Shown here: positions 1-64,000 of the stretch, piece after piece
Numbering within the stretch: position 1 is the stretch's first letter
Layout of the letters: every line of letters starts with the position of its first letter
NCBI GenBank assembly: GCA_003569365.1
Contig: BGOS01000029.1
Coordinates: forward strand, 1 to 64,000
DNA length: 64,000 nt
Reading direction: 5' to 3'
DNA from: Anaerolineaceae bacterium
Lineage (GTDB): Bacteria; Chloroflexota; Anaerolineae; Anaerolineales; UBA11657
The notes under the pieces: model-generated
Told to the model about the DNA's origin: nothing
Seen by the model: only the letters and a program-made list of their open reading frames with translations
The model's database searches: none
Made by a program: the position numbers and the translations under genes

Positions 1-226
1 AACGCCGTGTTTTATCCGGCCGGCATTGTGCCACTAGCGGTGGCCGCGCTGGCAGTGGCTGAACCCGATGCTGCATCTGGTGGAATGTTTTCGCGCGCCG
101 CTGTATCTGGCGCAGCTGCCGGGCCCGGACACGCTGCTGGCTGCGGCTGCGGCGGCGCTGGGCATGCTGCTGCTGGGCTGGCTGGTGTTTACAAGCCAGG
201 CCGACCAGCTAACGTACCGCGTGTAA
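1..226 (+). pseudogene. ABC-2 polysaccharide export permease, C-terminal end, apparently frameshifted
   Basis: This is the end of the membrane subunit of a Wzm/Wzt-type O-antigen or teichoic-acid exporter. Frame 1 reads VFYPAGIVPL and then becomes meaningless. From about position 38 the reading continues in frame 2 as RWPRWQWLNPMLHLVECFR..., ends in a hydrophobic helix and QADQLTYRV, and stops with TAA at 224-226. The pattern of a proline-rich periplasmic loop, NPM.HLVE..R and a last helix is typical of the family's C-terminus. The two frames join cleanly if one base near 35-38 is removed, so there is a one-base insertion or an assembly error there. The ATPase gene follows 46 bases later, the usual permease-ATPase order. 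Only the last 70 or so residues lie in the window. Confidence 0.7.
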
Positions 227-272
227 ACTGCATGCGCACACTTGCGCTGCCGGCGCGCAGCATTAATCACGC

Positions 273-1010
273 ATGAGCGACCTTGCCATTGAACTGCAGG
301 ATGTGGCGGTGTGCTACCGCGTGCCGCTGCACCCCACGCTTTCGCTGAAGCAGTATGCCGTGCAGCTGTTGCAGCGCAAGGCGGCCGCGCGCGATTGCTG
401 GGCGCTGCAAGGGGTGAGCCTGCAGGTGGCGCGCGGCACAGCGCTGGGCGTGGTGGGCGCAAATGGCGCCGGCAAGAGCACGCTGCTGCGCGTGCTGGCG
501 CGCGTGCTGCGGCCGGTGTCCGGGCGCGTGCGCGTGCGCGGCTCGGTGGCGCCCATTTTGGAGCTGGGCGCCGGCTTTGATATGGAGCTGACCGGGCGCG
601 AGAACATCATGCTGGGCGGTGCGATGCTCGGGCAATCCCGCCAGTGCATGGAGCGCAAGCTGCCGGCGATAGCGGAGTTTGCCGGGCTGAACGGTTTTAT
701 GGACGCGCCGCTGCGCGTGTATTCCACCGGCATGGTGGCGCGCCTTGGCTTTGCGGTGGCCACGGATGTGAGCGCGGATGTGCTGCTGGTGGATGAGGCG
801 CTGGCGGTGGGCGACATTGCGTTTCAGCAGCAGTGCCTGCAGCGCCTGCGCGAGTTTGTGGCGCGCGGCACCACGCTGGTGATCGTGTCCCACAGCCCGG
901 CGCTGCTGGCTACCGTGTGTACGCACGCGCTCTGGCTGGCGGGCGGGCGCGTGCAGCAGTGCGGCGCTGCGCAGCCCGTGCTGGCGGCCTACCAGCAAGC
1001 CATGCTGTGA
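273..1010 (+). CDS. Polysaccharide ABC exporter ATP-binding protein (Wzt/TagH type)
   Basis: A 245-residue ABC ATPase that would power export of a lipid-linked polysaccharide through the permease encoded just upstream. The Walker A loop GANGAGKST is at residues 62-70. The signature region reads YSTGM.ARLGFAVAT at about 150-164, the variant found in Wzt/TagH-type proteins. Walker B VLLVDEALAVGD is at 170-181, and the switch histidine lies in IVSHS. The protein stops soon after the nucleotide-binding domain, so it lacks the C-terminal carbohydrate-binding domain of long Wzt proteins. Such short forms usually export without recognising a terminal cap. The stop codon overlaps the GTG of the next gene (GTGA), which implies translational coupling. 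Confidence 0.9.
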   Translation: MSDLAIELQDVAVCYRVPLHPTLSLKQYAVQLLQRKAAARDCWALQGVSLQVARGTALGVVGANGAGKSTLLRVLARVLRPVSGRVRVRGSVAPILELGAGFDMELTGRENIMLGGAMLGQSRQCMERKLPAIAEFAGLNGFMDAPLRVYSTGMVARLGFAVATDVSADVLLVDEALAVGDIAFQQQCLQRLREFVARGTTLVIVSHSPALLATVCTHALWLAGGRVQQCGAAQPVLAAYQQAML

Positions 1011-2215
1011 TTGATCCGCAGCCGCTCGCAATTGACTTTTACTGCGCCGACGCGCACATCGCTTACGATGAGCGCCGGCTGGACGAGCATGGCGTGGGCG
1101 GCGGCATCACCACGCGCATCCGCCTGGCGCATGCGCTGGCAGCGCGCGGCCACCGCGTGCAGGCCTGGGTGAACTGCGTGCAGCCCGGCTGGCAGGGCGG
1201 CGTGCACTACCGCCATTTTTCTGAAGCAAGCGCGCTGCGGGCGGATGTGGTGTTATATGGGAGCAGCGGGCAGCCCTACAGCCTGCACAGCGCCAATGCG
1301 CTGCCGGTGCAGGCGCGGCTGCGCGGCTTGCTGGCTTTTGGGCAGCCCATGCCGGCCGGCTGCCAGCCGGCTAACTACGATTACATTTACACCGCCAGCA
1401 ACTTTATGCGCAGCTGCGTGACCCAAATGTGGGGCGCTGCTGCGCGCCAGATTTTTTCCTGCCCGCGCGGTGTTGTGCCGCAGTTTTACGCAGCGCCTGT
1501 GCCCGAGCGCGATCCGTTCCGCCTGGCGTACAGCGGCCACCCGGAAAAAGGACTGGCGGCAGCGCTGGCAGTGCTGCAGCTGCTGCGCGCGGTTGATGCG
1601 CGTTTTCACTTGCAAGTGTTTGGCGGGCATGCATTGTGGGGCCAGCCGGAAGCGCCGCAGCCGGCGCAGGCGGGGGTGCACTATTGCGGCGTGCTGGGGC
1701 AGCGGGCGCTGGCGCGGGCGCTGCAAGGCTGCGGTTTTGCGCTGGCACTGCAAACGCGCCAGGAGCCGTTTGGCATGGCGGTGCTGGAGGCGCAGCGCGC
1801 CGGCTGCGTTGTGATCGGCAGTGCGGTGGGCGCCTTCCCGGAAATTGTGAGCGCTGGCGTGGACGGCTTCTTGTTGCCGGGTGCGCCGGCAGCAGCTGTG
1901 GCTGCCGCAGCCGAAATAATTTTGGAGTTATTGCAGCAACCGCAGCGCTTGCAGGCAGTGCGCACGGCAGCGCAATGCGCTGCGCTGCCGTGGGACATGG
2001 TGGCGGCGGCATACGCGCAGCATTGGGCGTGGGCGCTGCGCGGTGCAATACCGCCGGCTGGCGGGCCGTTGTGTGCGCAATGCAGCGCGCCGCTGCAGGA
2101 ATTTGCCAGCGGGCTGCACTGTGTGCGATGCGGCGCTTACACGCGCGGCGGCGCAGCGCCGGCAGCTGCCACGCGCAGCGCGCTGCAGCCGGCAATGCAG
2201 GCGGTGTCCGCGTGA
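1007..2215 (+). CDS. GT-B glycosyltransferase (GT4-like) with C-terminal zinc-ribbon motif
   Basis: A 402-residue glycosyltransferase. I place the start at GTG 1007 because it overlaps the ATPase stop (GTGA) and is followed directly by conserved-looking sequence; the open frame extends further upstream but overlaps the ATPase gene. The N-terminal half begins with a HGVGGGITTRIRLAHALAARGH stretch, the usual acceptor-domain start. The C-terminal half has SGHPEKGLAAALAVLQLL and then RQEPFGMAVLEAQRAGCVV, the donor-sugar E-x7-E type motif of GT4 enzymes. Residues about 356-375 hold two CxxC pairs (CAQC and CVRC, 12 residues apart), which could bind zinc and are unusual for the family. The next gene starts inside this gene's stop codon. 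Sugar specificity cannot be read from sequence. Confidence 0.8.
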   Translation: MIDPQPLAIDFYCADAHIAYDERRLDEHGVGGGITTRIRLAHALAARGHRVQAWVNCVQPGWQGGVHYRHFSEASALRADVVLYGSSGQPYSLHSANALPVQARLRGLLAFGQPMPAGCQPANYDYIYTASNFMRSCVTQMWGAAARQIFSCPRGVVPQFYAAPVPERDPFRLAYSGHPEKGLAAALAVLQLLRAVDARFHLQVFGGHALWGQPEAPQPAQAGVHYCGVLGQRALARALQGCGFALALQTRQEPFGMAVLEAQRAGCVVIGSAVGAFPEIVSAGVDGFLLPGAPAAAVAAAAEIILELLQQPQRLQAVRTAAQCAALPWDMVAAAYAQHWAWALRGAIPPAGGPLCAQCSAPLQEFASGLHCVRCGAYTRGGAAPAAATRSALQPAMQAVSA

Positions 2216-5200
2216 AGTTTGTCATCTGCGGGTACTACGGCTTTGCGAACGCCGGCGACGAGGCGATTTTGCAAGCGCTGCTCAAGCAGCTGCGGTTGGC
2301 GCAGCCGGCGGCGGATTGCACTGTGCTCAGCGGTGACCCGGCCGCAACGCAGGCAGCGCACGCAGTGGCTGCGCTGCACTTTACGGACCTTGATGCAATT
2401 ACAACAGCGCTGGCCAACTGTGACTGGGCCGTGCTTGGCGGCGGCGGGGTGCTGCACGATGCCGGCGGCTTTGACCCGGCCAGCATGCTCACGCCTGACC
2501 ACAGCGGCCTGGCATATTACGGCGGGTTTGCCGTGCTGGCGCAGCTGTTGCGCAAACCGCTGGCGCTGTGGAATGTGGGCGTCGGCCCATTGCACACACC
2601 CGCGGCGCGCCAGTTTACACAGGCGATTGTGGAGCTGGCTGCTTTTGCAAGTGTGCGCGATGCAGAGTCGTTGGAGGCACTGCGCGCGCTTGATGTGCCG
2701 GTGGCGCGCGTGCAAAGCGCTGCAGATGGTGCCTGGCTGCTGCCGCCGGTGCCGGCTGCTGCCACGGGCGCAGTGCGGCCGGTGCTGGGCGTGGCGCTGC
2801 GCGAGTGGCCGGCTGCGGGCGCGTGGGAGCCGGCGGTGATTGCGGCACTCGGCGCCTTTCAGCGCGAGACCGGTGGCACGCTGCAATTTGTGGCCATGCA
2901 GCAGCTGGCGGATGGCGCGCTTGATGATGCTGCGCTGGCAGAGCGCATTGGGGCGCAGCTGCCGCACCCGGAGCGCGTGCTGCGCACCGGCTGGACCGGC
3001 AGCCCGGCGCAAGCTGCGGCTGCGCTGGCCGGCTGCGATGCCGTGCTGGCCATGCGCTATCACGCGGCATTGTTTGCTGCGCAAGCTGGCGTGCCGGTGG
3101 TGGCGCTGGCTTACGATCCCAAGGTGCGCCAGCTGCTGCAGGCGCTGGGGCAGCCGGAGCAGGTGCTGGCACTGGCGGGATTGCAGGCGCCGGCATTGGC
3201 AGCTGCGCTGCGCACTACGCTGGCGCAGCGGCCGGCACTGGCAGCGCAGCTGGCTGCGGCAGCGCGCCGGCTTGGGCAGCACGCGCAACACTGTGCAATT
3301 GCATTTGACGCGCAGCTGCGCGTGGCACCCGATACGCTGCCGGCAGTGCAGCCAGGCCCGGCTGCGCGCGCACTGCTGCAACAGCACACGCTCGATCAGC
3401 TGCATGGGCTGCTGCAGCGCAATGCACAGCTGGCGGAAACGCGGCAGATAGTGCAGGCGCGCGATGGCTTGGTGCGCAGTCTGCAGCAAGAGATGCACGC
3501 TGCCGTGGCCGCGCGTGATGCGCAGCTGGCGGAAAGCTTGCAGGCGGTGCAGGCGCGCGATGGCTTGGTGCGCAGTCTGCAGCAAGAGATGCACGCTAAG
3601 GTTGCCGTGCGCGATGCACAGCTGGCGGAAAGCCGGCTGATGCTGCAGGCGCGCGACACGTTGGTGGGCAGTCTGCAGCAAGAGATGCAGGCCGCGGTTG
3701 CCGTGCGCGAAACGCAGCTGGCACAGCTGCGCACCACAAATACTGAACAGACCGACGCTCTTGCGCAAGCGGCAGCCGCCGAGGTGCGTGCTGCGCGGCA
3801 GCTGGCGGGCGTGCAAACAGAGCTGGCAGTCATTCATGGCTCGCGCTACTGGCAGATGCTCTCGCGTTATTGGCGCATGCGCGGCTGGCTGCGCCGGGTG
3901 CTGCCGCATGCATTGCGCCGGCGGGTGCTGGCAGTGCTGCGCGTGCCGGCCCGCCCGCAGCGCGCTGCGGAGGGCGCTGCGCTGCAGCGCATGCTGCCGC
4001 GAGTGCTGCCAGCCACTTACGATGTGCTGTGCCTGCCGGTGATTGACTGGGAGTTTCGGGTGCAGCGCCCGCAGCAATTGTTGCGCCAGTTTGTGGCGGG
4101 TGGCCAGCGCGTGTTTTATGCACACACCACTTTTTGCAGCGGGCAGCCGGTGCGCCTGAGCCAGCTGGAGCCGGGCGTTTTGGGTGTGCAGCTGCCGGGG
4201 CCGCCGGGCGTCAGCATCTACGGCCACATCTTTGGCGCGGCGCAGCAGGCGCAATGCCTGCGTGCGCTGCAGGCGCTGCGCGACAGCGAGCAAATTGCCA
4301 GCGCTGTGCTGCTGGTGCAGCATCCGGCGTGGACCAGCGTTGCAATTGCAGCGGCCCAAAAGTTTGGCTGGCAGCTGGTTTACGACTGCATGGATGAGCA
4401 TGCGGGCTTTGGCAACAATACTGCCGCGGTGCTGCAGCAGGAACCGCAACTGCTGGCTGCCTGCCAGCTGGCGGTGGCTAGCTCCCGCCCGCTGCTGGCA
4501 AAGTGCGCGGCGCGCGCCGCGCAGGCATTGCTGCTGCCCAACGCCAGCGACGACGCCCATTTTTCCGTGGCGCCGGCAGGCAACGCGCTGCCCGGAATGC
4601 GCGGACCCATCATTGGTTACATTGGTGCGATTGCAGAATGGTTTGACGCGCAGCTGGTGCGCACGGTGGCTTTGGCGCGCCCGCAATGGCAGTTTGTGCT
4701 GGTGGGCGCCGTCAGCTGCGCCCGCGCGCAGTCGCTGTTGCAATTGCCAAACATTCAGCTCACGGGCGAGCAGCCCTATCATGCGCTGCCGGCGTACTTG
4801 CACCGCTTTGATGTGGCTTGCATTCCATTTGTGCGCAACGCGCTTACGGCGGCGACTGATCCGGTGAAGCTGTACGAGTACTGCAGCGCCGGCAAACCCG
4901 TGGTGGCAGCGCCGCTGCCGGAGCTGCCGGCTGGCGTGTACTACAGCGCCGAGACTGCCGAGCAATTTTGTGAGCAGGTGGAGTGCGCGCTGGCAGAACC
5001 GGCGGCACAAGCGGCAGTGCGCCGGGAATTTGCGGCGCGTAACACGTGGGCGCTGCGGGCGACAGTACTGCATAACAGCCTGGTGGAATTGTTTGCACGC
5101 GTGCGCATTGTGGTGATCAGTTTTGACAATGCGGCGCTGCTGGCGGAATGCCTGGACAGCGTGCGCGACTGCACCACCCATCCCAACTACGAGGTGCTGG

Positions 5201-5856
5201 TGGTGGACAACCGCAGCAGCAGTGCGACTGCGGCATTGCTGGCTGCGCGCTCGGCAGCGGATGCGCGCGTGCGTGCATTGCGCAACCTGCACAACGCCGG
5301 CTTTGCGGAGGCGGCCAATCTGGGGCTGAATGCGCCCGGCGATTATGAGTATGCGGTGCTGCTCAACGACGACACGCTGGTAACGCGCGGCTGGCTGCAG
5401 CGTTTGCTGCGCCATCTGGCGGACGGGCGCACCGGGCTGGTGGGGCCGGTCACCAACTTTGCGGGCAACGAGGCACGCATTGGCGTGCCCTACGCCGGCA
5501 CAGCGGGGGTGGCGCAATTTGCTGCGCAGCGCGCCCGTGATTTTGCCGGCACCGCATTTGAGATTCCGATGCTGGCCATGTACTGCGTGGCGTTCCGGCG
5601 GGCGCTGCTGCAAAGCGTGGGTGCGCTGGATGAGCAGTTTGAAGTGGGTATGTTTGAGGATGACGACTTTGCACTGCGCGTGCGGGCAGCGGGCTTGCGC
5701 GTGCTGTGCGCCGAGGATGTGTTTGTGCATCACGTGGGGCGCGCTTCGTTTGGGCAGCTGCCGGCTCCGGATTACGAGCGCGTGTTCTCCGCCAATCAGC
5801 AGCGCTTCGAGCGCAAGTGGGGGCGCAAGTGGGAGCCGCATTGCGCGCGCGTGTGA
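2212..5856 (+). CDS. Giant fusion: polysaccharide pyruvyltransferase + coiled coil + GT-B + GT2 glycosyltransferase
   Basis: A 1214-residue protein starting at GTG 2212, overlapping the previous stop codon. Residues 1-390 form a CsaB-like polysaccharide pyruvyltransferase domain: the N-terminus is [18 protein letters not shown], with a glycine-rich [14 protein letters not shown] segment and [16 protein letters not shown] near the end. Residues 407-502 are three near-identical 32-residue charged repeats, predicted coiled coil. Residues about 602-955 form a GT-B domain with the donor motif [16 protein letters not shown]. Residues 964-1214 form a GT2 domain with NDDTL as the metal-binding motif and [14 protein letters not shown] as the catalytic-base region. 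The same glycan may therefore be extended and pyruvylated by one polypeptide. The next gene starts on the last base of the stop codon. No frameshift is visible, so I read it as one protein. Confidence 0.85.
3430..3717 (+). repeat. Three 96-bp tandem repeats inside the fusion gene (coiled-coil linker)
   Basis: Units lie at 3430-3525, 3526-3621 and 3622-3717, each coding 32 residues that begin LAE and contain QARD.LV.SLQQEM. Units 1 and 2 differ at few positions; unit 3 is more diverged. The period keeps the reading frame, so copy number can change without breaking the protein. Confidence 0.95.
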
Positions 5857-7019
5857 TGGCTGCGCCAAGCTTGCCGGCGGGCAGCGCAGTGCATGCCGTG
5901 GAAAGCCTGCAAGCCGCAGCGCCGGCGCCGTCCGCACCGGGGCGCATCGTGGTTGTCATTCCTGCGCACAACGAAGCTGCGGTGCTGCCGTTCACGCTGC
6001 CGCCGCTGCTGGCGCAGCTGCAGCGTGGTGATGAACTGTGGGTGATTGATGACGGGTCGGTGGATGGGACGGCGCGCGTGGCGCGGGCGGCCGGGGCGCG
6101 GGTGGCGCGCCGCGCGCGGTCGGCGGGCAGCAAGGGGCAGGCGCTGCGCTGGTGGGCGGCAAATGCGGGCGCGCACGTGGACGCAACGTGGGGCGTGCTG
6201 GTGCTGGATGCGGACTCGCGGCCGGCGGTGGAATGTGTGGCGCAGCTGCGCGCTGCGCTGCAAGCCGGCATTGTTGCCGGGCAGGCGCTGGTGCAACCGG
6301 TGGACTACGCGGGCGGCGTGCTGCGCGAACTGGGTGCGTGCTCCGAGTTGATGGAGCAGCTGCTGGATGATGCACGGCGCACAGCGCGCGGCTGGCCGGT
6401 GCGCCTGCGCGGCACGGGCATGCTGCTGCGCGGCGATATTTTTGCGGCGGCAGTGCAGCGCTTGTGTACGCGCATTGAGGATGTGGAGCTGACGCTATTT
6501 GTGGCAGCGGCCGGCCATGGCATCACTGCATTGCATGCAGCGCAAGTGCTGGACCCAAAGCCGGCCAGCAGCCGCGACGCAGCCCGCCAGCGCGCGCGCT
6601 GGCTGCGCGGGCAGGTGAGTGTGCTGCGCATGCATTGGCGCGTTGTGCTGGCGGTGGCGGCACGCGGGCCGGGCGGCTGGTCTTTGCTGGGCAGCGTGCT
6701 GGCCAAGCCGCGCAGTGTGCTGGTGGCTGGCAAGCTGCTGGCTGCGCTGCTGCTGGCGGCCATGGCCGTTGACGCATACTCGCTGGCAACCGCTGTGCCG
6801 GCTGTGCTGCTTTCGATGTGGATTTTGCCTGACGCAATTTATCTGGCGCGCGGGCTGCGCCTGCCGCAAACGCGCGGGCTGGCGCTGCGCCTGGTGTTTG
6901 CGCCACTGTACGCTTTGTGGTGGCTGCCCATTGCCGTGCTTGCCGCCCGGCGGGAAGGCCGCTGGCGCTCCCCGCGCCGCGCCGCAACTGACACAACCAC
7001 TGCTCCGCAGCGGTGGTAG
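5856..7019 (+). CDS. Membrane-anchored GT2 family glycosyltransferase
   Basis: A 387-residue processive-type GT2 transferase. I chose ATG 5856, which overlaps the upstream stop codon by one base; the open frame extends further upstream but inside the previous gene. The GT-A fold starts near residue 30 with [15 protein letters not shown], then [19 protein letters not shown], the DxD motif in VLDADSRP, the base-bearing EDVELT and [10 protein letters not shown], a variant of the (Q/R)xxRW motif of membrane GT2 enzymes. Three or four hydrophobic helices follow at the C-terminus. It probably adds a sugar to a lipid-linked or exported glycan at the inner face of the membrane. The stop codon overlaps the start of the next gene. 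Confidence 0.85.
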
Positions 7020-8899
7020 CCGAAGACCCAGCCGCATCCGGCGCTGACTGGCGCCCGGCGCTGCCCGCAGCGCTGCTGCTTTCTGCGCTGCTGTTTTGCG
7101 TTTATATGGCTGGCTATGGCGGCCGCTACAACCGCGATGACGAACATGTATTTGTAAGTGCAGCTCAGGGCTGGGCGCGTTGGGGTGCGGCCGACCTGCC
7201 GCAGGTGTGGGGCAACTCGCGCTTGCAGGCGCTGCGCCTGCAGCCTTATTACTCGGTGGTGGAGCCCGGCTATTGGTGGCTGGGCGCGCAACTGCTGCGC
7301 GTGGCTGATGCACTGCGCCTCGGCAGCGTGCAGGTTCTCATGCTCGTCAATCCATTGCTGACGGCGCTGACGGCCGGCGTGCTGCTGTTGCTGCTGCGCG
7401 CGCAGGGGTATGCGCTGCCGGCAGCCGCACTGACGGCGCTGGGCTATGGCAGCGCCACGTTTGCGTGGGTCTACACGCGCACATATTTTCGTGAGCCACT
7501 GGCGGCACTGCTGCTGACGGTGGCTGCATTTTGCATTGTGCTGCTAGGCGATCAGCGTCTGCGCCCGGCAGCGGTGCGCGGGGCAGCGGGCCTGGCACTG
7601 GCCGCTGTGCTGGCGGCGATTGCCGTGAAGCTGGCATGTTTTGCAGCTGTGCCCGCGCTGCTGTGGCTGGCATTACCCGCGCTGCAACGGGTGCGAGTGC
7701 GCAGCGGGTTGGGTTGGACTGCGCTGCTGTTGGTTGGCAGTCTGGCATTGCTGCTGGCGGCGGGCAGCAGCCCCGCCACCGTGCGTCTTTCATTGCCCTA
7801 CTTTGGATTTGTGCTGCGGGCGCTGGCTTCCGCCTCGCCCGCATACGTGGCGGAAGCTGTGATCGCCACACTCATCAGCCCCGCGCGCAGCATATTTTAT
7901 TACGCGCCGTTTTTGCTGCTGAGCTTTTACGCGCTGCGCCATGCGCGCACGCGCTTGTTTGGGGCGGCCTGGCTGCTGGCTGGTTTGCTGCTGGGATTGC
8001 AAGCTGTGGCGTATGGGGCGGATTGGTGGGCACCCACTGGCTGGGGGTTGCGGACATTACTGCCGGCACTGCCTTTGCTTGTAGCCGGGTGTGCGCCGGC
8101 AATAGAGCACGCGCTGCAAGCGGGCCGCCGCAAAAATGTGTTTGCACTGCTGGGCGCTGGAGTTGCGGTGCAGTTGCTGGGCGTGGCCTACGCCAACCAA
8201 AGCGTTGTAGCGCTGGCGGGTTGGGCCATGCCGCGCACAGCTGCGCTGTGGAACCCGCGTGATGCAGAAGTAGTTGCGCAAGTACGGCAGCTTTGGCAGG
8301 GGCAGGCGTGGGAACTGGCTGCGGTTCAAGTGGGTGCGCCATGGCTGGCGGGTGTCTGGCTGCTGCCAATTGTTGGCATACTGATTGCGGGTCGGCGTTT
8401 AGTGGTTAGCCCAGTGGCATCTTTGCGTTTGCGGCGTGCACTTGGCGTGATGTTGGCTTGCCTGACGCTCGCAGTTTTATTCGTAGCACTACTGCGCGCT
8501 GACCCGGGGGTGGGTGGCGACCATCCGGAGTTTGCAGCAGCCGCCAGTTTCGTGGAGAGCGAGGCCGGCGCGCGCGATGTGGTGCTGGTTCAGTTTTATG
8601 GGCAGCCGCTGTGGCAGTACTTCAGCAATTCATTTTATGCGCCTGTACGCTGGTATGCCCTGCCACTACGAGCCAACGCCAGCGCAGCTGTTGCGCCGGT
8701 TGGCACGCGCGCACTGCTGGCGGGTCTGCCGCTGAGGCACGGCCGGGTGTGGCTGGTGAGTGCCGACTCAGCAGAGGCGATGGATCCGCGCGCGGAATAC
8801 AAGATGCTCGCAGCCCGGCACATACTGCGCGGCAGTTGGCGCTTCGCAGCCGCTAATGGTGGTGGCGCACAGGTATTTCTGTTCGAACTGATAAAGTAA
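7013..8899 (+). CDS. Polytopic membrane protein, probable GT-C (GT39/ArnT-like) glycosyltransferase
   Basis: A 628-residue protein starting at GTG 7013, overlapping the previous stop codon. About ten or more hydrophobic segments are followed by a soluble C-terminal part from roughly residue 500. An early loop contains [20 protein letters not shown], placed where GT-C enzymes carry the acidic DE/DD catalytic motif after the first helix, and a later loop holds [15 protein letters not shown] enzymes transfer sugars from polyprenyl-phosphate donors on the outer face of the membrane, which fits its place beside export and GT2 genes. Family assignment rests on topology and the acidic loop only, so an uncharacterised membrane protein of a related fold is possible. 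Confidence 0.6.
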
Positions 8900-8970
8900 T
8901 TTGTGCCTGTTTACCGGTGTTTAGAACCGGATCCACGGTCTTTGTCCGAAGTAGCTGCTACATTTGCAAC

Positions 8971-9636
8971 ATGCGTAACATCCGGTTCAGGCAGCGGCTT
9001 TCAGTGCGCGCGGAGATCGGGCAGTTATCCGCAGCGTGCAGGCCGCAGCAGATTTGGTGCGGTGGCGTATTGCTGGTGGCCTGCCTGCTGGCGGCATGCC
9101 GCGGCACTGCGCAATCTTCTATCGGGCAGGCGCAGGCTGGCAGTGCGGTTGCGGACACCAGCACCGTCGCTGGCGCGGCGCAACCTGCGGCGCCCGGACA
9201 ACTTTCCCAAAGTGACGGTGGAATTGGCGACCGGGTGGAACGCGAAGGATGCGGTTTTGAAGTGCGCCAAGTTGTGAATCCGGTATTGGCGAAGCCGGGT
9301 GATCTGATCACGCCCGGCAAGTGGCCCGGCCCCGAGTATGTTTATGTTGGCGTGAATGTTGTGGTTGCCAGCTTGCAGGGGGCCTGCAAAGCGACCGTAA
9401 CCATCCCCACTGCGTCAGCGCGTTTGCTTGGCAGCGATGGCAGTGTGTATGCACCAAAGATTGGCGGGCTCATGCGCACCGAAGATTATGGCGGCTTGAC
9501 GCTGGACCCCGGCAAGCCCGGCCAGGACAATGTGGGCATGATTTATTTTGAAGTGCCGGCTGGTTTTATCCCGGCTGCGCTGCAGTGGAATTTTTTGTCG
9601 CCGCCAATTTTGATCCAAATTGATTTGAAAAATTAG
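8971..9636 (+). CDS. Lipoprotein with DUF4352-like immunoglobulin-type domain
   Basis: About 221 residues. I chose ATG 8971 because a basic N-region is then followed by a hydrophobic stretch and a lipobox (LLAAC); an in-frame ATG at 8917 would place 18 extra residues before the signal. A low-complexity Ala/Gln/Ser linker leads into a beta-rich domain with VNVVVASLQGACKATVT and a late GMIYFEVPAGFIPAALQW segment, resembling the DUF4352/telokin-like fold of surface lipoproteins. Function unknown. It lies in the same direction as the glycan cluster, 71 bases after it, and may be its last gene. Confidence 0.65.
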   Translation: MRNIRFRQRLSVRAEIGQLSAACRPQQIWCGGVLLVACLLAACRGTAQSSIGQAQAGSAVADTSTVAGAAQPAAPGQLSQSDGGIGDRVEREGCGFEVRQVVNPVLAKPGDLITPGKWPGPEYVYVGVNVVVASLQGACKATVTIPTASARLLGSDGSVYAPKIGGLMRTEDYGGLTLDPGKPGQDNVGMIYFEVPAGFIPAALQWNFLSPPILIQIDLKN

Positions 9637-9787
9637 CTGCAGTGCAGCTGTTCGGGTCAGGGCGCCACGGGCGCAAGATTACCTGATGCAGTGGCTTGCG
9701 CACGTGGCTGGCGAAGGATAAAGTATCATTCTTGTGGGCAGCTAGCGGGCAGCCTACCAACAAAAACTTACGCGTGGGGAAAAAATA

Positions 9788-10249
<462 letters not shown>

Positions 10250-10279
10250 AGCTGAACGCTCCGGAATTAAGTTAGGCGC

Positions 10280-10316
10280 CAGGAGGTTGCCCGCGCGTTG
10301 CGCGCACAACCTCCTG
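10280..10316. terminator. Long stem-loop between convergent genes
   Basis: CAGGAGGTTG at 10280-10289 pairs with CAACCTCCTG at 10307-10316, and an inner CGCGC/GCGCG stem extends it. There is no T-run on either side, so it may end transcription factor-dependently or simply block read-through between bcp and the opposite-strand ARPP-1 gene. Confidence 0.45.
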
Positions 10317-10338
10317 CATGGTACTGGCTGGCGCCAGT

Positions 10339-11367
10339 TTAGGACTGATGCCGCGGGCGCGACTCGGCGCGGCGGCGCGCACTGCGCATGCTTTCGAGCT
10401 GGTCCGGGCTGGTGGCTGCATTCCCGGCGAACAGGCTCAGATGCACCACCGTGTGGTCTACAACCAGTGCGGCACCTGAAACAATCGCAGAGTCCATGCG
10501 CACATCTGCGCCCAAGCCCACCGCTGCAAAGGAGCGGCACGTGCAGTGCCGGGCGGCGGCCAAAAAGGCCGGGCCTGTGGCTTGCGCATCTTCCGTTTTT
10601 GGAAGTGGCAGTTCCTGCAGCGCATCGATCACATAGCTCTGCACCAGTTTGGTATGCACGCTGGCGTAGGCTTCAGTGCGCGAGAGCAAGTCGCACCCCA
10701 GCGGCTTGCCATTCAGCACCGCCAGCAAACCGCATTGGCCCGGCAGTGCGGTGAACGCCCGCTGGTATTCGTCCATGTTTCCAGCCTGCTGCTCGTACAC
10801 GTCGCGCATGGCGCTTGTGCGCGAGGAGCCGCCAAGACTTTGCGTCTCATGCTCGATGCGTGCCCAGACTTCGCCTTGGTCTGACACCGGGCGGCCCATC
10901 TGTTCATAGTTCAACGATACGCGCTTCTGCTTGAATTCGCGTGATTTTGCGCTCATCAGCATGCGCGAGTCTTCAAAGTCCGGCCGGCTGTAGGACCAGC
11001 GGCCGCTCTCGGTGCAGCTGACCGGCACCACCAGCTTGGAATGGGCTGCCAGCAGAATGCTGGTGTTGAGAACGCGGTTCTGCTTTGCACCGCGCAGTTC
11101 TTCGCCATCCAGCAGCAAGATCGGCAGGGCACTGCTGTTAATTGCCTGTAGGTCCGGCACGGAGCCGCCACTGCTTACTTCCTGTATCTGGAGTGCGCCG
11201 GCGCGAAAGGCCTCGCCCATGGTTTGGTAAACCAAACCATTGGCGCTGCGCAGCAGCGGGAAGAGCGTCAAGTGGCGGTGCGTTTGCGGCGTGCCCAGCT
11301 GCGTGGTTTCCAGCCACGAGCTGATTAGCGCCGGGTGGGTGGGGGTGTTGTCTGATTGAGTTTCCAT
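10339..11367 (-). CDS. ARPP-1 domain protein (DUF6569-like)
   Basis: A 342-residue soluble protein. The N-terminal 150 residues fit the ARPP-1 family: FPLL near residue 35, then INSSALPILLLDGEELRGAKQNRVLN and VVPVSCTESGRW. Comparative-genomics work has linked this family to rhodanese, phosphatase and ADP-ribose systems, but no reaction is firmly established. The C-terminal half contains GLLAVLNGKPLGCDLLSR, also typical of the family. The start is supported by AAGGAGGG about seven bases before the ATG. It lies 151 bases after the WYL regulator gene on the same strand, so it is probably the output gene of the HTH-WYL pair. Confidence 0.75.
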   Translation of the reverse strand: METQSDNTPTHPALISSWLETTQLGTPQTHRHLTLFPLLRSANGLVYQTMGEAFRAGALQIQEVSSGGSVPDLQAINSSALPILLLDGEELRGAKQNRVLNTSILLAAHSKLVVPVSCTESGRWSYSRPDFEDSRMLMSAKSREFKQKRVSLNYEQMGRPVSDQGEVWARIEHETQSLGGSSRTSAMRDVYEQQAGNMDEYQRAFTALPGQCGLLAVLNGKPLGCDLLSRTEAYASVHTKLVQSYVIDALQELPLPKTEDAQATGPAFLAAARHCTCRSFAAVGLGADVRMDSAIVSGAALVVDHTVVHLSLFAGNAATSPDQLESMRSARRRAESRPRHQS

Positions 11368-11518
11368 AAGATTGCCCTCCTTGGGGGTGTGGCAAACACA
11401 CGCTTCTCAGGCGGCATTTGCATGGGTGATGCGCCTCGCGGCGCCCAATGGGCACCTGGCATATTCAAGCAGCCAAGTGCTGGGTTGGTTGTGGGGGCGG
11501 CGGCAGTGCCGCCGGCGG

Positions 11519-12493
11519 TTACGTAGCCGCGCTGTAGCGGGCGGCAGCTGCCGCCATTTCGGCTGCGATCTCCACGCGCAGCGCTTGCGGCTCCAGTACT
11601 TCACAGTCCGGCCCCCACTGCCGGATGAAGGGTTTCATCTCAGTTGTATTGCCCACGCGCACCGAAAGCACGCAGCCGCCGTCAGGCTCCACCACAATTT
11701 CCTGGCTGCCGTGCCAGGTGGTTTCCTGCACGCGGCGCGCGGCAGCGCCAGCGCTGAAGCGCAAGCACACTTGCACAGGTGCGTCTGGACCGGTCCAGAT
11801 GCCCCACGCATCGTTGAGGCGCGGGGTCAGCGAAAAATCTTTCGGTATCTCAAACTGCGTCAGCAGCACGTGCGCCTCTTGTATGCGTTCGGCGCGCAGG
11901 GTTATCACCTTGCGATGCGTATCAGAATAGCCGATGACATAGATGCCTTCGCTCCAGACGGCGGGCTCAATTAGATAAATACTAAAGACATGCACGAGCG
12001 GCGCCTGTGCCCGCAATGAAAAATAGGTCAGCTCTGCCTTGCGCAACTCAGACCAGGCGGTTGCAAGTTTTTCGATCACGTCCAGCCGGTCTTTGTCTTT
12101 GCGCTGTTTGAGTACGCGGGTGGTGGCGTTTACCAGCTGCTTCGTCATCGGCGCCGGCAGGGTAGTGGCCAGCTTCTCTAAAGCAGACGCCACATGCGGC
12201 TGCGAAAGATATGTGTGACGCGCCATGCGTTTGCCCGCCAGGTAAAGTGCCAATGCCTCGAACAGGGTCAGGCGCACGTTGGACAGGTAGTGGCGCTTGT
12301 CTATCTGCCAGTGCCCGGGCCGCACTTCATACAGCGGTGCCTGGGTAGACAGCAAGCCGCGGTCCCTGAAAGCCGTGCTGCGGTTGATCCCCAAGCGCTC
12401 GGCCATTTCTGTGTCACTGAATGCCCGCTGCAAATATAGCTGCTCCATTTTTATCAGGCGCTCTGCGCGCGCGACGGCACGCGTGGCACTCAT
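11519..12493 (-). CDS. WYL-domain transcriptional regulator
   Basis: 324 residues: an N-terminal winged-helix DNA-binding region (FSDTEMAERLGINRSTAFRD at about 25-44) followed by a WYL domain, including YVIGYSDTHRKVITLRAERIQE, and a C-terminal extension domain. WYL proteins sense nucleic acid or nucleotide ligands and often control DNA-damage or defence genes. The ATG overlaps the stop of the upstream HTH gene (ATGA), so the two are translated together and probably act together on the palindrome at 12879-12899. Confidence 0.88.
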   Translation of the reverse strand: MSATRAVARAERLIKMEQLYLQRAFSDTEMAERLGINRSTAFRDRGLLSTQAPLYEVRPGHWQIDKRHYLSNVRLTLFEALALYLAGKRMARHTYLSQPHVASALEKLATTLPAPMTKQLVNATTRVLKQRKDKDRLDVIEKLATAWSELRKAELTYFSLRAQAPLVHVFSIYLIEPAVWSEGIYVIGYSDTHRKVITLRAERIQEAHVLLTQFEIPKDFSLTPRLNDAWGIWTGPDAPVQVCLRFSAGAAARRVQETTWHGSQEIVVEPDGGCVLSVRVGNTTEMKPFIRQWGPDCEVLEPQALRVEIAAEMAAAAARYSAAT

Positions 12494-12858
12494 GGCTGGA
12501 TGCGCAGCTGCTGCCTGCGCTCTGCATGGATGGCACGCCAGGCGCCGCTCTCGGTCTTGTAGCCGGTCAACCGCGCAATGTCGGCGTAGGGCAGGTTGCT
12601 CTCAGCGCGCAACTGCAGCGCGCGCCGGCGCCGTTCGCGCACCTCATGTTTGGAAGCGCCCGCCATGCCTTGCGCGCGGCTGTCCATCAAGATGCGCGTC
12701 GTAATCTCCTGCAAACGCGCGGCATCGTAAACGCGCGTGCGGCCGATCGTTAGCGACGGCACATCGCGAATGTGTTTGCGCACCGTTTGCAGGCTTACCC
12801 CCAGCGTGGAAGCAATGCCGGAGACCGTCAAAATGTCCATCTGCATCGTGTTGCTCAT
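12490..12858 (-). CDS. Small HTH DNA-binding protein
   Basis: 122 residues starting at ATG 12858 (MSNTMQMD). Residues 8-50 form a MerR/excisionase-like helix-turn-helix (VSGIASTLGVSLQTVRKHI then an RVYDAARL strand), and a second HTH-like stretch (LPYADIARLTGYKTESGAWR) lies near the C-terminus, so the protein may contact two half-sites. The open frame continues 51 codons upstream, but a promoter and palindrome lie in that part and the extra residues look non-native. The -10 box is seven bases before this ATG, so the message would be leaderless. The stop overlaps the WYL start. Confidence 0.7.
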   Translation of the reverse strand: MSNTMQMDILTVSGIASTLGVSLQTVRKHIRDVPSLTIGRTRVYDAARLQEITTRILMDSRAQGMAGASKHEVRERRRRALQLRAESNLPYADIARLTGYKTESGAWRAIHAERRQQLRIQP

Positions 12859-12865
12859 TGACAAC

Positions 12866-12899
12866 AGTATAGCCAAGCTTGTTGCCAGTAAGGCAACAA
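12866..12899 (-). promoter_or_regulatory. Promoter with overlapping palindromic operator for the HTH-WYL-ARPP-1 operon
   Basis: The perfect palindrome TTGTTGCC-N5-GGCAACAA occupies 12879-12899. On the minus strand TATACT (12866-12871) is a good -10, and TTGCCT (12891-12896, inside the palindrome) is a possible -35 with 19-base spacing. Binding of a dimeric repressor here would cover the -35. The transcription start would fall on the ATG at 12858. Confidence 0.6.
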
Positions 12900-13120
12900 T
12901 TTGTTTGGGTGCGTTGCGCTTTGGGAAACGCCACAAATGGCAAATAATTCCCGGTTTGCCGCTTATTTCGGATGAATTATTGAAAAAGTTGAGCTGATTT
13001 AGGTTAATCAACCGCGTTTTGGGGTTGGCTGTGCAACAACCACGGTTAGCCGGGCGGGCGGGCTGGTTGCCACGGCGGCGGCTTGGCTGCCACTTTGCAG
13101 CCGGCTGCCCAACCTGCGCT

Positions 13121-13291
13121 TTATGTGCGGAGGAAGTCGAGCGTTTCGCGCACCAGCACTACCAGCAACAGCAGCGCCAGCGTGGGCAGTACCAGTGGCT
13201 CAGCCCAGCCCAGTGATGCAAATGCAACGCCCGTCGCCACGCTTGCGCCTACAACCGCTGGCTCAGGATGTTTGCTTAGCCATGCACGCAT
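13121..13291 (-). CDS. Small two-helix membrane protein (56 residues)
   Basis: ATG at 13291 to TAA at 13121-13123. The short basic N-terminus MRAWLSKHPEP is followed by two hydrophobic helices separated by GWAEPL and a polar tail (RETLDFLRT), which is what a helical hairpin protein looks like. AAGGT lies seven bases before the ATG as a ribosome-binding site. Third-position GC is high, as in neighbouring genes. No family is recognised. It is read toward the HTH-WYL operon but ends 263 bases before its start. Confidence 0.55.
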   Translation of the reverse strand: MRAWLSKHPEPAVVGASVATGVAFASLGWAEPLVLPTLALLLLVVLVRETLDFLRT

Positions 13292-13322
13292 GACACTACC
13301 TTAAATCTTTTTGAAGCGAGTG

Positions 13323-14573
13323 TCAAGCGGCCCGCGCAAGCGCAACGCGCTGTGCAAATTCTAAGATAGCACTTTCCACCGCCGGCCAAGCCGGCAGCGC
13401 ATCATCTAATAACTCGTGGCTTGCATCAACGGTCAGGTAGCGAGCCTCCGGTCCCAGCAGCCGTGCCAGAGTTTGAGAGTGCTTTGGCTGCGAGACCACG
13501 TCGCGGGCGCCTTGCAGCACAAGCGCTGGCGTGCGCACCGTTTTGGCAAGCAGCAGGGCGCTGCGGCTTTGCGCAACCTCCTGCATCAAAGTGCCGGGCA
13601 CGGCAAGCTCGCGCAGCAGTTGCTGCACGCCGGGGTCATCCAGATTTGCGTCGCCAAAGAAAAGCTGCAGACTGCTGCGAAAGCGGGCATCTGCAAAGTT
13701 TGCGCGCGCATACGGCCGAAAGCTGTGCGGCAGCAATGGCGAGAGCAGCGTGATTGCCATGCGCTGCCACAGCGGCGGCTGCAAGATGAATGGCGCCAGC
13801 AGCAGCAAGCCCGCGGGCGGGCATTGGCTGGCGGCCGCCACAGCAACCGCGCCGCCAAACGAATAGCCAACCAGCATCACCTTTGCATGATTGCGCTGCA
13901 GCTCAACTTGGGCGGTGCTTACCGCAGCCACCCAATCACTCCAGCGCCGATCTACGATTGTGGGAATCTCCGGGCCAAAGCCGGGTAGCAGCAAACTGTG
14001 CACCGTCCAGTTTGCGCGGTGCAGTGCGCCGGCCACGCTGCGCATTTCGGCCGGCGTGCCGGGCAACCCGTGCACCAGCACGGCTGCGCCCACGGGCTGC
14101 GCTGCGTGCACGATAGACGGCTGATGCTCTGCGCCTGCAAAGAATGTGAGGCCGGGCAGGCGCATCTCGCCGGGAATGTAAAGCGCGTGCAGCGCATCGA
14201 AGGCTAGCAGGAACGCGCCTTGCACCAGAACGCCCCAGCCGTGCCCGCGCCATTCTTCGTTCTCCCGCCCCAGCTCAAGCGCCAGATAAAGCCCGACAGC
14301 AATATAAACAAAGTCCAGTGCGGTGTTCAGCCACAGCAGGCGCCGCAAATGCTGCGCTTCAGCAGCGGGCGGGCGCGGGCGGCGCGCTGCGGTGCGCCGG
14401 CCCGCCAGCGCAATTACGGCATCAACCGCGCCCCAAGCCAGCGCCTGCACCGCGAATGCATGCTGCAGTTGGCTGGTGCCGGGCATCAGCAGAAGCAGCA
14501 GCCCGCAGCCGATGCTTAGCACGGACCAGCCCAGCAGGCGCGTGCCGAGTGCTAACTCGTAAGCCCATATCAT
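13323..14573 (-). CDS. Alpha/beta hydrolase with N-terminal membrane domain
   Basis: 416 residues. The first 150 contain about four hydrophobic helices (for example LLGWSVLSIGCGLLLLLMPG and FVYIAVGLYLALEL). The remainder is an alpha/beta hydrolase: oxyanion segment VLVHGLPGTPAEM, nucleophile elbow GYSFGG, an acidic residue in VLQGARDVVSQ and the catalytic histidine in VDASHELLDD. The likely reaction is hydrolysis of a lipid-type ester at the membrane. The fusion is unusual but unbroken. The gene stands alone; the 253 bases downstream of its start, up to dnaE2, show nothing I can name. Confidence 0.78.
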   Translation of the reverse strand: MIWAYELALGTRLLGWSVLSIGCGLLLLLMPGTSQLQHAFAVQALAWGAVDAVIALAGRRTAARRPRPPAAEAQHLRRLLWLNTALDFVYIAVGLYLALELGRENEEWRGHGWGVLVQGAFLLAFDALHALYIPGEMRLPGLTFFAGAEHQPSIVHAAQPVGAAVLVHGLPGTPAEMRSVAGALHRANWTVHSLLLPGFGPEIPTIVDRRWSDWVAAVSTAQVELQRNHAKVMLVGYSFGGAVAVAAASQCPPAGLLLLAPFILQPPLWQRMAITLLSPLLPHSFRPYARANFADARFRSSLQLFFGDANLDDPGVQQLLRELAVPGTLMQEVAQSRSALLLAKTVRTPALVLQGARDVVSQPKHSQTLARLLGPEARYLTVDASHELLDDALPAWPAVESAILEFAQRVALARAA

Positions 14574-14826
14574 GCGCGGGTTTGGTTCAAGTGCGGGCAG
14601 GGCGCGGCAGACAAGTGCGTGAATGGCTTGCGATTACTGAGCGCGAGCGCTGCCAAGCACGCAGTGCGCTGTGCTGAACAGCAGCGCAATGAGCTGCTGG
14701 CTGTATGGATGCTGCCAAGTTTTTGATTTGGGTTGCTGTGCATGGGTTTTAGTGTGGCGCGGCTGCAAGTGCGTTGCGAACGCAGTGCGAGTATATGGGG
14801 CAGCGCGCTGCGCTGCCAGTGCAGCG

Positions 14827-17800
14827 CTATACAGGCTCCACGCGCTGCGCCACCACATGCACGGCGCCGCCATCCAGCTGCAGCCGGCCGCACACCAGCG
14901 CAAAGGGCGCCCGGCAGCCGCTGCGGTACTGCGCGTATACCTGCGGCGGCACAACAATGTTTACCAACCCGCTGCTGTCTTCCAGTGCCAGAAAGCACAT
15001 GCCTTTGGCGGTGGGCGGGCGTTGCACCGTCACAATCACGCCGCCCACCGTTACCGGCTGGCCGTTGCGCAGCGTGCGCAGGCTGGCAATCTGGCGTGTG
15101 CCGGCAGCCGCAAACGCAGCGCGGCGCAGGCTGCTCAGGTGCGCAGCCACAGTGATGCCTGTGGCTGCGTACTCGGCCGCGAGGCGCTCGGCGGGCTGCA
15201 GCGGATGCAGCTGCGCATGTTCATCCGCAGTGGGCAGAGGCAGTGCCGGCGGGCGCTGCGCAGTGCGGTAAGCGCCGGCCATTTCCCACAGCAGCGCGCG
15301 CCGCTCGCCAAAGCAATCCAGCGCGCCAGCCAGAATCAACGCCTCCAGCTGCGGGCGCGGCAGGCGTGTGCGCTGCACCAGATCCAGCAGCGAGTGAAAC
15401 GGGCGCGCCCGTTCCAGCAGTTCAATGTGGGCCGCGCCCAGCCCGTCCACATAGCCCAGCCCCAGGCGAATGGCATTCTGCTCCACCGTGACTGCGGCTT
15501 GCGAGTGCTGGATGTGCACCGGCAAAAAGCGCACGCCAATGCGGCGGGCGTCGGACACCACCACATGCGGCGCGTAAAAGCCCATGGGCTGGTGGCACAG
15601 CAGCCCGGCAAAATATTGGAGCGGGTGGTGGTGGCGCAGCCACGCCGACCAGTAAGTGATGACGGCGAAGGCGGCTGCGTGCGCCTTGGAGAAGGAGTAG
15701 CCGCCAAAGGCTTTGAGCTGCTCAAACACCGCCTGCGCTGTATCCGCATTCACAGCGCGCTGCTGCGCGCCGGCAATGAAGCGCTGCCGGAAAGTTTCCA
15801 GCTGCGCGCTTGCATGCTTGTGGCTCAGGGCGCGGCGCAGCAGCTCGCCCTCGCCGGCGCTGAAGCCGGCCAGGTCGCGCGCAACTTTCAGCACTTGCTC
15901 CTGAAATAAAATCACGCCCAGCGTTTCACCCAGCGCGGCTGCCAGGCTGGGGTGCAGGTGCACAACGGGCTCGCGGCCGGAGCGCCGCCGCAAATACGGG
16001 TGCACCATGTTGGCCTGCACCGGGCCGGGGCGGATGAGCGCAATCTGCACCGTCAGGTCTGCAAAGCTGCGCGGCTGAAACTTTGGAATGAGCGCTGCTT
16101 GCGCGCGGCTCTCCACTTGAAAGACGCCGATCGTTTCGCCGCGGCAGAGCATGGCGTACACACCCGCATCATCGAAGCTCAGTGCGCTCAGGTCGGGCGG
16201 GCTGCCTGTGTGCTGGCTCACAAAGCGGCAGGCGCTGTCAATGGCGGAGAGCATGCGCAGCCCGAGAACATCCAGCTTGATCCAGTCCGCCATTTCAAGC
16301 GCGTCCTTGTCCCATTGCACTGCGCTGCGCGCCTCCATGCTGGCGGGCTCAACCGGAATATGCTGCGTGAGCGGCTGCGCGCACAGGATCATGCCGCCGT
16401 TGTGCAGTCCCAGATGGCGCGGAAAGCCGGCCAGGCGCGCTGCCATTTGCAGCAGCTGCTGCCAGCGTGGCGTGTCCAGCTGCGCGCCAAATGCAGCGCG
16501 CAGGCTGCTGGAGTCCGGCAGGCGCCCTGCCGAATAGTCATCGACGGCGGCACACGCGCGGTCCAGCAGGGCGGGCGCAAAGCCCAGCGCCAGGCCGGCA
16601 TCGCGCAGCGCAGAGCGCGCACGGAACGTGATCATGGTGCAGGCCATGGCCGTATGCGCCGGGCCGTACTTTTGGTACAGGTATTGGATCGCCTCTTCGC
16701 GCCGGTCGGCTGCAAAATCAATGTCGATGTCCGGCTGCGTGATGCGCTCGCGCGAGAGGAAGCGCTCGAACACCAGCCCGGCAGCCAGCGGGTCCACCGG
16801 TGTGATGCCCAGCAGGTAGGCAGTGAGCGAATTGGCCGCGCTGCCGCGCCCCTGGCACAGGATGCCGCGCTGGCGGGCAAAGCGCACCAGATCCCAGACA
16901 ACCAGAAAGTAGTTGGCCAGCTGCTGCTCGCTGATGATTTCCAGCTCGCGTGCCAGCGTTTCACGATAGGCTGGCGCGGCGGCTGCGGCCACGCGGGTTT
17001 GCAGCGCGGCCTGGCATAACGCGGTCAGGTATTCGGCTGCGTTCACGCCGGGTGGCAGCTCTATTTTGGGCAGCTGCTGGGGGCCGTGGGGCAGCTGGGC
17101 CTGGCAGCGCGCAGCAATAACCAGTGTGTTGGCCAGCGCCGCGGGCCATTCCGCAAACAAGGCGGCCATCTCTTGCGGCGTGCGAAAGCGGTACTCGGCA
17201 TTGGTGCGCAGCAGGCTGCCCGCGTGCTCCAATGCCACGCGGCTGCGAATGCAGGTGAGCACATCGTGCAGCGGTGCGTCGGTGGATTCCAGGTAGTGCA
17301 CATTGCCGGTGGCAACCAGCGGCAGCTGCAGCTGGCTGGCCAGCGTTTGCAGGGCGCAGTTGCGCGCCCGGTCGCCGCGCTCGTGGTGGCGCTGCAGCTC
17401 AATGAAAAAGTTGTTGCGGCCAAAAAGCTGCGCGAGGCGCGCTGCCAGCTGCAGCGCGTGCTCCGGCTGGCGCTGCCGCAGCGCCTGCGCCAGCACACCG
17501 CCGCGGCAGCCGGAAAGTGCAATCAGGCCGGCACTGTGTGCGGCCAGCACAGCGCGCGGCAGCGCAGCGCTGCCCTTGGTTTGCGCGTTGCGCGCCAGTG
17601 TGATGAGCTGGCACAGGTTGGCATAGCCGGCCTGTGTCTCGGCCAGCAGCGTCAGGTGCCCGGCCGCGCCCGCCAGCGTAAGCTCGCAGCCAAAAATCGG
17701 CTTGATGCCGGCTGCTTGCGCAGCGCGCCAAAAGCGCGGGGCGCCATACAGCGCATCGTGGTCGGTGAGCGCCAGCGCCGGCATTTGGTATTGCACGGCT

Positions 17801-17880
17801 TGGGCCACCAGTGCCTCTGGTGTGGGCACGCCATCCAGCAGCGAGTAGTAAGAGTGGGCGTGCAGTTCAACGTAAGACAT
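14827..17880 (-). CDS. dnaE2: Error-prone DNA polymerase III alpha subunit DnaE2 (ImuC)
   Basis: 1017 residues, the length of DnaE2 rather than replicative DnaE. The N-terminal PHP domain begins with VELHAHSYYSLLDG and TDHDALYG. The polymerase core includes GRGSAANSLTAYLLG and the catalytic acidic motif PDIDIDFAADRREEA. HhH and OB-fold regions follow (for example GFYAPHVVVSDARR, then PVTVGGVIVTVQRPP). DnaE2 carries out translesion synthesis together with ImuB. It lies 63 bases downstream of imuB in the same direction, so both are expected from the SOS promoter at 19372-19414. No imuA is seen nearby. Confidence 0.93.
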   Translation of the reverse strand: MSYVELHAHSYYSLLDGVPTPEALVAQAVQYQMPALALTDHDALYGAPRFWRAAQAAGIKPIFGCELTLAGAAGHLTLLAETQAGYANLCQLITLARNAQTKGSAALPRAVLAAHSAGLIALSGCRGGVLAQALRQRQPEHALQLAARLAQLFGRNNFFIELQRHHERGDRARNCALQTLASQLQLPLVATGNVHYLESTDAPLHDVLTCIRSRVALEHAGSLLRTNAEYRFRTPQEMAALFAEWPAALANTLVIAARCQAQLPHGPQQLPKIELPPGVNAAEYLTALCQAALQTRVAAAAAPAYRETLARELEIISEQQLANYFLVVWDLVRFARQRGILCQGRGSAANSLTAYLLGITPVDPLAAGLVFERFLSRERITQPDIDIDFAADRREEAIQYLYQKYGPAHTAMACTMITFRARSALRDAGLALGFAPALLDRACAAVDDYSAGRLPDSSSLRAAFGAQLDTPRWQQLLQMAARLAGFPRHLGLHNGGMILCAQPLTQHIPVEPASMEARSAVQWDKDALEMADWIKLDVLGLRMLSAIDSACRFVSQHTGSPPDLSALSFDDAGVYAMLCRGETIGVFQVESRAQAALIPKFQPRSFADLTVQIALIRPGPVQANMVHPYLRRRSGREPVVHLHPSLAAALGETLGVILFQEQVLKVARDLAGFSAGEGELLRRALSHKHASAQLETFRQRFIAGAQQRAVNADTAQAVFEQLKAFGGYSFSKAHAAAFAVITYWSAWLRHHHPLQYFAGLLCHQPMGFYAPHVVVSDARRIGVRFLPVHIQHSQAAVTVEQNAIRLGLGYVDGLGAAHIELLERARPFHSLLDLVQRTRLPRPQLEALILAGALDCFGERRALLWEMAGAYRTAQRPPALPLPTADEHAQLHPLQPAERLAAEYAATGITVAAHLSSLRRAAFAAAGTRQIASLRTLRNGQPVTVGGVIVTVQRPPTAKGMCFLALEDSSGLVNIVVPPQVYAQYRSGCRAPFALVCGRLQLDGGAVHVVAQRVEPV

Positions 17881-17943
17881 GCGGTGCAGGAGCAGCGGCA
17901 GGTGCGTGCCCGCCGCTTGTGGGGTGAATGTTGTGGGCGGCGC

Positions 17944-19377
17944 CTAAAGCTCACAGCGCCGGTCCAGGAACCAGCCCGCCCGGGCATCGTGGAAGAGTGT
18001 GAGCAGCCGGCCGCCGACGGCTTCCACCAGGTAGTACTCGCGCTGCACGGGCTGCTCCCACCAGCTGCGCTGCTCGCGCCAGAACTCAAGCACCTGCTGC
18101 ACTGTGCGCGTGCCGTTGTTTTTGGGCAGGCGCACCAGCTGCGGGCTGCCATCGGGTGCGCTGCGCACTTGCAGGGGCAGCGGCTGCGGCGGCCCCAGCG
18201 TGCTGGCCAGCTGCATCACGGGCGCGCCAAAGCGCTGGCGCAATGCGCGCACTGTCTGGTGCATGTTGTCGCTTGGCCGGGCAGTGCGCTCTGGCAGCAG
18301 CTCCGGCTGGCTGGCGCCAAGATGCCAGGCGCGCAGCGGGTAAGCCGTCAGGCGCAGCGTGCCGGCTGCTGTTGTTAATTCAAACTGCTCCAGCAGGCGC
18401 TGCGCCATGCGCTGCAGCCGGCGCGCGTCGGCGCAGGGCGGCTTGACGGCTGCGCCGGCTTGCTGCGCCGGCCCGGTGTCTTGCTGCAGTTCCACCGCCA
18501 GTGCAGTGGTGTGCACACTGGCAGCCTGCAATGCAGCTGCCAGACGCTGCGCCAGGCGGCCGGCATGGTTGTGCAAAGCTTGGCGGTCGGGCAGGCCTTC
18601 CGGCAGTGCGTGGCTGCAGCGCAGGATGAGCGGGGGGGTGTGCGGCAGCAGCGGGCGCGCATCCCGGCCGCGTGCCAGCGCGTGGTAGCACAGCCCGGCT
18701 GCGTCAAACTGGGTTGCCACTGCCGCAGCGGGCAGCGCAGCAAAGTTGCCAAGCGTGTGCAGCCCAAACAGCTGCAGGCGGCGCAGCATTTCCGCGGGCA
18801 GGTTGGGCAGCGCTTGCAGCGGCTGCGGCGCCAAAAACTCGGCGGCGCTGCCGCCCGCCACCAGCAGTGCACCGCTGGCGCAGCCCGCTGCGTGGTGTGC
18901 CGCGGCTGCGCGGGCTGCGGTAAATTTATTTTCTGCAATGCCAATCGCCGGGGCAAGCGCTGTGACGGGTGCCAGTGCTGCGCGCAGCTGTTCGGCCAGG
19001 TCGGTTTCGCTGCCAAAGGCGCTTGTCAGCCCGGCAACATCCACATAGAACTCGCCCAAGGCGGCTGCTTCCACCCGCCCGGCGCCGGCAAAGTGCAGCA
19101 GGGTGGTGCGCAGTGCAGCGTGCAGCTGCTGGTAATCATCTTCGGCAGCGGGCAGCAGTGCGGCCTCCGGGCATAGCTGCTCAACGCGCCGGCGGGCAGC
19201 GCCGGGCTGCACGCCGGCGGCAGCAGCCAGCGGGCAGGCATCCAGTACCTGCGCGTCCCAAATGCGCACCACCACCAGCGGGCGGGCAGCCAGCTCCGGC
19301 TGGCGCTGGCGCTCCAGCCCCACAGCCAGGTTGAAGTAATGCAGGCATAGAATGCGCGTCCGCGTTTTATAGAACAT
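17944..19377 (-). CDS. imuB: ImuB, catalytically inactive Y-family polymerase-like mutasome subunit
   Basis: 477 residues. The N-terminal LCLHYFNLAVGLERQ occupies the place of the catalytic DxD segment of Y-family polymerases but lacks the acids, and the second catalytic site reads ALGEFYVDVAGL instead of a DE pair, as expected for ImuB. ImuB bridges DnaE2 and the sliding clamp during SOS mutagenesis. The start must be ATG 19375-19377, because no other start codon precedes the conserved N-terminus. That ATG lies inside the LexA-type box and directly after the -10, so the message should have no leader. Confidence 0.88.
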   Translation of the reverse strand: MFYKTRTRILCLHYFNLAVGLERQRQPELAARPLVVVRIWDAQVLDACPLAAAAGVQPGAARRRVEQLCPEAALLPAAEDDYQQLHAALRTTLLHFAGAGRVEAAALGEFYVDVAGLTSAFGSETDLAEQLRAALAPVTALAPAIGIAENKFTAARAAAAHHAAGCASGALLVAGGSAAEFLAPQPLQALPNLPAEMLRRLQLFGLHTLGNFAALPAAAVATQFDAAGLCYHALARGRDARPLLPHTPPLILRCSHALPEGLPDRQALHNHAGRLAQRLAAALQAASVHTTALAVELQQDTGPAQQAGAAVKPPCADARRLQRMAQRLLEQFELTTAAGTLRLTAYPLRAWHLGASQPELLPERTARPSDNMHQTVRALRQRFGAPVMQLASTLGPPQPLPLQVRSAPDGSPQLVRLPKNNGTRTVQQVLEFWREQRSWWEQPVQREYYLVEAVGGRLLTLFHDARAGWFLDRRCEL

Positions 19378-19414
19378 ACGTTCTAATAATAACGGGCGGA
19401 TACTTGCCTGTCAA
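19372..19414 (-). promoter_or_regulatory. SOS promoter of imuB-dnaE2: TTGACA-N17-TATTAT plus LexA-type box
   Basis: On the minus strand the -35 TTGACA (19409-19414), a 17-base spacer and the -10 TATTAT (19386-19391) form a near-consensus sigma70 promoter. Eight bases after the -10 comes the imuB ATG. The palindrome GAACATACGTTC (19372-19383) matches the Gram-positive LexA box GAAC-N4-GTTC and covers both the transcription start and the start codon. Confidence 0.85.
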
Positions 19415-19415
19415 G

Positions 19416-19424
19416 TGCTATACT
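19416..19424 (+). promoter_or_regulatory. Extended -10 promoter of the R2-like oxidase gene
   Basis: TGCTATACT is an extended -10 element 20 bases before the ATG at 19445. No good -35 lies upstream. It sits two bases from the -35 of the divergent imuB promoter, so the two polymerases compete for the same stretch. The same TGCTATACTC.CGCGTC string stands upstream of tRNA-Ser at 29674. Confidence 0.5.
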
Positions 19425-19444
19425 CCCGCGTCCCCATAATTCAC

Positions 19445-20344
19445 ATGGAACATACGAGTTTCCGCACTACCAGCGGCAGTTTGCAGCGCAACAGCCCGCC
19501 CATGCGCCTGTTTGAGCGGGCCAAGCGCAACGGTGTTTGGAATCCCAGTGATTTGGATTTCAGCGCGGACCAGCAGGATTGGCAGCGCCTGACGGCGGAC
19601 GAACGCGACCTGATCCTGCGCCTCACGGCGCTGTTCCAGAGCGGCGAAGAGGCGGTGACGCTGGACCTGCTGCCGCTGATTGGCGTGATTGCGCGCGAGG
19701 GACGGGTGGAGGAGGAGCTGTTCCTCACCACTTTTTTGTTTGAGGAAGCCAAGCACACGGATTTCTTCCGGCGCTTTTTGGATGAGGTGGCGGGTGCCAC
19801 TGGCGACCTGCACCACTTTCATACGCCAAGTTACAAGGCAATTTTTTACACAGCACTGCCTGGCGCACTGCAGGCGCTGCACACTGACGGCTCGGCTGCG
19901 GCCCAGGTGCGCGCGGTGGTCACTTACAACATGATTGTGGAGGGTGTGCTGGCTGAGACCGGCTACCACGCCTACCACGCCATGCTGCAAAAACAGAATC
20001 TGCTGCCCGGCACGCGGCGCGGCATTGCGCTGCTCAAGCAGGATGAGGGGCGCCACATTGCGTATGCCGTGTACCTGCTCTCACGCCTGGTGGCGCAGGA
20101 TGATGCGCTGTGGGAAGAGCTGGAGGGCACAATGAACGCGTTGCTGCCGGCGGCGATGGGCGTCATCAGTGAAGGCTTGGATGCGTATGCGGTTGTGCCG
20201 TTTGGCCTGCAGGTGGCAGACTTTATTGATTACGCGCTTGGCCAGTTTCAGAAGCGCCTGGAGCGCGTGCGCAAGTCGCGCGGCCAAGCGCTCACGGAAA
20301 TTAATAGAGACACTTTGGCGTATATTGAGGCCGGCGACGCGTAG
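19445..20344 (+). CDS. R2-like ligand-binding oxidase (R2lox)
   Basis: A 299-residue ferritin-like protein with a Mn/Fe cofactor. Starting at ATG 19445, the metal ligands fall at E68, E101, H104, E166, E201 and H204, each one residue before the positions in the characterised Geobacillus R2lox. The cross-linking pair Val71 and Tyr161 is also conserved at that offset. This excludes a class I ribonucleotide reductase R2 subunit and supports the chosen start over the in-frame codon at 19415. R2lox oxidises an unknown, probably fatty-acid-like, substrate. It is divergent from the SOS mutasome genes. Confidence 0.92.
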   Translation: MEHTSFRTTSGSLQRNSPPMRLFERAKRNGVWNPSDLDFSADQQDWQRLTADERDLILRLTALFQSGEEAVTLDLLPLIGVIAREGRVEEELFLTTFLFEEAKHTDFFRRFLDEVAGATGDLHHFHTPSYKAIFYTALPGALQALHTDGSAAAQVRAVVTYNMIVEGVLAETGYHAYHAMLQKQNLLPGTRRGIALLKQDEGRHIAYAVYLLSRLVAQDDALWEELEGTMNALLPAAMGVISEGLDAYAVVPFGLQVADFIDYALGQFQKRLERVRKSRGQALTEINRDTLAYIEAGDA

Positions 20345-20392
20345 GCGCTGGCCTGATTTCGGCGTAACATTTCACGTAGAGGTGGATTGAAT

Positions 20393-21112
20393 ATGACAAT
20401 TGCAAGCTTGCATATTTGCGCGCAGCCTTTACTGGCGCGCACAAGAGACTTGAAGCTGAGCTGCATTGCGCTGGCGCTGGCTGCGCTGCTGGGCGCATGC
20501 AGCGCACCCCCGCCCGCAACCAGCGCGCCTGCAACCGCGGCACCTGAGCCCACGCAAATCCAAAACCAAACCACAGGAGACCAACCAATGCCCACAGCGC
20601 CGAGCAACTTTCAATGGCCCAAGCCGCCTGCGATGACGATTGATCCAAAGAAGAGCTATACCGCAACATTTCAAACTGAAGCCGGTGAGATTGTCATTCA
20701 GCTCTTTGCCGACAAGGCACCGGTGACGGTGAACAACTTTGTGTTTTTGGCGCGCCAGGGTTTCTATGATGGCACCACATTTCATCGCGTGATCCCGGGC
20801 TTCATGGCCCAGGGCGGCGACCGCACCGGCAGCGGCAGTGGCGGGCCGGGCTATCGCTTTCAAGATGAGTTCAACAATGGATTGGCTTTTGACCGGGCCG
20901 GGCTGCTGGCAATGGCCAACGCCGGGCCGGGCACCAATGGCAGCCAGTTCTTCATCACTTACGGTGCCACGCCGCACCTCACCAACAAGCACACCATTTT
21001 TGGCGAGGTGACCAGCGGGCTGGACAACGCGCTCGCAATTCGCAGCCGTGATCCGGGTGCGGACAAAAATCCCGGCGTAGTGTTGCAGACCGTAACCATC
21101 ACGGAGCAGTAG
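20393..21112 (+). CDS. Lipoprotein peptidyl-prolyl cis-trans isomerase (cyclophilin)
   Basis: 239 residues. AGAGGTGG nine bases upstream supports ATG 20393 over the TTG at 20387. A signal peptide ending in the lipobox LLGAC is followed by a Pro/Thr/Ala linker and, from about residue 80, a cyclophilin domain with FHRVIPGFMAQGGD and the GTNGSQFFIT block. It would assist folding of exported proteins at the outer face of the membrane. It follows the R2lox gene by 48 bases in the same direction. Confidence 0.9.
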   Translation: MTIASLHICAQPLLARTRDLKLSCIALALAALLGACSAPPPATSAPATAAPEPTQIQNQTTGDQPMPTAPSNFQWPKPPAMTIDPKKSYTATFQTEAGEIVIQLFADKAPVTVNNFVFLARQGFYDGTTFHRVIPGFMAQGGDRTGSGSGGPGYRFQDEFNNGLAFDRAGLLAMANAGPGTNGSQFFITYGATPHLTNKHTIFGEVTSGLDNALAIRSRDPGADKNPGVVLQTVTITEQ

Positions 21113-21211
21113 CAGCGCTGCGCAGCCGGCGCTCCCTGCGCCGGCTGCAGCATTCGGGCGGATAATGGGGGCAGGCAAGCGCCGTGGGGCGTAGCCTGCA
21201 ATTGTGAAGCT

Positions 21212-21955
21212 GTGAAAGTCACCATAGTTTTACCCACCTATAACGAAGCGGCCACACTTGAACCGATGGTGTTGGCACTGCTTGCGCTGCCGCTCGCCGG
21301 GCTTTCTGTGCTGGTGGTGGATGACAATTCGCCAGATGGCACAGGCGAGATTGCGGAGCAGCTGGCGGCGCAGCATGCCGCGCGGGTGACGGTGCTGCAC
21401 CGCAGCGCAAAAGCCGGGCTTGGGCGCGCATACGTTGCCGGCTTTGCGCTGGCGCTGCAAAATGGGGCAGAGCGCCTGGTGCAGATGGACTGCGACTTTT
21501 CGCACTCGCCGCGCTTTGTTCCGCGCCTTGTGGAGCAGCTGGACAACTATGATGTGGTGGTGGGCTCGCGTTACGTGGCGGGCGGCAGCCTGGATGACAA
21601 CTGGGGCGTTACACGGCGGCTGCTGAGCTGGTTTGCAAACAGCGTTTACACGCGCGTGCTGCTGGGCTTGCAAGCGCGCGATGTGACCGCGGGCTTCAAA
21701 GCATGGCGCCGCGAAACTTTGCTGGGCATCGGCCTGCACCGCGCCGGTTCCAATGGCTATATTTTTCAGGCAGAGATGGCATTTCTTACCGAGCGTCTTG
21801 GCTACCGCGTGCTAGAGCTGCCCATTTATTTTGAAGACCGCCGCATCGGCCGATCCAAGATGACTTACCCGGTAAAGTTTGAAGCAGTGTGGCGCACGCT
21901 GCAAGTGGTCATGCGCCACCGGCACCTAACGCGTGCTGATCGCTGCGCGGCCTAA
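21212..21955 (+). CDS. GT2 transferase, polyprenol-monophosphomannose synthase (DPM1) type
   Basis: 247 residues starting at GTG 21212. IVLPTYNEAATL, VVDDNSPDGTGEIAEQL, the metal-binding QMDCDFSHSP and GSRYVAGGS followed by FKAWRR are in the order seen in DPM1-type enzymes, which make polyprenyl-phosphate mannose or a related donor. No C-terminal membrane helices are present, as in short DPM1. The product could feed GT-C enzymes such as the YfhO-like domain encoded next, 11 bases downstream. Confidence 0.87.
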   Translation: MKVTIVLPTYNEAATLEPMVLALLALPLAGLSVLVVDDNSPDGTGEIAEQLAAQHAARVTVLHRSAKAGLGRAYVAGFALALQNGAERLVQMDCDFSHSPRFVPRLVEQLDNYDVVVGSRYVAGGSLDDNWGVTRRLLSWFANSVYTRVLLGLQARDVTAGFKAWRRETLLGIGLHRAGSNGYIFQAEMAFLTERLGYRVLELPIYFEDRRIGRSKMTYPVKFEAVWRTLQVVMRHRHLTRADRCAA

Positions 21956-21966
21956 TTCGCGGCGGC

Positions 21967-24900
21967 GTGGGGAGCGCCCGCACTTTGCCGGCAGCTGAAT
22001 CCGGGCATGCGGGCAGGGAGTGGCGCGGTGAGGCGCTGCCAATTGTGTTGCTGCTGCTGGCCCCGCTGCTGTGGCTGTATCCCGTCACATTCGGCGGCCG
22101 CACAGCCCTGCCCGTGGACAACCTGGCGCAGTACGCACCGTGGGATGCCAGCGCCGCGCAGTTTGGGTTTGATGCCGAGCCCCACAATGCACTGATCTCT
22201 GACTTGGTGCTGGAGAACTACGCGTGGCAGCGATTTGTGCGCGCGTCTGTGCGCGCCGGCGAGCTGCCGCTGTGGAACCCGTACCAGTTTGCTGGCGTGC
22301 CGTTTCTGGCGACCGGGCAGGCCTCGGTGCTCTACCCGCCGTCAATTTTGTTTCATGTGCTGCCGCTGGCAAACGCTTATGGCTGGTACCTGCTGTTTCA
22401 TTTTGCGTTGGCGGGGCTGCTGGCGTATGCACTTGTGCGTGGCCTGGGACTAAGCTCCACCAGCGCGCTGCTGGCTGGCATCGCGTACCAAGGTGCGCTG
22501 CCGCTCACGGCCAGCGCCGTCTTCCCGATGATCGTAAGTGGCGCAGCATGGCTGCCGTTGCTGCTGCTGGCAGTTTTGCGCGTTGGTACGCCGGGCGTTG
22601 CGCCGGCGCGCTGGTTGTGCGCCGGTGCACTGGCAATTGGCATGCAACTACTGGCCGGACATCCGGAGGTGGCTGCGTATTCGCTGGTTGTGGCGGCTTT
22701 GCTGGGCGCGTGGCAGCTGCTGGCGGCTGCACCGCAGCACTTCGCTGATGTGCGCGGGCAGCTTTTGCGCGCTGCAACACTTTCAGCAATGGTCGCGCTT
22801 GGCTTTGGAATTGGCGCAGTGCAGTTTTTGCCGCAGCTGGAGGCTGTGCGCAGCAGTTTTCGCACGCAGGCGCCTGCGCTGGAGACTGTGCGCGGCTGGG
22901 CGCTGCCGCTGCGGCATGTGATTGCTTTTTTTGCGCCAAATATTTTTGGCAATCCATCTCTGCATGGCTACTGGGATTTATTCTCCGGCACTTGGGTTGC
23001 AGGCAAGCCGGTTGACTGGGGTATCAAAAATTTTGTCGAAGGCGCTGTCTATGTTGGCGGGCTGCCACTACTGCTTGCGTTTGCCGCCGTAGGCCGCCAG
23101 GCAATGCCTGGCACGCGCGCTGTTGGCGCTGAAATACGGGCGCAAATATTTGCGCCACGCATTTTCTTTGCGCTGCTCGCGCTGCTGTGCCTCGCATTTG
23201 CGTTTGGGTCGCCCCTGTATGCGCTGGTGTATTACCTGCCGGGGCTTAGCCAGTTGCATACGCCTTTTCGCTGGATGCTGCCGTTCGCGCTCTGTGTGGC
23301 TGTGCTGGCCGCTTATGGTTTGGAGGATCAGATTGCAGACAGCCGCACCGGACGCCGTGGCGCGCTCGCAGCGCTTTGCTTTGGAATTGGTTCTGCATTA
23401 ATTTTGGCAGTGCTGCTGATGCGCGCATTCTTTGCGCAGTTGGCACCGATTTTTGATGGGTTGCTGCAGCGCTTGGCGCTGGCGGGCAGTGCCTTCGCGG
23501 ACGGGCGGATGTTCTTTTCCTTCACCGCGCGTTGGGTGCTGCAAGCGGCGGTTGTGCTGGCGGTATCGGGTTTGGCTCTGTGGCTGTTGCGCGCAGCGCA
23601 TGCAACGCGGGGCACGCTGCGCACGGCCTGTTTGCTGGCGGTGCCGGTGTTCGTGGCTGTAGATCTGGCGCTCGCAATTAGCGGCTTCCTGCCGGCTAAC
23701 TCTCCTGAAATGCTGCAGTTTGAGCCGCCGGTGATTACATTTCTGCGCAGCGACCGCAGCGCGTGGCGCTTCACCACTTACGATCCGGAGGGCAGCAAGC
23801 CGCTGAATGCAAACAGTGGCTGGCTTTTTGACTTGCAGGATGTGCGCGGCTACGACTCAATCATTCCATTGCAATATGTGAACTACATGCAGCAGCTTGA
23901 GCCGCAATCTGAGCTGCAATACAACCGGATTGCGCCGGTTCACAGCGCAGCCGGGTTGGGCTCGCCGCTGCTGGACTTGCTCAATGTCAAGTACGTGCTC
24001 GCGCGCAGTCCGATTGACTCGCCCGGATACACGCTTGTGCACAGTGGCGACCTGCGTGTGTACCGCAATGAGCATGCACTGCCGCGCGCTTTTTTGCTGG
24101 CAACCGGCTGCGCATTCGCTGCGCCAGATCTGTCTGAATCGCTGGCGACTCAAGACTTGCGCCACTTTTTGATGTTGGAGCCTGCATCGATGTTGGCCAC
24201 TGCACCGGCCCTGCCGCTGGCTAGTTGCGTTCCGCAAGCAGCCGAGATTACAAACTACAGAAACTCCGAGATCCAAATTGCGGTTGAGGTTTCCGCGCCT
24301 GCATACCTGATGCTGGCAGATTCATTTGCACCGGGCTGGCACGCCTATGTGAAGGGTGGGGCAGGAACGGCGCCCGTAGAGGTACCGGTGCTGCGAGCTG
24401 ATGGCAATTTTCGGGCAGTGCTGCTGCAGCCGGGCACACAATCTGTGCGCTTCAAGTACAGCCCGGACGCGGTGAAGCTCGGGGGTTTGCTTTCCTTTAC
24501 CGCGGGCATGTTGTGGCTGCTGATTCTTGCCGGCTCTTGGTGGACGCAGCGTCAGTCAGTGGTGGCAGCATCGGGCGCTGCGCGCGTCGCGCGCAACAGC
24601 CTTGCGCCAATGGTCTTCAATTTGCTGAACCGCGCAATTGATTTTGTGTTTGCGGCTTACTACTTGCGCGTGCTGGGCCCGGGTGCGGCCGGGGATTACA
24701 CCACTGCCATCGTGCTTGTGGGCTGGTATGAAATCTGGACCAACTTCGGCTTGAACGCGTGGCTAACGCGGGCCGCTGCGCAAGATTTGCAGGGCGCCAA
24801 TCGCTATTTCTCAAACAGCAATATTCTGCGCATCGCTCTGGCCGGCTTGAGCATGCCCGTATTTCTGGGTGCGGTCTTTTGGTATCAGGCTGGCACCGGT

Positions 24901-26034
24901 GCGCTGGGCGCCGGAACTGTGCTGGCCGTTGCGCTGCTGGCGGTGGGCATGTTTCTTTCATCGCTTTCGAGCGGGCTAACGGCGTTGTTCTACGCCTACG
25001 AGCGGGCCGAAGTGCCGGCGGCAGTGTCTGTGGGCACAACGCTGCTCAAGGTTTTGTGTGGCACCGCAGCGCTCGTGCTGGGCTACGGCTTTGTGGGCCT
25101 GGCTGGCGTCAGCATTATTGTGAACACATTTACGCTCGCGATCTTGGCGGCTTACGTGCGCCTGAACTTTTTTGTGCCACGCACCGAATACACTCCGGCG
25201 CTGCAGCGCACAATGGTTGTTGAGTCATTTCCATTAATGCTCAACCATCTGCTTGCCACGCTGTTCTTCAAGATTGATGTGCCATTGCTGCGCACACTGC
25301 GCGGCGATGCCGAGGTGGGGCGCTACGGCACAGCCTACAAATTCCTGGATGCATTCAACGTCATTCCGTCGTTTTTCACCTTTGCGCTTTTTCCGCTGCT
25401 CAGCCGGCAGGCACAACATGACCGGCCTGCAATGCTGCGCACTTACCACTTTGCCATCAAGCTGCTGACGCTGGTAGCGCTGCCAGTGGCGGCCGCAGCA
25501 TGGTGGCTGGCTGCGCCGCTGGTGGGGCTGCTGGGCGGGCAGGCGTACCTGCCGGACGGCGCCTTTGCGCTGCAGCTGATGGCGCTCTCCATGCCATTTG
25601 GCTGGATCAACAGCGTCACCAATTACCTGCTGGTGGCGGCGGGCCAGCAGCGCGCGCTCACACGCTGCTTTGCGGTAGCAGTGCTCTTCAATTTGGGCGC
25701 CAACCTGCTGTTCATTCCGCGCTATGGGTTTGTGGCGGCAGCTGTGATCACCATCTTCTCCGAGCTGGTGGAGGGCGCGGCTTTTCAATATTTTGTTTAT
25801 CGCCACATTGCGCCGACGCCGTGGCTGCGCCTGTTTGGGCGGGTGGGACTGGCAGCCGCTGCCATGCTGGCAGCGCTGTGGATTGGGGCACAGCTTCACG
25901 TTGCGCTGGGCCTGCTGCTCGCTGCGCTTGTTTACCTTGGCGCGCTGCTAGCGCTGCGGGTATTTGATGACTGGGAACGGTCGCAGCTGCGGGCTGTGCT
26001 GCCGCCGGCTTTGCGCGATCTTGTGAAAGTATAA
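21967..26034 (+). CDS. Fusion of YfhO-like membrane glycosyltransferase and Wzx-type polysaccharide flippase
   Basis: 1355 residues from GTG 21967. Residues 1-860 are a YfhO-family GT-C protein: LPVDNLAQYAPWDA in the first external loop, LPLWNPYQFAGVPFLATGQ, about a dozen helices and a soluble beta-rich part (APAYLMLADSFAPGWHAYV). Residues about 875-1355 form a MATE/Wzx-like flippase of about 12 to 14 helices beginning APMVFNLLNRAIDFVFAAYY. YfhO proteins glycosylate lipoteichoic-acid-type or similar surface molecules from polyprenyl-phosphate sugars; flippases move lipid-linked glycans. No stop or frame change separates the parts, so flipping and outer-face glycosylation may be done by one protein. 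Confidence 0.85.
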   Translation: MGSARTLPAAESGHAGREWRGEALPIVLLLLAPLLWLYPVTFGGRTALPVDNLAQYAPWDASAAQFGFDAEPHNALISDLVLENYAWQRFVRASVRAGELPLWNPYQFAGVPFLATGQASVLYPPSILFHVLPLANAYGWYLLFHFALAGLLAYALVRGLGLSSTSALLAGIAYQGALPLTASAVFPMIVSGAAWLPLLLLAVLRVGTPGVAPARWLCAGALAIGMQLLAGHPEVAAYSLVVAALLGAWQLLAAAPQHFADVRGQLLRAATLSAMVALGFGIGAVQFLPQLEAVRSSFRTQAPALETVRGWALPLRHVIAFFAPNIFGNPSLHGYWDLFSGTWVAGKPVDWGIKNFVEGAVYVGGLPLLLAFAAVGRQAMPGTRAVGAEIRAQIFAPRIFFALLALLCLAFAFGSPLYALVYYLPGLSQLHTPFRWMLPFALCVAVLAAYGLEDQIADSRTGRRGALAALCFGIGSALILAVLLMRAFFAQLAPIFDGLLQRLALAGSAFADGRMFFSFTARWVLQAAVVLAVSGLALWLLRAAHATRGTLRTACLLAVPVFVAVDLALAISGFLPANSPEMLQFEPPVITFLRSDRSAWRFTTYDPEGSKPLNANSGWLFDLQDVRGYDSIIPLQYVNYMQQLEPQSELQYNRIAPVHSAAGLGSPLLDLLNVKYVLARSPIDSPGYTLVHSGDLRVYRNEHALPRAFLLATGCAFAAPDLSESLATQDLRHFLMLEPASMLATAPALPLASCVPQAAEITNYRNSEIQIAVEVSAPAYLMLADSFAPGWHAYVKGGAGTAPVEVPVLRADGNFRAVLLQPGTQSVRFKYSPDAVKLGGLLSFTAGMLWLLILAGSWWTQRQSVVAASGAARVARNSLAPMVFNLLNRAIDFVFAAYYLRVLGPGAAGDYTTAIVLVGWYEIWTNFGLNAWLTRAAAQDLQGANRYFSNSNILRIALAGLSMPVFLGAVFWYQAGTGALGAGTVLAVALLAVGMFLSSLSSGLTALFYAYERAEVPAAVSVGTTLLKVLCGTAALVLGYGFVGLAGVSIIVNTFTLAILAAYVRLNFFVPRTEYTPALQRTMVVESFPLMLNHLLATLFFKIDVPLLRTLRGDAEVGRYGTAYKFLDAFNVIPSFFTFALFPLLSRQAQHDRPAMLRTYHFAIKLLTLVALPVAAAAWWLAAPLVGLLGGQAYLPDGAFALQLMALSMPFGWINSVTNYLLVAAGQQRALTRCFAVAVLFNLGANLLFIPRYGFVAAAVITIFSELVEGAAFQYFVYRHIAPTPWLRLFGRVGLAAAAMLAALWIGAQLHVALGLLLAALVYLGALLALRVFDDWERSQLRAVLPPALRDLVKV

Positions 26035-26064
26035 TGATGCTAAGCCTGATAAGTATGTGACTTG

Positions 26065-27399
26065 ATGAGCATCGTCCGCATCGAAAATATTGCGCAACAT
26101 GCCGGCCAGTCTGTCACGCTGCAAGGCTGGGTGTACGCGCGCACGGACAAGGGGCGGCTGCAATTTTTGCAAGTGCGCGATGGCACGGGCATTTTGCAGT
26201 GCGTTGTGTTTCAAAAAGAGGTAGCGCCCGAAATATTTGATGCTGCGCGCCAGCTCACGCAGGAATCTGCAGTGGTGCTGACAGGAACGGTGCGGGCAGA
26301 TGAACGCGCACCGGGCACCCCCGGCGGCTTTGAGCTGGGTGTGACTGAGTTGCATGTGGTGCAGCTGGCCGGCGACTACCCGATCTCTCCAAAAGAACAT
26401 GGCGTGGAGTTTCTGATGGACCGGCGCCACTTGTGGATCCGCTCCGCGCGCCAGTGGGCGGTGCTGCGGGTGCGCGCCACCATCATGCGTGCCATTCGCG
26501 AGTGGCTGGACAGCCACGGCTATCTGGAGATGACAACGCCCATTATCACGCCCAATGCAGCCGAGGGCACTTCAACACTTTTCGAGCTTGATTACTTTGG
26601 CAAGACATCCTATCTGGCGCAAACCGGCCAGCTTTACAACGAGGCAAACATTGGCGCGTTCGGACGCGTGTACTGTTTTGGCCCCACTTTCCGGGCGGAG
26701 AAATCCAAGACGCGCCGGCACCTGACGGAGTTTTGGATGGTGGAGCCAGAGGTTGCTTATTGTGATTTAGACGGCCTGCTGCAAATTGAAGAACAATTTG
26801 TGAGTCATATTGTGCAAACCTGCCTGCGCGAGCGGGCTGCCGAGCTGCGCGTGTTGGAGCGTGATTTGACGCTGCTCTCCAAAGTGCATCCGCCATTTCC
26901 GCGCATTACTTATGATGACGCGGTGCAGCGCCTGCAAAAATTGGCAGCGGAAAGCAGCGACCCGGAGCTGGCGGCGCAATTGAAAATGGAATGGGGCGGC
27001 GACTTTGGCGCGCCGCATGAGACCGCGCTTGCTGCGCAATTTGAGCGCCCGGTTTTTGTGACGCATTACCCGACGGTGGTGAAGGCGTTTTACATGACGC
27101 CCATGGCGGGCCGGCCGGAGGTGTGCAACAGCGCCGACATGCTGGCGCCGGAGGGCTTTGGCGAAATTATTGGCGGCTCCGAGCGCATTCATGACCACGA
27201 TGTGCTGCTCGCGCGCATTCAAGAGCATGGGCTGCCGGTTGAAGATTACGCATGGTATTTGGACCTGCGCCGTTTCGGCAGCGTGCCACATGCCGGCTTC
27301 GGGCTGGGCGTGGAGCGCACGGTGGCGTGGATCTGCGGCCTCGAGCACATTCGCGAGGCCAGCCCTTATCCGCGCATGCTGCAGCGCAACACGCCGTAA
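26065..27399 (+). CDS. asnS: Asparaginyl-tRNA synthetase
   Basis: 444 residues. The N-terminal OB-fold anticodon-binding domain reads [24 protein letters not shown]. Class II motif 2 is [21 protein letters not shown]-like at about residue 215, and motif 3 is [15 protein letters not shown] near the end. The length and the lack of an insertion fit bacterial AsnRS rather than AspRS. I prefer ATG 26065 to the TTG one codon upstream. Confidence 0.95.
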
Positions 27400-27413
27400 G
27401 CCGGCTTGGTTAA

Positions 27414-28133
27414 ATGACGGACCTCGCGCAGCAACGCGCGCTGGCCCGGCACCTGCTGGACGAGCGCAGTGCCGCCGATGCAATGGCTGCCTACTATGCG
27501 CTTGAACATTCTGCAGCGCGCACGCGCCTCTTTCTGCATTACGCAGCCGCTGGCCGGGTGGACGGCGTGCTGGTCCGCGCGCAAACCGGCGCAGACTTGT
27601 TTCGGCCGCTGGTGATGGTGCGTGCCCCCAACTCAACAGCCGCAGCGCAACTGTTGCAGGCCGGCTTGCAGCCCGGCCGGCCGTACTATCTGGTGATGCC
27701 AGCAGAGCTGGGCGCCGTTGCCTTCCGCGAGCTGGAAATAACCGAACTGCAGCTGCTGTGCCAGTACGTTTTGTATGCGCACCAGTTCAAGCCGCTTATC
27801 AATGTGCTTGTGCAGCGCGCGACCGGTTCTGATGGTGCGCCGCGCTACGAGATCCGTGCGCAGGATCGCGTGCGCGCATGGGCTGGCGTCAACTGGCGCA
27901 GTGATTACTTTGCGGAAGTGTATGTGCAAGTGGAGCAGGCAGTGCGCGGCCGTGGCTGGGGGCGGGCGGTGGTGGCAGCGCTCGCCAAGGAGCTGCTTGG
28001 CGCTGGTGTGCAGCCGTTGTATTCAGTGTCACAGGGCAACCAGTCGTCGATCAAGCTCGCGGAGGCGCTTGGGTTTGTGGACAATGGCAATCGTGAACTT
28101 GCCGGCTTTGCGAACCTTCCGGCTGAAGCATGA
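27414..28133 (+). CDS. GNAT-family N-acetyltransferase
   Basis: 239 residues. The acetyl-CoA binding core lies in the C-terminal half: VYVQVEQAVRGRGWGRAVVAAL contains the R/Q-x-x-G-x-G/A loop, and YSVSQGNQSSIKLAEALGF is the usual last part of the fold. The N-terminal half may be a second, degenerate GNAT fold. It begins 14 bases after asnS. Substrate unknown. Confidence 0.82.
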   Translation: MTDLAQQRALARHLLDERSAADAMAAYYALEHSAARTRLFLHYAAAGRVDGVLVRAQTGADLFRPLVMVRAPNSTAAAQLLQAGLQPGRPYYLVMPAELGAVAFRELEITELQLLCQYVLYAHQFKPLINVLVQRATGSDGAPRYEIRAQDRVRAWAGVNWRSDYFAEVYVQVEQAVRGRGWGRAVVAALAKELLGAGVQPLYSVSQGNQSSIKLAEALGFVDNGNRELAGFANLPAEA

Positions 28134-28259
28134 ATTGCAAACGGGATACCGTGCCGCGTTTGTATTTGCGTAAAACTTTTTTGTGGCTGGCTGTGCGCGG
28201 GCGTGTGGCTGGCTGCCCGCCCGCGGGGTTAGCGGCTGCGCTGTGCATGGCGGAGTGAG

Positions 28260-29603
28260 ATGGTTCGCGCACAGTTCACTTTTCCGCGTGGGTTTTTGTG
28301 GGGCACAGCCACTGCTGCGCATCAAGTAGAGGGCGGCAACGCTGCCAGTGATTGGAAGGCGTGGGAGCGTGAGCCGGGCCGCGTGTTGGGCGCGCACACC
28401 AGTTCGCGGGCGTGCGAGTGGCTGCAGGGCCGCTACATCGAAGACTTTGATCGGGCGGTGGCTGATGGCCACAACGCGCTGCGCTTGTCAGTGGAGTGGG
28501 CGCGCATCGAGCCGGAGCCCGGGCGCTGGGACGCTGCGGCGCTGCAGTTTTACCGTGCGCAGTTGCTGGCGCTCCGCGAGCGCAACATTACGCCGATGGT
28601 TACGCTCTGCCACTTCACACAACCGCTGTGGTTTATGGAGCGTGGCGGCTGGGAAACGCCGGCTTGTATTCAGCTGTTTGAGCGCTATGTGCAAAAAGTG
28701 GCCGCAGAGCTGGGGGACTTGTGCACTTTGTGGTGCACGATCAACGAGCCCAATGCCTATGTGTTTGCGGCTTATGTGGCCGGTGTGTTTCCGCCGGGGC
28801 GCCATAACTTGCTGCTGGCGCAGCAGGTGCACTTGAACCAGCTGCGCGCCCATGCTGCGGCCTACTATGCGCTGCATGCTGCGCGCCCCGATGCGCGCGT
28901 GGGATGGGCGCAGTACCTGCGCGGGTTTGTGGCGGCGCGCCCCGGTTTCCCGCCGGACCGCTGGGCAGCAAACTGGCAGCACCAGCTTTTTAATATGGGG
29001 TGGGTGAATGCTGTGCACAGCGGGCGCTTCCGCATGCTGCAGCGCAGCGTGCCCGTGCCCGAATGCCGCGGCACCTGTGACTGGCTGGGGGTCAACTATT
29101 ACACGCGCGATCTGGTGGCATTTGATTTGCGCCGGCCATTCGAATTGTTTGGCCGTCGCCAGTATGCGCCAGCTGACGTGCTTTCTGAAAATGGATTTAT
29201 TGCCAGCCATCCGGCCGGCTTGTTCCGGGCGCTGGAAGAAATGCAGGCCTTCGGCTGGCCCATGTTTGTGACGGAGAACGGCGTCGAAGATGCGCCGGAC
29301 AGCATGCGCCCGGCTTACTTGCTGGAGCATCTGCGCGCGCTGTGGCAGGCTGTGTGCTTTAACTATCCGGTGCATGGATATTTCCATTGGTCATTGGTGG
29401 ACAATTTTGAATGGGAGCGTGGTTGGACGCAGCGCTTTGGGCTATATGCATTGGATGTTGAGACACAGGTGCGCACGCCACGCCGCAGCGCACAACTGTA
29501 CGCGGAGATTTGCCGGGCCAATGCGATCAGCGCAGAGACTGCGCAGCGCTACGCTGCCCCGCTGGCAGGCAGCATGTTTCCCGGCTCTATGCTTGCGGGC
29601 TGA
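28260..29603 (+). CDS. Glycoside hydrolase family 1 beta-glucosidase
   Basis: 447 residues, the usual length. The N-terminus FPRGFLWGTATAAHQVEG carries the glycone-binding Gln. The acid/base is Glu163 in TINEPN, and the nucleophile is Glu339 in VTENG. HWSLVDNFEWERGW near the C-terminus completes the sugar-binding site. It hydrolyses beta-glucosides or beta-galactosides in the cytoplasm; no signal peptide and no transporter are adjacent. It lies 126 bases after the acetyltransferase gene. Confidence 0.93.
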   Translation: MVRAQFTFPRGFLWGTATAAHQVEGGNAASDWKAWEREPGRVLGAHTSSRACEWLQGRYIEDFDRAVADGHNALRLSVEWARIEPEPGRWDAAALQFYRAQLLALRERNITPMVTLCHFTQPLWFMERGGWETPACIQLFERYVQKVAAELGDLCTLWCTINEPNAYVFAAYVAGVFPPGRHNLLLAQQVHLNQLRAHAAAYYALHAARPDARVGWAQYLRGFVAARPGFPPDRWAANWQHQLFNMGWVNAVHSGRFRMLQRSVPVPECRGTCDWLGVNYYTRDLVAFDLRRPFELFGRRQYAPADVLSENGFIASHPAGLFRALEEMQAFGWPMFVTENGVEDAPDSMRPAYLLEHLRALWQAVCFNYPVHGYFHWSLVDNFEWERGWTQRFGLYALDVETQVRTPRRSAQLYAEICRANAISAETAQRYAAPLAGSMFPGSMLAG

Positions 29604-29673
29604 ATACGTCTCGCCCGCAAATATTTTTGGCATCGCAGGCGCCGTAAGTGATAGCAACAACCTTTTTTCCGCA

Positions 29674-29682
29674 TGCTATACT
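29674..29682 (+). promoter_or_regulatory. Extended -10 promoter for tRNA-Ser
   Basis: TGCTATACT stands 62 bases before the tRNA, followed by a GC-rich CGCGCGTC discriminator, as expected for stringently controlled stable RNA. No clear -35 is visible. Confidence 0.5.
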
Positions 29683-29744
29683 CGCGCGTCAGCGTTGAGA
29701 TGCGTGTGGCCAGTTGGCAGTGCGGCTGCGCATTGCATGGTTAC

Positions 29745-29833
29745 GGAGAGGTCGCATAGCTGGTCTAGTGCGCCCGCTTGGAAAGCGGGTATGGCGTCAA
29801 AAACCATCGTGGGTTCGAATCCCACCCTCTCCG
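29745..29833 (+). tRNA. tRNA-Ser (anticodon GGA)
   Basis: The acceptor strands GGAGAGG (29745-29751) and CCTCTCC (29826-29832) pair fully. The anticodon stem CCCGC/GCGGG encloses the loop TTGGAAA, giving GGA. A long variable arm follows, and the T-arm is GTGGG-TTCGAAT-CCCAC. The discriminator is G; CCA is not encoded. Confidence 0.96.
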
Positions 29834-29844
29834 CCTTACCTTGC

Positions 29845-29877
29845 AGCGCTGCCGCCAACCGGGCGGCGCTTTTATTT
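29845..29877 (+). terminator. Rho-independent terminator after tRNA-Ser
   Basis: AGCGC-TGCCGCC pairs imperfectly with GGGCGGCGCT around an AACC loop and is followed by TTTTATTT. Confidence 0.6.
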
Positions 29878-29893
29878 GGCGGCCAGTTGCCGG

Positions 29894-30805
29894 CTATTGA
29901 AAAGCGGCTTGCACAAAGCCCAGCAGCAATTCGGTTAATCGTTCCTTTTGTGGACCACTAAATATTTCGAGCCCGTGCGCTGCGCACTTCAAGCTGACGA
30001 GTTCCGCGCGCGCCGGATGCAGCTTGTCCTGCTTGGCAACCGCCTGTTTGAACATGTCGGTGAGCCCGGCCATGTACAGGGCGTCGGCATCGCAGCCAAT
30101 AAAGTATTTGAGCGGATCCGGTAGTTGCAGGGCTGCGGTGCTCACCGTGAAGTTTTCAACTTTAGGCGGGCTGGAGAGCAGCGCCACGCCCTTGACCAAC
30201 GGGTCGCCGAGCGCTGCGGTGGCAAACGTGCCGCCCATGCTGGCGCCAATGATTGCGATCCGGTCCGCGTGCAATTGCTGGCGCGCAAAGGTAACTGCCG
30301 CCAGAATATCGGTGTCCATTTTGTTGAAGTCGGCGTCGCCGCCCGACGCGCCGTAACCACGAAAGTCAAAGGAGAGGGCGGTATACCCATTCTTTTGCAG
30401 CACGCGGGCAAACCCATTCCAAGTCGTCCGTTCTCCATTGCGCTGGTGGGCAAGGATCACAATGCGATTGCCTGCGCCGTAAAGCGCAGCCCGTAATGGT
30501 GCGTCATCCACGGTTGGAAAGGCAACTTCCATGGGGGCGCCCGTTGGGGTTGGTCCGGGAGTGGGGCTAGGTCCGGGAGTAGGTGGAAGTCGGGTGAATG
30601 TTGGGAAAGGTGTCGGGGTTAAGGTGGCAGTTTGCGTGGGAGCGGGTGTCAGCGTCGGCTCTACAGTGGGAGTTAATGGATTCCATGTTGGCGTGGCGCT
30701 GGGCGTGATTAACATCACTGTCTCGGTGTCAGGAATTAGGCCGCACGCACCGAGGGCTAATGCCAAAATTGCAAGCAGGATTGCAAAATAAATTTTTGCG
30801 CGCAT
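29894..30805 (-). CDS. Lipoprotein alpha/beta hydrolase with Thr/Pro-rich linker
   Basis: 303 residues from ATG 30805, chosen because MRAKIYFAILL...LALGAC then forms a proper lipoprotein signal; the frame runs further upstream but crosses the SRP RNA promoter region. Residues 20-100 are a Thr/Pro-rich wall- or periplasm-spanning linker. The hydrolase domain follows, with HQRNGERTTW, FDFRGYGASGG, the nucleophile in GASMGG and the catalytic histidine in KCAAHGLE. It resembles dienelactone-hydrolase-like or acyl esterases acting on the cell surface. It converges on the tRNA-Ser terminator. Confidence 0.8.
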   Translation of the reverse strand: MRAKIYFAILLAILALALGACGLIPDTETVMLITPSATPTWNPLTPTVEPTLTPAPTQTATLTPTPFPTFTRLPPTPGPSPTPGPTPTGAPMEVAFPTVDDAPLRAALYGAGNRIVILAHQRNGERTTWNGFARVLQKNGYTALSFDFRGYGASGGDADFNKMDTDILAAVTFARQQLHADRIAIIGASMGGTFATAALGDPLVKGVALLSSPPKVENFTVSTAALQLPDPLKYFIGCDADALYMAGLTDMFKQAVAKQDKLHPARAELVSLKCAAHGLEIFSGPQKERLTELLLGFVQAAFQ

Positions 30806-30892
30806 GGGACGGGTGTGATTATAAACGCGAGGTTGAGCGTAAGTCCGGTGCAGGTGCATGGTATTATCGGCCTGCGGCGGTGAGGTGTTGAA

Positions 30893-30989
30893 GGTTGGGC
30901 CCTGCGCGGCCGGCGCCTGTGGAACTCCGCCAGGCCCGGAAGGGAGCAACGGTACGCGGTTCCGCCGGGGTGCCGCAGTTCGCCTAACC
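30893..30989 (+). ncRNA. ffs: Signal recognition particle RNA, small bacterial type
   Basis: The conserved apical domain is present: the symmetric-loop strand CCAGGCCCGGAAGGGAGCAA with its GGAA tetraloop. Outer pairs GGTTGGGC (30893-30900) with GCCTAACC (30982-30989), CTGCG with CGCAG, and GGAAC with GTTCC close a single rod of about 97 nt. A further CGGCGG/CCGCCG pairing outside could lengthen the transcript slightly. Ffh binds this RNA during co-translational targeting. Confidence 0.88.
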
Positions 30990-31051
30990 GGAGCCGAGCC
31001 GCCGTGGACAACCGTGCTGCCGGCAGCCGCTGGTTACCGGCAGCTTTTTCA

Positions 31052-32140
31052 ATGTTTGCGCGCTCCCCACTTTATCCCGACCTGAGACGCCTGATTGCGG
31101 CCGGCCTATTTGCTGCCAGTTGCAGAAGTGCTGCCATATTGCCGGAGCCCACAGCAATAGCTACTGCCGTGACTGCTGCCACCGCCCCCGGCCTGCGCAA
31201 TATCCTCATTCAAGACGGACGCGCTGAACAATCACTTCTGACGGATGCCTTGACAGTGGGCGATGCATTGCAGGCGGCCGGAGTGTCCCTTACTGTTGCT
31301 GATTCGGTTGAGCCGCCGATGGATGCGCTGGTGACGGATGCCACCAGCATTCGGATTACCCGCGCACACCCACTCACAATTGATGCCGACGGCGTGCAGC
31401 TGCAGCAATACAGTTCGCGAGCCAGTGTGGGTGCCGTGCTGGCGGACGCGCGCATAAGTCTGCTGGGCGGTGATTACAGTGAGCCCGCTGTGGCTAGCGC
31501 CCTGCCGGCGGACGGCGTAATCCGCGTTGTGCGCGTAAGCGAGCAGCAGCTTGTTGAGTACGCGCCGCTGCCGTTTGGAGCGCTAACCCAGGCTGCGCCC
31601 GAGCTGGAGCTGGACCAGAGTGCACTGCTGCAGGCGGGCGCGAATGGCCTGCTGGCCAAACGCGTGCGCATTCTGTTTGCGGATGGCGTGGAGGTCTCCC
31701 GGACTGCGCTGCAACAATGGACGGCACGCGCACCGCTGCCGCGCATCAGCGGTTATGGCACTGCTATCACGCTGCGCGTGGTGGATACGCCGGACGGACC
31801 GGTGGAGTACTGGCGCGCGGTGCGCATGTACGCCACCTCGTACTCGCCGGCACGCGCTGGCACTCCGGTGACTGCACCCTGGTATGGGCGTACGCGCACC
31901 GGCAAGTTGCTCACCAAAGGCATGGTGGCAGTGGACCGCAGCATCATTCCGCTGGGCACGCCACTTTACATTCCACGTTATGGGCTGGCCACGGCCGAGG
32001 ACACCGGCGGCGGTGTGCGCGGTTTGATGATTGACCTCGGCTTTGAAGATGCCAACTACGAGGGCTGGCACGAGTACGTGACGGTTTACTTCCGCACGCC
32101 CGTGCCGCCGGCTGATCAGATTAAGTGGGTGCTGCCATAG
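31052..32140 (+). CDS. YabE-like secreted protein: DUF348 + G5 + 3D domains
   Basis: 362 residues from ATG 31052; the frame is open from 31004 but that part overlaps the end of the SRP RNA. A signal or lipoprotein leader (LIAAGLFAASC) precedes two DUF348 ubiquitin-like repeats (about residues 50-170), a G5-type strand segment and a C-terminal 3D domain (YATSYSPARAG, then LGTPLYIPRYGLATAEDTGGG.V.G..IDLGF). 3D domains are found in lytic transglycosylases that cut peptidoglycan. In Bacillus, yabE also stands just before rnmV-ksgA, and here rsmA overlaps the 3' end, so the pairing is conserved without rnmV. Confidence 0.85.
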   Translation: MFARSPLYPDLRRLIAAGLFAASCRSAAILPEPTAIATAVTAATAPGLRNILIQDGRAEQSLLTDALTVGDALQAAGVSLTVADSVEPPMDALVTDATSIRITRAHPLTIDADGVQLQQYSSRASVGAVLADARISLLGGDYSEPAVASALPADGVIRVVRVSEQQLVEYAPLPFGALTQAAPELELDQSALLQAGANGLLAKRVRILFADGVEVSRTALQQWTARAPLPRISGYGTAITLRVVDTPDGPVEYWRAVRMYATSYSPARAGTPVTAPWYGRTRTGKLLTKGMVAVDRSIIPLGTPLYIPRYGLATAEDTGGGVRGLMIDLGFEDANYEGWHEYVTVYFRTPVPPADQIKWVLP

Positions 32141-32976
32141 ACGAATCGATTGGCAGTTTGCTGCGCGTGCATGGGGTGCGCCTCAAGAAGAGTTTGGGCC
32201 AGAACTTTTTAGGCGATCCCGTCTGGCTTAACCGGATTGTGGCGGCTGCCGGCGTGGCTGCCACGGACACCGTGCTGGAGATTGGCGCCGGCGCCGGCAG
32301 CCTCACGCGCCCGCTGGCGCAGGCTGCGCAGCGCGTGCTGGCCGTGGAGATTGACGGGCGCTTGCTGCCGGTGCTGCGCGCTGTGCTAGCGGGGCTGGCC
32401 AACGTCCATTTGCATCACGGCGATATTTTGGAGCAAGACCTGGGGCAGCTGCTGGCTGCCGCCGGGCTTGAGGCCGGCGCGCCTTACAAGGTGGTTGCAA
32501 ACATTCCTTACTACATCACTGCTCCAATTCTGCGCATGCTGCTGGAGGCACCGCAGCCGCCGGCACTGCTTGTGCTCACGCTGCAGTACGAAGTGGCGCA
32601 GCGCCTTGCGGCCGGGCCGGGAGACATGAGCCTGCTGGCGTTGAGCGTGCAGGTTTACGGAGTGCCGCACATTGTGGGGCGCATTCCGGCCGGTGCATTT
32701 TTTCCAAAACCGGAAGTGGACTCGGCGATTGTGCGCGTTGATTTGCATGCGGTGCCGGTTGTGCCGGCGGACGAGCTGGCGTTGTTCTTTCGGGTGGCGC
32801 GCGCTGGCTTCGGGCAGCGCCGCAAGCAGCTGCTTAACTCGCTGGCAGCCGGCTTGGGGTTGGGGCGCGAGCCCGTGCGCGCCGCATTGGATGGCGCCGG
32901 TCTGGAGCCGCGCCGGCGCGCCGAGACACTTTCAGTGCCCGAGTGGCTGGCGCTCACGCGCGCATTTTCCACTTAA
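32125..32976 (+). CDS. rsmA: 16S rRNA (adenine1518-N6/1519-N6)-dimethyltransferase
   Basis: 283 residues from GTG 32125, overlapping the YabE-like gene by 16 bases. The N-terminal KKSLGQNFL is diagnostic. The SAM-binding motif VLEIGAGAGSLT, the acidic AVEID and the catalytic NIPYYI follow in order. It dimethylates two adenines in helix 45 of 16S rRNA during small-subunit assembly. A bidirectional terminator follows directly. Confidence 0.95.
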   Translation: MGAAIDESIGSLLRVHGVRLKKSLGQNFLGDPVWLNRIVAAAGVAATDTVLEIGAGAGSLTRPLAQAAQRVLAVEIDGRLLPVLRAVLAGLANVHLHHGDILEQDLGQLLAAAGLEAGAPYKVVANIPYYITAPILRMLLEAPQPPALLVLTLQYEVAQRLAAGPGDMSLLALSVQVYGVPHIVGRIPAGAFFPKPEVDSAIVRVDLHAVPVVPADELALFFRVARAGFGQRRKQLLNSLAAGLGLGREPVRAALDGAGLEPRRRAETLSVPEWLALTRAFST

Positions 32977-32979
32977 AGC

Positions 32980-33010
32980 AAAACTCCGGCGCAGAGCGCG
33001 CTGGAGTTTT
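32980..33010. terminator. Bidirectional terminator between rsmA and ssrA
   Basis: AAAACTCC-GGCGC and GCGCGC-TGGAGTTTT form a stem flanked by A4 and T4, able to end transcription from both rsmA (+) and tmRNA (-). Confidence 0.8.
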
Positions 33011-33017
33011 GGGCAGG

Positions 33018-33402
33018 TGGAGATGCCGAGAATCGAACTCGGGTCCGAAAAGATTCACCGCTAAACATCTACGAGCGTAGTCAGGCTATTTCTGTTTCGC
33101 CAGATGCGCCCCGCCCAACAGGGTCGCGTTCCAGCCAGCCGCTTTATCTTTCGCGCGAGGCACGGCGGCTCGCACGGCATGCAGACTATTGTGTCGCCCC
33201 ATCGGCTTGCGATCTGCAAGCGCCTGCCGGGGGACGGATCTCACGCATGAGATCTGCTCCGGCTAGCCGCGATTAGGCGGCGAGCGGAAGAGCGTTATAG
33301 GCAGAGTTAGTGCCAGTTAGTTTGTTGCGCTGGTTTTACGAGATCGGCGCCTCTCGGCTCGCAGTCTAACGACAGCCTCTCCCGTCGAAGCCTGTCATCC
33401 CC
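33018..33402 (-). ncRNA. ssrA: Transfer-messenger RNA (tmRNA)
   Basis: The minus-strand 5' end GGGGATGACAGGCTTCGACG and the 3' T-arm (GAGTTCGATTCTCGG) with CATCTCC are hallmarks of tmRNA; GGGGATG pairs with CATCTCC including one G-U. The tag frame ends in NSAYNALPLAA followed by TAA at 33273-33275, so the degradation tag has the usual hydrophobic LAA end. The exact resume codon is uncertain because an in-frame TAA lies only three codons before RNKLTGT. CCA is not fully encoded. smpB lies 54 bases upstream on the same strand. Confidence 0.93.
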
Positions 33403-33455
33403 GCAAGAAAAGTGTATCACTGCTGTCAAGTGCGCGCGGCGCCGCCAGCTGTCGG

Positions 33456-33917
33456 TTAGCGCCGCCGGCCCAACTCCCGGCGGATAGCCAAATCACTTTC
33501 GCGCTTCGCAATTGCCTGGCGTTTGTCGTGCTGTTGTTTGCCACGCGCCACCACCAGCTCTGCCTTGGCGTGCCCGCCGCGCAGGTACATGCTCAGCGGC
33601 ACAATCGTGTACCCGGACGCGCGCAGCTTAACCGAAAGCTTTTTGATCTCACGCTTGTGCAGCAGCAGTTTGCGCGGCCGCAGCGCTTCATGATTGTTTT
33701 GGCTCATTTTGTAGGGCGCAATGTGCACATTGAGCAGCCACAGTTCGCCTTTCTGCTCAGCCACATAGCCATCGCGCAGCTGCACGCCGCCGGCCCGCAC
33801 AGATTTAATTTCCGTGCCCGTCAGCGCCAGGCCGGCTTCAAACTTGTCCTCAAGGTAGTATTCAAAATGAGCTTTGCGGTTGGTGGCCACAAGCTTGGTG
33901 TCTGGCGCAGGTTTCAT
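33456..33917 (-). CDS. smpB: SsrA-binding protein SmpB
   Basis: 153 residues. VATNRKAHFEYYLEDKFEAGLALTGTEIKSVR, then LLLHKREIKKL and a basic C-terminal tail rich in Lys, Arg and Gln are the family hallmarks. SmpB delivers tmRNA to stalled ribosomes. The adjacency smpB-ssrA supports both calls. Its ATG overlaps the stop of the S41 protease gene (ATGA). Confidence 0.96.
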   Translation of the reverse strand: MKPAPDTKLVATNRKAHFEYYLEDKFEAGLALTGTEIKSVRAGGVQLRDGYVAEQKGELWLLNVHIAPYKMSQNNHEALRPRKLLLHKREIKKLSVKLRASGYTIVPLSMYLRGGHAKAELVVARGKQQHDKRQAIAKRESDLAIRRELGRRR

Positions 33918-35125
33918 GGTTGCGCCTGCAAGTACTCAATCGCACGCTGCAGCACGGTGTCAATGTCGCCGCTGCCGGGTTCAATCGCAATGTCCGGCTC
34001 CAGCCCCAGCTTGTCCAGCGCTGTGCGCGCAGGTGTGTACCAGCGTGCGTTTGTGACATGCAAACTGGACTTGTCTTCCAGTTCAAAAATCAGCTGCACG
34101 GAGCCTTTGCCATAAGTTTTTTGGCCGATGAGCGGCGCGCGTTTACGGTCGCGCAGTGCCCCCGCCAGAATTTCTGCAGCGCTGGCGGAACCGCCATCCA
34201 CCAATATGGCTAGCGGTGTGGCGGCTGCCAGCCCGCCGGGATCTGCAGTAAAGGTTTCCTCTGCGTGGTCTCGCCGGGCATGATACAGGATTACTCCGCC
34301 ATCCAAAAATAATTTGGCGGTATCCACACTGGCCTGCAACAAGCCGCCGCCATTGCCGCGCAGGTCAATGATGACCTGGCTCACGCCGGCACTGAATAGT
34401 TCAGTCAGGGCGGTGCGCGTCTCTGCTGCGGTGCGGTCACTAAAGCGGTCAATGTCCACAAGGCCGATGCTGGCATCTTGTTGCAGGACGCGCCAGACTA
34501 CGGACGGCAGCTCCACCTCCACGCGGATGATACTCAGCTCGCGCGCAGCAGCCGTGCCAGTGCGCACGCGCACCACCACAGCGGTTCCAACCCTGCCGCG
34601 CACGCGCGCTACAACCTCATCCACCGTGACATTGGATGTGAGCGTTTTACCATCCACCGCCAGCAGTACATCGCCGGCTAATATTCCGGCAAGCGCTGCC
34701 GGCTGCCCGGCCAGCGGCTTCAGTACAATCTCCCCTTTTTCAGTTTGCGTTACCTCGGCGCCAATTCCGCCGAAGCGGCCAGAGAGCCGGTCGGTGTCCA
34801 GTTCGGCGGTGGCGGGCTCGGTGAAGTTGGTGTACGGGTCATCAATTGCCTGCAGCAAGCCGCGGATCATGCCGTGCTCCTGCTGCGCTTTTTCGGGCAG
34901 CACGCCCAGAAAGTTCCGGTCAATCAGCTGGCGTGCCTGCAGCAGAATGGGCAGCGAAAACTCGCCGTGCTGGCGGGTGGTGCGCTGCTGCGTGACTACG
35001 CCGGCTACGAACGCCGCAGCGACAACGAAGCTTGCGAGGGCACTGTAGCCAAGCAGTCCGAACCAATGCGGCCGGTGGGTTGCGCGGTCGCTGCCGGGCA
35101 GCGGGGGATCTACAGTTTCAAGCAT
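33914..35125 (-). CDS. S41 family C-terminal-processing serine peptidase
   Basis: 403 residues: an N-terminal membrane anchor (YSALASFVVAAAFVAGVV), a PDZ domain (about 110-190, GEIVLKPLAGQPAALAGILAGDVLLAVDG), and the S41 core with VIDLRGNGGG, the nucleophile in GGSASAAEILAGAL and the general-base lysine in GQKTYGKGSVQ. It would cleave exported proteins at the outer face of the membrane. The stop overlaps the smpB start, so the two are coupled. Confidence 0.92.
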   Translation of the reverse strand: MLETVDPPLPGSDRATHRPHWFGLLGYSALASFVVAAAFVAGVVTQQRTTRQHGEFSLPILLQARQLIDRNFLGVLPEKAQQEHGMIRGLLQAIDDPYTNFTEPATAELDTDRLSGRFGGIGAEVTQTEKGEIVLKPLAGQPAALAGILAGDVLLAVDGKTLTSNVTVDEVVARVRGRVGTAVVVRVRTGTAAARELSIIRVEVELPSVVWRVLQQDASIGLVDIDRFSDRTAAETRTALTELFSAGVSQVIIDLRGNGGGLLQASVDTAKLFLDGGVILYHARRDHAEETFTADPGGLAAATPLAILVDGGSASAAEILAGALRDRKRAPLIGQKTYGKGSVQLIFELEDKSSLHVTNARWYTPARTALDKLGLEPDIAIEPGSGDIDTVLQRAIEYLQAQP

Positions 35126-35202
35126 GGATCTGAGAAGTTATTGAGCGCGCAGCCTGAGGCCTTTGCGCTTCATTTGCGCAACTGGTTTGCAGCAGCAGCG
35201 TT

Positions 35203-35574
35203 TTAGTTTGCGCTGATAGCGTCGGGAATGACATCCAAGCGCAGCAGTTTTCCAAGCAAGGAAAACTCGACTGCCACAAAATCCAAGCGCCACGGCACCA
35301 AGTTGAGGTTGTTGGCATCAAGGTAAAACTCCGCCGCGGCAATCATGTGTGCCTGCTTGCGCGGCGTGATCGAGTCTTCCGGCATGCCGAATTTAGTGCC
35401 GCGCCGCGTGCGCACTTCCACAAACACCCATGCCTGCGCGTGGCGCGCCACGATGTCAATCTCACCCGCGCTGCACCGATAGTTGCGCGCGACAATCTCA
35501 TAGCCGAGTGTGACCAGCTTTTCCGCAGCCAGCTGCTCACCGGCTTTTCCGAGCGATTGGCGAGTGGTATTCAT
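35203..35574 (-). CDS. YraN family protein (UPF0102), restriction-nuclease-like fold
   Basis: 123 residues from ATG 35574 (MNTTRQSLGK); the frame opens nine codons earlier. GKAGEQLAAEKLVTLGY, then GEIDIVARH and VFVEVRTRR carry the E...D...ExK residues of the endonuclease-like fold. The role of this conserved bacterial family is not established. It stands 77 bases upstream of the S41 protease on the same strand. Confidence 0.88.
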   Translation of the reverse strand: MNTTRQSLGKAGEQLAAEKLVTLGYEIVARNYRCSAGEIDIVARHAQAWVFVEVRTRRGTKFGMPEDSITPRKQAHMIAAAEFYLDANNLNLVPWRLDFVAVEFSLLGKLLRLDVIPDAISAN

Positions 35575-35631
35575 GGGAGTGCAGCGGCCGGCTGCCCTCA
35601 TTGTATACCGCAGCCACGCGGCAGCCGCCGG

Positions 35632-36891
35632 CTACTGCGTGGGGCGGGGCTGAAGGGTTACTTTCACTTCGATTTGCTTGCCGGCGCGCAAGACCGTGAG
35701 TGTGATGTCTTCGCCAGCACTTACGTTCTTCACCAAATATGCAATCAGATCTGCTATGCGGTTTACCTTGGAGCCGTTGATTGCGACGATTACATCACCG
35801 TCAACCGGAATATCTTCCCCTTGCACCGTGATTTTACGTTCGGATTGGCGAATATTCGCCATGGCCGCTGCGCCGCCGGCCATAACTTCAATCACCTGAG
35901 TGCCGCGCTGTTTCGCGTCGAGCTTCATTGCTTCAATCATGTCCAGCGTAAGGTCGGTGGCTTTAATTCCGAGGTACGGGTAGACATAACTTTTTCCCTG
36001 CAGCAGGCTCGGCGCCACCTGGCTCACAATTGAAGCCGGCACAGCAAAACCGATGCCGGCACTGGACCGGGACTCAGAGATGATTTGGGTGTTTACCCCA
36101 ATGACCTGCCCCGCGGTATTCAGCAGTGGCCCGCCCGAGTTTCCAGGATTGATGGCGGCATCGGTTTGAATTACTTCTGGAATGGAGAAACCAAGATGTC
36201 CCGAGCTTATCGTTCGGCCGATAGCACTTACAATGCCGGTGGTCAATGTCCACGTTTGCCCGAACGGATTGCCAATTGCGATGGCGCGCTGTCCCACGAA
36301 CACCTCGTCTATTTTTGCCAACTCAAGTGGCTGCAGGCTCAGGCCTTTGCTGTCCACTTTAATCAGCGCGATGTCGCTGTCCGGATCCAACGCCACAATC
36401 TCGGCCCGCACTGTTAAGCCATCCAGAAAACTTACTTCGATTGTTTCAGCACCTTCCACCACATGCACATTTGTAATGATGTGCCCCTTGTCATCAAATA
36501 TAAATCCGGAGCCTTGGGCGCGCTCTACGGAACCGCCCGGCATGTCGTCTGGCGGTATCAGGCCCGGCAGCTTCGGCTGGTCCGTGGGCGGCAACAAGTT
36601 GAGCCCGTTGGCATTGGACCGCTGCACCACCGTGATGTGGACCACAGAGGGGGCTACGCGCTCATAGAGCGCATGCAGCAAGTCTTCTTCTGACTGAGCT
36701 GCTGGAGCTGCCGGGGCACTGGCGGCTGGGGGTGCTGCTGCCGCGACGGCGGCGCTTGTGGCCACCACCGCACCCGCGGGAGGCTTCAGCACCGCTGCAG
36801 CCGGCGGGATGTTGGGCATGGCGCAAGCCACCAGCAGGGCTGCCGCCAGCAGGACGGAAATAGTTTTGGAAGTGCGCACAATTGTTTGCAT
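35632..36891 (-). CDS. HtrA/DegP-type trypsin-like serine protease with PDZ domain, lipoprotein
   Basis: 419 residues from ATG 36891, chosen because a lipobox (LLVAC) follows; the open frame runs 138 codons further but through promoter-like DNA. An Ala/Pro-rich linker leads to the protease domain with the catalytic triad: His in ITNVHVVEGAE, Asp in DPDSDIALIKV and Ser in INPGNSGGPLL. A single PDZ domain follows (QRGTQVIEVMAGGAA, GDVIVAINGSKV). It is an envelope quality-control protease. It is divergent from cinA, sharing a 133-base intergenic region. Confidence 0.92.
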   Translation of the reverse strand: MQTIVRTSKTISVLLAAALLVACAMPNIPPAAAVLKPPAGAVVATSAAVAAAAPPAASAPAAPAAQSEEDLLHALYERVAPSVVHITVVQRSNANGLNLLPPTDQPKLPGLIPPDDMPGGSVERAQGSGFIFDDKGHIITNVHVVEGAETIEVSFLDGLTVRAEIVALDPDSDIALIKVDSKGLSLQPLELAKIDEVFVGQRAIAIGNPFGQTWTLTTGIVSAIGRTISSGHLGFSIPEVIQTDAAINPGNSGGPLLNTAGQVIGVNTQIISESRSSAGIGFAVPASIVSQVAPSLLQGKSYVYPYLGIKATDLTLDMIEAMKLDAKQRGTQVIEVMAGGAAAMANIRQSERKITVQGEDIPVDGDVIVAINGSKVNRIADLIAYLVKNVSAGEDITLTVLRAGKQIEVKVTLQPRPTQ

Positions 36892-37024
36892 GTAATTTGG
36901 CCTCAATCTGATTTTGCAGGAGTGTATCGCTCGACCATTAACAAATTGACCGTGTATTATGAAGAAGGTGCGAAGCGGCTGGGCGGCTTGCAATCCGGTA
37001 GTTCGGTTATCATTTGCGGGTCCC

Positions 37025-38236
37025 ATGCTTGCCCAAATGCCAAATTCTGCGGGGCCCCAGCCCGCCAATCCGCGCGCCGAGGTGATTGCCACCGGCAGTG
37101 AATTGCTGTCCGGCAAGACCGTGGACACCAACAGCGCCCATATTGCGCGTGCGCTGCAAGGCATTGGCATTGGCCTGTGCGCGGTAACGCTGGCGGGCGA
37201 TGATGAACTGCTGATTGCCGCCGCCATGGACCGCGCGCTGGCGCGCAGTGATGTGGTGATTGTGACCGGCGGGCTAGGCCCTACGGTGGATGACAAAACG
37301 CGCATGGCGGCTGGTTGGGCGGTAGGCCAGCCGCTCCAGCTTCAGCCCGCACTGCTGGCGCAGATAGAGGCGCGCTTTGCGCGTATGGGGCGCCCGATGA
37401 GTGCGAACAACCAGCAGCAGGCTTTTATTCCCGCGGGTGCGCTTGCGATTGAAAATCCGGTTGGCACGGCGCCGTGCTTTGCGGTGGAGCGCGGGCGCAG
37501 CGTGCTGATTGCGCTGCCCGGCGTGCCGCGCGAGCTCTTCTACTTGTTGGAGCACGCAGTGCTGCCGTGGCTGGCTGCGCGCTTTCCGGCGCTGGGTGCC
37601 ATTCACGCGCGGGTGCTGCATGTGGCGGGGCTGGGCGAGAGTGTGGTGGACGCAAAGGTGGCAGACCTGGAGCGGCTTGCAAACCCCGTAGTCGGGCTCA
37701 CCACGCATGCGGGCGTTGTGGATTTGCATATTACGGCGCGCGCTGCCAACGCGGCCACAGCGGCTGCGCTGGTGGCGGATGTGGAGCGCACGGCGCGCGA
37801 GCGCCTGGGTGCTGCGGTGTTTGGTGCAGATGGCACCAGCCTGGCCACGGTTGCGCTTGAACACATTGCGGCTGCCGGCCACGCGGCGGCATGCGTGGAG
37901 CAGGGCACAGGCGGCGAACTGGGGCGGCGTTTGGCCGCAGCCCGCAGCGGCGCATTCCGGGGCGGCGCGCTGCTGCCCGAGGCGGCAGCGGGCGCCGACA
38001 CCAATGCACTGCTTGATGAAGCGCTGGCGCATTGCGCGCGCATGTTTGCGGCGCCACTGGCGCTGGCTTGTGTGCTGCATGCCACAGCCGATGCGCTGCA
38101 ACTGGGCGTTGCATTGCAGCTGCCAGCGCCCGCAGCCGCGCAGCGCTTTGTGCGCAGTATGCCGCTGCCCTCCACGCATGCTGCGGAGTGGGGCGCAAAC
38201 CTGGCGCTAAATCTGCTGCGCGGGCAATCCACTTAA
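37025..38236 (+). CDS. cinA: CinA family protein (nicotinamide-nucleotide amidase / competence-damage protein)
   Basis: 403 residues from ATG 37025. The N-terminal MoCF-like domain (AEVIATGSELLSGKTVDTNS, VVIVTGGLGPTVDDKTR) and the middle KH-like region are standard. The C-terminal PncC-like domain (from about residue 265) is weak: the usual ESCTGG motif reads EQGTGG, so the cysteine is missing and deamidase activity is doubtful. TATCAT stands 11 bases before the ATG, which would give a leader of only a few bases. Confidence 0.87.
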   Translation: MLAQMPNSAGPQPANPRAEVIATGSELLSGKTVDTNSAHIARALQGIGIGLCAVTLAGDDELLIAAAMDRALARSDVVIVTGGLGPTVDDKTRMAAGWAVGQPLQLQPALLAQIEARFARMGRPMSANNQQQAFIPAGALAIENPVGTAPCFAVERGRSVLIALPGVPRELFYLLEHAVLPWLAARFPALGAIHARVLHVAGLGESVVDAKVADLERLANPVVGLTTHAGVVDLHITARAANAATAAALVADVERTARERLGAAVFGADGTSLATVALEHIAAAGHAAACVEQGTGGELGRRLAAARSGAFRGGALLPEAAAGADTNALLDEALAHCARMFAAPLALACVLHATADALQLGVALQLPAPAAAQRFVRSMPLPSTHAAEWGANLALNLLRGQST

Positions 38237-38266
38237 AACAAAAACGGGACAGCCACGCTGCCCCGT
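38235..38266 (-). terminator. Rho-independent terminator of acpP
   Basis: On the minus strand a stem made of ACGGGGCAGC and GCTGTCCCGT (one mismatch, three-base loop) is followed by TTTTTGTTTT. It lies between the convergent cinA and acpP genes. Confidence 0.85.
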
Positions 38267-38292
38267 CATCAACGCCACTTAAACCCTGCGGC

Positions 38293-38532
38293 TTACTTGC
38301 CCATGTAAGTGTCGATAAACGTGACCGCTTCGCCCACCGTTGTGATCTTCTGCGCCTTCTCATCGGGAATCTCGCCGCCGAATTCTTCCTCGAACGCCAT
38401 GATCATTTCCACCAGGTCAAGCGAGTCCGCTCCCAACTCTTCTTTGAAGCGTGCCTGGGAAACCACCTTGCCCTCGTCTACACCCAACGTCTCCACCACT
38501 AGCTTCTGAACCCGCGTAAGTGTGTCTGCCAT
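38293..38532 (-). CDS. acpP: Acyl carrier protein
   Basis: 79 acidic residues. The phosphopantetheine attachment serine lies in [10 protein letters not shown], followed by [17 protein letters not shown] and TVGEAVTFI. It carries acyl chains in fatty-acid synthesis. GAGAGG eight bases before the ATG is the ribosome-binding site. It is a single gene with its own terminator, not beside fab genes. Confidence 0.96.
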
Positions 38533-38605
38533 AATAATGCCTCTCTGAGAAATATAATCTGACGTAATTAGTTTTTGCGGCTGCGCCCCCGATTGTCACT
38601 TAGTT

Positions 38606-38634
38606 TTGACAGCCCGAGCAACCACTGATATTAT
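38606..38634 (+). promoter_or_regulatory. Sigma70-type promoter of fni, almost leaderless
   Basis: TTGACA (38606-38611), a 17-base spacer and TATTAT (38629-38634) are near consensus. The ATG is at 38645, so the leader is only about three or four bases. Confidence 0.85.
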
Positions 38635-38644
38635 GCCATAAACC

Positions 38645-39697
38645 ATGAAAAGCCGCCCGATAAAAAAAGCCGCCACCGCCCAGCGCAAAGACGACCACAT
38701 CCGCATTAATCTCGAAGAGGATGTTGAGTTCCGCGGGGTAACCACCGGCTTGGAACGCCTGCAATTTGAGCATCAGGCGCTGCCCGAGTTGGATCTGGCC
38801 CGCATCGATACCAGTGTAACTGTGTTCGGGAAAGTGCTGCGCGCACCACTGGTGGTTTCTTCAATGACCGGCGGCACGCGCAACGCGCAGCGCATCAACC
38901 GCGTGCTGGCGACGGCTGCGGGGCAGGCGGGCATTGCCATGGGGCTGGGTTCCATGCGCGTGGCGCTTGAGTCGCCGGCCGGCGCTGCCAGTTTTGAACT
39001 GCGCAAATACGCGCCGCAGCTGCTGCTGTTTGCAAACCTCGGCGCACCGCAGCTCAACTATGGTTACGGCGTGGATCACTGCCGCCGCGCCGTCGCACTT
39101 GCCGGCGCTGACGGTTTAATATTGCACTTCAACCCGCTGCAGGAGGCAGTGCAGCCCGAGGGCGACACAAACTTTTCCGGATTACTGCGCAAGGTGGAGG
39201 CAGTGTGCCGGGCGCTGGCGGCTGAGGGCGTGCCTGTGATTGCAAAAGAAGTGGGCTGGGGCTTCTCCGAGCTGGCTTGCACGCAGCTGGCGGCGGCGGG
39301 TGTGGCAGCCATTGATGTGGCCGGCGCGGGCGGAACGTCATGGAGCAAAGTGGAAATGCACCGCGCACCAAACCCGGCTCTGGCGCGGGTGGCAGCTGCG
39401 TTTGATGACTGGGGCATTCCAACCCTGCAGGCGCTGCATAATGCGCGCCGCGGTGCGCCCGATACGCTCACGTTTGCGTCGGGCGGGCTGCGCAGCGGGG
39501 TGGACTGCGCGAAGTGCATTGCGCTGGGCGCAACGCTGGCGGGCACAGCGCGCCCGTTCCTGCAAGCGGCGGTTGAATCGGCGGAAGCCGTGGAAGCCAC
39601 AATTGCAGAGTTCATTCAGCAGCTGCGCATCAGCATGTTTTGCGCCGGTGCGGCGGACATTGCCGCACTGCAGCGCACGCCGTTGCAGCAGCGCTAA
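38645..39697 (+). CDS. fni: Type 2 isopentenyl-diphosphate delta-isomerase
   Basis: 350 residues, FMN- and NADPH-dependent isomerase of IPP and DMAPP. RKDDHIRINLEEDVEF, the FMN-binding SSMTGGT, GLGSMR, HFNPLQEAVQPEGD and the glycine-rich phosphate-binding VAGAGGTSW are all present. It feeds the prenyl diphosphate synthase encoded eight bases downstream. No ribosome-binding site is visible, as expected for a near-leaderless message. Confidence 0.94.
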   Translation: MKSRPIKKAATAQRKDDHIRINLEEDVEFRGVTTGLERLQFEHQALPELDLARIDTSVTVFGKVLRAPLVVSSMTGGTRNAQRINRVLATAAGQAGIAMGLGSMRVALESPAGAASFELRKYAPQLLLFANLGAPQLNYGYGVDHCRRAVALAGADGLILHFNPLQEAVQPEGDTNFSGLLRKVEAVCRALAAEGVPVIAKEVGWGFSELACTQLAAAGVAAIDVAGAGGTSWSKVEMHRAPNPALARVAAAFDDWGIPTLQALHNARRGAPDTLTFASGGLRSGVDCAKCIALGATLAGTARPFLQAAVESAEAVEATIAEFIQQLRISMFCAGAADIAALQRTPLQQR

Positions 39698-39705
39698 CCC
39701 GGCTT

Positions 39706-40707
39706 ATGGCCCCAGCGCTGGCTGATCGCTGCCGTGCAGTCCTGGAGCAGGAGCTGCAGCGCGCACTCAACTTTCCGGTCGCTCCCGGCAGCAACGATTG
39801 CGTTGCGCCAATGCTGCATCACCACATGGGCTGGGATGCACACGCACCGCAAGCAGCTGGCAAGCGCACGCGAGCGCTGCTCGTGCTGCTCTGCGCGGGT
39901 GCCAGTGGCGGCCGCTGGCAGCGGGCGCTGCCCATGGCTGCGGCCGTGGAGCTGGCGCATAATTTTTCGCTTGTGCACGATGATATTCAAGATGAGAGCG
40001 CGCTGCGCCGCGGGCGACCGACGGTGTGGAGCGTGTGGGGCAGGGCGCAGGGCATAAATGCCGGCGATGCGCTATTTGCGCATGCGCATCTGGTGCTGGC
40101 GAATGCAGCGCAGCTGCCGCCCGCCATGCGCGTGCGCGCGCTGCAGCTGCTGGGAGCTGCGTGTGTGGAGCTCACCGCCGGCCAGCAGCTGGACCTGGCG
40201 TTTGAGAATGAGGCCCGCATAAGCCCGGAACAGTACCTGCACATGGCGCATGGCAAGACGGCTGCGCTGCTGTCCGCGGCAGCAGAGATGGGCGCACTGG
40301 CAGGCGGTGCAACCGCGCGCGTGCGCACCCACTACCGCAAGTTTGGCGCGCAGCTGGGAATTGCGTTCCAGATCCGCGATGACCTGCTGGGCATTTGGGG
40401 CACCAGCGCCTCGGGAAAATCCTCATCGAGCGATATTGAGTCGCGCAAGAAAACGCTGCCACTTGTGTACGGGTGCAGTGTGTCGCCGGCGCTGGCGGCC
40501 GCTTACCGTCCGCTTTCACAGGGCGGTGCCGGCACCGCGGAGATTATTGCCCTGCTGGAGCAGGCTGGCGCGCGCGCTTATACAGAAGCCCGCGAGCAGG
40601 CTGCTGCCCGCGCGGCGGAAGCGCAGCTGGCGCTGGCCCGGCCGCGCGGCGTGGCCGGCAGTGCGCTGCGCGCACTCACTGCTCAGCTGCTGGGGCGCGC
40701 CGTCTAA
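39706..40707 (+). CDS. Polyprenyl diphosphate synthase (IspA/GGPP synthase type)
   Basis: 333 residues from ATG 39706; the frame opens 22 codons earlier inside fni. The first aspartate-rich motif is HDDIQDES (two residues between Asp pairs, bacterial type) and the second is QIRDDLLGIWG. KRTRALLVLL and the MAHGKTAAL region complete the fold. Chain length cannot be set with certainty. It forms an operon with fni. Confidence 0.9.
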   Translation: MAPALADRCRAVLEQELQRALNFPVAPGSNDCVAPMLHHHMGWDAHAPQAAGKRTRALLVLLCAGASGGRWQRALPMAAAVELAHNFSLVHDDIQDESALRRGRPTVWSVWGRAQGINAGDALFAHAHLVLANAAQLPPAMRVRALQLLGAACVELTAGQQLDLAFENEARISPEQYLHMAHGKTAALLSAAAEMGALAGGATARVRTHYRKFGAQLGIAFQIRDDLLGIWGTSASGKSSSSDIESRKKTLPLVYGCSVSPALAAAYRPLSQGGAGTAEIIALLEQAGARAYTEAREQAAARAAEAQLALARPRGVAGSALRALTAQLLGRAV

Positions 40708-40718
40708 TTGCCGGGGCT

Positions 40719-41387
40719 TTAAAAAATTTGCTGTGCGCCGGGCCGCGCAAACACGCGTGCCAGCAGCAGCCCGCCCGCAAACCCGCCCACATGCGCCCAG
40801 TAGGCCACACCGCCTTGCATGCTGGCAGCACCAGCAGCCGGCAGCCCGCTCCAAAATTGCAGCAGGAACCAGCCGCCAAGAAACACCCAGGCGGGCAGCT
40901 CGATGAAGCGCACGAAGAAAAAGATGGGCACGAGCGTGACGACCTTTGCGTGTGGAAAGAACAGCAGGTACGCACCCAGTACGCCGGCAATGGCGCCGCT
41001 CGCGCCGATCATGGGTATGGGCGAGTAAGGCGCATACACAACCTGCCCTAGCGCACCCAGCACGCCGCTCACCAGATAGAACAACAAGTAGCGCCCATGC
41101 CCAATGCGGTCTTCCACATTATCGCCAAAGATAGCCAGCACCCACATGTTGGAGATGATGTGCATCCAGCCGCCGTGCAGAAACTGGCTGGTAAACAATG
41201 AGAGCACTGCCAGCGGGCTGCCGGTGAGGAAGCGCGCCGGCACAACGCCTGCAACCTCAATCAGCTGGTCTTGCACCGCAGGTGGCAGCCAAAGCTGAAA
41301 CAAGAAGGCTGCGCTGTTGGCTGCAATCAGCAGCCAGTTAACTAGCGGGAACGAGCCGGACCGGTTAATATCGCGCAGGGGCAGCAT
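40719..41387 (-). CDS. Rhomboid family intramembrane serine protease
   Basis: 222 residues with six hydrophobic helices. The nucleophile is in GASGAIAGVLGAYL, the catalytic histidine in HVGGFAGG, and the HGGWMHIISNMWVLAIFGDNVE loop holds the conserved His/Asn. The N-terminal IPLRDINRS-like start (LPLRDINRSGSFP) is common in bacterial rhomboids. It is convergent with the prenyl synthase gene and divergent from the aldolase gene. Confidence 0.93.
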   Translation of the reverse strand: MLPLRDINRSGSFPLVNWLLIAANSAAFLFQLWLPPAVQDQLIEVAGVVPARFLTGSPLAVLSLFTSQFLHGGWMHIISNMWVLAIFGDNVEDRIGHGRYLLFYLVSGVLGALGQVVYAPYSPIPMIGASGAIAGVLGAYLLFFPHAKVVTLVPIFFFVRFIELPAWVFLGGWFLLQFWSGLPAAGAASMQGGVAYWAHVGGFAGGLLLARVFARPGAQQIF

Positions 41388-41470
41388 ATTTTTGTTGAGC
41401 CACGGTGGTTCGATGTTAGCACGCTTGACGCGCTAAATCCATGCGAAAATTACAAATCAAGGAGACACGC

Positions 41471-42376
41471 ATGACCGCCACTAAATCTGCGCCCATCAAG
41501 GGCATTTTCCCGCCCGTGCCAACACCGTTTCATGAAGATGGCAGCCTCGCTTGCGAGCACCTGCAGGCCAACTTGCGCGCTATGAACGCCATGCCGCTGG
41601 ACGGGTATGTAATTCAGGGCTCGAACGGTGAGTATGTGTACCTGAGCATTGCCGAGCGCGTGGCTGCGATAGAAGCGGCGCGGGCGGTTACGCCGGCCGG
41701 GCGCCTGCTGATTGCGGGCTCTGGGATGGAGGGCACCGCCGAGACGATTGCGCTCACGCGCCAGATGGCGGCTGCCGGGGCGGACATTGCAATTGTGGTG
41801 TCGCCGTGCTACTACAAAGCTGCCATGACTTCCGCCGCGCTGGAGCGCCACTATTTGCTGGTGGCTGATGCTGCGCCCATTCCGGTGATGCTTTACAACG
41901 TGCCGGGCTTCACCGGTGTGGACATGGGCGCCGAGGTGGCGATCCGCTGCGCAGCGCACGCCAACATTTGCGGCATCAAAGACAGCAGCGCAAATGTGCA
42001 GAAGATCGGGCAGATTGTGGAGGAGACGCGGGCGGACTTCAGTGTGCTGACCGGCTCGGGCGGCGCATTCTTGGGTGCGCTGGCGGTGGGTGCTGCCGGC
42101 ACTGTGGCTGCGCTGGCAAATGTTGCTGCCGCGCCGCTGGCTGAGATGCAGCGCCTATTTCAGGCGGGCAAGCTTGAAGCAGCTGCGCAACTGCAGCGCC
42201 GCTTGATTCCGGTAAACATGCTGCTGACTGCGCGTTTGGGCATTGCCGGCCTGAAGGCAGCGCTGGCATTGCAGGGCTTGTACGGCGGGCCGGTGCGCGC
42301 GCCGCTGCTGCCGCTGCCCGAGGTTGAGCACGCAAACGTGCGCGCGATTCTGCAGAAAGCTGGGCTGCTACCGTAA
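41471..42376 (+). CDS. DapA/NanA superfamily aldolase (4-hydroxy-2-oxoglutarate aldolase-like)
   Basis: 301 residues from ATG 41471 with AAGGAG eight bases upstream. GIFPPVPTPFHEDGS, the GSNGEYVYLS substrate loop, YNVP (catalytic Tyr) and the Schiff-base lysine in GIKDSSANV are present. The loop lacks the T-T-G-E pattern of true dihydrodipicolinate synthase, so a catabolic or eukaryote-like 4-hydroxy-2-oxoglutarate aldolase role is more likely. It is the last native-looking gene before the accessory zone. Confidence 0.87.
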   Translation: MTATKSAPIKGIFPPVPTPFHEDGSLACEHLQANLRAMNAMPLDGYVIQGSNGEYVYLSIAERVAAIEAARAVTPAGRLLIAGSGMEGTAETIALTRQMAAAGADIAIVVSPCYYKAAMTSAALERHYLLVADAAPIPVMLYNVPGFTGVDMGAEVAIRCAAHANICGIKDSSANVQKIGQIVEETRADFSVLTGSGGAFLGALAVGAAGTVAALANVAAAPLAEMQRLFQAGKLEAAAQLQRRLIPVNMLLTARLGIAGLKAALALQGLYGGPVRAPLLPLPEVEHANVRAILQKAGLLP

Positions 42377-42469
42377 CGGATTGCCTGTGAGACGCTCACT
42401 GCAGCGGTTTCGATACCGATACGCGAGTGGAATAGTGCGGGCATGGTTAGTTGCAAGATGGGCAATGAG

Positions 42470-42537
42470 ACATTAGGCTGGTAACCCCGCGCTGCAGAAA
42501 TGGCACCCGCTTCGCACCAGTCCAACCTCCGCCGCAC
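42470..42537 (+). repeat. Dispersed repeat, site 1 (plus orientation)
   Basis: AGACATT-A-GG-CTGGTAAC followed by GCGCTGCAGAAATGGCAC (42489-42506) matches the copies at 52255, 55911 and 60281. The upstream part is weakly conserved here. It faces the inverted copy that starts at 42538. Confidence 0.8.
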
Positions 42538-42555
42538 GTGCCATTTCTGCAGCGC
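42489..42555. repeat. Perfect 18-bp inverted repeat formed by two facing repeat ends
   Basis: GCGCTGCAGAAATGGCAC at 42489-42506 and its exact reverse complement at 42538-42555, with 31 bases between. It could fold as a long stem-loop or mark a junction of two element ends. Confidence 0.95.
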
Positions 42556-42700
42556 ATATTTACAACCTCAAGGTTTAATCAAACTTCAGGTTTGGGATCT
42601 TCTCTGCATCCGCACCCGCCACCAACCTATCATGCCCAGCTTCCGCTGCCAGGTTCGCCGTCTGGTCAAACTCTAGTTCAGGAATTGCCTCCAACACCGC
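42538..42700 (-). repeat. Dispersed repeat, site 2 (minus orientation)
   Basis: Read on the minus strand, about 160 bases align with the copy at 60160-60308, including CCAGACGGC.AACCTG.CAGCGGAAG, GGGCATGAT..GTTGGTGG and the terminal core. The reading frame gives IPELEFDQTANLAAEAGHD. It ends against the inverted site 1. The remaining gap to 42815 shows nothing else I recognise. Confidence 0.85.
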
Positions 42701-42815
42701 TTCCGGAGCAGCCAGCTGCTGCATACCGCCATGGACTGCGAAGCGGTTGTCGCCCCAACAATATGCCGCGCACACTGACGAATTTATTCTATTATTGATT
42801 GGTACTAAACTTGGC

Positions 42816-42844
42816 TTGACACTAGAGCCTACATCGCTTACAGT
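42816..42844 (+). promoter_or_regulatory. Sigma70-type promoter of the hydantoinase operon
   Basis: TTGACA (42816-42821), a 17-base spacer and TACAGT (42839-42844), 29 bases before the ATG. The surrounding DNA is AT-rich compared with native genes. Confidence 0.7.
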
Positions 42845-42873
42845 CGGACAACCAAAAACGGAAGCTGAATTCC

Positions 42874-44421
42874 ATGTATCAAATAGGCATAGACGTTGGT
42901 GGGACAAATACAGACGCGGCAATATTAACTGGCCACGAAATTATAGGCTGGCATAAACATGTCACCACCCCAGATGTCACTTCCGGAATCGTCGGCGCGC
43001 TTTCGGGTGCGCTTTTGTCCACTAATATTGACCGTGTCTCTATTGACGCGGTAATGATCGGCACCACGCATTTCACCAACGCCATTGTCCAGCGGCGCGA
43101 TCTCAGCCGCGTCGCTGTCTTGCGTCTGTGTGGACCCGCCACACATTCACTGACTCCGATGGTTGACTGGCCTCCCGACCTGCGCGAGATTGTCGATGGA
43201 TATACTGTGCTCTTGGATGGCGGTTCAGAATTTGACGGCCGCCCCATCACCCCCTTTAACAAATCATCCGTACGTGAAGCCTGCCGCCGCGCGCGTGACC
43301 TTGGGCTTGTTTCTGTTGCAGTGAGCAGTGTCTTCTCTCCCGTCAACGCGGAGCATGAATTGCTCGCCGCGGAAATCATCCGCTCGGAAATCCCTGGCGC
43401 GGCAGTCAGCCTTTCGCATGAAATCGGTCGTCTCGGCATGCTGCAACGCGAGAACGCCGCTATTATGAATGCCTGCCTACACGATATCGGCAAAAAAACC
43501 ATTGCCGCGTTTCGACAGTCGATGGTTGACTTAGGCTTGCAATGCCCGCTTTATCTTGCGCAAAACGATGGCACGTTGATGAGCGCCCACTTCGCCGAAA
43601 AATTTCCTGTCTTTACCTTTGCTTCAGGGCCCACTAACTCGATGCGTGGTGCGGCGTTTCTATCAGGCTTGCGGGACGCAATCGTGGTTGACATCGGCGG
43701 CACCACCACTGATGTCGGTGCGCTGACCAATGGTTTCCCACGCGAGGCTTCAGTAGAAGTGCAAGTGGGAGGCGTCCGAACAAATTTTCGTATGCCCGAT
43801 ATTTTCTCGTTTGGACTAGGCGGTGGAAGTCTCGTCACAGGCGTCGGCACCACTCTTCAAATAGGTCCCATTTCGGTGGGCTATGACCTCGCCACGCGCG
43901 GACGCGTCTTTGGCGGCGACGTGTTAACCACCACCGATATTGTCGTGGCAAGCGGTCGCGCTGAGTTGGGAGAGAAAAGTCTTGTCGCCGATTTATCTCA
44001 AGCGTTCATTGATGACACGCTGGCATTTATGCAAAAGCGCGTTGAGGATGCAATTGATCAAATGAAATTAAGTCGCGACCCTGCGCCTGTCATTCTAGTG
44101 GGTGGCGGAAGTATTCTCATCAATGAACAACTAGCGGGGACTTCGCATGTGGAGCGTCCGCTACATTATCACGTGGCGAACGCGGTTGGTGCGGCGATCG
44201 CGCAAATCTCAGGCGAGGTGGATCGCGTTGTATCGCTGTCTGAAATTAGCCGCGACGAAGCGCTGTCAGTGGCAAAACAAGAAGCTTGGGACAAAGCCAT
44301 TGCGGCCGGGGCTGACGCGTCCACCATCAAAATTGTGGATGTGGAAGATATTCCGCTGGCGTATCTGCCCAGTGCCGCGACCCGAATCCGTGTAAAAGTT
44401 GCAGGCGATCTAAAACTATGA
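42874..44421 (+). CDS. Hydantoinase/oxoprolinase family protein (HyuA-like)
   Basis: 515 residues, ATP-grasp-free ASKHA-type fold: IGIDVGGTNTDAAIL at the N-terminus, VVDIGGTTTDVGALTNG near residue 270 and VGGGSILIN near 410 make the nucleotide-binding site. Short forms of about 500 residues occur beside DUF917 genes and are thought to act on hydantoin or thiohydantoin rings. Codon use (more A/T at third positions, GAA, AAA, CGA) differs strongly from the genes before 42376. The stop overlaps the next start (ATGA). Confidence 0.9.
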   Translation: MYQIGIDVGGTNTDAAILTGHEIIGWHKHVTTPDVTSGIVGALSGALLSTNIDRVSIDAVMIGTTHFTNAIVQRRDLSRVAVLRLCGPATHSLTPMVDWPPDLREIVDGYTVLLDGGSEFDGRPITPFNKSSVREACRRARDLGLVSVAVSSVFSPVNAEHELLAAEIIRSEIPGAAVSLSHEIGRLGMLQRENAAIMNACLHDIGKKTIAAFRQSMVDLGLQCPLYLAQNDGTLMSAHFAEKFPVFTFASGPTNSMRGAAFLSGLRDAIVVDIGGTTTDVGALTNGFPREASVEVQVGGVRTNFRMPDIFSFGLGGGSLVTGVGTTLQIGPISVGYDLATRGRVFGGDVLTTTDIVVASGRAELGEKSLVADLSQAFIDDTLAFMQKRVEDAIDQMKLSRDPAPVILVGGGSILINEQLAGTSHVERPLHYHVANAVGAAIAQISGEVDRVVSLSEISRDEALSVAKQEAWDKAIAAGADASTIKIVDVEDIPLAYLPSAATRIRVKVAGDLKL

Positions 44422-45527
44422 ACGAGTGGACACTTACTGAACTTGATCTTGAATATATTTCACTCGGCGCCGCAATTTTGGGAACGGGCGGTGGCGGCGA
44501 CGTTTACAGCGGAAAACTGCGCGCCTGGCAACAAATGCGCGCAGGACGCCGCATCCGAATCATCTCGCCCGACGCGTTGCAGGATGACGACCTAGTGATT
44601 AGCGTGGGCGGCATAGGCGCGCCGACAGTTGGGTTCGAAAAATTCGAAAGAGGCGATGAGTGTTATCGCGCCATGCGCGCCATCGAGAAAGCGGTTGGCA
44701 AAAATGCTGTGGCATTGATGACCGACGAGATTGGGGGCGGGAATGCAATCGAGCCGATGATCGCCGCGGCGCTGGCAGATCTGCCAGTTGTGGATGTAGA
44801 CGGAATGGGGCGCGCCTTCCCCGAATTGCAGATGAATACTTTTTTCATTTACGGTATGCTGCCTTCGCCTTGCGCATTGTGCGACGAAAAAGGCAACACA
44901 ATCGTCTACACTGAAGCTGTGTCGCCATTATGGATGGAGAGACTTGCGCGCGCAAGTACGATTGCAATGGGCTGCACTGCGGGGATGGCACTCCCCCCCA
45001 TCACGGGCAAGCAAATTAAAGCGTGGGGCGTGAAATACACAATTAGTCAATCGTGGAGACTCGGCGAAGCGGTGATCCGAGCGCGCGCCGAGAAGCGCGA
45101 TTCCGTGGCAGCCATCCTTAAACACGAACATGGAAAACTGCTTTTCCGCGGCAAAGTCGTGGACGTGAAACGCTGGACGACAGGCGGTTTCGCGCGCGGC
45201 AAACTGGAGATTGACGGTTTCTCCGATTTCCAAAGACGGTCACTGCAAATTGAATTTCAAAATGAAAATCTCATTGCCAGCGTAGACGGAATAGTCGTCG
45301 CCACGGCGCCAGATTTGATTTGCATTGTGGACTCTGAAACAGGACGACCCATCTCCACCGAGGAGACGCGCTACGGTTTGCGAATCGCCGTATTGGGTTT
45401 GCCTGCCACGCCGCTATTCCGCACTACCGAAGCGTTGGCGGTCGTCGGTCCGCGCGCATTTGGATATGATCTCGATTATCAACCACTTGGAGACTATGTG
45501 ATGCCTGAGCCAAAGGTGAAACCGTAA
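44418..45527 (+). CDS. DUF917 family protein (S-methyl-thiohydantoin desulfurase-like)
   Basis: 369 residues. LGAAILGTGGGGDVYSGKL, the PVVDVDGMGRAFPELQM segment and AMGCTAGMALPPITGK are typical of DUF917 proteins, which pair with HyuA-type proteins. Characterised relatives act on thiohydantoins; the native substrate here is unknown. Its stop shares its last base with the start of the following truncated HyuA gene. Confidence 0.88.
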   Translation: MNEWTLTELDLEYISLGAAILGTGGGGDVYSGKLRAWQQMRAGRRIRIISPDALQDDDLVISVGGIGAPTVGFEKFERGDECYRAMRAIEKAVGKNAVALMTDEIGGGNAIEPMIAAALADLPVVDVDGMGRAFPELQMNTFFIYGMLPSPCALCDEKGNTIVYTEAVSPLWMERLARASTIAMGCTAGMALPPITGKQIKAWGVKYTISQSWRLGEAVIRARAEKRDSVAAILKHEHGKLLFRGKVVDVKRWTTGGFARGKLEIDGFSDFQRRSLQIEFQNENLIASVDGIVVATAPDLICIVDSETGRPISTEETRYGLRIAVLGLPATPLFRTTEALAVVGPRAFGYDLDYQPLGDYVMPEPKVKP

Positions 45528-45724
45528 TGACCAACCAGCGACTTGCAATTGACGTTGGCGGTATATTTGTAGACTTCGTATTGTTCGACGAAGACAGCGG
45601 AGAAGTCTACATTGAGAAAGTGTCTTCGCGCAGCAAACTCGAAGACAAATTCTTTGAGGGCATTGAACGCCTCAGGAGGAGGCAGTATTGTCTTGATTCC
45701 TTATGTGCAAACTTTCAGTTGTAA
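45527..45724 (+). pseudogene. Truncated second HyuA-type gene (N-terminal 48 codons only)
   Basis: Starts like an intact hydantoinase: RLAIDVGGIFVDFVLFDED, then KVSSRSKLEDKFFEGIERL. After about position 45672 the sequence no longer matches the family and reaches a stop at 45722. The normal partner is about 500-700 residues, so over 90 percent is missing. The substrate-binding gene starts 34 bases later, which suggests a deletion joined this remnant to the transporter genes. Confidence 0.8.
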
Positions 45725-45757
45725 TCATATAGACCAGCGGATCAGAGGAGACCTGAC

Positions 45758-47359
45758 ATGAAACCTAAACCTTTTTCCGCGCTAAATATTTTGCTGGCTT
45801 TGACCATTGCGCTAACAGCTTGCGGCAAGACCGCGGCGCCTGCAACACAGCAGGCGGTTACAGAAGCGCCGACCGCGGTTCCCGCGCAACCTGCTGTTCT
45901 CACAATTGCGTATGCCAATACTTTTCCCGATATTGATCCCAGCACTTCCTTCTCGAATGACGGCGCGGTGACTGCTAACATCTATGAAACGTTGACCCGC
46001 TATAACGCGCCAGGCAGTAAGGACGTGCTCAGCCCGCAACTTGCCACAAGCTGGAAAGCTTCCCCCGACGGTCTGGTTTGGACTTTCCATCTGCGGGACG
46101 GAGTGAAATTCCATGACGGCGTGCCGTTTAATTCTGCCGCTGTTAAATTCTCAATTGAACGCACGAAAACTCTCAACGGCGGCGCGGCTTGGATTTGGGG
46201 AAGCGTCAACAACATCGAGACACCCGATGATTACACCGTCATTTTTCGCCTTGATTATGCTGCCCCGCTGGATCTGATCGCTTCTTCCGGCTTCGCTGCC
46301 TGGATGATCAGCCCTTCAGTAAAGGATAAGGATGGGGCATGGTTCAATGCAGGGCATGATGCGGGAACCGGCCCCTACATGATTGAGTCTTATGCACCAG
46401 GCGCGCGCATCATCCTTACCAAATTCGATAAGTATTGGGGTGGTTGGAAGGCAGGTCAGTTCGATAAAGTTGTGCTAGAGGTGGTTGAAGACATTACTGT
46501 CCGCCAGCAAAAAATTGAATCCGGAGAAGCCGATTGGACACTGCAACTCCCGACTGAAAATCTTGCATCGATCGGCAAGAAACCAGATGTGAAAGTACTC
46601 ATCAATCCAGCGTTCGAGACTATGGTGGGATTGTTCAACAACAAAAAACCGCCATTGGACAACCAGAAAGTGCGTGAGGCGCTTTCATACACGTTCCCCT
46701 ACGACACTTTTATACAAACCTCGATGAGCGGTTACGCCACTCAAGCGCACGGCACCATCCCCGCTGGTATGTACGGGTCTGATCCGTCGCTCTTCCAATA
46801 TGGCTTGGATCCCGACAAGGCAAAATCCCTGTTGGCGGAAGCCGGTTATCCGGATGGCGGATTCGAATTAACCATGACGTATGCCACCGGAGATTCAGTG
46901 GAACAACAGGCTGGCGAATTATGGAAAGCCGAACTCGCCAAACTTGGCATCACATTGAACCTCCAACCAATGGCATGGGAAGCACAATGGGATCTGGCTA
47001 AGGGCGATCCGGTCAATGCGCAGGATATATTCGTCATGTACTGGTGGCCCACCTATACAACCCCATATGATTTCCTTTTTAACATGTTCCACACAGAGGA
47101 AACACCTCTATTTAATTTAGGCTACTATTTCAATGCGAACTTTGATAAATTGATTGACGACGCCAACACGCTCTCCGGCAGCGATAAAGCCAAAGCCGAG
47201 ACTATGTTCCAGAACGCCGCAAAGATACTTGTGGAAGATGCTGCTTCACTCTTTATCTTTGACCAAAGCAGTATCCATATCATTCGCTCCGACCTAAAGG
47301 GCTATGTGGACAATCCAGCCTACTCGCATGTTGTGTTCGCTTACGAACTTTCCCGCTAA
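45758..47359 (+). CDS. ABC transporter substrate-binding lipoprotein, peptide/nickel (SBP family 5)
   Basis: 533 residues. The signal peptide ends in the lipobox LTAC. NIYETLTRYNAPG, LATSWKASPDGLVWTFHLRDGVKFHDG and the C-terminal domain with RSDLKGYVDNP are the standard SBP_5 features. It captures di- or oligopeptides or related compounds for the permeases encoded next. GGAGG occurs upstream of the ATG. Codon use matches the hydantoinase genes. Confidence 0.92.
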   Translation: MKPKPFSALNILLALTIALTACGKTAAPATQQAVTEAPTAVPAQPAVLTIAYANTFPDIDPSTSFSNDGAVTANIYETLTRYNAPGSKDVLSPQLATSWKASPDGLVWTFHLRDGVKFHDGVPFNSAAVKFSIERTKTLNGGAAWIWGSVNNIETPDDYTVIFRLDYAAPLDLIASSGFAAWMISPSVKDKDGAWFNAGHDAGTGPYMIESYAPGARIILTKFDKYWGGWKAGQFDKVVLEVVEDITVRQQKIESGEADWTLQLPTENLASIGKKPDVKVLINPAFETMVGLFNNKKPPLDNQKVREALSYTFPYDTFIQTSMSGYATQAHGTIPAGMYGSDPSLFQYGLDPDKAKSLLAEAGYPDGGFELTMTYATGDSVEQQAGELWKAELAKLGITLNLQPMAWEAQWDLAKGDPVNAQDIFVMYWWPTYTTPYDFLFNMFHTEETPLFNLGYYFNANFDKLIDDANTLSGSDKAKAETMFQNAAKILVEDAASLFIFDQSSIHIIRSDLKGYVDNPAYSHVVFAYELSR

Positions 47360-47418
47360 CCGCTTCTGATATTTCCCCTGCCTGTTTACGGAGACGACAG
47401 GCAGGTTATAGCCATCCG

Positions 47419-48438
47419 ATGTTAATTTACCTCCTTCGGCGTTTATTGCTTGCCATTCTTGTAATCGTCAGCGTTTCGGTGGTGACTTTTTTCGTCGCGA
47501 GGGTGATCCCGTCCGACCCGGCGGCATTGTACGCCGGCCAACGCCCGACGTCAGATCAAATTGCAGCGGCGCGGGAACGCCTTGAGTTGGACCAGCCTCT
47601 CTACAACCAATACTTCCGTTTCGTCAGAGACATCCTCAAGGGCGACCTTGGAACTTCCTATAAAACCAAGCATGCGATTTTAGCCGACATCAAAACTTTT
47701 CTGCCCGCCACGCTGGAACTGGTGATCGCCAGCACGTTAATGGCGATAATCATCGGAATTCCAGTGGGGGTTCTTGCGGGCGCGAAGCACGGCGGCTGGC
47801 TGGATCAAACGACGCGTATTCTCTCAATCGCGGGCGTATCCTTCCCAACTTTCTGGCTGGCCCTCGTTTTACAATTATTCTTTTTCGGCACACTCCACAG
47901 ACTTTTTCCGCTTTCTTCGCGCATTTCCAATAACGTCGCCTTGTTCAATTCTTTTCCAGCAGTCACCGGTTTTTACTTAATTGATACCTTACTTGCTGGA
48001 AATTTTATAGCCTGGCGTGATGCCGTCTGGCATATAATTTTGCCAACCCTCACGCTTGCCACATATCCTATTAGTTTAACTTTGCGCATGACCCGCGCTG
48101 CAATGGTTGAAACACTCTCCGAAAAATACATCACCGCGGCGCGCGCGCAGGGTCTACCCGAGCGGGATATCCTTTTTCGATATGCATTGAAGAACGCCAT
48201 AGTTCCCACGCTTACCGTACTTGGGCTATCCTTTGCCTATTCGCTCACCGGCGCCTTCCTCGTTGAGGTGATTTTCTCGTGGCCCGGACTTGGCAAGTAC
48301 GTCACCGACGCCATTTTTAATGTAGATTTTCCAGTGATTGTTGCCGTCACGTTGATTGTGACTTTATTTTTTGTTTCCATCAACCTGTTCGTTGACATTA
48401 TTCAGGCTTTCCTGGATCCCCGCGTGGTGTTACGATGA
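47419..48438 (+). CDS. ABC transporter permease, DppB type
   Basis: 339 residues with six helices. The N-terminal VTFFVARVIPSDPAALY and the EAA-loop ITAARAQGLPERDILFRYALKNA.VP are diagnostic of DppB/OppB. It follows the substrate-binding gene by 59 bases, and its stop overlaps the DppC start (ATGA). Confidence 0.93.
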   Translation: MLIYLLRRLLLAILVIVSVSVVTFFVARVIPSDPAALYAGQRPTSDQIAAARERLELDQPLYNQYFRFVRDILKGDLGTSYKTKHAILADIKTFLPATLELVIASTLMAIIIGIPVGVLAGAKHGGWLDQTTRILSIAGVSFPTFWLALVLQLFFFGTLHRLFPLSSRISNNVALFNSFPAVTGFYLIDTLLAGNFIAWRDAVWHIILPTLTLATYPISLTLRMTRAAMVETLSEKYITAARAQGLPERDILFRYALKNAIVPTLTVLGLSFAYSLTGAFLVEVIFSWPGLGKYVTDAIFNVDFPVIVAVTLIVTLFFVSINLFVDIIQAFLDPRVVLR

Positions 48439-49298
48439 AGGTCTTCACCCGTTGGTTTGGTTTCCGCTTCGCCCCTGACTCAATTCCCGCGCATCTCCGC
48501 CGGGACCCCCTGGCTGTGGTTAGCAGTCTCATTATTATGATCATGATCCTAAGCGCCATTTTCGCGCCGCTACTAACATCCCGCGCCGCAGAAGGACTCG
48601 GTGAACCAAACCCATCAGAAAAACTCGCTCCGCCTTCCGCTGCGCACATCTTTGGCGCAGATCATCTGGGGCGCGACCTGTATGCCCGCGTGCTCTTCGG
48701 CGGACGTACCGCGCTAGGAATGGGTTTCCTTATCGTCTTTGGGGCAGTGCTGATCGGCGCACCACTTGGCGCGATCGCAGGATATTTCGGCGGCTGGCTA
48801 GATGAAGTCATCATGCGCGTCACCGATGTTGCACTCGCATTCCCACCCTTGTTGCTGGCAATTGCAATTGCCAGCGCACTGGGACCAAACTTAACCAATG
48901 CCGCGATTGCCATTGCTCTCACGTGGTGGCCTTGGTATACGCGTATCGTCCGCGCCCAAGCACTTGCCTTGCGCGAACGACCTTTTATAGAAGCTGCCCA
49001 CGTTATTGGTGTAGGTAACTTTACTATTATAGCGCGTCACATCCTTCCTAACGTGCTTTCTCCCGTCATCGTACAGGCCACGCTTGATCTTGGTTCCGCA
49101 ATCCTTACCGCCGCAGCTCTTTCCTTTCTTGGACTTGGCGTTCAGCCACCCACGCCGGATTGGGGACAGATGGTTAGCACCGGCCGCATATATTTCCCTC
49201 AACGCTGGTGGTATGTCACCTTCCCAGGGACGGCGATCTTCATCGCCACCATGGCATTCAACCTTTTGGGTGACAGTGTACAGGATGCGAATAAATAA
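48435..49298 (+). CDS. ABC transporter permease, DppC type
   Basis: 287 residues. A single N-terminal helix, then HIFGADHLGRDLYARVLFGGR, the five-helix transport domain and the coupling loop FIEAAHVIGVGNFTIIARHILPN. It pairs with the DppB-type permease. The ATPase gene starts two bases after the stop. Confidence 0.93.
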   Translation: MKVFTRWFGFRFAPDSIPAHLRRDPLAVVSSLIIMIMILSAIFAPLLTSRAAEGLGEPNPSEKLAPPSAAHIFGADHLGRDLYARVLFGGRTALGMGFLIVFGAVLIGAPLGAIAGYFGGWLDEVIMRVTDVALAFPPLLLAIAIASALGPNLTNAAIAIALTWWPWYTRIVRAQALALRERPFIEAAHVIGVGNFTIIARHILPNVLSPVIVQATLDLGSAILTAAALSFLGLGVQPPTPDWGQMVSTGRIYFPQRWWYVTFPGTAIFIATMAFNLLGDSVQDANK

Positions 49299-49300
49299 CT

Positions 49301-50251
49301 ATGTCTCTGCTTGAAGTCCGCGATTTATCAATTTCCTTTTCCACCTCGCATGGTCTTTTTCGTGCGGTGAACGGTGTAAATCTCACCATTGAACGCGGCG
49401 AAATATTTGGTTTGGTCGGCGAAACGGGCTGCGGAAAAACGGTTACGGGACTGGCATTGATGGGGCTGATCTCATCGACGGGGCGGGTGACCGCATCTCG
49501 ATTGTCGCTAGACGGCCTCAACCTGCTCTCAACTCGAAACTGGCAGAATGTACGCGGCCGGCGGATCTCAATGATTTTTCAAGATCCAGCCGCGTGCCTA
49601 AACCCGACATTCACCATCGGCCAACAACTGTCTCACGTGATTCGTTATCACTTTCATTTGGATTCTGCTGCGACTCACCACCGTGCTGTTGAACTGCTAA
49701 ACGATGTTGGATTATCAGATGCCGCTCACACCTTGCGGACTTATCCCCATCAATTATCCGGCGGGATGCAGCAACGTGTAATGATCGCGCTTGCGCTGGC
49801 TTCGGGAGCAGAGCTGCTGATTGCCGATGAACCAACCACCGCGCTAGACGTTACCATTCAATCCCAAATTCTACGCCTGCTCAAAAGTTTGCGCGATAAA
49901 CATACCCTAACAATCATTTTGATTACACACGACCTCGGCGTCGTCGCGCACACCTGTGACCGCGTCGCTGTGCTCTATGCGGGTTCGGTCGCTGAAACTT
50001 CTTCCACCGTGGATTTATTCCGCAACCCGAAACATCCCTACACTCAGGGCTTGCTTGGGGCAATGCCCCGCCATGGTACGCGCGGCAAACCTCTTTTAGC
50101 AATAGAAGGAAGCCTGCCATCCGGCATAAATCCCAGCGTCGGCTGTCCATTTGCGGCGCGGTGTCCATTGGTAATGAAAATATGCCGGACAGATAACCCC
50201 ACCCTCACACCAACTGAGAATGCTCACGCCATCGCCTGCCATCTTTATTGA
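49301..50251 (+). CDS. ABC transporter ATP-binding protein, DppD type
   Basis: 316 residues. Walker A GETGCGKT, signature LSGGMQQRVMIA, Walker B LLIADEPTTALD and the C-terminal oligopeptide-transporter extension with the cysteine cluster (CPFAARCPLVMKIC) that binds a 4Fe-4S cluster in some relatives. Confidence 0.93.
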   Translation: MSLLEVRDLSISFSTSHGLFRAVNGVNLTIERGEIFGLVGETGCGKTVTGLALMGLISSTGRVTASRLSLDGLNLLSTRNWQNVRGRRISMIFQDPAACLNPTFTIGQQLSHVIRYHFHLDSAATHHRAVELLNDVGLSDAAHTLRTYPHQLSGGMQQRVMIALALASGAELLIADEPTTALDVTIQSQILRLLKSLRDKHTLTIILITHDLGVVAHTCDRVAVLYAGSVAETSSTVDLFRNPKHPYTQGLLGAMPRHGTRGKPLLAIEGSLPSGINPSVGCPFAARCPLVMKICRTDNPTLTPTENAHAIACHLY

Positions 50252-50259
50252 GACTTACT

Positions 50260-51246
50260 ATGGCATTGCTTGAAGTTCGTTCCCTTGTAAAGCACTACCC
50301 TGTTCGTGTAGGGTTGTTCTCACGCCGTCAGGCCAAAGCTGTGGACGATGTTAATCTTACAGTTAATCCCGGGGAAACAATTGGCATAGTCGGCGAGTCG
50401 GGAAGCGGAAAAACAACTCTAGCGCGCTGCATTCTTCGCATGATTGAACCAACTTCAGGCGAAGTGATATTTGACGGTGTTGATCTATTGAAACTAGGTC
50501 AATCCTCCCTGCGGACCAAGCGTCGCGAGCTCGCAGTCGTCTATCAGAATCCATATCTGTCACTCAGTCCGCGTCTGGCTGTCCGTGATCTGGTCAGCGA
50601 ACCTCTCGTCACGCACACATCGCTGCGCGGAGATGCCTTGAACGATCGCGTCGTGGAAAATCTGGAGGCAGTGGGACTCTCGGCTGACTATTTGAATAAA
50701 CGCTCGCGCCAACTTTCAGGCGGGCAGGCTCAACGTGTGGCGATTGCGCGTGCGCTTGTCTTGCGCCCCAAGTTGATCGTGCTTGACGAACCGACCTCTG
50801 CCCTCGACGTTTCAGTGCAGGCACAGGTCTTGAATTTACTCGTCAAACTCCGCACCGAACTTGGATTCACTTATCTTTTTATTTCGCACAATCTGGATGT
50901 CGTGCAACATCTGGCTGACCGCATCGCGGTGATGTACTTAGGAAAAGTTGTTGAAGTGGGCACGACGGATCAAGTGTTTTCGCAGGCAACTCATCCATAT
51001 ACTATGGCTTTGCTTGCCGCTACGCCCGAACCGCACCCTGACCGAAAAGCTTCGCTTGTAACAGTGCAAGGCAGTGTACCAAGTCTAACTGCGCCACCGA
51101 CAGGATGTCATTATCATCCGCGTTGTCAATGGGCTGTGGAACGTTGCCGCCACGAAATGCCCGCTCTTCGCCTAGATGAAGATAGACGAGCGGTACGATG
51201 CCATTTTCCCAGAGAGTATTTCCAAGCCTCAAAAAAATTTGAGTGA
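50260..51246 (+). CDS. ABC transporter ATP-binding protein, DppF type
   Basis: 328 residues; ATG 50260 is preferred to an in-frame TTG at 50248, which would overlap the DppD stop. Walker A GESGSGKTT, signature LSGGQAQRVAIA, Walker B LIVLDEPTSALD and the C-terminal CHYHPRCQWAVERC cluster identify it. It completes a five-gene peptide-type importer beside the hydantoinase genes. Confidence 0.93.
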   Translation: MALLEVRSLVKHYPVRVGLFSRRQAKAVDDVNLTVNPGETIGIVGESGSGKTTLARCILRMIEPTSGEVIFDGVDLLKLGQSSLRTKRRELAVVYQNPYLSLSPRLAVRDLVSEPLVTHTSLRGDALNDRVVENLEAVGLSADYLNKRSRQLSGGQAQRVAIARALVLRPKLIVLDEPTSALDVSVQAQVLNLLVKLRTELGFTYLFISHNLDVVQHLADRIAVMYLGKVVEVGTTDQVFSQATHPYTMALLAATPEPHPDRKASLVTVQGSVPSLTAPPTGCHYHPRCQWAVERCRHEMPALRLDEDRRAVRCHFPREYFQASKKFE

Positions 51247-51837
51247 GAGAGCGACATGTCTGAGAGTTCAATTCGTGATGTCGTCATCATTTTGTACTTG
51301 CATGAACTTGCAAAGACGAGCGTACAGGTTACGCTCATGGAGCAACAGGAAATCAAGCGGGGTGATCTTACGGGAACGGGGGGGGCTATTGTCCCCAGTC
51401 ATTGCGATCCTTTGGCTGCGTCGGATGCACCTATAATTTCTAAGTTCAGTAAACACAGATTGGATTTACAAAAGGGGCAACTATGGTAAACAGGTTGGAA
51501 CCAACCAACCTAATACCAAAGGAGCTCCCAGCAGTTTGTTGGTGAAGTAAGCACCTTTACAATTTGGAGAACAGCATGGAGCTTTAGTGGCTGTTGATTC
51601 GAACAAAGTATCCTCATAACGCGTAATTCGCGTTCCTGAATTTCTATAATGATTGATTACAGACGTGCTAAAGCAACTCTTGTTGCGTCCACGAGATGTG
51701 CATACGCTTGATGTTGAATGCCAGACAAACCAGACACCACTCGCCAGTAGCAGCAGCCAAGCCTCGCTAGCGCTGATTGGCTATCGGGTGGATGCATTTC
51801 GACTAACAGCCGGTTGCTGCAGCTGACATTGTTTTGA
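51247..51837. other. Degenerate spacer after the importer operon
   Basis: A 77-codon frame at 51256-51489 (MSESSIRDVVIILYLHELA) sits directly after the last importer gene with GAGAG before its ATG, so it may be the start of a lost gene; I recognise no family in it. Between 51490 and 51837 I see no gene, RNA or repeat. Base use is AT-rich to about 51700 and then returns to GC-rich. Confidence 0.4.
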
Positions 51838-52137
51838 TGGGTTGTGCGGCCGGCCGCGGAGGGTTATACGGCATTCTTCCACTTCACGCCACTTGGCAAA
51901 GATGCCGAGCTGCTTGGGTAAATGGATCAGGCAATTACCGAATACGCCTTCCCGCCGGCGGTGTGGTCTCTTGGCGAGGTAGTGGTGGACAGCGTGCAGA
52001 TAAGCGCTGCGCACTTGCTAGCGGGTAGGTACGCAGTTTGGATGGGTCTGTACTCGCCGGCGACGCAGATCCGCGGTTCTGTTGACGCGGGTATTGGCGC
52101 GGATTCAGAGGATCCCGTCCGGCTGCTGGAATTTTAA
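51838..52137 (+). pseudogene. C-terminal remnant of a membrane glycosyltransferase-like protein
   Basis: One frame reads GYTAFFHFTPLGKDAELLG, a TAA at 51919-51921, then YAFPPAVWSLGEVVVDS and GRYAVWMGLYSPATQIR, ending GADSEDPVRLLEF. This is the beta-sandwich tail often found at the C-terminus of large Chloroflexota membrane glycosyltransferases. The internal stop and the missing membrane part show that it is dead. Confidence 0.65.
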
Positions 52138-52340
52138 CTTGAGCCTAGATTGCGAGCGTAGCCGCTGGCATGCCGGGGATACCCGCAGCTGGTAGTTGCC
52201 GAGTGCAGCGGTCCGCGGTGTATCAACTCCGCCGGCCAGAAAGGACTGTGGGCAGGTAATCCGCGGTGCAGAAATGGCACATGTGGCAGAGCGAGAGTTG
52301 GTGGGGTCGGGACGCTGGCGCGGTGCGGTGAGTGTTCTGG
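52138..52340 (+). repeat. Dispersed repeat, site 3, with the tip of an IS91-like transposase
   Basis: At 52216-52257 one frame gives AVYQLRRPERTVGR and TAA, nearly the same as the end of the transposase remnant at 63132-63177 (AVYQRRRPERSVAW). After the stop comes GCGGTGCAGAAATGGCAC (52263-52280) and then ATGTGGCAGAGC, with weaker similarity to the copies at 55938 and 60309 as far as GTGAGTGTT near 52335. Upstream from 52138 the alignment is poor. Confidence 0.7.
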
Positions 52341-52402
52341 TACCATAATCGAGTGCGTTTTGGCATCCCACACCACAACCAGCTCTGGAACTGTATAGGA
52401 CA

Positions 52403-53152
52403 ATGCCTGCCACTGTTGTAATTCAAGCACAAGACCTGTCGCGCGTACACGGCACGGGTGACACCGCCATCACGGCGCTGGATGGCGTAAACCTGAGCGT
52501 GGCGCAGGGTGAGTTTGTGGCTGTGATGGGGCCGAGCGGCTGCGGCAAATCCACACTGCTGCACTTGTTGGGCGGGCTGGACGCCCCCAGCCGCGGCAGC
52601 GTGCTGTTCGAAGGGCAGCCGGTTCACAAGCTGTCTGACGACGCCATTACACAGCTGCGCCGCCGCAAGATCGGCTATATCTTTCAATTCTTTAATTTGA
52701 TTCCAGTGCTGACTGCAGTTGAAAATGCGGCGCTGCCGCTGGTGCTGGATGGCATTGCGCCGGCGGTTGCGCGCTCAAAGGCGGCCGCGCTGCTGGAGCG
52801 CGTTGGGCTGGGCGGCCGGCTGAAGAGCCGGCCCGACCAGCTTTCTGCCGGCCAGCAGCAGCGTGTGGCGATAGCGCGCGCGCTGGTGGCCGAACCCGCG
52901 CTGGTGCTGGCGGATGAACCCACGGGCAACCTGGACACGCAGGCCTCGCAGGAGATTGCTGCGCTGCTGCAGCAGATGGCGCGTGATTGGGGGCGCAGCG
53001 TGCTGATGGTGACGCACGATGCGCGCGTGGCTGCGCATGCTGATCGCGTGGTGTTCCTGCGGGATGGCCGCATTGCGCAGGAGACGGTATTGGAACGCAA
53101 CGCCGCGGACAACCAGGCGCTGCTGGCCGGGCTCATCACGGCGGCAGCCTAG
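52403..53152 (+). CDS. ABC transporter ATP-binding protein, LolD/MacB type
   Basis: 249 residues. Walker A GPSGCGKST at about residue 45, the MacB-type IGYIFQFFNLIPVLTAVENA, signature LSAGQQQRVAIA (Gly changed to Ala at the second position) and Walker B LVLADEPTGNLD. It powers the FtsX-type permease encoded 16 bases downstream. Base use is native, unlike the genes on either side of this pair. Confidence 0.93.
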   Translation: MPATVVIQAQDLSRVHGTGDTAITALDGVNLSVAQGEFVAVMGPSGCGKSTLLHLLGGLDAPSRGSVLFEGQPVHKLSDDAITQLRRRKIGYIFQFFNLIPVLTAVENAALPLVLDGIAPAVARSKAAALLERVGLGGRLKSRPDQLSAGQQQRVAIARALVAEPALVLADEPTGNLDTQASQEIAALLQQMARDWGRSVLMVTHDARVAAHADRVVFLRDGRIAQETVLERNAADNQALLAGLITAAA

Positions 53153-53168
53153 GCAGTACAAAGATTCC

Positions 53169-55730
53169 ATGGCTCTCACCCTTGCGCTGCGCTATCTGCT
53201 GGGACGCCGGCTGCGCACCGGCCTCACCACGCTGGCAATTGCAATTGGCGTGATGGTGCTTTTTGGCACCGGCATTTACATCCCCACCATGCTGGAAGCT
53301 TTTCAGCGCAACTTGCGCGCCACTGCGGGGCAGGTGGACGTAACCATTACGCACCGCACCGGCGCGGCGTTCACTGCGCGCCGCACCGAAAAGTTTTTGC
53401 GCATTGCCGGCGTGCGTGCGCTCGCGGGCAGCATCGAACGCACCCTCAACCTGCCGCCGGAGTTTTATGGGCGCGATGTGCGCGTGGGCGCGCTGCTGCT
53501 GCTGGGTGTGGACCCCGCGGCAGCCGCTGCGCTGCGCGATTACCGCCTGGTGAGCGGGCGCTTCTTGCAGGCAGCGGATGGCAGCGCGGCTGTGATTGCA
53601 CAGAGTTTGGCGGACGCACTGCAACTAAAGGTGGACGGGATGCTGCCTGTGCCCACGCCGGCGGGCGTTGTAAAGCTGCGCGTGGTGGGCGTGCTGGCCG
53701 GCCGCGCGCTGGCTGGCAACGAGCAAGTGTTCCTGCCGCTGCGGCTTGCGCAAAAGCTGTTCGACATGCCTGATCGCATCACTGTAATCGAAGCCAACCT
53801 GGTGGAGAACGATGATGTGCAGCGCGCCGCAGCGCTGCAGGCAATTGAGGCGCAGCTGGGCAAAGAGCTGCAGCTGGGTGCATTGGGCGCCGGATCAGAA
53901 TTTATGGCCGCCATGCAAACCAGCCAGATCGCTTTTTATCTAATTGGATTTCTGGCGCTGCTGATGGGCGGCTTCATAATCTTCAACACCTTTCGCACCA
54001 TCGTGGCTGAGCGCCGCCGCGACATCGGCATGCTGCGCACCATCGGCGCCAGCCGCCGCGCCATCATCGGGCTGCTGCTCGCCGAAAGTTTGCTGCAGGG
54101 CGTGATTGGCACGTCCGCCGGCCTTGCGCTGGGCTACGGATTGGGCCGCGCCATCACCACCGGCGGCGCTGGCATTCTGCGTCAGTACTTAAATTTAGAA
54201 ATGGGCGCACTGGTTATTGAGCCGGGCCTGCTGGCGACGACGATCACTCTGGGGGTGGGCGTGTCCCTATTGAGCGGCTTGCTGCCCGCGTGGGGCGCCA
54301 GCCGGCTAACGCCGCTGGCAGCGCTGCGGCCAGCCGCGCTTGCGCCGCAGCAGGTTGGGCGCACCGGCACCCTGCTGGGAGCAACATTAATTGCTGCATC
54401 ATTGTTGATGCTGCTATCCGGCCGCTTTGCGCTGTTAGCTTTGGGCGGCTTGCTATTTTTTATTGGGCTGGTGCTGGCATCACCCGCGCTTGTGCAGCCT
54501 GTGGCTGCTGCATTTAGCGTGCTGGTAGCGCAGCTATTTGCGCGCGAGGGCACTGGCGAACTGGCGCGCGGCAACCTAACCCGCCACCCGGGCCGGGCGG
54601 CCATCACTGCCAGCGCCACAATGGTGGGCCTTGCAATTGTGGTTGGCGCCGGCGGCCTGATCTTCAGCCTCAATGAAAGTATGCTGGTGTTGTTTCGGAA
54701 AAGTATGGGCAGCGACTTTTTGCTTGTGCCGCCCTCGATCGCCGTGTGGAAAGGCGATGTGGGCGCGAGCGAGGCGCTGGCAAACAAAATCCGCGCTGTG
54801 CCCGGCGTGGCGGCGCTGAGCACGCTGCGCTACGCCCAAACCAGCATGCCAGCGCGCGCCGGCAGTGGCCTGCCGGACATTGCCGTGTCTTTGCTGGGAA
54901 TTGATCCCGCGGCTTATTTTTCCGTGTCCAGCATGGACTTTAATGCCGGCACGGCGGAGCTGGCAGCGGCTGCGCTGGCGCGCAACGAACGCAACCTGAT
55001 AATCAACGGTATTCTGGCAGCGCAGACTGGCTTGCAGTCCGGTGACACAGTGGCGCTGTCCACGCCCGAGGGCCAGCAAGACTATCGCGTTGTGGCTGTC
55101 GGCGGTGATGTGCTCAGCGCAAAAATCACCACGGCGTATGTGTCGCAGGCGCTGCTGCGGCAGGACTTCCACAAACGCGAGGACATCTTCTATCAGGTGA
55201 ACCTGACGGCTACTGCAGATGCCGCTGCGGCCGGCCGCTGGCTGGCCAAGATTACCGGCGAGTACCCGCAGTTTCGGCTTGTTGTGGGGCGCGAGTATCT
55301 GGCCGAGTTCAGCAAGCAGTTTGATGCTGTGTTTGCGGGCACTTACCTGCTGCTGGCGCTGCTTTCACTGCCTTCGCTGATTGCCATCTTGAACACGCTG
55401 GCAATCGGCGTGATCGAGCGTACGCGCGAGATTGGCATGCTGCGTGCAATCGGTGCAACACGCCGCCAAATGAGCCGCACAATTGTGGCTGAGGCGCTGT
55501 TGCTCGCAGCGCTGGGCACGGCACTTGGTATTTTGGCGGGCTTGTACCTGGGCTATGTGATGGTGGCCGGCATCAGCGCCAGCGGCATCTTTCGCATGCA
55601 ATACACGTTCCCGTTGGCGGGAGTGCTGGCTGCCGCGGCTGCCGGCTTGCTGTTTGGCGTGCTGGCCGCGCTGGTGCCGATGCGGCAGGCAGCGCGCATG
55701 CAAATTATTGCAGCGCTGCGCTACGAATAG
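53169..55730 (+). CDS. FtsX/MacB-type ABC transporter permease
   Basis: 853 residues from ATG 53169; the frame runs 50 codons upstream into the ATPase gene. Two FtsX repeats are present: N-terminal helix (TGLTTLAIAIGVMVLFG) plus extracellular MacB core, three helices with ERRRDIGMLRTIGASRR, then a second set ending in ERTREIGMLRAIGATRRQMS and three helices. Such pairs extrude or transfer lipoproteins, peptides or lipids across the envelope. The gene ends 85 bases before repeat copy 4. Confidence 0.93.
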   Translation: MALTLALRYLLGRRLRTGLTTLAIAIGVMVLFGTGIYIPTMLEAFQRNLRATAGQVDVTITHRTGAAFTARRTEKFLRIAGVRALAGSIERTLNLPPEFYGRDVRVGALLLLGVDPAAAAALRDYRLVSGRFLQAADGSAAVIAQSLADALQLKVDGMLPVPTPAGVVKLRVVGVLAGRALAGNEQVFLPLRLAQKLFDMPDRITVIEANLVENDDVQRAAALQAIEAQLGKELQLGALGAGSEFMAAMQTSQIAFYLIGFLALLMGGFIIFNTFRTIVAERRRDIGMLRTIGASRRAIIGLLLAESLLQGVIGTSAGLALGYGLGRAITTGGAGILRQYLNLEMGALVIEPGLLATTITLGVGVSLLSGLLPAWGASRLTPLAALRPAALAPQQVGRTGTLLGATLIAASLLMLLSGRFALLALGGLLFFIGLVLASPALVQPVAAAFSVLVAQLFAREGTGELARGNLTRHPGRAAITASATMVGLAIVVGAGGLIFSLNESMLVLFRKSMGSDFLLVPPSIAVWKGDVGASEALANKIRAVPGVAALSTLRYAQTSMPARAGSGLPDIAVSLLGIDPAAYFSVSSMDFNAGTAELAAAALARNERNLIINGILAAQTGLQSGDTVALSTPEGQQDYRVVAVGGDVLSAKITTAYVSQALLRQDFHKREDIFYQVNLTATADAAAAGRWLAKITGEYPQFRLVVGREYLAEFSKQFDAVFAGTYLLLALLSLPSLIAILNTLAIGVIERTREIGMLRAIGATRRQMSRTIVAEALLLAALGTALGILAGLYLGYVMVAGISASGIFRMQYTFPLAGVLAAAAAGLLFGVLAALVPMRQAARMQIIAALRYE

Positions 55731-55814
55731 GCTGCGGGCATGGGCAGCCTATGCCATGTGAAATTGATGAGTGCGCCTACACTTGCGCGCGCCTGCGGCT
55801 GGCATAGTTTCGGG

Positions 55815-56076
55815 CAGGCTACATGGCCAGCCGGTCATGATAGGTTGATGGCGATGCGGGTGCGCATGCAGAATCGGTCCCGGAGCTGGAGTTCGATCAG
55901 ACATTGGGTTGGTAATTCTGCGCTGCAGTAATGGCACACGCGGCGGAGCATAGGCAGGCGTGGTCCAGCCGCTTGCGGAGCGCGCTGAATGTTTAGGGCT
56001 GCGGATGCTGGCCTGTAGAAGTTGTGCAATTTCCGAATGTTGCGCTGATCGTATCTCTTGGACTATCGAACAAAAG
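55815..56076 (+). repeat. Dispersed repeat, site 4
   Basis: About 260 bases align with 60180-60449: GGTCATGATAGGTTGATGGCGATGCGGG-like start, CCCGGAGCTGGAGTTCGATCAGAC, the core CGCTGCAGTAATGGCAC (55921-55937), then GGCCTGTAGAAGTTGTG and ATCGAACAAA at the end. Both strands keep open frames between the two copies. Confidence 0.85.
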
Positions 56077-56133
56077 TGATTGCCTTCTATTCGACCGTAG
56101 GTGGAGTGGAAGTTGGTTCAGAGTGTGCCTTGA

Positions 56134-56400
56134 CCACTGCGGGCGCGGCGCTTAAAATTTGAAGTTGATTGGGAGCTTGAATTTCCTATCCGTCACGGCA
56201 TCGGCTGCATTCTGCAACCCATCGCAGCCGACGTACGCGTCGCTGCATACGAATTCATTGAAGGCACGAAGCCAGTGCCGAATGAAGCTGACATCGACGC
56301 TGCGGTGGCGTTCTTGAATTAACTGTGCGGCCTGTCGAGCAATCTTCCCACCGCGGCCGAAGCCTGTTTCTCGGTCGGAGAAATCATCGAGAACATCTAG
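56134..56400 (+). pseudogene. Unrecognised gene remnant with internal stop
   Basis: One frame reads EVDWELEFPIRHGIGCILQP and ...EADIDAAVAFLN, TAA at 56320-56322, then LSSNLPTAAEACFSVGEIIE up to TAG at 56398-56400. The composition looks coding, but I do not recognise the family. No intact start exists. It lies just inside the left edge of the sugar block. Confidence 0.45.
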
Positions 56401-56530
56401 TGGCTTTTTGCCTGATTGGCCGGCACCGAAGTGGCTCGTGAATTCAAGCCGTTGCTTGATCGGGTCAGCAAGACGCCCGACTCATCGGCTGACGAACGCG
56501 TCCTGGGTCCACCAGTCGAACCTGCCGGTG

Positions 56531-56698
56531 GATATTCCATGCTATCTTCGAGTCTACGCTGCCAGCAAGCGCAAGCTTGATGAACTCATCACGCACCGTT
56601 TCCGGTTGGTGAAAATCAACGCGGCGCTCGATGCGGTGCGCGGCCCTGAGACCGGCCGGTGCTTGTTTCGGATGTCTGCTTCACTGGCCGGACGGTAA
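56531..56698 (+). pseudogene. C-terminal remnant of a zinc-type (MDR) alcohol dehydrogenase
   Basis: The frame reads KRKLDELITHRFRLVKINAA, then LDAVRGPETGRCLF. The string LDELITHRF..L..IN.A.D.(M/V)R.GE.GR is the typical last 40 residues of medium-chain dehydrogenases. The rest of the gene is absent. Confidence 0.65.
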
Positions 56699-56742
56699 GC
56701 GGTTACAATTGTGGTCGAAACGCGAAACTGGGAGAGATTAGC

Positions 56743-57810
56743 ATGATCCGGGTTAAAGAAATCACAAAGGAAACGTATTTTTGCGACGAGGCCGTCGGCA
56801 AGATCGGCAAGGAGGAAATTGATTTCCTTAAGGCGCAGGTGCCGCACAATCCACGGGCGCGGGCGCGGATGTGTTTCCACAATGACACCAACGCGGCGCT
56901 GCAGGAGATGTTCGTAGTCTACGTGCCGGAAACGTATAACCGTCCGAACAAACATCAGGCTGAATCGCTGCATATCCTCGAAGGCGCCGCGGATTTTGTT
57001 TTCTTTGACGAGAACGGCAAGGTCACGCAGGTGTTGCCGTTGGGTGACCGGGCGTCGGGTAAACAGTTTTATTGCCGGATACCGGAGCAGGTTTACCACA
57101 CGCTGTTCATTCGCTCGAAAGAGATTGTGATTCACGAGGCGCGGCTCGGCCCGTTCCAGAAAGCTGACACGATTTTTGCTCCATGGGCGCTGGAAGAAGG
57201 TACGCCGCAAGTGGACACGTGGCTCGCGGATTTGGAGAAGACCCTCGCCGCGAAGTTCACCAGCGACCTCACAGCCAGCAAGCGTCCGTTGATTCGGCTG
57301 AAGTCTACTAGCCCGGAAGTTTATATGGCGGATGAGTTGGTCGTGAACATTGGTCCGGCTGAAGTCGACTTCTTGAAGATGAACGTGAGCAAGACAGCCC
57401 GGAAACGGATCCGCATCTGCGCCCACGAGAATTCCGAATCGGAGATGCACGAGATGTACATGATCTTCCCGCAGCGCTCCTACATGCGACCGAGCCGGCA
57501 CACCATTGATGAATCGTTGCACCTTATCGAGGGATCGGCGACTTATGTGTTCTTCAACAACGACGGCAAGATCACGGAAGTCGTGCGACTTGGCGGCGAT
57601 CGGCCTGACCGGAAGTTATACTGCCGCGTTCCGGCCGGTCACTACCACACACTGATCATCCACTCCGAACAATTGGTGTTCCGACAGACCACGACTGGCC
57701 CGTTCAACAAAGCTGACACTTCCTACGCGCCGTGGGCGCCCACCGAAGACGATCCGAAAGTTGGCGACGAATGGCTCCGGCAGTTGGAAGCCAAAATCAG
57801 GAGCATGTGA
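56743..57810 (+). CDS. Tandem WbuC-type cupin protein
   Basis: 355 residues made of two WbuC-like cupin modules (about 1-175 and 185-355). Each has RxRxCxHxxxxxxxxEM, a HQAESLHILEGAADFVFFDE or equivalent box and a YHTL plus GPFxKADTxxAPWA end. WbuC genes occur in O-antigen clusters; their reaction is not known. Both modules keep the histidines and glutamate expected for metal binding. I chose ATG 56743, preceded by GGGAGA. Codon use (CGG, GAC, AAG) differs from native genes. The SDR gene follows after two bases. Confidence 0.82.
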   Translation: MIRVKEITKETYFCDEAVGKIGKEEIDFLKAQVPHNPRARARMCFHNDTNAALQEMFVVYVPETYNRPNKHQAESLHILEGAADFVFFDENGKVTQVLPLGDRASGKQFYCRIPEQVYHTLFIRSKEIVIHEARLGPFQKADTIFAPWALEEGTPQVDTWLADLEKTLAAKFTSDLTASKRPLIRLKSTSPEVYMADELVVNIGPAEVDFLKMNVSKTARKRIRICAHENSESEMHEMYMIFPQRSYMRPSRHTIDESLHLIEGSATYVFFNNDGKITEVVRLGGDRPDRKLYCRVPAGHYHTLIIHSEQLVFRQTTTGPFNKADTSYAPWAPTEDDPKVGDEWLRQLEAKIRSM

Positions 57811-57812
57811 GA

Positions 57813-58553
57813 ATGCGCACGCACACCTTGGTGGTCGGGGGCACGCGCGGCATCGGGCGAGCGCTGGTCAAGGCGTTGATTGCGGAAGGCGGCGCGGTGT
57901 CGGTTTTTGCACGACGTGCGCCGGCCAAGAAGGTTTCTCGCGCCCGGTACTGGACGGTGGACGTTACCGACTCCCGGCAAGTCTCGGACAGTTTGAGAGA
58001 CGTGGTCCGACCACGCGGCAAGTTGGACGGCCTCGTATTTTTCCAACGTTACCGCGGCGAGGGAGATTCGTGGCAGGCGGAGTTGCAGACGAGTTTGACC
58101 GGCACGAAGACGGTTATCGAGGCACTGGTTCCGCATTTTCGCAAGACCGGCGGTGCCATTGTGGTCGTGAGTTCGGTGAATGCCGAATGGATTTCGCCGA
58201 ACTTGCCGGTGGGTTATCACGTCGCGAAGGCCGGATTGATTTCGATGGTCCGGTATTACGCCGTGACGCTTGGTGCGAAGAACATTCGCGTGAACAGCGT
58301 TTCGCCGGGAACGGTGTTGAAGGAAGAATCGCAGCATTTTTATTTGAAGAACCGCGCGCAGTACAACCTGCATGCCGGCGTTGTGCCGCTGGGACGGATG
58401 GGACACGCCGACGAAGTCGCGCAAGTGGTCGCGTTCTTGTGCAGTCCGAAGGCATCATTCGTTACCGGCCAGGATCTTGTCGTGGACGGCGGCGTTTCGT
58501 TGCAGTGGCATGAAGTGTTGGCCGCGAAGTTGAAAGGACGAAGCACTCGATGA
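57813..58553 (+). CDS. Short-chain dehydrogenase/reductase
   Basis: 246 residues from ATG 57813. The Rossmann loop GGTRGIGRALV, catalytic Ser in VVVSSVNAEW, YHVAK with Tyr and Lys, and the C-terminal FVTGQDLVVDGG are classical SDR features. It probably oxidises or reduces a nucleotide sugar, given its neighbours. Its stop overlaps the methyltransferase start (ATGA). Confidence 0.9.
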   Translation: MRTHTLVVGGTRGIGRALVKALIAEGGAVSVFARRAPAKKVSRARYWTVDVTDSRQVSDSLRDVVRPRGKLDGLVFFQRYRGEGDSWQAELQTSLTGTKTVIEALVPHFRKTGGAIVVVSSVNAEWISPNLPVGYHVAKAGLISMVRYYAVTLGAKNIRVNSVSPGTVLKEESQHFYLKNRAQYNLHAGVVPLGRMGHADEVAQVVAFLCSPKASFVTGQDLVVDGGVSLQWHEVLAAKLKGRSTR

Positions 58554-59781
58554 GCACCAAGGCTTTTCACCGGACGACATGCCGGTTGTGTGGCAGCAAG
58601 AACCTCGACCTCGCGTTGGCGTATAAGCCGACGGCGCTGTGCGACGCCTACGTGCCGAAACCGATTCCGCAAGAGGTTTATCCACTCGACGTTTTCTTGT
58701 GCCGGGATTGCGGCTTTGCGCAAGTCTGCGAGATCGTTCAAGCTGAAGAGATCTACGTCGATTACATTTACGAGACAGTCAGCTCGCTGGGCCTTGTCGA
58801 GCACTTCCAGCAGTACGCCGATTTGGTCGTCAGCAAACTGAATCCGCCGAAAAGCTCGCTGGTGGTCGATATCGGCAGCAACGACGGCACGCTTCTGAAA
58901 CTGTTCAAGGCGCGCGGGCTGCGCGTGCTGGGCGTGGACCCGGCGCGGGAGATTGCCCGGAATGCCACGGCGGCGGGCGTGGAGACGTGGGCGGAGTTTT
59001 TCACTGCCGCCATCGCCCTGAAATCGTGAAGACCCACGGCCCGGCTACGATCGTGACCGCGAACAACATCTTCGCCAACGTAGATGAGCTAGGCGAGATG
59101 ACCGACAACATCCGGAGCCTGCTTACATTGGACGGCGTGTTTATTTTCGAGACTTTCTACACGGCGGACTTTTTGCAGAACATGGTATTCGACTTTATTT
59201 ACCACGAACATATTTCGCTCTTCTCCGTGAAGCCCTTGATAAACTTCTTCCGACTTCACGGCATGGAATTGATCGATGCAGAGCGAATCCCCACCAAGGG
59301 CGGGTCGCTGCGCTACACCGCCCAACTGGCTGGTGGGCCAAGAAAAGTGACGCCGGCCATCGCCGAGTTGGTCGACCATGAAAACAAGATCGGACTCCAA
59401 GAACTCGCCACTTTCAAAGTGTTCGGCGCGAAAATCGACGCGGCGAAGAAAGAACTCCACACCCTGCTGGACGATTTACGCCGGCAAGGCAAGAAGGTGG
59501 ACGGGTTTGGCGCGTCGGCGACGACGACTACATTCCTCTATCATCTCGAACTCGGCAACGAGCTCGGCTGTATTTACGATGACTACAAGGCCAAGCAGCA
59601 CTTATTTACCCCGGGCCTCCACCTTCCGGTCTTGCCGCCCGACGAGATCTATCAGCGCAAGCCGGACTACATTCTGATCATCGCGTGGCGCTACTATCAG
59701 CCCATCATGAAGAAGCACAAAGCTTTCTCGGATCAAGGCGGCAAGTTCATCGTGCCGTTTCCGAAACTGCAGGTGTTGTAA
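58550..59781 (+). pseudogene. Sugar C-methyltransferase, split by a frameshift
   Basis: The first part (58550-59029) begins with a zinc-binding CRLCGSKNLD...CRDCGFAQVC module and the SAM motif VVDIGSNDGTLLKLF, then goes out of frame at ALKS. The second part resumes in another frame near 59015 as EIVKTHGPATIVTANNIFAN, FDFIYHEHISLFS and ends FIVPFPKLQVL. Together they make a full-length C-methyltransferase of the NovU/TylCIII type (about 410 residues). A single-base change near 59010-59018 explains the break; it may be real decay or a sequencing error. Confidence 0.8.
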
Positions 59782-60160
59782 GCGAGTTCGATCTTACCGT
59801 CGCGGTCCGTTGCTACAACGACGCGGGGTTCATCACTGACACGCTCGATCATGTGACCGCGGCTTTTATGATGGCTGCTTACATAAGATCATCGTCATTG
59901 ATCACTGCTCGAAGGACGATGCCGTGCAGAAAGTCCGGCAATACATCGCCGGCCATCCCGACGTTCTCATCGCGCTGCATGTGAACAAAGTAAATTGCGG
60001 CTTCGGTAACAACTACGTCGAAGCTTCGTTTCTCGGTCGTAGCAAGTATTACCGGCTTGTCTGCGGCAACGACCGCGAATCCATGGACGCACTGGCGTGC
60101 GTCTTCCGAGCCGTCGGCAAGGCAGACTTGGTGGTTCCGTGGAACACGACAGTCGTCGCT
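59782..60160 (+). pseudogene. GT2 glycosyltransferase fragment cut off by a repeat copy
   Basis: SEFDLTVAVRCYNDAGFITD is the start of a GT2 domain. A frame change near 59870 leads to HKIIVIDHCSKDDAVQKV and NCGFGNNYVEASFLG, then YYRLVCGNDRESMDA up to GKADLVVPW at about 60140. The family continues for over 150 more residues, but the sequence changes here into repeat copy 5. So the gene is both frameshifted and truncated. Confidence 0.7.
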
Positions 60161-60449
60161 GGCAACAGCGGTAGCCAGACGGCAAACCTGCCAGCGGAAG
60201 CCGGGCATGATCCGTTGGTGGGCGATGCGGGTGGGGATGCAGAGTTGATCCCGGAACTGGAGTTTGATCAGACGTTGGGTTGGTATTCCTGCGCTGCAGG
60301 AGTGGCACACGCAGCGGAGCGTGCGCAGGGGTGGTCCAGCCATTCGCGGAGCGCACTGAATGTTTAGGACTGCCGATGCTGGCCTGTAGAAGTTGTGTAA
60401 TTTCAGCTTGTTACGCGTATCAGACTGCCCCGAAAATCGAACAAATATG
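60160..60449 (+). repeat. Dispersed repeat, site 5
   Basis: AGCCAGACGGCAAACCTGCC, GGAAGCCGGGCATGATCCG, ATCCCGGAACTGGAGTTTGA, then CGCTGCAGGAGTGGCAC (60292-60308) and GGCCTGTAGAAGTTGTG. It aligns over its first half with site 2 and over its second half with site 4. The frame reads IPELEFDQTLGW. From 60450 to 60600 I see no gene. Confidence 0.85.
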
Positions 60450-60624
60450 ACAAAAGGGGTTACTGACCGTGGGATGATTAGTGGGGTGAAGTTTTGCACA
60501 AAGTGGTAGTTGACTCTGGCGGGAGTTAATTGCATTATTGCAAGGTGCAAATGGGCGGACCTGACGTTGTGACTTCCCTGTATCGACGGTTGGGAAAGGG
60601 AGACCGGAGGAAATCGAAACCTCG

Positions 60625-62757
60625 ATGGCCACCACGATGACCAAAGCCGCAGCGATTATTAGGCTTCCGGCTGACTACGCGGAGCGCGTCTACGCCGGCG
60701 TGCTCGGAAAGCTGATCGGTGTGTTCCTCGGCCGCCCGGTGGAGAGCTGGTCGTACGACCGCATTACCGCTGCCCATGGCGAAGTCGATCACTACATCCA
60801 CGAATCGCGAGGGATGCCACTCGTCGTCACCGACGACGATATCTCCGGCACATTCACCTTCCTACGATCCATGCCTGACAATGGCAACGACCCCAACCTG
60901 ACGCCCCAGCAGATCGGCAACACCTGGCTCAATTACATCGTCGAGCGCCGCACCATCCTCTGGTGGGCCGGCGTCGGCAACTCGACCGAGCACACGGCTT
61001 ACGTGCGTCTCAAGTCCGGCGTCCCGGCTCCGGCGAGCGGCTCGATTGCGCTCAATGGCAAGACTGTCGCCGAGCAAATTGGCTCTCAGATCTTCATTGA
61101 CGGTTGGGGCATGATTGCCCCGGGTGATCCCGAGCTGGCAGCTGACTTCGCTCGCCGGGCCAGTAGCGTCAGCCATGATGGAGAGGCAATCTACGGCGCC
61201 CAGGTCGTTGCGGCAATGGAGGCCCTGGCCTTCGTCGAATCAGACCTTAACCGGTTGATCGACGTCGGCGTGAGCCTCATTCCCGCCGACTCGACGATCG
61301 CGCGACTGATCGCTGACGTGCGCGAATGGCACGCTACCGAGCCTGACTGGCGCAGAGCCCGCGAGCTGGTCGCCGCCAACTACGGGTATGACAAGTACAT
61401 CGGCGCTTGCCACATGGTGCCGAACCACGCACTGATCATCCTCTCCCTGCTCTATGGAGACGACGACTTCCGCAAGTCGCTGATGATCGTCAACACTGCC
61501 GGCTGGGACACCGACTGCAACTCTGGTAACGTTGGCGCCATTCTGGGCATCAAGAATGGCCTGAGCACGATCGACGACTCTCCCTATGACTGGCGTAGCC
61601 CCATTGCCGACCAGCTCTATCTGGCCACCGCCGATGGCGGTCGCGGCATCACCGACGCCGTCCGCGAAACGTACGAAATCGTCAACATCGGTCGCGCTCT
61701 GGCCAGTGAGTCGCCATTGCGACCGAAAGACGGCGCCAGATTTCACTTCTCGCTCCCCGGAGCAGTGCAAGGATTTACGGCTGCCGGATCCGGCGTCACT
61801 CTCGACAATTTCGAAGGGCACAGCGCCGCGGGCGAGCGCTCTCTGGCGATCCGCTGGGATGATGAGCGACCCAACACCCCGGTCGTCGCCACGACGCCCA
61901 CCTTTATTCCCCACGAAGCGATCGTCATGCCGGGGTACACGCTGCTGGCTTCGCCGACGCTCTACCCCGGTCAGGAGGTTCGAGCTCGCTTGAAGGCCCA
62001 CCCTGGCAACGCCGGACTGGTTGAGGTACGACTCCACATCGCCTACTACGGCGAAGGCGACGCTTGGCAAATACTCACTGGCTCCCCAGAAGGCCTAAGG
62101 CCCGGTCACGAGGCAGAGCTGCGCTGGCGGATCCCCGAGCTAGGTGGTGCGCCGGTGGCAGCGGTCGGGATCGAAGTCCAGCCGTCTGAGGCGGGAGCTG
62201 GCGCGGTCTTCCTCGATTGGCTCACCTGGGACGGTCCGCCACAGGTCACATTCCAACGTCCCGAGGGAACAAGCGACATGTGGCGCCGAGCCTGGGTCGA
62301 CGGCGCGGACCAATTCCAGAGCCGCTGGCCCGATCCTTACCGCGTGTCGCAGAACCACGGCACGGGCCTGATCAGCCAGGGCACAGCAGACTGGACTGAC
62401 TATCGAGTCAGCGCCGACATCGCCATCCTGTTGGCCAAAGAAGGTGGACTCGCCGCCCGCTACGGCGGCATGCGGCGATGGTACGTGTTACTCCTTTGCG
62501 ACGACGGCATGGTGCGGCTGTTGAAGGATCGCGAAGCGCGAGAGACACTTGCCGAACGCCCCTTCGCTTGGGCACTCGACCGGAGCTATCGCTTCTCGCT
62601 CTCTGTGCGGGGCAACCGCATCATAGGGGAGATCGACGGTGAGACGGTTGTTGACGTCGTCGACGAGACCGACCCGTTGCTCGTCGGTGGGGTAGCTCTG
62701 ATCGTGTCAGAAGGTACGATTTCTTCCGGAGCGGTACACGTCGAACCGCTCAGCTAA
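60625..62757 (+). CDS. ADP-ribosylglycohydrolase family protein with C-terminal lectin-like domain
   Basis: 710 residues. Residues 8-350 are the ADP-ribosyl-hydrolase fold: YAGVLGKLIGVFLGRPVESW, the metal site VVTDDDISGTF, HDGEAIYGAQ and NTAGWDTDCNSGNVGAILG with the second acidic cluster. About 190 residues of beta-rich sequence follow, then a domain from about 530 (WPDPYRVSQNHGTGLISQG, YRFSLSVRGNRIIGEIDG) resembling concanavalin-type domains of carbohydrate-acting enzymes. Such long relatives may act on sugar or nucleoside derivatives rather than ADP-ribosylated proteins. GGAGG lies 14 bases upstream of the ATG. GAC-, ATC- and CTC-rich codons differ from native genes. Confidence 0.85.
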   Translation: MATTMTKAAAIIRLPADYAERVYAGVLGKLIGVFLGRPVESWSYDRITAAHGEVDHYIHESRGMPLVVTDDDISGTFTFLRSMPDNGNDPNLTPQQIGNTWLNYIVERRTILWWAGVGNSTEHTAYVRLKSGVPAPASGSIALNGKTVAEQIGSQIFIDGWGMIAPGDPELAADFARRASSVSHDGEAIYGAQVVAAMEALAFVESDLNRLIDVGVSLIPADSTIARLIADVREWHATEPDWRRARELVAANYGYDKYIGACHMVPNHALIILSLLYGDDDFRKSLMIVNTAGWDTDCNSGNVGAILGIKNGLSTIDDSPYDWRSPIADQLYLATADGGRGITDAVRETYEIVNIGRALASESPLRPKDGARFHFSLPGAVQGFTAAGSGVTLDNFEGHSAAGERSLAIRWDDERPNTPVVATTPTFIPHEAIVMPGYTLLASPTLYPGQEVRARLKAHPGNAGLVEVRLHIAYYGEGDAWQILTGSPEGLRPGHEAELRWRIPELGGAPVAAVGIEVQPSEAGAGAVFLDWLTWDGPPQVTFQRPEGTSDMWRRAWVDGADQFQSRWPDPYRVSQNHGTGLISQGTADWTDYRVSADIAILLAKEGGLAARYGGMRRWYVLLLCDDGMVRLLKDREARETLAERPFAWALDRSYRFSLSVRGNRIIGEIDGETVVDVVDETDPLLVGGVALIVSEGTISSGAVHVEPLS

Positions 62758-62793
62758 CCTCTCCGCCATTGACGTTTTCAATTCAGAGAGGTC

Positions 62794-63177
62794 GGACTCC
62801 CTAAGAATTCGGCCTCTGCCGCCTTGCAGTGCGTTCTGGCGCGACGAGTATTCGGCGTGCGATTGCTCGCCGGGCGCGAGCGGCTGTTGCGATATTGTGC
62901 GCGTCCGATGTTTGCCGGTGAGCGGCTGGTATGGGCGGGAGATGGGGCGCAGGTGCGCTACCGGCTGCCGTGGTCGGCGTTGCAGGGGCACAGGTCCGGG
63001 ATGCAAGGGGCGATTGAACTGCAGCTGAGCGCAAGCGAGTTTCTGGATCGGATTGCGTTATTGATACCGCCGCCACGCAAGCATCGGCACCGCTACTTTG
63101 GGGTTCTAGCGCCGAACTCGCCGTGGCGAGCCGCGGTGTATCAACGCCGGCGGCCGGAGCGGAGTGTGGCGTGGTAA
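62794..63177 (+). pseudogene. IS91/ISCR-like transposase, C-terminal fragment
   Basis: About 120 codons reading LLAGRERLLRYCARPMFAGE, RLPWSALQG, IELQLSASEFLDRIALLIPP, then PRKHRHRYFGVLAPNSPWRA and AVYQRRRPERSVAW followed by TAA at 63175-63177. RYCARP.(F/L)A.ERL and (A/V)LIPPPR.HR.RY.GVLAPN are hallmarks of the C-terminal part of IS91-family rolling-circle transposases. The catalytic tyrosine region and N-terminus are absent, so the element cannot move by itself. Confidence 0.8.
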
Positions 63178-63200
63178 GCCTGCGCTGCAGAAACTGTACC
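63172..63200 (+). repeat. Dispersed repeat core, site 6
   Basis: Directly after the transposase stop: TGGTAAGCCT then GCGCTGCAGAAACTGTACC, the same arrangement as at site 3 and sharing the core with all other copies. Confidence 0.75.
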
Positions 63201-63234
63201 TGCGGGCGCACAAATGCCATGCGACCTTTCTCAG

Positions 63235-63260
63235 CGCGCCGCCTCCGGCGCGTTTGTTTT
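63235..63260 (+). terminator. Rho-independent terminator
   Basis: CGCGCCG-CCTC-CGGCGCG followed by TTTGTTTT. It would stop transcripts from the accessory zone before recC. Confidence 0.8.
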
Positions 63261-63355
63261 ATCTTGAGTGGCTCCAAACTCCCCGGGGGCGTGGAACCAA
63301 AATAACTGGGTTGTTGCCGAACTGGCCGCGGCTGCATGGTAATCTTTCTAAACCC

Positions 63356-64000
63356 ATGGCACTCCGTGTTCAATTTGTCGATTCGCTGGGTAGCCTGCTG
63401 GTACCGCTGGCGGAGCTGCTTGGTACGCCCACTGGCGCGCTGCTGATGCCCGAGCTTGTGGCAATCCCCAGCATTGGCGTGCGCTTGTGGCTTGCCGAAG
63501 AGCTTGCGCGCCGCTTGGGCACTTCTGGCGCGGCCAGCAGCGATGGCATCACCACCAACATCGAATTTGTTTTTATTGGCGGGCTGATTGGGCGGGCGCT
63601 TGGCGGCCGGCAGGCGCATGCCGCCTGGCAGGTGGAACCGCTTACTTTTACCGTGCTGCAGGTGATTGCGGATGAGCCGCTGCTTGTGCCGCAAAACCGG
63701 CGCGCCGACGGACTGCTGCCCGCAGCGCGGCAGATTGCGGACTTGATTGACCGCTACCACGTGCATCGGCCACTGATGATTCAAGCGTGGGCAAACAACT
63801 CCGCCACGCTCACGCCCGCCGACGGACGCGAGACCGGGCCGTCACTTGCCGCACCGGACCAATGGCAGTTTGAAGTTTGGCGCCGGGTGCGAACGCTGAT
63901 CGGGGAGCCCAGCCCGCCCGAGCGCGCCGCGGATGCGCTGGCCGTTTTGCGCCAGGGTGTTGTGCCGGCCGGATTTCCGGTGCGCATTGCAATTGCCGGC
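63356..64000 (+). CDS. recC: Exodeoxyribonuclease V gamma subunit (RecC), N-terminal part
   Basis: 215 codons to the window edge without a stop. LVAIPSIGVRLWLAEELARR, then NIEFVFIGGLIGRALG, VLQVIADEPLL and a RRADGLLPAARQIADLIDRY stretch follow the order seen at the RecC N-terminus, with a GRETGPSLAAPDQWQFEVWR segment after it. RecC recognises Chi and splits the strands within RecBCD. TGGTAATCT, an extended -10, stands ten bases before the ATG. Codon use is native. Only the first fifth of the gene is visible. Confidence 0.8.
   Translation, partial: MALRVQFVDSLGSLLVPLAELLGTPTGALLMPELVAIPSIGVRLWLAEELARRLGTSGAASSDGITTNIEFVFIGGLIGRALGGRQAHAAWQVEPLTFTVLQVIADEPLLVPQNRRADGLLPAARQIADLIDRYHVHRPLMIQAWANNSATLTPADGRETGPSLAAPDQWQFEVWRRVRTLIGEPSPPERAADALAVLRQGVVPAGFPVRIAIAG

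Follow-up and report, generated by a model that had tools for sequence, protein, structure and literature searches.

A CsaB-type pyruvyltransferase, a predicted coiled coil and two glycosyltransferases joined in one protein of an Anaerolineaceae exporter operon

In the surface polysaccharide proteins WbdD, WbbB, ORF7-O4 and ORF6-O7 the cap enzyme is localized at the distal end of a coiled coil (PMC11231755), and the function of the coil as a ruler is established for the O9 serogroup and for O12 (PMC11231755; PMC5082667). WbbB and ORF6-O7 additionally carry the polymerase glycosyltransferases (GTs) at the C-terminus, with the terminator at the far end of the coil (PMC11231755). The few coil-ruler systems studied for surface polysaccharide length all have methyl, methyl-phosphate or Kdo caps. 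Pyruvate caps have been described in Klebsiella pneumoniae O1, where pyruvylation by WbbZ stopped polymerisation in vitro and shortened the products (PMC10629545); in cells these caps do not set length, the O1 exporter having no reader (PMC11231755), and in O1/O2a, exported without a cap-reading domain, length depends on exporter coupling (PMC11231755, PMC10629545). The CsaB pyruvyltransferase of Paenibacillus alvei is known to pyruvylate a lipid-linked disaccharide mimic (PMC10435577). Pyruvate termination with length control has already been proposed as a candidate for other bacteria, with B. vietnamiensis G4 and P. protegens among them, without biochemical proof, and the idea is not new. 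A characterised protein with the architecture CsaB-coil-GT1-GT2 was not found in the literature searched, which covered few subscription journals. Such a protein is encoded in the window analysed here, a stretch of 64,000 nucleotides from an Anaerolineaceae bacterium (contig BGOS01000029.1).

Architecture of the fusion protein and its operon

The fusion gene (Table 1) is one stop-free plus-strand frame of 1214 residues with a GTG start and a TGA stop. A few bases are shared with the gene on either side, the upstream stop lying in GTGA at 2212-2215 and the downstream start in TGATG at 5854-5858, so that the fusion and the flanking genes are probably translated together. Codon-position G+C is even over the entire frame except for a short final block. 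The absence of a stop and the Pfam and NCBIfam domains confirm the description in an earlier note of this DNA, made from the letters alone, as a single protein with a pyruvyltransferase, a coil and two glycosyltransferases. In an AlphaFold prediction of residues 1-1200 (30 sequences) the head and the GTs were modelled with confidence (pLDDT mostly >90), and the coil was followed by shorter helices up to residue 575, disorder at 575-596 and then the GTs. A long minus-strand open reading frame at 2137-5937 was interpreted as a shadow of the GC-rich coding sequence.

Table 1. Coordinates of the features in the window.
Feature	Position	Strand	Basis
Probable exporter permease remnant (C-terminus)	1..226	+	Frame 2 by eye, LNPMLHLVECFRAPLYLAQ... 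TYRV stop
Wzt-type ABC ATPase, 245 aa, without C-terminal cap-reading domain	273..1010	+	ABC_tran 45-177
GT4-type glycosyltransferase with C-terminal Cys4 (zinc-ribbon-like) tail	1007..2215	+	Pfam Glyco_trans_1_4
CsaB - coiled coil - GT1 - GT2 protein, 1214 aa	2212..5856	+	Frame, Pfam, NCBIfam, AlphaFold; order matched in L007, L009, L010
CsaB-type pyruvyltransferase head, residues 1-370	2212..3321	+	TIGR03609, invariant residues, own model pLDDT 92.8
Single long helix / predicted coiled coil, residues 394-543	3391..3840	+	AlphaFold helix, 3.53-residue periodicity
Three 96-bp (32-residue) repeat units in coil, residues 403-498	3418..3705	+	Tandem Repeats Finder, unit comparison
Trp- and Arg-rich helical segment, residues 544-575	3841..3936	+	Charge, amphipathic moment
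GT1 domain (GT-B fold), residues 600-960	4009..5091	+	Pfam, fold match, motif
GT2 domain, residues 963-1207	5098..5832	+	Pfam Glycos_transf_2 3.4e-19, motifs
GT2-type glycosyltransferase, 387 aa	5856..7019	+	Pfam
Hydrophobic protein, 628 aa, operon end	7013..8899	+	No Pfam or NCBIfam match

The head matches Pfam PS_pyruv_trans at residues 13-303 (4.2e-30) and, at residues 3-316, the NCBIfam CsaB model TIGR03609 with 220.6 bits, above the cut-off of 213.1. R149, H284 and K304, which correspond to the PEP-site residues R148, H308 and K328 of P. alvei CsaB, are invariant across 15 relatives including Paenibacillus CsaB, and the counterpart of R207 is less certain. The catalytic residues of the head are thus intact, and it may be active as a pyruvyltransferase. 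A sequence search of the PDB with the CsaB profile returned no pyruvyltransferase, and a fold search with the CsaB model matched GT-B-like proteins (best 4xsu, Z 24.6, rmsd 3.6, 323 aligned); Pvg1p (5ax7) and WbbZ (6x1l) were absent among the fold matches listed, which does not exclude either. Plasmid relatives of the head were not found at 1e-15.

Both modules after the coil are putative chain-extending polymerase modules. The first, with a Pfam GT1 domain at residues 799-927, resembles sucrose-phosphate synthase 6kih (Z 32.8, rmsd 3.2, 353 aligned) and keeps the motif TDPVKxYEY; as a TuaH teichuronic acid protein it scored 76.6 bits with NCBIfam NF047676, below the cut-off of 550. The second has its Pfam GT2 match at residues 966-1133 and keeps the motifs NDD and EDDD.

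Between the head and the GTs, AlphaFold predicted one unbroken helix at low confidence (pLDDT about 50-66), as a single chain that cannot show oligomers; its 150 helical residues would measure about 22 nm. Along this helix large hydrophobic residues recur every 3.53 residues, with a power that none of 1000 shuffles attained and that was matched in 0.05% of repeat-preserving shuffles. A strict-heptad COILS-style score was not above shuffles for the window coil, possibly because each 32-residue unit may be read as 7+7+7+11. The coiled coil foreseen in the earlier note was therefore called on the helix and the periodicity test and not on the COILS-style score, which alone is not significant. The three-unit repeat it had pointed out within the coil was recovered by Tandem Repeats Finder (3.2 copies of 96 bp, score 417, at 3417-3722), units 1-3 having 23-26 of 32 residues in common and a fourth register not matching. 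Differences between units are spread across all codon positions (dN 0.15-0.18, dS 0.26-0.27; NG86), which points neither to recent duplication nor to strong constraint on the sequence of the units. Of the windows examined, this one alone contained the 96-bp unit; the same-genus genomes G001 and G002 (68-75% complete) gave only weak GT matches and are uninformative on repeat number. The segment that follows the coil has the top positive charge of any 30-residue stretch in the protein (+10 at 552 and 555) and is, over residues 544-585, basic and amphipathic, with a moment that reaches the 99.6th percentile for this protein; it is a possible membrane-contact site.

Upstream, the probable exporter permease remnant is cut by the contig start and is not in one clean frame; its frame-1 translation has no Pfam match, and in L062 and L068 an ABC2_membrane permease stands at the corresponding place. 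The closest curated relative of the Wzt-type ATPase is galactan_ABC_ATP (202.8 bits, below the cut-off of 400), and a search for Wzt_C anywhere in the window genome found none. The GT4-type protein is 38-39% identical to that encoded directly upstream of the L062 CsaB fusion and to the nearest listed upstream gene of L009, and the gene order of L062 (permease, ATPase, GT4, CsaB fusion) is that of the window. Elsewhere in the window, at 21967-26034 (+), a 1355-residue frame that matches YfhO weakly and, further on at 875-1147, Polysacc_synt (flippase-type) is a possible fusion or joined frame.

Relatives with the same and with other heads

The search for the same domain order, proposed in the earlier note as a check, revealed full-length fusions of equal order in three other genomes of a named-genome scan: a Nevskia soli isolate (L007, 1240 aa), a member of the Bryobacterales (L010, 1214 aa) and one of the Terriglobia (L009, 1618 aa, with the GT1 domain doubled). 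In more remote fusions with a CsaB head the GTs are arranged differently, as CsaB-GT2-GT1 (L063, L064, L066), CsaB-GT1-GT2-GT1 (L062), CsaB-GT4-GT4 (L068) and CsaB-GT4-GT2-GT2 (L067). A GT was held in the same stop-to-stop frame in 20 of the 25 CsaB frames examined, with a coil between the head and the first GT in about half of those 20 (window included). Among 297 sampled genomes of the phylum of L009, 10 of 11 close CsaB matches are in frames of at least 894 aa, lengths that run from stop to stop with start codons checked for some only. The CsaB family is rare in the phylum of the window, where 32 of 400 genomes match, two of them above the cut-off. The assertion that these activities are usually separate enzymes thus stands for CsaB in general but not for the subfamily of the fusion, where joining is common. 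At L064:3790-7407 (-) an SLH-domain protein is encoded right after the CsaB fusion.

Coil length varies among relatives by tens of residues. Measured from the head's conserved K to a Ser-x-x-Trp-like motif after the coil, the distance is 240 residues in the window, 196 in L009, 183 in L010, 157 in L007 and 145-175 in L064, L066 and L068. The window coil is the longest of those measured, by roughly two units over the middle of the others, a surplus from which we infer two duplications. Four coils in the set have tandem repeats, those of the window, L064 (42 bp), L065 (126 bp; not between head and GTs) and L100 (138 bp), all multiples of three.

Other heads occupy the place of CsaB before GT1-GT2: a methyltransferase in L012, L023, L029 and L100, a radical SAM domain plus a methyltransferase in L026, and glycosyltransferases in L008 and L017 (GT2) and L044 (GT4). 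A sulfotransferase head precedes coil-GT1-GT2 at L011:1348-4515 (+), possibly a sulfate-capped version. In all of these other-headed members a coil is predicted between the head and GT1. At L023:5484-11537 (+) the methyltransferase is almost 950 residues from GT1, mostly predicted coil, far longer than in other members.

The L100 protein (L100:6405-9878 (+), WP_253045733.1), known only as a database record, is encoded on a plasmid of Paraburkholderia fungorum and resembles the window protein in having a head, a repeat-bearing coil, GT1, GT2 and an ABC-exporter operon, with 36% identity over residues 604-1214. It differs in its methyltransferase head, its 46-residue coil repeats (138 bp, 3.1 copies, 97% matches) and its neighbours, a permease and a Wzt with the cap-reading domain Wzt_C, an arrangement that is as would be expected of a methyl-terminated, cap-gated system.

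Head swapping suggests, as the strongest indirect support, that the CsaB head could be a terminator; since glycosyltransferases also occupy the head position, it is also compatible with the coil as a general linker. These natural swaps are ready-made parts for asking whether cap and ruler are separable modules. A broader proposal, somewhat doubtful at present, is that of a widespread family of ruler-polymerases with one coil-GT1-GT2 chassis, exchangeable pyruvyl, methyl, sulfo or glycosyl heads, exporters that either have no reader or have one suited to the cap (Wzt_C for methyl, SLH for pyruvate), and a coil length evolving by in-frame tandem duplication.

Chain ending, chain length and export

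The features observed, namely one gene with its order of domains, a predicted coil, catalytic residues that are intact, an operon and relatives with swapped heads, can be brought together in one reading, to which we assign a probability of about 0.48: a single protein that builds and stops the chains of an ABC-exporter-dependent surface polysaccharide in the manner of WbbB, with a pyruvyl cap and a rod that biases length. Enzyme activities, acceptor, termination and length control would be as follows. GT1 and GT2, near the membrane, would extend a lipid-linked chain, as their folds, motifs and exporter operon suggest; the CsaB head, about 22 nm off on the coiled-coil rod, would cap those chains that are long enough to reach it with a pyruvate ketal at their outer end; the ketal would stop extension, judging from the layout of WbbB and WbdD and from the head-swapped relatives; and rod length would bias chain length.

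Three intact active sites in one frame and a 150-residue predicted helix between head and GTs argue for this builder-and-stopper function, as do a CsaB fusion that follows an SLH-tailed Wzt (L068) and another with a Wzt_C-bearing Wzt (L093). Against it, the window Wzt has no cap-reading domain and the genome no Wzt_C, the coil lies between other modules in L062, L065 and L067, and the disaccharide mimic accepted by P. alvei CsaB raises the possibility that the head acts elsewhere than at long-chain ends. The idea that the coil sets the distance between capping and extending sites, as a ruler of product length, was sustained in part: a cap enzyme at the end of a rod far from two extending enzymes, an ABC-exporter operon, the published terminator-ruler-polymerase layout and head swapping speak for it, whereas the reader-less exporter and the known pyruvate caps, which do not set length, speak against it. 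The ruler idea appears reasonable, though unproven. The window system gives no support for a cap check at export, as the exporter ATPase has no reader and the genome has neither Wzt_C nor SLH domains.

The main rival, which we consider unlikely, is that the head caps some chain ends and only diversifies the surface, like WbbZ in O1, length being set by the uptake rate of the reader-less exporter and the coil being a spacer. The short Wzt, related to a galactan-type exporter ATPase, and the O1/O2a precedent (PMC11231755, PMC10629545) favour it, and the frames that join GT1-GT2 to a permease in L079 and L087 fit direct coupling of extension to export; WbbZ, however, is separate and has no coil, whereas here a long rod ties the head to the polymerase and is kept in relatives (145-240 residues). 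Less probable still is that the coil serves as a generic oligomerising scaffold keeping successive enzymes together, with CsaB pyruvylating each repeat unit or an early lipid-linked intermediate, as its action on the lipid-linked mimic in P. alvei would allow. In this protein class coils do link modules of many kinds, GT-coil-GT in L008 and L044 among them, and their position varies, but all four genomes with CsaB-GT1-GT2 have the coil between head and GTs, and methyl- and pyruvyltransferases occupy one and the same place. Anchoring of SLH-domain (S-layer) proteins by a pyruvylated polymer, as happens in Bacillota, is suggested by CsaB family membership and by SLH proteins common in several fusion-bearing genomes (adjoining the fusion in L064, near it in G103), and is largely refuted for the window genome, since no SLH domain occurs in it (G000, 95.5% complete, draft), nor in two less complete congeners or G100. 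A merging of separate genes through a frame error, which the earlier note had named as refuting evidence, or through an assembly error is hardly credible, the frame having no stop and steady codon-position G+C and the order recurring in three independent assemblies.

Wzt is mostly short among the CsaB fusions with a Wzt nearby, the exceptions being L093 (Wzt_C) and L068 (two SLH domains). At L068:2795-3994 (+), directly upstream of the CsaB-coil-GT4-GT4 gene, lies the gene of a Wzt-type ABC ATPase with two SLH domains at its end (PF00395, 5.4e-10). As SLH domains bind pyruvylated wall glycans in Bacillota (PMC6081394, PMC6030368), this tail is a possible cytoplasmic reader of the pyruvate cap and suggests a concrete candidate for such a function. 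In a search for SLH-tailed Wzt among 297 genomes of the phylum of G110, the matches listed beyond G110 itself stop before or just into the SLH part. GT1-GT2 and an ABC-2 permease share a single open frame at L079:1841-4960 (-) and again at L087:637-3636 (+); polymerase and export channel may be one protein.

Comparison with described systems

CsaB of P. alvei (PMC10435577) is related to the head by enzyme family and conserved PEP-site residues; there it stands alone and serves a wall polymer anchoring SLH proteins, and here it is fused. WbbZ and WbmX of K. pneumoniae O1/O2c (PMC10629545) act, as is proposed for the head, on the non-reducing end of an O antigen exported by an ABC system, to which WbbZ adds pyruvate and WbmX probably does, but they are stand-alone enzymes without a coil, not needed for chain length, and WbbZ belongs to another pyruvyltransferase clade than CsaB.

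WbdD of Escherichia coli O9a (PMC5082667, PMC3482155) has its cap enzyme at the end of a coiled-coil ruler of ~20 nm, close to the predicted 22 nm of the window helix; it differs in its methyl-phosphate cap and separate polymerase WbdA, and it is a known trimer, while the window protein is known as a single-chain model only. ORF6 of K. pneumoniae O7 (PMC11231755) also joins a terminator head, a coil and C-terminal GT modules in one protein, there with a methyltransferase-kinase head with an extra domain and two GT2 modules.

WbbB of K. pneumoniae O12 (PMC11231755), compared by layout alone, adds a Kdo cap that its exporter reads and consists of modules of CAZy families GT99, GT102 and GT103, whereas the window protein has a pyruvyltransferase head and GTs of GT1 and GT2 type, and its exporter ATPase has no cap-reading domain; for this last reason it is described as working like WbbB and is not counted fully among the cap-gated export systems. 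If the proposed function is correct, the coil ruler would be known with a further kind of cap, pyruvate, in a protein laid out like WbbB, which has its chain-ending module at the N-terminus, then a coiled coil and, at the C-terminus, two GT modules, in an ABC-exporter pathway.
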